This document shows positions 1-21,579 of a stretch of DNA of 21,579 nucleotides, piece by piece. Each line of letters starts with the position of its first letter. Within the stretch, counting starts at the first letter, position 1. The translations under genes and the position numbers were made by a program. The notes under the pieces are model-generated. The model searched no databases and had not been told where the DNA came from. It worked only from the letters and a program-made list of their open reading frames with translations. Source of the DNA: a virus; IMG/VR virus record IMGVR_UViG_3300042527_001311, positions 1-21,579 of that record; one strand, given 5' to 3'.

Positions 1-1
1 C

Positions 2-157
2 AAGCTCGAGGTTGGCAATTCCATGTATGTCCCGGTGGACAGCCACACTGTCAGCGTGTATGTCAGCGCCACCGCGCGCAAACTCAACACCAAGTACACC
101 ACGCGCAGCGCCCTGCTGGCCGGCGTCCGCGGCACCCGCATCTGGAGGATCGTATGA
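2..157 (+). CDS. C-terminal end of an unrecognised phage protein (5' cut by window edge)
   Basis: An open frame enters from the left edge and gives 51 residues ending in GVRGTRIWRIV before TGA at 155-157. It has clean coding character, with high GC in third positions and a balanced composition. Its stop overlaps the start of the next gene as ATGA, the coupling used throughout this operon. The basic, Ser/Thr-rich segment followed by an Arg/Trp tail is not enough to assign a function. The frame has no stop up to base 2, so the gene is truncated only by the window. Confidence 0.6.
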   Translation, partial: KLEVGNSMYVPVDSHTVSVYVSATARKLNTKYTTRSALLAGVRGTRIWRIV

Positions 158-447
158 AGAAGTATTTTACCTTCGAGTACAGGGGCAAGCCCATCCTGCA
201 CGGACGCAAGCTCGTCGCCGCCAAGACCCTCGACGACGCGCGCCTCTTCGTCTACAACCACTGCGCGTGGGAGCGGATGGAGAACAAGGAACACGGGCTG
301 CTTCACGACTACACCATCCTCGAGCACCGCGCGCCCCTCGCGTACCAGTTGGACAGCGCCGGCAGCCTCATCTACAAGGAATACAAGGAGGTCGATCTCC
401 ACTTCCCCCAAAAGGAAATCCCGCACTTCCGCAAGGAGGAGGACTAA
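154..447 (+). CDS. Hypothetical phage protein, 97 aa
   Basis: The start is fixed by a GGAGG ribosome site five bases upstream of ATG 154 and by the ATGA overlap with the preceding gene. The protein is soluble, rich in Tyr, His and charged residues, with a long lysine/glutamate tail (KEIPHFRKEED). There is no signal peptide, membrane segment or catalytic motif that I recognise. The next gene starts three bases after the stop, and the last codons of this gene carry that gene's GGAGGAGG ribosome site. Function unknown. Confidence 0.7.
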   Translation: MKKYFTFEYRGKPILHGRKLVAAKTLDDARLFVYNHCAWERMENKEHGLLHDYTILEHRAPLAYQLDSAGSLIYKEYKEVDLHFPQKEIPHFRKEED

Positions 448-449
448 CC

Positions 450-1022
450 ATGCGTATCCTCGTAGCCTGCGAGTACAGTGGCCGTGTCCGCGACGCCTTC
501 CTGGCGCGGGGCCACGATGCCATCTCCTGCGACCTCGAGCCCACCGACGTGCCCGGCCCTCACCACCAAGGGGACGTTATCCCCCTGCTCTCCCAACCTT
601 GGGATCTCGTCGTCGCCTTCCCGCCATGCACCTACCTTTCAGCGTCAGGCATCCATTGGAACTCCCGGCGCCCGGAGCGCGAGGCTCTCACCGAGGAGGC
701 GGCTGCCTTCTTCCTCGCCTTCACCCGCGCCAACTCCCCCAAGATCGCCATCGAAAACCCCATCGGCGTCATGTCCACCCGCTATCGCAAGCCAGACCAG
801 ATCGTCCAACCTTGGATGTTCGGCGAGGATGCATCCAAGCGTACCTGTCTCTGGCTCAAGAACCTTCCCCCGTTGGTATCCACCAACCCCATCGTCAAGA
901 AACTTTATGCCAATCAAACCCCATCGGGGCAGAACAAACTAGGTCCCTCCCCGCATAGGGCCAAGATCCGCAGCCTTACTTACCAAGGCATCGCCGACGC
1001 GATGGCCTCCCAGTGGGGCTGA
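450..1022 (+). CDS. Small cytosine-methyltransferase-like phage protein (PPC/ENP motifs)
   Basis: The 190-aa product starts MRILVACEYSGRVRDAF, resembling the SAM-binding first strand and helix of C5-type DNA methylases. It continues with GPHHQGD (36-42), a PPC motif at 58-60 and ENP at 102-104. In classical C5 methylases the equivalent motifs are PCQ and ENV. The C-terminal GIADAMASQWG is typical of a phage family usually annotated as DNA cytosine methyltransferase. The protein is far shorter than a full C5 enzyme and I see no separate target-recognition domain, so activity is inferred from family resemblance only. A strong GGAGGAGG site lies upstream. A role in DNA or nucleotide modification would fit the nearby dCMP deaminase, but that link is inference. 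Confidence 0.65.
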   Translation: MRILVACEYSGRVRDAFLARGHDAISCDLEPTDVPGPHHQGDVIPLLSQPWDLVVAFPPCTYLSASGIHWNSRRPEREALTEEAAAFFLAFTRANSPKIAIENPIGVMSTRYRKPDQIVQPWMFGEDASKRTCLWLKNLPPLVSTNPIVKKLYANQTPSGQNKLGPSPHRAKIRSLTYQGIADAMASQWG

Positions 1023-1042
1023 CGCCCCGGAAAGGAACCGAC

Positions 1043-1255
1043 ATGATTCACTCCGATGACGTTCTCGAGAAGGTCGCCGCCACCTGGTGGCACCTCACCT
1101 ACCCCCACCGCCCCTTCCGCACCGTCTCCGAGGACGAGCAGGGCCACTGGAAGCAGGACGTATCCGACGTGCTCACCGCAATGCGTGTCGCCGGCTACCA
1201 GGTGCTGGATCCAGAGCGCCGCCCCATTCTCTACAGCAATGAGGACCAAGCATGA
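1043..1255 (+). CDS. Hypothetical phage protein, 70 aa
   Basis: ATG 1043 is chosen over an upstream in-frame start because GGAAAGGAA lies just before it, and because an earlier start would overlap the methylase-like gene. The product is acidic and aromatic-rich at the start (TWWHLTYPHRPF), then has a short helix (VSDVLTAMRVAGYQVL). No known motif is seen. The stop overlaps the next start as ATGA, with GAGGA of the next ribosome site inside this gene. Function unknown. Confidence 0.65.
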   Translation: MIHSDDVLEKVAATWWHLTYPHRPFRTVSEDEQGHWKQDVSDVLTAMRVAGYQVLDPERRPILYSNEDQA

Positions 1256-1440
1256 ACCCCTGCCCAGGCTGCCGGGGGACAGGCCGCTCGCGGAGCCTCG
1301 TCCGTACCAGCCCAGTAAAGTGTGGCGCGTGCAACGGCAAAGGCACCGTCCCCCTCTTCATCGAGGCCAGCTATAATCGAACCATCCGCAGGATCATGCA
1401 CCGCCAGCTCCGGCGGGCTTCACGAAAGGCAACTCCATGA
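1252..1440 (+). CDS. Small zinc-knuckle protein (two CxxCxGxG motifs)
   Basis: The 62-residue product has CPGCRGTG at residues 4-11 and CGACNGKG at 24-31. These are two CxxCxGxG units like those of the DnaJ zinc-binding domain, and four cysteines would bind one zinc ion. A basic tail rich in Arg and Lys (RTIRRIMHRQLRRASRK) follows. Free-standing proteins of this type are common in phage early operons, and the basic tail suggests nucleic-acid contact, which is inference. A GAGGA site precedes the ATG, and ATGA overlaps couple it on both sides. Confidence 0.7.
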   Translation: MNPCPGCRGTGRSRSLVRTSPVKCGACNGKGTVPLFIEASYNRTIRRIMHRQLRRASRKATP

Positions 1441-1721
1441 ACCAGTACAGCTACAAGCAATACTGCCGGGAGACCGACGCCCACCGCGAGCAATGCTCCG
1501 CCCTCCATTGCTACGAGCGCATTGAGAAGGCCCAGGCCAAAGCCAAGAAGGAGATCCTTGCCATCATGGTGACGCTGCGCGAAGCCATCCTTGACGAGGC
1601 GCAGGAACGGATGGTACTCCACCTCGCGGACGACAAGTCTCCCCAGGACATCATCCACGACCTCGTCCACGAGGAACTCTGGGAAGTCGTCAACCGCATC
1701 AAGGAGGAGGCCGGCCTATGA
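1437..1721 (+). CDS. Hypothetical helical protein, 94 aa
   Basis: The protein is predicted by eye to be almost all helix: a Tyr/Cys/His-rich start (YKQYCRETDAHREQCSALHC) and then charged amphipathic stretches (KAQAKAKKEILAIM, EEAGL at the end). Four cysteines and histidines near the start could bind metal, but the spacing matches no pattern I know. ATGA overlaps with both neighbours place it in the same operon. Function unknown. Confidence 0.65.
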   Translation: MNQYSYKQYCRETDAHREQCSALHCYERIEKAQAKAKKEILAIMVTLREAILDEAQERMVLHLADDKSPQDIIHDLVHEELWEVVNRIKEEAGL

Positions 1722-1930
1722 CCAGAACATTCCGAACGCTGCAAGCCATGCGGAAAATGCGTATCGAATTCATCGATGACGCCATCGATGACATCATTCG
1801 CATCCGCGCCCACAACGAGAAGATGCTTGCCCACTCCGTGGACCTGGAGCGCATGCTCTCATTTGGTGCAGCCAACAACGAGGATCTTCTGCAAGTGGTG
1901 CGGGCCATGCGCGAGGAGGATGGGCCATGA
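1718..1930 (+). CDS. Hypothetical small helical protein, 70 aa
   Basis: The short protein is acidic in the middle (FIDDAIDDIIRIRAHNEKM) and appears to form two long helices. It has no cysteine pair, membrane segment or catalytic motif. Its last codons carry GAGGAGG, which serves the next gene, and both ends overlap neighbours by ATGA. Coding is supported by this tight packing and by third-position GC. Function unknown. Confidence 0.65.
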   Translation: MTRTFRTLQAMRKMRIEFIDDAIDDIIRIRAHNEKMLAHSVDLERMLSFGAANNEDLLQVVRAMREEDGP

Positions 1931-2487
1931 GGACCACTCTAAACCAGATCCGCGCGCACAGCCCGTGCCAAGACGGCTGGGGGAGACTGCTGCGCGGCCT
2001 GAACAAAACCGCAGCGGACGACGAGCCGCTGTGGATAGACACCATCCTCGACCACAACGGCCTCGATGACGCGCTATGGTGCTTGCGCGCCGTCGAAAAC
2101 TGCGACCGCGAGATCCGGCTCTATGCGGTCTGGTGCGCGCGGCGGGTCCAGCATCTGATGACCGATCCGCGCAGCATCGCTGCTCTCGATGTCGCGGAGC
2201 GGTATGCTCGCGGGGAGGCAAGCGACGAGGAATTGTCGTCGTTGGCGGCGGCGGCGGAGGAGGCGGTGGAGACGATGTGGACGGCGGCGGCGGCGGCGAT
2301 GTGGGCGTCGGAGGCGTCGGCGGCGGAGGCGGCGAGGTGGGCGGCGAGGTCGTCGTCGGCGGCGGCGGCGGTGGCGGTGGAGACGATGTGGACGGCGGCG
2401 GCGTGGTCAGCCCGCGACACCGAGCGCGCCGCTCAAGCCGCCGAACTGCGGCGGGTGTGCAGCGAGATGAGGGAGGCCAAGCCATGA
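1927..2487 (+). CDS. Alanine-rich phage protein (Imm5-like putative immunity protein family)
   Basis: The 186-aa product begins with a conserved-looking block (GLDDALWCLRAVE, LYAVWCARRVQHLM, ALDVAERYARGEASDEEL). A long Ala/Glu/Trp helix follows at residues 104-165, made of repeated AAAAAMW and AVETMWTAAA units. Phage proteins of this shape are often labelled putative immunity protein or left hypothetical. The name does not establish a role here. The Ala tract is encoded by GCG/GGC-rich DNA containing a 31-bp direct repeat, so its length may vary between strains. A GAGGAGG site precedes the start, and the gene ends in EAKP, the tail that carries the next gene's ribosome site. Confidence 0.65.
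   Translation: MRTTLNQIRAHSPCQDGWGRLLRGLNKTAADDEPLWIDTILDHNGLDDALWCLRAVENCDREIRLYAVWCARRVQHLMTDPRSIAALDVAERYARGEASDEELSSLAAAAEEAVETMWTAAAAAMWASEASAAEAARWAARSSSAAAAVAVETMWTAAAWSARDTERAAQAAELRRVCSEMREAKP
2262..2403 (+). repeat. GCG-rich tract with a 31-bp perfect direct repeat
   Basis: Two identical 31-bp copies occupy 2262-2292 and 2373-2403, offset by 111 bases (exactly 37 codons). Both encode AVETMWTAAA in the reading frame of the Ala-rich protein. The DNA between is nearly all GCG, GGC and GAG triplets. Such tracts can expand or contract in whole codons by slippage or recombination without breaking the frame. Confidence 0.85.
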
Positions 2488-2495
2488 GCGACATC
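2472..2495 (+). repeat. Junction repeat, copy A (stop / ribosome site / start cassette)
   Basis: These 24 bases contain the end of one gene (EAKP), the ribosome site GGAGG, the ATGA stop-start overlap and the first codons (MSDI) of the next gene. The same 24 bases are repeated exactly at 2911-2934 and 3141-3164. Confidence 0.85.
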
Positions 2496-2720
2496 GTGAG
2501 CAAGCTGCGAATCGAGAATAGAAGGCTTAAAGAGGAGCATTTGGAATGCGCTCGACTTGCGACAATTCTAACTGATAGCCTCCGCGCCCGCGTCGAGGTG
2601 TTGGAAAGGGCGCTTCGACGGATTCAAGCCACGCCACACCCTAGCGTGGCGGCTCAATGCACTAACTGCTATAACCATCAGAAAACAGCGACCTACGCGC
2701 TTGAAGATGCTGCGCCATGA
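2484..2720 (+). CDS. Small coiled-coil protein, MSDI family member 1 (78 aa)
   Basis: ATG 2484 follows GGGAGG and overlaps the previous stop (ATGA). The protein begins MSDIVSKLRIENRRLKEEH and has a leucine-heptad-like helix (LRARVEVLERALRRI) typical of a short coiled coil. It ends with a CxxC plus His stretch (CTNCYNHQK). The start and the LRARVE-LER segment are shared with the gene at 2923, so this is a diverged member of a tandem paralogous set. It may dimerise. Function unknown. Confidence 0.65.
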   Translation: MSDIVSKLRIENRRLKEEHLECARLATILTDSLRARVEVLERALRRIQATPHPSVAAQCTNCYNHQKTATYALEDAAP

Positions 2721-2926
2721 CTAAAGTATTGCTCTGCCTCTCCTGCCTCCACAAGACGGCGCGGCGGATGACCATTGATGTGCCAATGCCCCTGCCAGAC
2801 AACACGACGTATGTGTCTAGACGATCCGTCAGACGCTGCGAAAGGTGCGGCGCCGAATGGGAAAACACGCAGGACGGTGATTGGCGTCCAGCATATTTCG
2901 CGGCCATTAAGGAGGCCAAGCCATGA
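2717..2926 (+). CDS. Small zinc-finger-like protein, 69 aa
   Basis: Two cysteine pairs, CLSC near the start (residues 7-10) and CERCGAEW in the middle, form a probable C4 zinc ribbon. The product is basic between the pairs (RRSVRRCERC). The start overlaps the previous stop by ATGA, and the gene ends in IKEAKP, the repeat-borne tail that supplies the next ribosome site. A nucleic-acid-binding role is plausible but inferred only from the cysteine pattern. Confidence 0.65.
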   Translation: MTKVLLCLSCLHKTARRMTIDVPMPLPDNTTYVSRRSVRRCERCGAEWENTQDGDWRPAYFAAIKEAKP

Positions 2927-2948
2927 GCGACATCTACAAGGAGTTCGG
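2909..2948 (+). repeat. Junction repeat, copy B (40 bp)
   Basis: These 40 bases are identical to 3139-3178 and span the end of the zinc-ribbon gene and the start of the gene at 2923. The repeat holds the GGAGG ribosome site, the ATGA overlap and codons for MSDIYKEF. A second exact 25-bp match follows inside the genes (2983-3007 with 3222-3246). Confidence 0.9.
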
Positions 2949-3156
2949 AGTTGATTTCCTGTGTGCACGATACGCAGGACCGACCGCAGCGGAGATGAAG
3001 ATGGCGCAGGAGATCACCCGGCTCCGCGCCCGCGTCGAGGAGCTGGAACGCATCCGCGCAGCAGCAGATAATCTCTTCACCTACGACAGCGGGTGGTCGC
3101 ATTGGGAGAAGAAATACAGAGAACTGCGCGCCGCGCTGAAGGAGGCCAAGCCATGA
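2923..3156 (+). CDS. Small coiled-coil protein, MSDI family member 2 (77 aa)
   Basis: The protein starts MSDIYKEFGVD, then GPTAAEMKMAQEI and a heptad-like helix (ITRLRARVEELERI), then an aromatic segment ending in LKEAKP. It is a close paralogue of the next gene over its first 45 or so residues, with an identical ribosome site. The heptads suggest dimer formation. No enzymatic motif is seen. The C-terminal EAKP exists because the next gene's ribosome site is embedded in these codons. Confidence 0.7.
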   Translation: MSDIYKEFGVDFLCARYAGPTAAEMKMAQEITRLRARVEELERIRAAADNLFTYDSGWSHWEKKYRELRAALKEAKP

Positions 3157-3178
3157 GCGACATCTACAAGGAGTTCGG
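3139..3178 (+). repeat. Junction repeat, copy C (40 bp)
   Basis: Exact copy of 2909-2948, offset by 230 bases. It provides the end of the gene at 2923 and the ribosome site, start codon and first codons of the gene at 3153. Recombination between copies B and C would delete one paralogue cleanly and leave a functional junction. Confidence 0.9.
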
Positions 3179-3356
3179 GGTCGATGTTCTCCGCGACTGT
3201 TGCAGCGAGAACGAAGGCCCCACCGCAGCGGAGATGAAGATGGCGCGCGAGATAGAGCGTCTCCGCGCCGGTCTCCAGAAGATCGTGGAGGGTGACGGCT
3301 TCTGGGATGCGCCCGCGCTCGCCCGTGACCTCCTCCAGGGAAAGGATGTGACATGA
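3153..3356 (+). CDS. Small coiled-coil protein, MSDI family member 3 (67 aa)
   Basis: ATG 3153 lies in the repeated ribosome-site cassette. The protein begins MSDIYKEFGVD like its neighbour and shares GPTAAEMKMA and a RLRAG helix. It then diverges to EGDGFWDAPALARDLLQ. A recent tandem duplication followed by divergence of the 3' part explains the pattern. Function unknown. The stop overlaps the HTH gene start by ATGA. Confidence 0.7.
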   Translation: MSDIYKEFGVDVLRDCCSENEGPTAAEMKMAREIERLRAGLQKIVEGDGFWDAPALARDLLQGKDVT

Positions 3357-3556
3357 GCCTCGACCCCCTCGTCCAGCAACTCAAGGCGCTTCTCGACGAG
3401 AGCGACCAGTTTCACTCCAAGCTGTGCGGCCAGGCCGGCATCTCCCGAAACACCCTCGACAGGTGGCTCGAGGGCAGCAGCACGCCCAACATCATTGACT
3501 TCACCTCCATGCTCGAGGTATTGGGCTACACCCTAACCATACAGAGGATGCCATGA
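3353..3556 (+). CDS. Small XRE/Cro-type helix-turn-helix regulator
   Basis: The 67-aa protein carries a Cro/CI-like HTH: FHSKLCGQAGISRNTLDRWLEG covers residues 20-41 (helix, turn, recognition helix), followed by TPNIIDFTSMLEVLGYTL. That last segment matches the usual ending of XRE domains, where a further helix precedes a short strand. It is only the DNA-binding domain, with no oligomerisation or cleavage domain. It probably acts as a repressor or activator of phage promoters, but its operators are unknown. AAAGGA precedes the start. Confidence 0.75.
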   Translation: MSLDPLVQQLKALLDESDQFHSKLCGQAGISRNTLDRWLEGSSTPNIIDFTSMLEVLGYTLTIQRMP

Positions 3557-4392
3557 CCTACACGAACAAGTACAACCTCCCCTCCTCCATCATCTCCGCA
3601 TTGGAGGCCGACGCCTACGATGACGGCGGCGCCCACATCACCGCCTCCTCCCTCTGGAAGCCCACCCAGATCGTCGCCCTCACGCGCAAGCACGGCGAGG
3701 AGATCCAGACCGACGCCAGCGACCACCTCCTCTCCCTCCTGGGCACCGCCTTCCACAACATGCTGGCGGCCCACGACACCGAGGCCGTCATCGAGAAGCG
3801 CCTCTTCGCCGAGGTGGCGGGGCGCACCGTCAGCGGCCAATTTGACCGCCTCATCGTGGGCGACGGCATCCTCCAGGACTACAAGGTCACCTCCGTCACG
3901 CGCTTCCAGCACCAACTCCGCGAGACCGAGTGGGAGAACCAGCTCAACACCTACGCCTGGCTCCTCCGGCGCCACGGCATCGAGGTGAAGGCCCTCCAGA
4001 TCGTTGCCCTGCTGCGCGATTGGAACGAGTTCATGAGCGAGCGCACCCTCGACTACCCCAACCTCATGCTCCAGGTGGCGGACATCCCCCTCTGGTCCCC
4101 TGAGGAAGCCGAGCGGCGCATCGAGGCGCGCGTCCTCGAGCACGAAAACCCCTCGCCCTGCACCGACGCCGAGCGCTGGCACCGTCCGCCCACCTACGCC
4201 GTCATGAAGAACGGGCGCAAGAGTGCCGTCAAGCTCTTCTCCTCCGAGAGCGAGGCCACCGCCTTCATCTCCCAGGCATCGGACTCCCGCCACCTCTACC
4301 TCGAGGTGCGGCCCGGCTCCTACCTCCGCTGCGAAAAGTATTGCAGCGTCGCTCCCTTCTGCCCGCAGGTGTCCCATGCCCGCCAAGACTAA
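3553..4392 (+). CDS. Cas4/RecB-like PD-(D/E)XK exonuclease with probable iron-sulfur cluster
   Basis: The 279-aa protein has the ordered motifs of the PDDEXK_1 group: GTAFH at 64-68, an acidic residue in GQFDRL (D98), QDYK at 108-111 and the QxxxY motif (Q130, Y134). C203 and a C-terminal set C260, C264 and C270 form the four-cysteine pattern expected for a Cas4/AddB-type 4Fe-4S cluster. Such phage enzymes resect DNA ends and make ssDNA for recombination. The nearby Sak4-like ATPase and ssDNA-binding candidate fit that pathway. There is no Cas1 or CRISPR array, so a spacer-acquisition role is unsupported. GAGGA precedes the start. Confidence 0.82.
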   Translation: MTYTNKYNLPSSIISALEADAYDDGGAHITASSLWKPTQIVALTRKHGEEIQTDASDHLLSLLGTAFHNMLAAHDTEAVIEKRLFAEVAGRTVSGQFDRLIVGDGILQDYKVTSVTRFQHQLRETEWENQLNTYAWLLRRHGIEVKALQIVALLRDWNEFMSERTLDYPNLMLQVADIPLWSPEEAERRIEARVLEHENPSPCTDAERWHRPPTYAVMKNGRKSAVKLFSSESEATAFISQASDSRHLYLEVRPGSYLRCEKYCSVAPFCPQVSHARQD

Positions 4393-4795
4393 GCGCGCCA
4401 GCCTCTCCCCCGAGGAGGCTCGCGACCTAACCCTCTTCATCTTGTCCCAGCCCGACGAATTCACGGCGGACGACATCCACCAGAGCTACCCCTTCCTCAC
4501 GCGCAACCAGATCGTCAACAAGGTCTCGCGCATGTACGGGGAGGGTCTCTTGGATGTCGTCGGGCGCAACCCCAACAACAAGATGAACCAGTTCCTCTAC
4601 ATCTCCCAGAGTCGGCCCCGGGAGGATCCCGAAATCCTCATCGCCCGGCTCATGCAGGGCAGGCGCTACGAAGACTTCATCCCCAAGAGGCTGCTCGCCA
4701 ATGCACGCACTTCTTCTGCTGTTGTGCTACGTGGACCCGGACTTCGAAACCCTAACCCTTCGACGTACCTGCAGCCCATACGAGATGTCCTATGA
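4376..4795 (+). CDS. Winged-helix DNA-binding-like protein, 139 aa
   Basis: ATG 4376 lies 17 bases inside the end of the nuclease gene, after a CAGGTG site. After a basic start, residues 12-75 read like a winged helix: a first helix (ARDLTLFILSQPDEF), helix two (TADDIHQSYPF), a recognition helix (TRNQIVNKVSRMYGEGL) and a wing (VVGRNPNNKMNQFLYI). A DNA-binding regulatory or packaging role is possible. The last 30 or so residues overlap another reading frame (see 4701) and look less well conserved in composition. The true end may therefore be affected by rearrangement, but the frame is open to TGA 4795. Confidence 0.65.
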   Translation: MPAKTKRASLSPEEARDLTLFILSQPDEFTADDIHQSYPFLTRNQIVNKVSRMYGEGLLDVVGRNPNNKMNQFLYISQSRPREDPEILIARLMQGRRYEDFIPKRLLANARTSSAVVLRGPGLRNPNPSTYLQPIRDVL

Positions 4796-4961
4796 CAGCT
4801 ACCAAGCCTGCGAGGAAGCCGCGCGCCAAATGCGCCGAGCCTTCCAGCCCCCGGCCCTCATCCTCATGCACGCCTGCCGCCGGCAAGTACCATCACAGCC
4901 ACGGTTCAATCTTCAAGGGATCCCGACACCTGATGATCCTCGTGGAAGTGGGGTGTTCTGA
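4701..4961 (+). CDS. Possible secreted/lipoprotein-like small protein overlapping both neighbours
   Basis: The frame starts with a short hydrophobic leader (MHALLLLLCYVD) and continues with a credible soluble segment (MSYDSYQACEEAARQMRRAF) and several cysteines, as in small exported phage proteins. AAGAGG lies about ten bases upstream. Third positions are GC-rich up to about 4885 and then lose that bias, so the last 25 or so residues are doubtful. The frame overlaps the winged-helix gene by 95 bases and the next gene by 170. Either this is a genuinely nested gene or the region contains a frameshift. Confidence 0.4.
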   Translation: MHALLLLLCYVDPDFETLTLRRTCSPYEMSYDSYQACEEAARQMRRAFQPPALILMHACRRQVPSQPRFNLQGIPTPDDPRGSGVF

Positions 4962-5025
4962 CGCCGTGCGGGACCTCGCCGCCGACGCCATCGTCGCCTA
5001 CTTCAACAGCAGGGACCGCGCATGA
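4792..5025 (+). CDS. Hypothetical protein, 77 aa, basic N-terminus
   Basis: The frame begins with an ATGA overlap on the preceding stop and ends with an ATGA overlap on the dCMP deaminase, which supports it as a link in the operon. The first third is Lys/Arg/Pro/Ser-rich and overlaps the 4701 frame. The second half (SRHLMILVEVG, AVRDLAADAIVAYFN) looks like an ordinary folded strand-helix segment. A downstream start at 4933 would give a 30-aa product. No ribosome site is obvious, so translation may depend on coupling. Function unknown. Confidence 0.5.
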   Translation: MTATKPARKPRAKCAEPSSPRPSSSCTPAAGKYHHSHGSIFKGSRHLMILVEVGCSDAVRDLAADAIVAYFNSRDRA

Positions 5026-5444
5026 CCTGGGATGAGCGCTTCCTCGCCCTTGCCCTCCACGTCTCCCAGTGGAGCAAGGACCCCAGCACCAAGGTGGGCG
5101 CTGTCCTCGTGGGCCTCGACAAGCGCCAGGTCGCCCTGGGGTACAACGGGTTCCCCCGGGGCGTACTCGACTCCGCCTCCCGCCTCGCTGACCGGGACAT
5201 CAAGCTGCGCTACACCATCCACGCAGAGCGCAACGTGCTTGACAACGCCCACTTCCCCACGCAGGGTGCCACCCTCTATTGCACCCACCCGCCCTGCACC
5301 TCGTGTGCCCTCTCCATAATCTCGAAAGGAATCGCCCGTGTGGTATCATCTCCAATGTCTTCCGAGTTTGCTTCGCGATGGCGCGCAGAAACTTTCCTCT
5401 CGCGCGACCTCTTTCGCGAGGCGGGCGTGGGATGTAATTTCTGA
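5022..5444 (+). CDS. Deoxycytidylate (dCMP) deaminase
   Basis: This zinc-dependent enzyme converts dCMP to dUMP, feeding dTMP synthesis. The 140-aa sequence has the family start (WDERFLALALHVSQWSKDPSTKVGAV), the catalytic HAE at 67-69, and PPCTSC at 90-95 with C92 and C95 as the other zinc ligands. YNGFPRG (41-47) is also characteristic. Length is normal for the family. It fits the early nucleotide-supply role of this block. The final 107 bases overlap a GTG-started membrane protein in another frame. Confidence 0.92.
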   Translation: MTWDERFLALALHVSQWSKDPSTKVGAVLVGLDKRQVALGYNGFPRGVLDSASRLADRDIKLRYTIHAERNVLDNAHFPTQGATLYCTHPPCTSCALSIISKGIARVVSSPMSSEFASRWRAETFLSRDLFREAGVGCNF

Positions 5445-5547
5445 AGAGATTGTTCCCTGGTTGGTGGCTATCTTCATCGTCATCTCCCTCGGCGCCACCC
5501 TCATCCTCCCCATCCTCGGAGTCATCCTGCTATGGAAACTCGTGTAG
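5338..5547 (+). CDS. Small single-span membrane protein (GTG start)
   Basis: GTG 5338 is preceded by GAAAGGA at a good distance. The 69-residue product has a basic amphipathic N-terminal half (LLRDGAQKLSSRATSFARRAW) and a strongly hydrophobic segment at residues 39-67 ending in LLWKLV. By the positive-inside rule the N-terminus would be cytoplasmic. It overlaps the deaminase gene by 107 bases, a long overlap, but the membrane segment itself lies beyond that overlap. It could be an inner-membrane effector of unknown role. Its position away from the lysis group argues against it being the main holin. Confidence 0.55.
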   Translation: MWYHLQCLPSLLRDGAQKLSSRATSFARRAWDVISEEIVPWLVAIFIVISLGATLILPILGVILLWKLV

Positions 5548-5738
5548 CCACCCTGCGCGCCCCCATCAATGGCAACCCTCCCGGCACCCCCGTGAAAGTT
5601 CGCCTTGACGAGCAGCACACGGTTGAGCTAGGTACCTCCTACGACATCGTCCTGCCTGACGGGACGCTGGCGTGGGCTTACCTCGATGAGATCGAATGGA
5701 ACTCCGAAGATGCCAACCCTGTGGGATCTCCTCCGTGA
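5532..5738 (+). CDS. Hypothetical small beta-rich protein, 68 aa
   Basis: The product alternates hydrophobic and polar residues in the way of a small beta barrel (VKVRLDEQHTVELG, YDIVLPDGTLAWAYLDEIEW). GGAG lies ten bases before the ATG. It overlaps both neighbours (16 and 29 bases). No motif identifies it. An SH3-like fold is a guess from the strand pattern. Confidence 0.55.
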   Translation: METRVATLRAPINGNPPGTPVKVRLDEQHTVELGTSYDIVLPDGTLAWAYLDEIEWNSEDANPVGSPP

Positions 5739-5946
5739 CGCGGGGAACTTCCCCCTTCCCGCAGTCCTCACCCGCACAGTCTGCGCACGCAACCACACCT
5801 ACATCTACCCCGGGACTCACGTTGAAATCTTGGACGCCCACTGGCATCAGTGGGCAGATGGTGACGAATTGCTTTGCACTGTGCTCTCCCCCGCGGGTAC
5901 CTTCATATGTCCTCCAGAAGCATTGAAACTCAGGAAAGGAAAGTGA
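5710..5946 (+). CDS. Hypothetical protein, 78 aa
   Basis: ATG 5710 is preferred to an in-frame ATG at 5686 because GGAA lies eight bases upstream and the start MPTLWDLLRDAG reads naturally. The body is beta-rich (TRTVCARNHTYIYPGTHVEIL, LLCTVLSPAGTFICPPEAL) and suggests a small barrel. Its last codons contain the ribosome site (AGGAAAGGA) of the ATPase gene, which starts two bases after the stop. Function unknown. Confidence 0.6.
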   Translation: MPTLWDLLRDAGNFPLPAVLTRTVCARNHTYIYPGTHVEILDAHWHQWADGDELLCTVLSPAGTFICPPEALKLRKGK

Positions 5947-5947
5947 C

Positions 5948-6703
5948 ATGCCTGTCTTCTCCCAGCATCCCAACCAGCGCCGCGTGAAGCTGCTGCTGGT
6001 GGGTGACCCCGGCGCCGGCAAGACCGGCCTCCTCGCTACCCTGGCCAACGAGGACTACAAGGTTCGCATCCTCGACCTGGACAACAACCTCGCCATCCTC
6101 AATGCATACCTCAAGGAGGGCAAGGCGGACAACATCTCCTACTACTCGATCCCCGCGAAGGATCCCGATAGCTGGAAGAAGTCCATCGCCCTCACCACCA
6201 AGTGGAATCCCCCGGGCGAAGACCTCGGCGATCTCACCGAGTGGGACAGCAAGACCGTCCTCGTCATCGACAGCGCCACCTTCTGGAACGAGGTCTGCAT
6301 GGCCCAGGTCCTCAAGGAGAACGGCATCGCCGACGACAAGGCCGGCTTCGACCAATCCCTCTGGGGCGTGATGAACAAGCGCTTCGAGAACCAGGTGGCG
6401 CGCCTCACCAGCGACCGCTACAAGTTCCACCTCATCTTCATCGCGCACATCCGCCTCATCGAGAACAAGAAGACGGGCGGCATCATGCGTGCCTTCCCCT
6501 CCTTCCTCGGCCAGCAGCTTCCCAACATCGTGGCCCGCTACATGAACAACGTGTGGCTCGCGACGCGCAACAAGGATGGAAAGCCCTCCTTGACGACGCA
6601 GACCACGCGTGATATGGGCTACCTGAAATGCAGCGCACCCCATCGGGTGCACGCAGAGGCGCCATTCGATCTGGGCGCCGTGTTCAAGCAGATCGAAGCG
6701 TGA
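5948..6703 (+). CDS. Sak4-like RecA-fold ATPase (AAA_24 phage recombination protein)
   Basis: The 251-aa protein has a Walker A motif (GDPGAGKT, 19-26) after a short N-terminal strand, and a Walker B strand (TVLVIDS, 103-109) followed by polar residues. A further strand (HLIFIAHIRL) carries the sensor histidine region. Length and order match the single-domain RecA-like Sak4 group, which promotes single-strand annealing and strand exchange in phages, normally with an SSB. The next gene is a good candidate for that partner. AGGAAAGGA precedes ATG 5948. Confidence 0.82.
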   Translation: MPVFSQHPNQRRVKLLLVGDPGAGKTGLLATLANEDYKVRILDLDNNLAILNAYLKEGKADNISYYSIPAKDPDSWKKSIALTTKWNPPGEDLGDLTEWDSKTVLVIDSATFWNEVCMAQVLKENGIADDKAGFDQSLWGVMNKRFENQVARLTSDRYKFHLIFIAHIRLIENKKTGGIMRAFPSFLGQQLPNIVARYMNNVWLATRNKDGKPSLTTQTTRDMGYLKCSAPHRVHAEAPFDLGAVFKQIEA

Positions 6704-6714
6704 AAGGACTAGCC

Positions 6715-7119
6715 ATGGACGATTTCTGGAACTCCCTCCCCGCCGATGTCGAAGACCTGCGGGACACCCCGCCGGGTCGCTACCGCGGCTTCATGTCGGG
6801 CTACCAGCTCGTGCGCACCGACGACGCCAAGAACTACGCCATCCTCGAGTTCAAGGTGGCGGAGCCCCTCTCGGGTCAGGACATGACGGGCGTCGAGACC
6901 AACCGCCCGCTGCGCTCGGGCCGCCTCTACTTCACCCCGAAGGCGGCGCCCATCTCGAAGCGTTCCCTCAAGAACCTCTTCCCGCAGTGGAACGACGACG
7001 TTCCGTGGAAGGACAACTTCGAGCAGATGGTGGGTACCGAGGCCGTCTTCGAGTACCGTGCCGAGAAGGGCATGAACGGCAAGGAGTACCTCAACGTCAC
7101 CAAGTTCCAGGCGGCGTGA
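6715..7119 (+). CDS. Probable ssDNA-binding protein, DUF669-like, partner of the Sak4-like ATPase
   Basis: ATG 6715 follows GAAAGGA. The 134-aa protein is beta-rich (GRYRGFMSGYQLVRTDDAKN, YAILEFKVAEPL, LYFTPKA) with aromatic and basic residues and a C-terminal strand (EYLNVTKF), as expected for an OB-like fold. Phage Sak4-type ATPases are commonly followed by proteins of this size annotated DUF669 or SSB. The assignment rests on context and strand pattern rather than a diagnostic motif. It is the last gene before the non-coding leader. Confidence 0.55.
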   Translation: MDDFWNSLPADVEDLRDTPPGRYRGFMSGYQLVRTDDAKNYAILEFKVAEPLSGQDMTGVETNRPLRSGRLYFTPKAAPISKRSLKNLFPQWNDDVPWKDNFEQMVGTEAVFEYRAEKGMNGKEYLNVTKFQAA

Positions 7120-7160
7120 CGGGTAGCTAACCCCGTAGGGGCGTGTGGTGGCGCCCTCAA

Positions 7161-7208
7161 GGAGACACATGCATCCCCTCACCTCAGTGCCGGGATGCAC
7201 CTGTCTCC
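7161..7208 (+). promoter_or_regulatory. Strong imperfect hairpin with embedded ribosome-binding site
   Basis: Arms 7161-7177 and 7192-7208 pair as 7 bp (GGAGACA/TGTCTCC), a 2x2 internal loop and 8 bp (TGCATCCC/GGGATGCA), closing a 14-base loop. The left arm begins with GGAG of an AAGGAG site placed for ATG 7169, so folding would hide the start of the mini-ORF. Flanking GGTGG and CCACC could lengthen the stem across a bulge. Confidence 0.65.
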
Positions 7209-7280
7209 ACCACCACCCCTCTCCCACCCTAGCTGCGGTGTGTGATTGAGGGCGAGTGGCGGCGTCCAACAACAGCAAGG

Positions 7281-7317
7281 CAGTACCTTACACCGCGGCC
7301 TCCTTTGGGGGGTACTG
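7281..7317 (+). repeat. Inverted repeat (7-bp arms) before the polymerase region
   Basis: CAGTACC at 7281-7287 and GGTACTG at 7311-7317 are perfect inverse complements around a 23-base centre containing CCGCGG. The element ends 33 bases before ATG 7351 and could be a hairpin in the leader or a dyad for a DNA-binding protein. Confidence 0.5.
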
Positions 7318-7350
7318 TCGCCCGCCACACCCATTCCTCCAGGTGCGCCC

Positions 7351-8322
7351 ATGCTCCTTCTTCTCGATTACCCCAGCATCACCGAGATCAAGGCAGGGCT
7401 GCCCATCGCCGGCTACCCGCGGGGCATCCTCGACATCTGCCGGCGCTACAGCGACATCCCCGATCCCCAGTTCGTCACCCTCTTCCCCGACCCCCCGCGC
7501 TTCAACAACCCCTCCTCCTACTTCCACCCGCGCAAGGAATGCCCGGACGCGGAGGCGGCCAACCCCCTCCACAAGCAGCTAGGCTACCTGCGCTCCACCT
7601 ACCTCCCCCACTACGAGGAGGCGCGCCGGCGCTGCAGGGAAGCCCCCCTGGTGGTGGCCATGGGTGACCTCTCCCTCTGGGCCCTCACGGGGGAGCGCAT
7701 GCTCGACCACCGGGGCACCATCTGCTACTGGGATGGCCTGCGCATCATCCCCACGCACCACCCCCGCGCCATCATCAAGGACCACTCCCTCCTGCCCGTC
7801 CTCGCCATGGACCTGCGCAAGGCCTGGCAGGAATCCCGCAAGCCCCACAGCGTATTCCCCCGCCGCACCATCCACATCGTGGAGAGCGTGCGCGACATGG
7901 AGCGGGCCACCAAGGACATCCTCGCCGCGGGCCGCTTTGCCTTCGACATCGAGACCTCCAAGGGCCAGATCACCATGATCTGCTTTGCCCTCTCCTCCTC
8001 CCGAGTCTACGTCGTCCCCATCTTCAACCCCACCAACTGCTGGTCGGAGGAGGACGAGGTGCATATCTGGGCCCACATCCAGATCCTCATGGCCTCGCCC
8101 TGCGTCAAGATCGCACACAACGCCGTCTACGACCTCACCTACCTCGAGGCCGCCGGGATCCACACCAGGTTTCCCGTTGACGATACAATGTTACTCAGCC
8201 ATAGTAACGAGATAGAGTGGCAGAAGTCCTTGGGATTCCTGGGCTCCATCTACTGCAACGAAAAATCATGGAAGCTGATGCGCGTGGGAAAGGTGAAAGA
8301 TCGAAACAAGAAAGATGAATAA
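7351..8322 (+). CDS. N-terminal part of a split DNA polymerase: UDG-like domain plus incomplete 3'-5' exonuclease
   Basis: ATG 7351 follows an AGGTG site; an upstream TTG would add residues of no family character. Residues 1-158 resemble a family 4/5 uracil-DNA glycosylase (MGDLSLWALTGE, PTHHPRAII). A family A proofreading exonuclease follows: Exo I FDIETS (D199, E201) and Exo II HNAVYDLTYL (H256, D261), then DDTMLLSH. The protein ends shortly after SLGFLGSIY, without Exo III (YxxxD), which is found at the start of the gene at 8785. The last 50 or so codons lie in a GC-poor patch and end in a lysine-rich, unrelated-looking tail. The exonuclease should need the other polypeptide to be complete. 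Confidence 0.8.
   Translation: MLLLLDYPSITEIKAGLPIAGYPRGILDICRRYSDIPDPQFVTLFPDPPRFNNPSSYFHPRKECPDAEAANPLHKQLGYLRSTYLPHYEEARRRCREAPLVVAMGDLSLWALTGERMLDHRGTICYWDGLRIIPTHHPRAIIKDHSLLPVLAMDLRKAWQESRKPHSVFPRRTIHIVESVRDMERATKDILAAGRFAFDIETSKGQITMICFALSSSRVYVVPIFNPTNCWSEEDEVHIWAHIQILMASPCVKIAHNAVYDLTYLEAAGIHTRFPVDDTMLLSHSNEIEWQKSLGFLGSIYCNEKSWKLMRVGKVKDRNKKDE
8177..8208 (+). promoter_or_regulatory. Candidate promoter overlapped by a 19-bp dyad
   Basis: TTGACG at 8177-8182 and CATAGT at 8200-8205 are separated by 17 bases and match the -35 and -10 boxes at 5/6 and 4/6 positions. A perfect dyad, GTTACT and AGTAAC around seven bases (8190-8208), covers the spacer and the -10 box, as an operator would. 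It lies inside coding sequence in a GC-poor patch, upstream of the genes at 8315, 8631 and 8785. The call is pattern-based only. Confidence 0.35.
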
Positions 8323-8638
8323 GAGACACGAGCAAATCCTTCTTCTCGATTGGGACACCTTCCGATACGAACTCGCTCCTGAGGAGCGACAACGTCCTCT
8401 TCAACCCGAAGAGCGCCTCTTCCTCGCCGTCATCATGCAGGCAGTGGACGACGCCACCTCCCCCACCCCCTCCATCGCTCGAGACCAGGCGCGCGGCGTT
8501 ATCTTCACCTCTTCGGCCACCCCCCTCAAGGACATGTGCGACCTGCTCGACATCAACTACGACTACTTCAAGCGGGCCGTCACCACCCTCATCAAGGAGG
8601 GCCGCACCGTCCGCCGGGCGGACACCTCTGGTGCCTGA
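8315..8638 (+). CDS. Small phage replication-region protein with HTH-like segment, 107 aa
   Basis: It starts eight bases before the stop of the exonuclease gene. The sequence has an acidic Trp-containing start (LLLDWDTFRYELAPEERQRPL), a helix (EERLFLAVIMQAVDDA), then a segment that could form a helix-turn-helix (LKDMCDLLDINYDYFKRAVTTLI). Free-standing proteins of this kind, ending in a CDxLxLxxxxxxRxxxxL-type helix pair, recur in phage early regions. It shows no homing-endonuclease or transposase motif, so it is not an obvious mobile insert even though it lies inside the split polymerase. Function unknown. Confidence 0.6.
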   Translation: MNKRHEQILLLDWDTFRYELAPEERQRPLQPEERLFLAVIMQAVDDATSPTPSIARDQARGVIFTSSATPLKDMCDLLDINYDYFKRAVTTLIKEGRTVRRADTSGA

Positions 8639-8864
8639 CTACGCACCGCCCCCGCTCCTCTTCATCACCTTCACCTCCGAGGGCATGCTTGCCAACGTAG
8701 TCCTGCAGGGTAACCTTACGCGCATCCCCCTCGCGCGCAGCCACGCCCTCGCCCTCCTCGTCCAACTCTCCCACGCCCTGGAGCATGACCTTGCGCACTC
8801 TCCATACCGACAACCTGCCCACGATGGACCTGCCCCTCCAGCAGATGGTCTACAACGGCCTTGA
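8631..8864 (+). CDS. Hypothetical protein, 77 aa, between the polymerase halves
   Basis: The product begins MPDYAPPPLLFITFTSEGML and contains NVVLQGNLTRIPLARSHALALLVQLSHALEHDL in total, a strand-then-helix pattern that looks genuine up to about codon 52. The remaining codons overlap the polymerase gene by 80 bases and are Pro/Ala-rich, as expected of a frame riding on another gene. No recognised motif. It may serve mainly to couple translation of the polymerase, whose own ribosome site is poor. Confidence 0.5.
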   Translation: MPDYAPPPLLFITFTSEGMLANVVLQGNLTRIPLARSHALALLVQLSHALEHDLAHSPYRQPAHDGPAPPADGLQRP

Positions 8865-11061
8865 CGGGATGCTCACCCAGGAGGTGTTCGCGGCCATCCA
8901 GCCCAACCCCACCTACGAGTTCGAGCGAGCCCTCCTCCCCCTCGTCATCACCCTCATGGAGAGGGGCATCCTCATCGACACCACGAAGCGCGACGCCATG
9001 GTGGAGCACCTTCAGCAGCGCCTGGACAAGATCCGCGTCAACTTCGACGCCATATGCCAGGGCGTGTGGGACAAGAAGTTCAACCCGCGCAGCTACCTCC
9101 AGCTCCAGGAACTCCTCTACAAGCGCCTCTACCTCCCCGAGATCATCGTCTCGAAGAAGGGCGAGAAGAAGGTCTCCACCGACCGGGACACCCTCGAGCG
9201 CCTGCACCGCGAGTACGTGCGCGCCATGCCCATCACCTCCCACCTCCTTGCGATGCGCGACCTCGAGAAGACCATCGACACCCTCACCAAGACCCTCTCC
9301 CCCTCCGGGCGCTGGCACGCCAACTTCAACATCGGGGGCACCGACACCGGGCGCTGGTCGAGCAGCGAGCACCCCTTCGGGTGGGGCTCCAACCTCCAGA
9401 ACATCGACGACTACATCCGCCGCATCTTCATCCCCGACCCCGGCCACATCTTCTTCAACTGCGACCAGCAGGGCGCCGAGGCCCGCGTCGTAGGCTACCT
9501 CTCGGGGGACGAAGGCTACATCAAGGCCATCGAGTCGGGGGACGTTCACACCATGGTGGCCGCCATGGTCTTCGGCTTCGAGCCCAAGCGCGAACTCGCC
9601 GACCGCAAGTATTACCGCGAGATGTCCTACCGCGACATCGCCAAGCGCGCCGCGCACGGTTGCCTCACCTCCGACCACGAGGTCCTGACCCCCTCCGGGT
9701 GGCAACCCATCAACACCATCGAGGTTGGGATGCGCGTCGCCTGCTGGGACACCGACGGATCCATCTCCTTCCAGCCCACCTTGGGGGTGACCAGCTTCCT
9801 CTACGAGGGAACCCTCCACCAGTTCGAGGGCACGGCCTATTCCCTCCTTGCCACCCACGATCACCGGATGCCCTACACCACCGACAACAAGTTCAAGGTG
9901 GCACCCGCCGAAGCCCTCCCCTCCTCCGCCCGCCTGCCCGTGGCCGGCCACTATGTCGGGGGCCAGCAGACCGTCACCCCCCTGGAGGCAAGGCGCATTG
10001 CCGCCCTGCAAGCCGACGGCAGCAGCACCTCGGGCAACCTCCGCTTCCACCTCAAGAAGCCGCGCAAGATCAAGCGGGTTGAACTCCTCTTCGGCCCCCA
10101 AAACTGGGTGCCGGACAGCAAGGGCGCAAAGTCCTGCACCATCTCCCGCACTGTATTCAACCCCGATGGCTTCAAGCTGCCCGGCCCCTACCTCTTGGGG
10201 TGGTCCCGCGAAGCCCTCGAGGCATGGCTCGATGAGACCCGCCATTGGGATTCCCACGTGGGCAAGACCCATGTCAGCTTCCACAGCGTCCGCAAGGAAA
10301 CCATCGACTGGTACCAGACCATCGCCGCCCTTTGCGGGAAGGGAACCACCTACCAGGGAACCACCCTCAGTGGCTTTGGCAGCATCGTCCACAAGGCCAA
10401 CCTCAACAGGCGCACTCGAGCCAACTTGGCCCACATGAAGGTCACCAAGATCCCCACTGAGGGGACGCCAGTGCACTGCCTCACCGTGCCCACCTCCTAC
10501 TTCCTGGTGCGGCGCAACAACAAGATCATGGTCACAGGCAACAGCAACTACGGGGGCACCGCGCGCACCATCGCCACCGTCCTCAAGGTGGAAATCAAGG
10601 TCATCGAGGAGTTCCAGCGGCGCTACTTCAAGGCCTTCCCCAACATCTACAAGTGGCAGGTGTGGGTAGCCCAGCAGATACAATCGAAGCACTACATGGT
10701 TACGCCCTTTGGCCGGCGCCGCAACTTCTGGGGTAACCCCAAGGACGACGCCACCATCCGCGCGGCCATCGCCTTCGTCCCCCAAAGCACCGTGGGCGAC
10801 CTCACCTCCCGTGGCCTACTCGCGCTGCACACCACGCTGCCCGACGTGCAGGTCCTCAACAACATCCACGACGCCGCCTTCGGGCAGATCCCCCTTCACC
10901 TGAAGGACACCCTCATCCCCCAGATCATCCAGACCCTCACATATCCCTTGCAGGTCAAGGACATCTGGGGTAACATTCGGGAGATGCTAATCCCTTGGGA
11001 GTGCCAGGTTGGCATGAACTGGGGGAAGCGGAAGAAGGACAACCCGGATGGACTCGCCTGA
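8785..11061 (+). CDS. polA: C-terminal part of split family A DNA polymerase, intein-containing precursor
   Basis: The 758-aa precursor starts with Exo III of the proofreading domain (YNGLD, 23-27). It continues with TGRWSS and NLQNI (188-207), motif A (NCDQQGAEARV, catalytic D227) and motif B (RDIAKRAAHG, 283-292). After a 294-residue intein (293-586) motif B resumes with SNYGG. GRRRNFWG and motif C (IHDAAF, D696) follow. Spliced length would be 464 aa. Motif C has Ala where Pol I enzymes usually have Glu, and the Phe762-equivalent of E. coli Pol I is His291. The start is uncertain because GGAG is only one base from ATG 8785. With the protein at 7351 it would form the replicative polymerase. 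Confidence 0.88.
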   Translation: MTLRTLHTDNLPTMDLPLQQMVYNGLDGMLTQEVFAAIQPNPTYEFERALLPLVITLMERGILIDTTKRDAMVEHLQQRLDKIRVNFDAICQGVWDKKFNPRSYLQLQELLYKRLYLPEIIVSKKGEKKVSTDRDTLERLHREYVRAMPITSHLLAMRDLEKTIDTLTKTLSPSGRWHANFNIGGTDTGRWSSSEHPFGWGSNLQNIDDYIRRIFIPDPGHIFFNCDQQGAEARVVGYLSGDEGYIKAIESGDVHTMVAAMVFGFEPKRELADRKYYREMSYRDIAKRAAHGCLTSDHEVLTPSGWQPINTIEVGMRVACWDTDGSISFQPTLGVTSFLYEGTLHQFEGTAYSLLATHDHRMPYTTDNKFKVAPAEALPSSARLPVAGHYVGGQQTVTPLEARRIAALQADGSSTSGNLRFHLKKPRKIKRVELLFGPQNWVPDSKGAKSCTISRTVFNPDGFKLPGPYLLGWSREALEAWLDETRHWDSHVGKTHVSFHSVRKETIDWYQTIAALCGKGTTYQGTTLSGFGSIVHKANLNRRTRANLAHMKVTKIPTEGTPVHCLTVPTSYFLVRRNNKIMVTGNSNYGGTARTIATVLKVEIKVIEEFQRRYFKAFPNIYKWQVWVAQQIQSKHYMVTPFGRRRNFWGNPKDDATIRAAIAFVPQSTVGDLTSRGLLALHTTLPDVQVLNNIHDAAFGQIPLHLKDTLIPQIIQTLTYPLQVKDIWGNIREMLIPWECQVGMNWGKRKKDNPDGLA
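9661..10542 (+). mobile_element. Intein in PolA motif B (294 aa) with degenerate LAGLIDADG region
   Basis: The intein begins with Cys1 (CLTSDHEVLTPSGW) right after the HG of motif B and ends VTGN, followed by Ser as first C-extein residue. Block B has ATHDH (64-68), and the C-terminal blocks read VHCLTVPTSYFLVRRN then IMVTGN. The centre contains IAALQADG (113-120), a LAGLIDADG-like motif, and EALEAWLDETRHWDS (184-198), a likely second, eroded copy. Removing it restores RDIAKRAAHG-SNYGG exactly. The penultimate residue is Gly instead of the more usual His. GC content matches the host gene (37 of 60 in one line counted by hand), suggesting long residence. Confidence 0.92.
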
Positions 11062-11224
11062 CTTTCTTGGTAGCAAATTCCACAGCCAGATGCTAGCTAA
11101 CCGTGTCCGCGCCTACTGGCGCAAGAAGGACATCGAAGTCAACGTATGGGTTGAGAAGGAAGCCAATGTCCATGTCGTCCGCAGCAATCTCCAGTTCTCG
11201 TTTCCGCCTGCCAAACAGGCGTGA
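11048..11224 (+). CDS. Small hypothetical protein, 58 aa
   Basis: ATG 11048 lies inside the last codons of the polymerase gene with AAGGA upstream. The product (MDSPDFLGSKFHSQMLANRV, then AYWRKKDIEVNVWVEKE and HVVRSNLQFSFPPA) has a helix followed by two strands. It resembles a small phage protein family with YWR and VVRS motifs, found after polymerases and in other early operons. Good codon character and tight overlaps on both sides support it. Function unknown. Confidence 0.65.
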   Translation: MDSPDFLGSKFHSQMLANRVRAYWRKKDIEVNVWVEKEANVHVVRSNLQFSFPPAKQA

Positions 11225-11498
11225 GTCCACCGTCGAAGACCTCTACTTCAACGGCGAGCGCTACCACCTCTCATACTCCACCCTCGACGGGAAGGTGTGG
11301 GAAGTGTTCATCAGCGGCCCTCGGGCCGGCACCGACCTCTACGCCATCTGCTGCACCGCCGCCACCCTCGTCTCCCTCGCCCTCCAGCACGGCGTGCCCC
11401 TCGCCACCATGCGAGAAGCAGCGCTGCGCGACAAGGAAGGCAACCCCGTAGAGATCGTGGGAGCAGTCCTCGATGTCCTCTCCGCATCTGGGGCATAG
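11166..11498 (+). CDS. Standalone TSCPD-domain protein, 110 aa
   Basis: ATG 11166 follows AAGGAA by five bases. From residue 25 the protein matches the TSCPD domain, otherwise found at the C-terminus of adenosylcobalamin-dependent ribonucleotide reductases. The order is an N-terminal strand pair (YHLSYSTLDGKVWEVFI), a turn (SGPRAGTDL), helix (AATLVSLALQHGVPL) and end (PVEIVGAVLDVLSA). No reductase catalytic domain is present in the window. Free TSCPD proteins are common in phages and may modulate nucleotide reduction or metal handling, but their function is not settled. It overlaps both neighbours. Confidence 0.72.
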   Translation: MSMSSAAISSSRFRLPNRRESTVEDLYFNGERYHLSYSTLDGKVWEVFISGPRAGTDLYAICCTAATLVSLALQHGVPLATMREAALRDKEGNPVEIVGAVLDVLSASGA

Positions 11499-11901
11499 GC
11501 CCAGCTACCTCCCCCGGGACAAGCCCAACCGCATTCAGCGCAAGGGCCTCCTCTACGAGAAGAAGGTGGTGCGCCACCTGGCCCAAGAGGGCAACCTCGA
11601 CACCTTCATCATCCATGGCCAATGGATCTACTGGGACAAGGCGGTGTGCCAGCCCGACATCATCGTCGTGCCCCCCAAGGGTCCCGTCGTGGTGGTGGAG
11701 GTGAAGCTCACCCAGAAGCGCAACGTCGAGAAGAAGCTGCGCGAGGTATACGGGGTGGCCCTGCAGCACATCTTCGCCGGGCGTAGCCTCTCCTACTGCC
11801 AGGTCTACAAGAACCTTGACGGCGGCGAGCCCTTCTCGTATGACCCTTGGGACATCCTCACGCTCAAGCCCCATGAATACGGAGAGATCTTGTGGAGATA
11901 G
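11473..11901 (+). CDS. Small PD-(D/E)XK nuclease-like protein, 142 aa
   Basis: The core reads CQPDIIVVPPKGPVVVVEVKL, here split for clarity as PD at 61-62 and EVK at 76-78. These are the metal-binding D and ExK of the PD-(D/E)XK fold. E29 in a preceding helix (YEKKVVRHLAQ) is the expected extra acidic residue. A following helix (VEKKLREVYGVALQHIF) is also typical. Size fits a Holliday-junction-resolvase-like or VRR-NUC-like enzyme, and location after the polymerase suits a replication or recombination intermediate nuclease. The exact subfamily is not determined. Confidence 0.65.
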   Translation: MSSPHLGHRPSYLPRDKPNRIQRKGLLYEKKVVRHLAQEGNLDTFIIHGQWIYWDKAVCQPDIIVVPPKGPVVVVEVKLTQKRNVEKKLREVYGVALQHIFAGRSLSYCQVYKNLDGGEPFSYDPWDILTLKPHEYGEILWR

Positions 11902-12167
11902 CGTCCAAGAACCTCACGATCCCCCTCGAGATGCATGTATCCTTGGGGGGCAGCGCCCTCCACATCAACACCTACGCGGGCCCTGGGGATGTCGACGGCA
12001 CCCTCACCATCATCGACATGAAGCGCCTGGTGGCCGAGATGGTGGATAGCTGGCTCTACTACGACGATGTGGAGTCCGCCCAGCGTGACCTCGAGGCCCT
12101 GCTCAAAGTCGTCGAGGCGCAACTCTCCAAGGTAGCGAAATCCCGCAAGCGCAAGAAATCCCGCTAG
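11892..12167 (+). CDS. Hypothetical protein with basic tail, 91 aa (last + strand gene)
   Basis: GTG 11892 is preceded by GGAGAG five bases upstream. The protein starts with a beta-rich segment (LTIPLEMHVSLGGSALHINTY), then two helices (MKRLVAEMVDSWLYYDDV, QRDLEALLKVVEAQL) and a strongly basic end (KSRKRKKSR) that may bind nucleic acid. The stop TAG at 12165-12167 overlaps the stop of the convergent gene. Function unknown. Confidence 0.62.
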   Translation: MEIASKNLTIPLEMHVSLGGSALHINTYAGPGDVDGTLTIIDMKRLVAEMVDSWLYYDDVESAQRDLEALLKVVEAQLSKVAKSRKRKKSR

Positions 12168-12469
12168 TTGCGCACCGGCATGCGCCTCAACGTGATGGGC
12201 CGGGCATCCAGGTTGATGATGTCGCCGATGAGGCGCCCCTCCTTGCGCAACTTGAGCACCAGCCCGTCAAACTCCTTGAAGCTTATGTCGCGGCCCAGGA
12301 GGGCGCGCACCAGGCGCTTCTGAAGGACGCCCTCGTGACGCAGGATGCCGTTGGCCACCCGCTTGTACTCATCGATGGTAATCCCCGGGGGCATGGGCTT
12401 CGTGGTTCCCCGCACCCGAAGGATGTAGTTGCCGCGGAGCTTACCGCTCCAGGATCTGAGCTTTGACAT
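12164..12469 (-). CDS. Hypothetical basic protein, possible winged helix, 101 aa
   Basis: This is the last gene of the - block. The basic N-terminus (MSKLRSWSGKLRGNYILRVR) precedes a helical part (DEYKRVANGILRHEGVL, LVRALLGRDISFKEFDGLV) and a strand pair (GRLIGDIINL, PITLRRMPV), an order compatible with a small winged-helix domain. GGAA precedes ATG 12469, and the start overlaps the upstream gene by 29 bases. Function unknown; DNA binding is an inference from charge and helix order. Confidence 0.58.
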   Translation of the reverse strand: MSKLRSWSGKLRGNYILRVRGTTKPMPPGITIDEYKRVANGILRHEGVLQKRLVRALLGRDISFKEFDGLVLKLRKEGRLIGDIINLDARPITLRRMPVRN

Positions 12470-12701
12470 GTTCCAAGAGACCCGTCATCGTGATGGGGTT
12501 GATGAGGCCGGCCACCGCCCCGAAGGGCTCGTCGTCGGCGGTTACACCCACGATCACCAGGCCCTCGATCTTCCCCGCGTCCACCAACTCCTTCAACTCC
12601 GCGAAGGCCTGGAGGACATGGGGCATTCCCGAGTCACCCTCGGTGGCGGGGCGCATCCCCGTAAACTGATTCTTGGGCGTGAACTTGAAGATGTCAGCCA
12701 C
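12441..12701 (-). CDS. Hypothetical phage protein, 86 aa (GTG start)
   Basis: GTG 12701 follows AAGGAGATC in the upstream gene. The product has a helix (LQAFAELKELVDAGKIEG), strands (LVIVGVTADDEPFGAVAGL) and a final helix (MTGLLEHVKAQILER). This helix, IEGLVIVG strand and closing helix pattern recurs in small phage proteins of unknown role. No catalytic motif is seen. Confidence 0.62.
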   Translation of the reverse strand: MADIFKFTPKNQFTGMRPATEGDSGMPHVLQAFAELKELVDAGKIEGLVIVGVTADDEPFGAVAGLINPITMTGLLEHVKAQILER

Positions 12702-12825
12702 GCTTGATCTCCTTCAGCATCTTCTTGGCCATCTTGCTCAAATTCTTGGGCTTGCCCTGCGCCATCTTCTTCTTCATGGGCGGCCTCGAAACCTGGGCGG
12801 GGATGTTGGCGCGCGTGATCGTCAT
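12694..12825 (-). CDS. Tiny lysine-rich protein, 43 aa
   Basis: ATG 12825 overlaps the upstream stop (ATGA) and has GAGGAAG six bases before it. The product begins MTITRANIPAQVSRPPMKKK and continues with a run of Lys/Met residues (KPKNLSKMAKKMLKEIKRG). It is one of several very basic small proteins in this late block, possibly nucleic-acid-binding or virion-internal. That role is inference. Confidence 0.55.
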   Translation of the reverse strand: MTITRANIPAQVSRPPMKKKMAQGKPKNLSKMAKKMLKEIKRG

Positions 12826-13076
12826 CGCAGCTTCCTCTTCTTGGTGATGCACCCAAGGGGGATCATCATCTCCCCCCAGTAGCTGGGATCGTTGGTATCA
12901 TGGAGGTCCATCGTACTGACGATAAGGACGCTGGTATCCGTCACCTTGTGGACCCAGCCCACGGTGCGGATGTGGGGGGCGGCAAGAGAGTCGATCTCCT
13001 TCTTCTCCCGCCACTCATGGCCGCCCAGCGTCGCGGCGTCCACCCACTCGATGTAGTAGAGGTCCCCGGGCTTCAC
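12822..13076 (-). CDS. Hypothetical beta-rich phage protein, 84 aa (GTG start)
   Basis: GTG 13076 overlaps the upstream stop as GTGA and has AGGAA six bases before it; the upstream in-frame ATG would lie inside the previous gene. The sequence is a strand-rich fold (KPGDLYYIEWVDA, RTVGWVHKVTDTSVLIVSTM) ending MIPLGCITKKRKL. This small phage protein type starts with PGD and ends with a PxGCI basic tail. Function unknown. Confidence 0.65.
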   Translation of the reverse strand: MKPGDLYYIEWVDAATLGGHEWREKKEIDSLAAPHIRTVGWVHKVTDTSVLIVSTMDLHDTNDPSYWGEMMIPLGCITKKRKLR

Positions 13077-13369
13077 AGGAATTCCTGGGGGATCTTGGCG
13101 CGCCTGGCACCCTTGGCCCGGCGAAGGCAATCCAGGCAGGTCACCAGCAGGGCTAGCTCCCTCTGCACTTCAGGGTCCGAATCCTCCATCCTCACCCAGA
13201 CCAAGTCGCCCACCTCCGCGTGGATACGCTCCAGCCTGGCGTGCGTGGCCTTGTCGGCAAGGATCTCCTCGACCCGCTCCTTCGTGTATCCCTCCGCGCG
13301 CTGAGGCCCATACATGTAGCAGGAGCCAACGAGCGGGGGCAGGTCCCACGATTGATTAAAGTGTGCCAT
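13073..13369 (-). CDS. Hypothetical protein, 98 aa
   Basis: ATG 13369 overlaps the secreted-protein gene by 14 bases, with GGAAA upstream. The N-terminus is aromatic (FNQSWDLPPLVGSCYMYGPQ) and the rest helical and charged. A CLDC pair appears in a basic C-terminal helix (LLVTCLDCLRRAKGARRAK). No assignment is possible. Confidence 0.6.
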   Translation of the reverse strand: MAHFNQSWDLPPLVGSCYMYGPQRAEGYTKERVEEILADKATHARLERIHAEVGDLVWVRMEDSDPEVQRELALLVTCLDCLRRAKGARRAKIPQEFL

Positions 13370-13604
13370 TGAATTTCCAGGCCTTTCCTTCGGTGACGAT
13401 GCAGGCCACGTCGCCCTTCACACCCACCAGCGTCCAACTCTTGGTACCGGCATAGAAGGTGTAGGTGATCTCGGGGGCCTGGAAGGTAACCTGCGGCACC
13501 TCCCCGAAGTTGTCAAGGAGATAGCGCGCCACCCCCTGTGCGGGTCCGCAGTTGGCCCACGCCGTCCCCGGCAGCAGGGCGAGGAGGAGGGCCAGCTTCT
13601 TCAC
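13356..13604 (-). CDS. Small secreted protein with signal peptide, 82 aa
   Basis: GTG 13604 overlaps the endolysin stop (GTGA), with GGAG upstream. A clear signal peptide, MKKLALLLALLPGTAWA, would be cleaved after AWA to leave a mature protein starting NCGPAQG. The mature part is beta-rich and has two cysteines (NCGP and VACIV) that could form a disulfide in the periplasm. Phages often carry such a gene beside the endolysin. It might assist lysis or alter the envelope, but there is no direct evidence. It has no TM anchor or lipobox, so it is not a typical spanin. Confidence 0.68.
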   Translation of the reverse strand: MKKLALLLALLPGTAWANCGPAQGVARYLLDNFGEVPQVTFQAPEITYTFYAGTKSWTLVGVKGDVACIVTEGKAWKFNGTL

Positions 13605-14116
13605 GCCGCCATCTCCATGGCTACGCTCTGCACATCCTTGACGCGCTTGGCCCAGCCCCCGCCGAAGGTATCCCAGATGGGCAACCTCTGGAGGAAGGCC
13701 AGCCGATACTCAATCACCCAAGGGATGAGCGCGGAGGGCGTCGCCTTCTGGATGGCACCCAGCGTCATGGGACCCAGCGCCCCATCGGCATTGACCCCCA
13801 GCGCCTCCTGCACCGCCACCACTGCCCGCTTGGGACCCGAATTGACGGCGAAGTCGAAGAGGCAAAGGTCCACCCCCTTGGGTAGCTCGTCCCCCTTCAC
13901 CTTATCCCAGTAGTGCTTGCGGTAGATCTCGTCGCGGTGCGCCGGCGGCATGTTGCGCAGTTCATCCTTGGTGGCCTCGCGGCCCAACCAATTGGAGTAG
14001 GTGACAAGGGTTACCCCCTGCATGGTGGCCCCGCCGGGATCCTTGGGGTGGTCGGCCCACCCGCCCTCGTGGCGCAGCACCTCAGCGAGGCACCTATCGA
14101 AGTTGTCCTTCATCAT
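13601..14116 (-). CDS. Endolysin, GH108 (N-acetylmuramidase-type) with PG-binding-3 domain
   Basis: The 171-aa protein has the family catalytic motif HEGGW at 16-20 (E17), DPGG at 26-29, and DFAVNSG at 88-94. The peptidoglycan-binding repeat follows: QEALGVNADGALGPMTL from 103. It should cleave the glycan strand of peptidoglycan. There is no signal peptide, so release through the holin encoded just upstream is expected. The start is ATGATG: ATG 14116 overlaps the holin stop, and 14113 is an alternative one codon later. Confidence 0.9.
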   Translation of the reverse strand: MMKDNFDRCLAEVLRHEGGWADHPKDPGGATMQGVTLVTYSNWLGREATKDELRNMPPAHRDEIYRKHYWDKVKGDELPKGVDLCLFDFAVNSGPKRAVVAVQEALGVNADGALGPMTLGAIQKATPSALIPWVIEYRLAFLQRLPIWDTFGGGWAKRVKDVQSVAMEMAA

Positions 14117-14631
14117 TTCTTCTCCGCCAAGAGGGCAGTCTTCTGCTGGCTGCTGTTGCTGCTGCCGAAGTAGTAGGCGATGACCTGCTCCGCTTTTGCC
14201 GACACGAAGCCGATGAGGGTTCCCACCGTGGTGGCCATCATGGGATCCCTCATGCCATCCACGTAGCCCAGGAGGACGGCGAAGACCGTGCCCATGAACC
14301 CACCCACCACCAGGAAGGCGAGGAGGCGGGGCATGAAGTCCTTGACGCTGGCCTCACGACGCCGAGCGCTATCCCTGTCCCCCGCCGCAATCTTCTCGAG
14401 GTCGATGTCCAGCTCCTTCATCCTCACGGCGAAGTCGTTGTCCACCTTCTTCAGGGCCACCAGTTGCTCGGGGGTAGCCCCCGCCACGGCCTTGGCCAGG
14501 TCATCCTTGTTGGCATCCACAGGCAGCCCGAGGGCCCCCGCGATAGCGGTGACGGCCATGCCCGCGAGGGGTCCGCCCATGGCGGTGGCCAGCGTAGGGG
14601 CAACGGCCCCGATGACCTTCATGAAATCCAT
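14113..14631 (-). CDS. Holin-like protein with three membrane segments (GTA holin type)
   Basis: ATG 14631 has AAGGG seven bases upstream; the in-frame TTG at 14637 is less likely. The 172-residue product has hydrophobic segments at about 6-36, 102-122 and 131-154. Between the first and second lies a charged helical region (ATPEQLVALKKVDNDFAVRM) and RDSARRREASVKDF, characteristic of the three-TM holin family. A polar tail ends in AEKK. It lies directly before the endolysin, so it should permeabilise the inner membrane to let the lysozyme out. Confidence 0.82.
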   Translation of the reverse strand: MDFMKVIGAVAPTLATAMGGPLAGMAVTAIAGALGLPVDANKDDLAKAVAGATPEQLVALKKVDNDFAVRMKELDIDLEKIAAGDRDSARRREASVKDFMPRLLAFLVVGGFMGTVFAVLLGYVDGMRDPMMATTVGTLIGFVSAKAEQVIAYYFGSSNSSQQKTALLAEKK

Positions 14632-14633
14632 GG

Positions 14634-14783
14634 TCAACCCTTCTTGTTCCAGAGATCGAAGAGTGCCTTGACCTTTTCCTCGATCACCAGCACCCTCTGG
14701 TCCAACTTAGCGAGAACGATCACCAACGTGATGAAGCCAATAGCCAAAGGCCACAGCCTCAATACGGCCTCCAGAGCTTCCAT
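14634..14783 (-). CDS. Small one-span membrane protein, 49 aa
   Basis: ATG 14783 begins a product with one hydrophobic segment (WPLAIGFITLVIVLA, residues 11-25) and a short charged helix (KLDQRVLVIEEKVKALFDLW) like a coiled coil. It precedes the holin, and the stop lies within the bases before ATG 14631. The shape fits accessory lysis proteins such as an antiholin or small spanin-like protein, but it lacks a second partner gene and could have another role. The ribosome site is weak. Confidence 0.55.
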   Translation of the reverse strand: MEALEAVLRLWPLAIGFITLVIVLAKLDQRVLVIEEKVKALFDLWNKKG

Positions 14784-14789
14784 CTCTCA

Positions 14790-14966
14790 TTACTTCTTGA
14801 AGCCCTTGAGGGTCTGGGCGAGGCGAGCCCGCTGGCCCATCTTGCCCGGAGCCTTCGCCGCCTTGGTCAGCTTGCCGGCGGGGATGGGCTCACCCTCCTT
14901 GGCACCCAGCGCCTGACGCAGCGCGCCCGGCTTCTTCACTGCCTTCTGGATCCACTTCTCAGCCAT
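14790..14966 (-). CDS. Small basic phage protein (KKPGAL family), 58 aa
   Basis: AGGAAGGA precedes ATG 14966. The sequence contains KAVKKPGALRQALG near the start and PGKMGQRARLAQTLKGF at the end, a short basic protein type seen repeatedly in phage late regions and environmental phage genomes. The PGxxGxRAxxAxTL ending is characteristic. No function is known; its charge and location suggest a virion-internal or DNA-associated protein, which is inference. Confidence 0.68.
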   Translation of the reverse strand: MAEKWIQKAVKKPGALRQALGAKEGEPIPAGKLTKAAKAPGKMGQRARLAQTLKGFKK

Positions 14967-14967
14967 C

Positions 14968-15198
14968 TTAATCCTTCCTTCTCCCCGAGGGGCTAATGGG
15001 CCAACTCTTGCGCTGGGGCCCGGTCTTCTTGGCGGCCATCGTAGCCTTCTGGGCGGGGGTCATCTTTGCGGCAGCAGCGGCGGGCCGGCAGGCAGGGTAA
15101 CCGCGCTTGCCCTTCTCGGCACCGCTGCGGCCACACTCCTTGCCCGTCTTCACGTCAACCCACTTCTCCCCGAACCACTTGCCCAGGCCGCCCTTCAC
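14968..15198 (-). CDS. Small basic phage protein with GLGKWFGEKWVD motif, 76 aa (GTG start)
   Basis: GTG 15198 overlaps the stop of the intein-bearing gene as GTGA. The product begins VKGGLGKWFGEKWVDVKTG, followed by ECGRS and GYPACRP, then an Ala/Lys-rich tail (MTPAQKATMAAKK). The G(L)xKWFxEKWVD start and CGRS/YPxCxP cysteines mark a small protein family of phages and some large viruses, often encoded near DUF6321-like and YPSAYAN proteins as here. The two cysteines may bind metal. Function unknown. Confidence 0.66.
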   Translation of the reverse strand: MKGGLGKWFGEKWVDVKTGKECGRSGAEKGKRGYPACRPAAAAAKMTPAQKATMAAKKTGPQRKSWPISPSGRRKD

Positions 15199-16145
15199 TT
15201 CTTCTTCACGCGGTTGTCCGCGCCTCCCCACGTCCCGCCCTTCTTCTTGTACTCCTTGGCAGCCCACGCATTTGCGTAGGCGCTGTTTCCCGTCACGCAC
15301 ACGACTTTGTCTTGGAGCATTACCCAAGTTCCATGTTCAGTTTCGGGGCACCATACAGGTTGAGTAAGAGCGGGCCGCACGTGCAAATTCTGGGTATTGT
15401 GTGTTCGCTTCCCACGAATTAAAGTGGCACCTTTGATGTCTTCTGTCTTTTGGTACATGGACACATAGTATCCGTTGCAGAAAGCTGCCAGTACTGCTGC
15501 GTAATAATGGTTGAGATTCTTCTGCGTAAACCCAAAAGTTCTTCCATCCCGAATAGCTGATTCTCCTTGGTCACAACCATCATAGATTATTGCGGAGGCC
15601 AAGAATACTTCACGTTGGTCGGGAGTCATTTCAAGGACCGCAGATACCCAATCTTGATGCTTGTGCCAAGACTTCCCTTCAAATCCAGATCCAGCCAATG
15701 GGCGTCCACACCAAACCAAATCCATGTGTGTGTTGAGGTTTTCGGTGAGAATGAGTTGCCTATCTAGAAAGCGAATACCCGGTGTCCCCTTGGGTCCAGG
15801 TTTACCTCCAGTACTAAGCTCTCGCTCAACCACCCAAGAATGTCCTGGGGTACACACTAAACTAAACCCAGTCTTCTTGTACATTTCTACCGTTGGAGCT
15901 TCGTCGAAAGTGTGGACTTGGACAAGCTTGCTCCATACGAGGTGATCAGTACCAATGTCATACGCCAAAACAAATTTGCGGATACCCTGAGCCAAACTGT
16001 CCTGAAGTTCTTCACAGGTAGCAAGCCCTTCTGGAGTCACCGCCAAGGAATTTAGAGGTACGCACGGGTATACATCAAACTTCTGCTTGGCCGCCGCCTT
16101 CGTGGCAGCCCACAGCTTGGGGTTCTTGGGGGTTGACTTGGCCAT
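15195..16145 (-). CDS. YPSAYAN small basic protein precursor interrupted by an intein
   Basis: ATG 16145 is read by TGATG coupling with the upstream gene. Of 316 residues, 27 N-terminal residues (starting MAKSTPKNPKLWAATK and ending KFDVYP) and 29 C-terminal residues (SAYANAWAAKEYKKKGG, then RVKKK) join after removal of the intein. The joined product is a 56-aa lysine-rich protein with a KFDVYPSAYANAWA core. This core is known from small phage and virus proteins of unknown role. The extein is 4.6 times shorter than its intein, a very uneven pair. Neighbours are similar small basic proteins. Confidence 0.82.
   Translation of the reverse strand: MAKSTPKNPKLWAATKAAAKQKFDVYPCVPLNSLAVTPEGLATCEELQDSLAQGIRKFVLAYDIGTDHLVWSKLVQVHTFDEAPTVEMYKKTGFSLVCTPGHSWVVERELSTGGKPGPKGTPGIRFLDRQLILTENLNTHMDLVWCGRPLAGSGFEGKSWHKHQDWVSAVLEMTPDQREVFLASAIIYDGCDQGESAIRDGRTFGFTQKNLNHYYAAVLAAFCNGYYVSMYQKTEDIKGATLIRGKRTHNTQNLHVRPALTQPVWCPETEHGTWVMLQDKVVCVTGNSAYANAWAAKEYKKKGGTWGGADNRVKKK
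15285..16064 (-). mobile_element. AT-richer 260-aa intein in the YPSAYAN protein
   Basis: The intein starts with Cys1 (CVPLNSLAVTPEGL) after YP and ends VTGN before Ser-Ala-Tyr. Block B reads LVCTPGHSWVVE (69-80). The C-terminal blocks include VWCPETEHGTWVMLQDK then VVCVTGN. The middle holds LASAIIYDG (155-163), resembling one degenerate LAGLIDADG motif. Two 60-base lines counted by hand contain 26 and 29 G/C, against 40 in a line of the nearby fusion gene, so the element looks recently acquired. Codon use differs visibly from its exteins. Confidence 0.9.
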
Positions 16146-16399
16146 CAGCACCGCCACGCGCGCAGGGATTTATTGACTCGGGAGTTGGGGTCGTTAGCCG
16201 TTTCCTTGCTGGTGAGCTTCTTCTTTAACCCTTTCATGCGGGCACAGAAGCTATCCCGGCGGGGACCACCCTCGGGCTGCGGGGCCTTCAGGCCGGGCTT
16301 GCCGGGGTTGGCCCTGTTGTAGGAGGCGCGCCCCTTGGCGTTGAGGCCGCCCGCTTCGGACTTCCCCTCCTTGCGCTGCCACGCGGGTGTCTTAGCCAT
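16145..16399 (-). CDS. DUF6321-like small basic phage protein, 84 aa
   Basis: ATG 16399 follows GGAG by seven bases and overlaps the phosphoesterase stop by eight. The sequence has the full family pattern: AWQRKEGKSEAGGLNAKGR, SYNRANPG, LKAPQPEGGPRRDSFCARM, KKKLTS, and NDPNSRVNKSLRAW. Many tailed phages and some large viruses carry it, and it is usually in the late region. The function is not known; the charge suggests DNA or virion association. An upstream in-frame start would overlap the phosphoesterase far too much. Confidence 0.78.
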   Translation of the reverse strand: MAKTPAWQRKEGKSEAGGLNAKGRASYNRANPGKPGLKAPQPEGGPRRDSFCARMKGLKKKLTSKETANDPNSRVNKSLRAWRC

Positions 16400-17138
16400 A
16401 GGTATGCTCCAGCTTCCGGGTGCTGATGAACTCCCAACCGTCATGCGGGAACCCCCCGGCCACACCCTTAAGTAGTGTGACCCCGGAAGTCCACATGGCC
16501 TGGGCGGGACCAGCATAGCCTTCTTTCTGGTTGGGGTCAAGATAGCAGCCGGCCACCAAGGAGAAGAGCTTCTCCCTGCCCTTTCGGATGGCCACGTCCC
16601 AGATGTGGGTATGGCCCATGACGCATGAGCGGTACTGTTTCTTGAGGAGGGTGGCCGCCGGGTACTCCCCGCTCACCGATTTGCCCATCACCCCCGTGAC
16701 GAAGTAGTGGGAGGCGGCGAGGCCCCGCACCTGGAACTCCTCAAGGAAGGGCACCACCTCCCAGGTGGCCAAGGCCAGGTCGTCGGTGCTAAGGGTACCC
16801 CGTAGCTCGGGGACGTTGTCCACCGCCCTATCTATGCGGGCCTCGTGGTTCCCCATGAGGAAGACCTTCTTGCCCTTCCACTGCCCCAGGGTGAAGAGGG
16901 CCTGGTTGGCGGCGGCGATGTCGGCGTTGATTGTCCTGCCGTCGAAGCTGCCCTTCCGCCGCCCGTTGCCCGTGAGGGCACTCCCGTCATAGGAGGAGAG
17001 GGAAGGCATATCCGCCAGGTCCCCCAGGCACAGGAGCATATCCGGCTGGGCATCCTTGAGGTACTTGAGGAGCCACTCGAACCTGCGGTTATTGACACCG
17101 GGGCGCGCGTGGGAATCCGGGAGGATGAGGACGTTCAC
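16392..17138 (-). CDS. Calcineurin-like metallophosphoesterase
   Basis: The 248-aa protein has all the metal-binding motifs of the family: DSH (D8, H10), GD at 39-40, GNHE at 96-99, H144 in ASH, and GHTH at 175-178. Two divalent metals would catalyse phosphoester hydrolysis. Substrate is unknown and could be a nucleotide, a nucleic-acid end or a glycan phosphate. Position just after the fusion glycosyltransferase raises the possibility of a role in surface modification. GTG 17138 overlaps the upstream stop as GTGA, with GGAG eight bases before. Confidence 0.88.
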   Translation of the reverse strand: MNVLILPDSHARPGVNNRRFEWLLKYLKDAQPDMLLCLGDLADMPSLSSYDGSALTGNGRRKGSFDGRTINADIAAANQALFTLGQWKGKKVFLMGNHEARIDRAVDNVPELRGTLSTDDLALATWEVVPFLEEFQVRGLAASHYFVTGVMGKSVSGEYPAATLLKKQYRSCVMGHTHIWDVAIRKGREKLFSLVAGCYLDPNQKEGYAGPAQAMWTSGVTLLKGVAGGFPHDGWEFISTRKLEHTYG

Positions 17139-19306
17139 TTGAAGATCTCCTCTAGGGTCGAAAGCTCCTGCTTCTTGTCGCCCAAGATGAGCTTCCAGAT
17201 GGTGGGGCCAACGCCCTCCCCATGGCAGTAGATGCGCATGCCCATCTCCCGGGCGTGCTCGAAGAAGTACTGGGCGTCCTGGCTTGCGGCAATCAACTCC
17301 CCCGTGCTCCAGAACTTCTTGCCCGTTTGCCCGATGGAAATCTCCATGTACTTGGGGCGACCCTGCTCATCCTTGGCCGTCTTGTCGATCTGGCCCTCGG
17401 GGTAGCAGAAGTCGAAGCCGAAGAGGTGGAACTCGCTATACCCCAGGGAGAGACTCAGGGACATCGCCCGCCACGCCGCGCAGGTGCCGCCGTTGACGAG
17501 GAGGGAACCCGGCGGGAACACCTCGCTCTTCAGCAGCGCCTGCGTCATGGCGTGCCAGCCCCACACATTCTTGGTGCGCGCCATCACGTGCTTGGTGACG
17601 GAGGGATCGGACATTGAAGCCACCAGCACCTTCGTGGTGGGCGGAATATCTTGGAGGAGGTCGGTACGCTTGATGCCGTGGGTGGAGATGCCATCAACGG
17701 GGCGCGGATCCAGCAGCACGAGGTAGTGGGGGTCGATGCCCCAGCCCAGCACCGTGGGCAGCGAGTGCTTCACCACCGCCACGTCGGCACCCTCCCGCCA
17801 CATCTTGAGGATCTTGTCCTTCCTCTTGTGGATGTCAGGGCCCGCCGACACGATCACCAGCTTGCGGGAGTGGGGCCGCGCCTTGGTGACCCACCGGGAG
17901 AGCAACTCCATGTTCTCCTTGACGTTGCTGATGATGTGGTCCTTGGGCATGCAATCCTGCGCCGTGACCTTGAGGGGCACACCCCCCATGCCCGCCCCCG
18001 GTAGGTCGGGGAGGCCCTCGCCCACCGCCGCAATCTGGACGATGCCACCCCCGGACACCCTATCCTTGCTCTTGTAGACGCGCTTCTCCCGGAGGATGCG
18101 GGTGAAGGTGGCCTCCACCCCCCTGAACTCGGCGGCGGGCATCCCACCCTCGGGGTCCGCCACGTAGTAGTCGTCGAAGACCACCACGGGAATGCGCTTG
18201 CACATCTCCCAATCATGTGCGATGGTATCCACCGAGTGGCCCCCGTCGAGCCACGCGAATTCCACGCCCGCCACTTCCCGGAGGGTATCCTTGGTGTCCC
18301 CCTTCGTGAGGTGGAACTCGAACTTCTTTCCCTTGGCGGCCATCGCCTCCGCGAACTCTCCCAACTTCTTGGTTACATCCTCCAGGGAGAAGTGCTTCTT
18401 GATGTTGTGTTCCTTGGCGTCGGTATCCGCCGATGCCTCCTCGAAGAGGTCGTAGCCGTGGTAGACAACGTGGTCGTGTTTCCCAAACGCAACCTGCGCC
18501 ATCTGCAGGGCCCGGTCACCATTCCACGTGCCGGTCTCCAGAATGGTGCTGGGCATGTAGTGCTGGACGAGGGCCAGCAACTGGTCGTAGCGGGTCCTCA
18601 GTCCCGGGATAACCTTGGTGTTCTTGCGAGCCCCCTTGAGGTGGGTGAAGACCTCCTTCAGCGGGCTGTTCTCGAAGGCATCCAACCCCACGTAGTCGGG
18701 GTCCACGAGGTTGACGGCCTCCAGCCCATGCATCTTGTGCATCTGGAGGACACGCTCGAAGATGAAGGCGTCAGTCCACTCGCTGTAGTTGAAGATCTCC
18801 CCCGTCATGTAGATGTCGTACATATCGGCGATAAGGGTGCGCCCCTCGTTGCCGGCGAAGTAGATGAAGCCCGTCTCCGAGTAGTTGATGCCCTTCCGGC
18901 CCAGGTGGGTGACGTGCCCCTTGCAGATATCGTGGAGCCACCCGATGGTGAGGGGCTTTGTAGTGAGTACATCGCCGTCGAGCCACAGGAAGGGCGCAGG
19001 GTCACGAGCCGCATCGTGGAGAGCGAAGACCTTCGCGCAGAACTTCACGGCGTCCAGACGGTAGTTGTAACCCTCAGGGGTGTTCCCATCCTTGTCCGCG
19101 TGGGCCCGCTTGAATTCGTTGAAACCCTCGACTTCCTCAAGGCGCTTGACTTCGACGGCCCGGTGCTGGCATGACACCTCGGCGGGGTCCATCCCATCCA
19201 CGTAGATGGTAAGGGAGATGTTGGAGTCCCACAGGCGAGTTGACTCGAGGAAGTTCTTGCCGTAGAGATCCCAACCCTTCGGCCCCCAGGAAGTAACGAT
19301 TCTCAT
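17135..19306 (-). CDS. Three-domain fusion: glycosyltransferase, SAM methyltransferase, DUF115-like
   Basis: The 723-aa protein is the largest complete one here. Residues 1-225 resemble a phage glycosyltransferase, with LWLDGDV (107-113) carrying a DxD-type metal site. Residues 235-400 form a class I SAM methyltransferase of the Methyltransf_24 kind: ILETGTWNGD (255-264), YHGYDLF, WLDGGH (352-357) and VVFDDYY (375-381). Residues 455-700 match DUF115-like Rossmann proteins: VIVSAGPDI (484-492), GIDPHYLVLLDPRP (523-536) and HLFGFDFCYP near the end. All three modules act on sugars in known families, so the fusion may build or decorate a glycan on virion or host. Start ATG 19306 overlaps the upstream stop. 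Confidence 0.72.
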   Translation of the reverse strand: MRIVTSWGPKGWDLYGKNFLESTRLWDSNISLTIYVDGMDPAEVSCQHRAVEVKRLEEVEGFNEFKRAHADKDGNTPEGYNYRLDAVKFCAKVFALHDAARDPAPFLWLDGDVLTTKPLTIGWLHDICKGHVTHLGRKGINYSETGFIYFAGNEGRTLIADMYDIYMTGEIFNYSEWTDAFIFERVLQMHKMHGLEAVNLVDPDYVGLDAFENSPLKEVFTHLKGARKNTKVIPGLRTRYDQLLALVQHYMPSTILETGTWNGDRALQMAQVAFGKHDHVVYHGYDLFEEASADTDAKEHNIKKHFSLEDVTKKLGEFAEAMAAKGKKFEFHLTKGDTKDTLREVAGVEFAWLDGGHSVDTIAHDWEMCKRIPVVVFDDYYVADPEGGMPAAEFRGVEATFTRILREKRVYKSKDRVSGGGIVQIAAVGEGLPDLPGAGMGGVPLKVTAQDCMPKDHIISNVKENMELLSRWVTKARPHSRKLVIVSAGPDIHKRKDKILKMWREGADVAVVKHSLPTVLGWGIDPHYLVLLDPRPVDGISTHGIKRTDLLQDIPPTTKVLVASMSDPSVTKHVMARTKNVWGWHAMTQALLKSEVFPPGSLLVNGGTCAAWRAMSLSLSLGYSEFHLFGFDFCYPEGQIDKTAKDEQGRPKYMEISIGQTGKKFWSTGELIAASQDAQYFFEHAREMGMRIYCHGEGVGPTIWKLILGDKKQELSTLEEIFK

Positions 19307-20064
19307 TTGAAGAGGTCCATCTTATGGTTCCAGTTGAAGAACTCATGTTCCACCAGCGCCTTCTCCGCATTCCATGCGGCAGCGTAGGGAACGTCCTTGT
19401 AGTTGGGGAACCACGGTCCCCCGTCAGTGAAGTGGATGGCCTTCGGGCTCTCGTATCCGTAGCGCGTGGTGGGACTGTGATATGGAAGCCAGTTCCAAGT
19501 CTCGTCGATCTCCCCTATGGAATCCGTCCACTCGAAACCGTGCAGCCACGACCCCTTCTGAGTGTTGACCGCTTCGAGGTCCAGCTTCCGGCAATGGGGG
19601 TGCAGGGGATTCAGAACCATGAGGGAGGACCACAGCTTGCGGTGGTACTGCTGCTGCGCAACCCCGTCCATCTTGACGGCTTCTTTGGGACGAAACTTGT
19701 GCTGCACCACCGAGACTGCCCGCTCGGGGTCACAGAATTGGAGCATCTTTGCGATGTCCTCGAAGAAGAGGAAGTCGCAATCCACGAAGACCACAAGGTC
19801 CTCGATGCCATTGCGAAGCGCCAGGTGAGGCACGAGGAAGCGCGAAAAGGAAAATTCGGTGGAGAACGGCTTGCCGTCCCCCATGTCGATCATCTGGTTG
19901 CCTTCCCGGTAGAGTGTGCGCCAATACTTCCCTGCAGCCTTCAGCGATTCCAGCTTGAGGGGGGTGATGACGCAGGGAACGCTACAATGCCGCTTGATGC
20001 TATGCGCGGCTACCTTGTAGGCGATGTCCTCCCTAGGGTCATAGCCAATGAAGATGTGCAGCAT
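19303..20064 (-). CDS. GT8-like glycosyltransferase
   Basis: The 253-aa protein starts MLHIFIGYDPREDIAYKV, as in a family of phage glycosyltransferases. It has a FVDCDFLFFEDI strand-loop with the DxD motif (D95, D97), and HFTDGGPWF near 222-230 as the likely acceptor-side motif. It should transfer a sugar from a nucleotide donor; donor and acceptor are not evident. It is the first gene after the promoter at 20071-20099 and overlaps the fusion gene by ATGA, so the two are likely co-expressed. Confidence 0.78.
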   Translation of the reverse strand: MLHIFIGYDPREDIAYKVAAHSIKRHCSVPCVITPLKLESLKAAGKYWRTLYREGNQMIDMGDGKPFSTEFSFSRFLVPHLALRNGIEDLVVFVDCDFLFFEDIAKMLQFCDPERAVSVVQHKFRPKEAVKMDGVAQQQYHRKLWSSLMVLNPLHPHCRKLDLEAVNTQKGSWLHGFEWTDSIGEIDETWNWLPYHSPTTRYGYESPKAIHFTDGGPWFPNYKDVPYAAAWNAEKALVEHEFFNWNHKMDLFK

Positions 20065-20070
20065 TCCTGA

Positions 20071-20099
20071 ATACTAAGGGAGCCGCCATCGTCAGTCAA
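20071..20099 (-). promoter_or_regulatory. Sigma70-like promoter for the glycosyltransferase and lysis operon
   Basis: On the - strand TTGACT (20099-20094, 5/6 match) and TAGTAT (20076-20071, 4/6) are spaced by 17 bases, just after the stop of the large upstream gene. Only six bases separate the -10 box from ATG 20064, so transcription would start at or next to the start codon and give a nearly leaderless message. AGGA touches the ATG and is too close to work normally. Confidence 0.55.
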
Positions 20100-20102
20100 G
20101 GA

Positions 20103-21579
20103 TTATTGTGTGCGCTCCACGTAGGCGCCGCGCGTAACTTTGGGCACGCCCTTGCCCGACTCCGGCACCAGATACTGCTTCACCTTGTTGCGGATGGACG
20201 TGATGAAGGCCTGGTTGTCGAGGATGATGCGGGCGTCGGGCTCCTTGCCCTCGTCCCGGCGGGCGATCTCCTGGAAGAGTTCCTCCACCCGCCGCTCATA
20301 CTTGCGGACATCCTCGGGGGTGCGCGCCTGCGACGCCGCGGCGATGTTGGTGGCGATGCTATCGCTATAGGACTTGCGCAGGGAATCCATGCGCGTCCCA
20401 ATTTCCTTGGCCTCGCGCTTGGCATCCCTCGCCTCGGCGATGCGCGTGGGGGTGAAGCCCAGGGCAACGGCAATGGCCGTAGGAATATCCTGCAACTCCG
20501 AAGCGGGGAGGGCCGGCTCGATCTTGCCCGGCGTAATGTACCCCGTATCGCGCATCTCCACCGCGCGCGCCACGTTGCGCACCGCCACGGGGAAGAGGGA
20601 GGCCAGGGCCATCATCGGCATGTCCTTGGACATGTAGTTGCTGGCATCCTTGGCGCCCCCCAGCACCGCGCTGGAGAAGGGACCCAGGGAGAAGATGTCG
20701 AACTGGAGGGGGTTGCCCTGGATCATCTCCAGGCCCGTCCTCTTCGAGATGTCGACGCCCGCGGCCCTGAAGGGACCGTTGAAGAACATGGAGGCGAGCT
20801 TCGCCGGCTCACCCTCCTCGAGCATCCCCATCTCCTTGAGGATCTCCGTGAGGCTCTCCTGGAGCTGTGCCTGGAGCGCCGTGGGCGACAACCCCAGGGC
20901 GGCCCCGATGGGCGTCTTTGCGATCTGCCCCAGGAGGAAATCGAGGAGGTCCGCAGTGGAGGAAGCGAAGGGCAGGCCCCACACGCCCGAAGTCATGAAG
21001 ATGCCGGCCATCATCAGCCCCAGCACCTTGCGACCCTCGGGGGACTTCAGGATGCCATCGCCCCCGTAATAGCGCGCCGCCTCGATCCAGTTCCACAGCA
21101 TGTTGATGGGGAAGGACTGGAATTGCGTCACCACCGAGGCATACCCCCTGAAGGCCTTCTGGCGCACCTCGGGCCCCTGGAAGAAGTTGACCTTCTCGAG
21201 GGCGAACTTCACGGCGTCCTCGCGTGTCTCCACCTTGTCGCCCACCGCCCGCGCGGTCTTCGCCATCGACTGCAGCACCGCGGGATTGTTCGCCAGCTTG
21301 TAGGTGGTGATGGCAATGATCATGCGCGACGCCTGCTCGGTGGCCTGGAAGCCCAAGCCCAGCACCTCGAGGACGCGCCCGAAGCGCCGCCCCAGGGCAT
21401 TCACCGCCTCGCTGCTATGCTTCTCGAGGAAGGCGGGGGCCTGGTCGCGCGTCACCATGGGCTGCAGGTACCCCAGGTCCATCATCTTCTGGAGCATCGC
21501 CTTCACGTCGGCGTCCTCCTTGAGGCGCTCCATGGCGAAGACCTTGTCGGCGCGAAACGATGCGCGCATGGCCTTGAGG
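20103..21579 (-). CDS. C-terminal part of a large virion/PLxRFG-like polyvalent protein (5' beyond window)
   Basis: The frame is open to the window edge, so the first Met at 21569 is internal. The visible part, counted from that Met, has helical segments, then TQFQSFPINML (148-158) and a hydrophobic block (182-215: LGLMMAGIFMTSGVWGLPF and DLLDFLLGQI). The FQSFP and GLPF motifs with a following acidic-hydrophobic helix match the C-terminal region of giant phage proteins of the PLxRFG type, which are thought to be injected or internal virion proteins. The end is charged and coiled-coil-like (RKYERRVEELFQEIARRDEG). Function of this part is not known. Confidence 0.55.
   Translation of the reverse strand, partial: LKAMRASFRADKVFAMERLKEDADVKAMLQKMMDLGYLQPMVTRDQAPAFLEKHSSEAVNALGRRFGRVLEVLGLGFQATEQASRMIIAITTYKLANNPAVLQSMAKTARAVGDKVETREDAVKFALEKVNFFQGPEVRQKAFRGYASVVTQFQSFPINMLWNWIEAARYYGGDGILKSPEGRKVLGLMMAGIFMTSGVWGLPFASSTADLLDFLLGQIAKTPIGAALGLSPTALQAQLQESLTEILKEMGMLEEGEPAKLASMFFNGPFRAAGVDISKRTGLEMIQGNPLQFDIFSLGPFSSAVLGGAKDASNYMSKDMPMMALASLFPVAVRNVARAVEMRDTGYITPGKIEPALPASELQDIPTAIAVALGFTPTRIAEARDAKREAKEIGTRMDSLRKSYSDSIATNIAAASQARTPEDVRKYERRVEELFQEIARRDEGKEPDARIILDNQAFITSIRNKVKQYLVPESGKGVPKVTRGAYVERTQ

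Follow-up and report, generated by a model that had tools for sequence, protein, structure and literature searches.

The 231-nt gap (7120–7350) that precedes the polymerase gene in the IMG/VR virus record analyzed here, a stretch of 21,579 nt that we call the window, contains one RNA motif twice in tandem, as copies A (7139–7216) and B (7232–7328), each of which is a three-stem H-type pseudoknot whose pairing has been retained by compensatory changes in about 30 related viral contigs. The fold, strand, tandem nature, conservation and position of this structure are well supported, and the RNA probably controls how the downstream polymerase gene is expressed, perhaps as an operator for a phage protein, in the manner of the gp32 and gp43 operators of T4. 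In these uncultivated phages no part of the polymerase locus is better conserved than the motif, which is also found ahead of an initiator gene in a different phage, and it is a concrete RNA, with predicted pairs and natural variants, for testing whether replication-gene RNA operators are widespread in phages. To our knowledge, nearly all that has been worked out in detail about autogenous leader-RNA control of replication proteins in phages comes from T4-like phages.

Results

A tandem pseudoknot in the polymerase leader

The gap, whose length of 231 bases is confirmed from the first-pass annotation, is flanked upstream by a small gene and downstream by the exonuclease half of a DNA polymerase of family A (Table 1). 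The small gene returned no family match of its own, and its product is a putative SSB, an assignment made through the weak matches of distant homologues. The feature that first drew attention to the gap was a 15-bp imperfect hairpin at 7161–7208 that was thought to sequester a ribosome site. The hairpin exists, and an inverted-repeat search places its arms at 7161–7182 and 7187–7208 around a 4-nt loop, though these 22-nt arms are 82% complementary and so form 18 pairs rather than 15. It is also only P3 of the pseudoknot in copy A, since a covariance model (R1) and a pattern built on P4 and P2 both recover A as the motif, and the second copy downstream had been overlooked. The GGAG within the supposed ribosome site is conserved as a strand of P3, not as a start site.

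Each copy is built from P4 (GGGYG/CRYCC), a 1-nt loop, P2 (GYGGYRG/CYRCCRC) and the hairpin P3. The stems cross and covary as in an H-type pseudoknot, with P4 crossing P2 and P1 crossing P3/P2, and in all copies L1 is 1 nt, L2 is 0 nt and P3 lies within L3. Copy A reads GGGCG-U-GUGGUGG-CGCCC-UCAA-GGAGACA...UGUCUCC-A-CCACCAC, with its parts in the same order as in B, and the repeat within CCACCAC leaves a 3-nt uncertainty in the register of its P2 3' strand. In copy B an upstream strand, P1, additionally pairs with the P3 loop; for copy A, 6-bp complements in the P1 role occur in L027 (UCCCCU/AGGGGA) and L043 (CUGAGG/CCUCAG) and none in the window, and the level expected by chance is similar.

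Table 1. Positions of the motif copies, their strands and the flanking genes in the window
Feature	Coordinates	Strand	Evidence or remarks
Putative single-strand DNA-binding protein, upstream gene	6715..7119	+	Distant homologues in same place; weak PHROG 378 / DUF669
Motif copy A, whole	7139..7216	+	R1 match 7139-7213, E=0.0017; folding z=-4.8
A P4 5' strand GGGCG	7139..7143	+	P4 predicted by non-pseudoknot folding program; 85/85 cells paired (A + B copies)
A P2 5' strand GTGGTGG, within P4 loop	7145..7151	+	Partner CCACCAC 7210-7216; P2 117/117 cells Watson-Crick
A P4 3' strand CGCCC, then L3 TCAA (7157-7160)	7152..7156	+	Curated alignment, folding
A P3 hairpin, feature first noticed	7161..7208	+	Inverted repeat
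A P2 3' strand CCACCAC	7210..7216	+	R1 model, curated alignment; register 7207-7213 possible too
Motif copy B, whole	7232..7328	+	Covariation in alignment A2; R1 89.4 bits
B P1 5' strand GCTGCGGTGT	7232..7241	+	P1 95.7% paired; double-sided changes in 8/10 pairs
B P4 5' strand GGGCG	7250..7254	+	Partner 7263-7267; C-G / U-A exchange, 7 and 7 of 14 sequences
B P2 5' strand GTGGCGG	7256..7262	+	Partner 7322-7328, 97.9% paired
B P4 3' strand CGTCC, then A-rich L3 AACAACAGCAA (7268-7278)	7263..7267	+	B alignment
B P3 5' strand GGCAGTACC	7279..7287	+	Partner 7311-7319; double-sided changes in 6/9 pairs
B P1 3' strand ACACCGCGGC, within P3 loop	7290..7299	+	B alignment
B P3 3' strand GGTACTGTC	7311..7319	+	B alignment
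B P2 3' strand CCGCCAC	7322..7328	+	End 22 nt upstream of polymerase ATG
Exonuclease half of family A DNA polymerase, downstream gene	7351..8322	+	PHROG 17, PF01612

That A and B are copies of one motif rests on searches as well as on folding. R1 was trained on nine long-L3 B copies only, with P2 and P3 as the modeled pairs, and it ranks A as the second-best match in the window (E = 0.0017, unfiltered) and also finds the A copies of L027, L041, L109, L093, L083, L043 and L007 (E 0.0004–0.023). The pattern, made up of P4, the P2 5' strand and AAGG, has exactly two matches in the window, A and B, and none in 100 shuffles. The unit 7139–7213 has a folding energy of −41.5 kcal/mol, whereas its shuffles average −25.8 (z = −4.8; 0 of 200 shuffles), and the whole 241-nt leader is only moderately above shuffles (z = −2.2), the weaker value arising because the folding program cannot draw pseudoknots. 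The minimum-energy fold pairs the ribosome site of the polymerase with the GGGCG of copy A; this pairing is not seen in the sequences of the relatives, and we rejected it. The polymerase start region folds no better than shuffles.

Covariation among related phages

Fourteen versions of copy B were aligned, with P1 in columns 17–26/79–88, P4 in 35–39/48–52, P2 in 41–47/114–120 and P3 in 64–72/103–111. In the uncorrected MAFFT alignment 93.8% of the cells are paired, and 17 of the 31 pairs have changed on both sides. The covariation score is 0.385 compared with 0.216 ± 0.014 for shuffles, none of 500 shuffles matches this score or the observed pairing or double-change values, and sliding the 3' strands by 1–3 columns lowers pairing to 35–63%. 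The test gives the same result without P4, in which only one or two of the five pairs are variable and only one changes on both sides. When all column pairs were scanned without bias, P1 was the top helix, and the top 30 among 7,739 column pairs included 7 of the 31 structural pairs, the remainder of that list carrying ancestry signal also.

For a curated alignment, P3 was corrected by hand, and the A copies and the motif from a further phage (L196, described below) were added; the paired cells are then 126/128 for P1, 85/85 for P4, 117/117 for P2 and 146/152 for P3. This alignment contains 30 G·U against 2 A·C pairs, which points to the + strand transcript as the functional RNA, and we rejected the reverse strand. 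The sample amounts to about 14 distinct B and 8 A sequences, which are not independent because nearly all of them come from one related clade. A lack of conserved pairing in relatives had been named beforehand in the first-pass annotation as grounds for abandoning the element; the relatives keep covarying pairs, and the proposal of a functional RNA structure stands.

Position and surroundings of the motif in relatives

Some 45 contigs that share the gene order of the window came out of three protein-based scans of viral contigs, and 27 distinct gap versions were extracted from them. The gap is 68 to 691 nt long in these relatives and contains, in various combinations, elements A and B, a two-hairpin element C, plain GC-rich hairpins, tRNA-Leu and small ORFs. 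The A+B region of the window shares 89.5% identity with that of L043, compared with 59.6% for the first 250 nt of the polymerase and 69% for the ssb-like gene. In a tree of the exonuclease half the A+B carriers sit on four well-separated lineages (the window, L109, the L043 group and L027/L041), and their near relatives differ, with C and a tRNA beside the L043 group and C+B or B beside L027. Strong constraint combined with recombinational exchange of the slot, or else loss from an A+B ancestor, would explain this scatter. Many relatives have B alone, without A, and some close relatives have two hairpins, a tRNA or a plain hairpin in place of the motif; in the 61- and 60-kb relatives the motif is restricted to this one locus.

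In all versions from the clade P2 ends 18–23 nt before the next start codon, whether this belongs to polA or to an inserted ORF, and the fold therefore ends just short of the ribosome site. The Shine-Dalgarno sequence is covered by no conserved pairing in the relatives, and neither a terminator nor a promoter was found on the + strand. The neighbors of B vary: L010 and L045 have an ORF and element C between ssb and B, with B still adjoining polA, and in L040, L052 and L106 an ORF lies between B and polA, with B adjoining ssb. L044 and L099 have element C and a tRNA-Leu(CAA) (L044:2511–2595, L099:2305–2389) after the ssb-like gene, and the last A of the tRNA CCA is the A of the polymerase ATG. 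A typical hairpin with a T-run comes after the ssb-like gene in the distant relatives L162, L167, L168 and L173.

The slot between ssb and pol is also an insertion hot spot, with small ORFs from several unrelated families (L010, L040, L052, L100, L102, L105 and L106). The hairpins of element C are GUCACC-UGCCCAGU-GGUGA and GGGGG-CGGCAU-CCCCC, the UGCC and GGCA of their loops possibly kissing, and the element lies directly 3' of the ssb-like gene in the gaps of L094, L030, L052, L010, L024, L063, L074 and L044. A different possible pseudoknot occupies the slot in L150 (2500–2610) and L152 (365–465), formed by UUGYCC/GGRCAA and by GUCG with CGAC in the loop of a GGGGG/CCCCC hairpin.

Occurrence beyond the clade

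A pattern scan of all viral contigs matched 44, and nearly all the real ones belong to this clade; in 12 other matching contigs outside it the partner strands of P2 and P3 are absent. The match in L123 lies inside an ORF and is due to chance, and in L212 the P2 partner arises by G·U-tolerant chance and the arrangement does not match. The motif does occur in an apparently unrelated tailed phage, L196 (3190–3299), where the parts that the search pattern did not specify are present as well: P2 3' CCGCCGC (7/7), P3 GGCCGGAU/AUCCUGCC (7/8) and P1 GUGCGUC/GACGCAC (7/7). R1 scores this copy at E = 4e-7, a value inflated by pattern preselection. Here the motif lies in the gap upstream of a replication-initiation O-like/primosomal gene (PHROG 6451/678), about 140 nt before the start of that gene and 38 nt before a small possible ORF, and the gene upstream of it is no recognized ssb. 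The motif is absent from relatives of L196 found through the initiator gene, and blastn did not detect the motif in GenBank phages or plasmids. The same phage also has a subthreshold match to the type II hammerhead (L342:5703–5777; 25.3 bits, E = 0.22, cut-off 37).

No entry of Rfam 15 matched the window at gathering score, and at E ≤ 10 nothing credible appeared, weak mir and lncRNA matches being noise. The STAXI model (RF01728) matched none of eight records at E ≤ 10, and blastn of the leader against GenBank phages and plasmids gave no meaningful match. Run with strict filters and no positive control on 398 and 296 bacterial genomes from two phyla, R1 found none in one set and one marginal match in the other (E = 0.0075), in which the core P4/P2 sequence is absent; this outcome carries little weight. 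The motif thus looks, on the strength of these searches, like a new and previously uncatalogued family of structured RNA of the cis-acting leader type.

Discussion

We infer that the motif regulates the gene that follows it, that it does so at the level of translation, and that it has a protein binder. Our leading proposal, to which we give an even chance, is that it is a cis-acting intercistronic tandem pseudoknot that sets translation initiation of the downstream replication gene and is recognized in trans, a phage replication protein being the likeliest binder. In this fold the loop of the 5-bp P4 carries the 5' strand of the 7-bp P2, which can stack directly on P4 and closes around hairpin P3, and in copy B the upstream strand of P1 locks the P3 loop. 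The folded RNA would then set the translation initiation, and perhaps the stability, of the replication gene, here the polymerase, and recognition by a replication protein would make the control autogenous. Candidate binders are the polymerase halves, the putative SSB and Sak4 (PHROG 124); B co-occurs with both divergent types of ssb-like gene (28–38% and about 59% identity to that of the window), which slightly favors the polymerase or a host factor over SSB. The proposal is supported by the covariation, the high identity of the leader with that of L043 and the spacing to the next start codon, by the position of B next to polA in L010 and L045 and by the motif upstream of the replication-initiation gene in L196. 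Counting against it are the ORF that intervenes between B and polA in L040, L052 and L106, the close relatives that do without the motif, the spacing in L196 and the location of the Shine-Dalgarno site outside the conserved pairing.

Alternatively, the element may mark an mRNA boundary, as an exonuclease block or processing site between the ssb-like and pol messages that would let SSB be made in excess over polymerase and would stand in for the terminator that distant relatives have after ssb. The contents of the slot are consistent with this, since it holds Rho-independent-looking terminators in those distant relatives, tRNA-Leu in L044 and L099 and GC-rich hairpins elsewhere, and B adjoins ssb rather than pol in three contigs. 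The window itself, however, has no U-tract after the hairpin and no terminator-like site on the + strand between 6700 and 7700, as expected from the earlier judgment that the hairpin is not a simple terminator. A plain hairpin would suffice for a boundary, which leaves the elaborate covarying pseudoknot unexplained, and B is separated from ssb in L010 and L045, while in L196 no ssb is recognized upstream. We rank an mRNA boundary second because the covarying fold, L010, L045 and L196 are unexplained by it, and we consider it unlikely, though by no means negligible. The element may also be a free small RNA, as was suggested at the outset, but the + strand offers neither a promoter nor a terminator for one.

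A tandem riboswitch-like sensor that gates polymerase synthesis on binding an ion or a small molecule such as a nucleotide would fit the three-stem H-type topology, which resembles preQ1-II, as well as the tandem copies and the leader position. We hold it to be improbable, as few unpaired bases outside the helices are conserved (L3 is UCAA in A and in the B copies of L094 and L052), no Rfam riboswitch matches, and the Shine-Dalgarno site lies outside the conserved structure. Less probable again is a role in DNA replication, either as a fold of single-stranded DNA or as a primer RNA at an origin, even though the element adjoins replication genes in two phage groups and a DNA function has been raised for the similar STAXI motif (PMC2864571). 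The spacing to the start codon is fixed, the element is a single site inside an operon, and neither the window nor the 61- and 60-kb relatives show an inflection of GC skew at the element, contrary to the early suggestion of a replication origin, though skew tests for origins only weakly in phages. The leader-peptide attenuator also suggested then, which would use a 26-codon ORF, is largely refuted by the non-conservation of that ORF in the sequences compared, and we give it almost no credence. Both the ATG-initiated ORF (7169–7249) and its AAGGAG (7159–7164) are present in the window as described, but of the 8 A-bearing versions compared, 5 have no such ATG (L043, L083, L007, L027 and L041, which have ACG or a different loop). 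In the remaining versions the frame varies, with 8, 26 or 43 codons, L093 and L109 differing in frame; moreover, no terminator is present, and copy B alone is enough in many relatives.

The closest known systems are those of T4, in which SSB and the polymerase are under autogenous control through structured operators upstream of the start codon, the gene 32 pseudoknot and the gene 43 hairpin each being bound by the protein that it regulates (PMC3014915, PMC535899). The gene 32 operator spans about 28 nt at a distance of 67 nt before the start of SSB, and its ribosome site is covered by A+U-rich repeats (PMC3014915, PMC535899). As in the gene 32 operators of T4, T2 and RB69, the motif described here is a pseudoknot with coaxially stacked H-type stems that lies in a phage mRNA upstream of the ribosome site and start codon of a replication gene. 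It differs in its size of about 80–97 nt per copy, its tandem arrangement and its three to four stems, and also in its location 18–23 nt before polA rather than before its own SSB gene, in a GC-rich leader with no UUAAA or other A+U-rich repeats over the ribosome site. The gene 43 operator of T4 and RB69 is a simple 16–18-nt hairpin, with sequence overlapping the ribosome site and no pseudoknot (PMC3014915); like the present motif it is an RNA structure in the leader of a gene for a phage DNA polymerase, though that polymerase belongs to family B and the one here to family A.

STAXI (RF01728) likewise consists of pseudoknots in tandem, close to genes whose products are SSB and other DNA-handling proteins, and its function is unknown (PMC2864571). 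It differs from our motif in being found in Enterobacteriales and in having usually three repeats with UUCG loops, and its model finds nothing in the eight records searched here. In topology the motif is like the preQ1-II riboswitch, whose H-type pseudoknot carries an additional hairpin in loop 3. Unlike in preQ1-II, the second stem leaves the Shine-Dalgarno site uncovered and the hairpin loop takes part in a further stem, P1; Rfam scans give no sequence match. It is tempting to see in the motif the founding example of a class of phage regulatory RNA not described before, in the form of a tandem double-pseudoknot module common to unrelated phages and passed between them, which would gate expression of DNA replication genes through a bound replication protein or small ligand, but so broad a reading seems to us doubtful.

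Other features of the window

The polymerase of the window (7351–11061) is split into an exonuclease ORF and a polymerase ORF with a conserved 107-aa ORF (8315–8638) between them, and the arrangement is the same in the relatives L150, L152 and L156. Its polymerase half (8785–11061) contains an apparent intein at 9667–10542, about residues 294–586 (CLTSDHEV...MVTGN|S), whose matches lie in ribonucleotide reductases and other unrelated proteins of phages. Another likely intein (CVPLNSLAVTPEG...VCVTGN|S), judged from its translation only, lies on the − strand at 15195–16157 in a short lysine-rich protein. The region 2150–2450 is a low-complexity, GC-rich stretch in which several frames are open, with alanine-, arginine- or glycine-rich readings, and the local GC skew there becomes positive.
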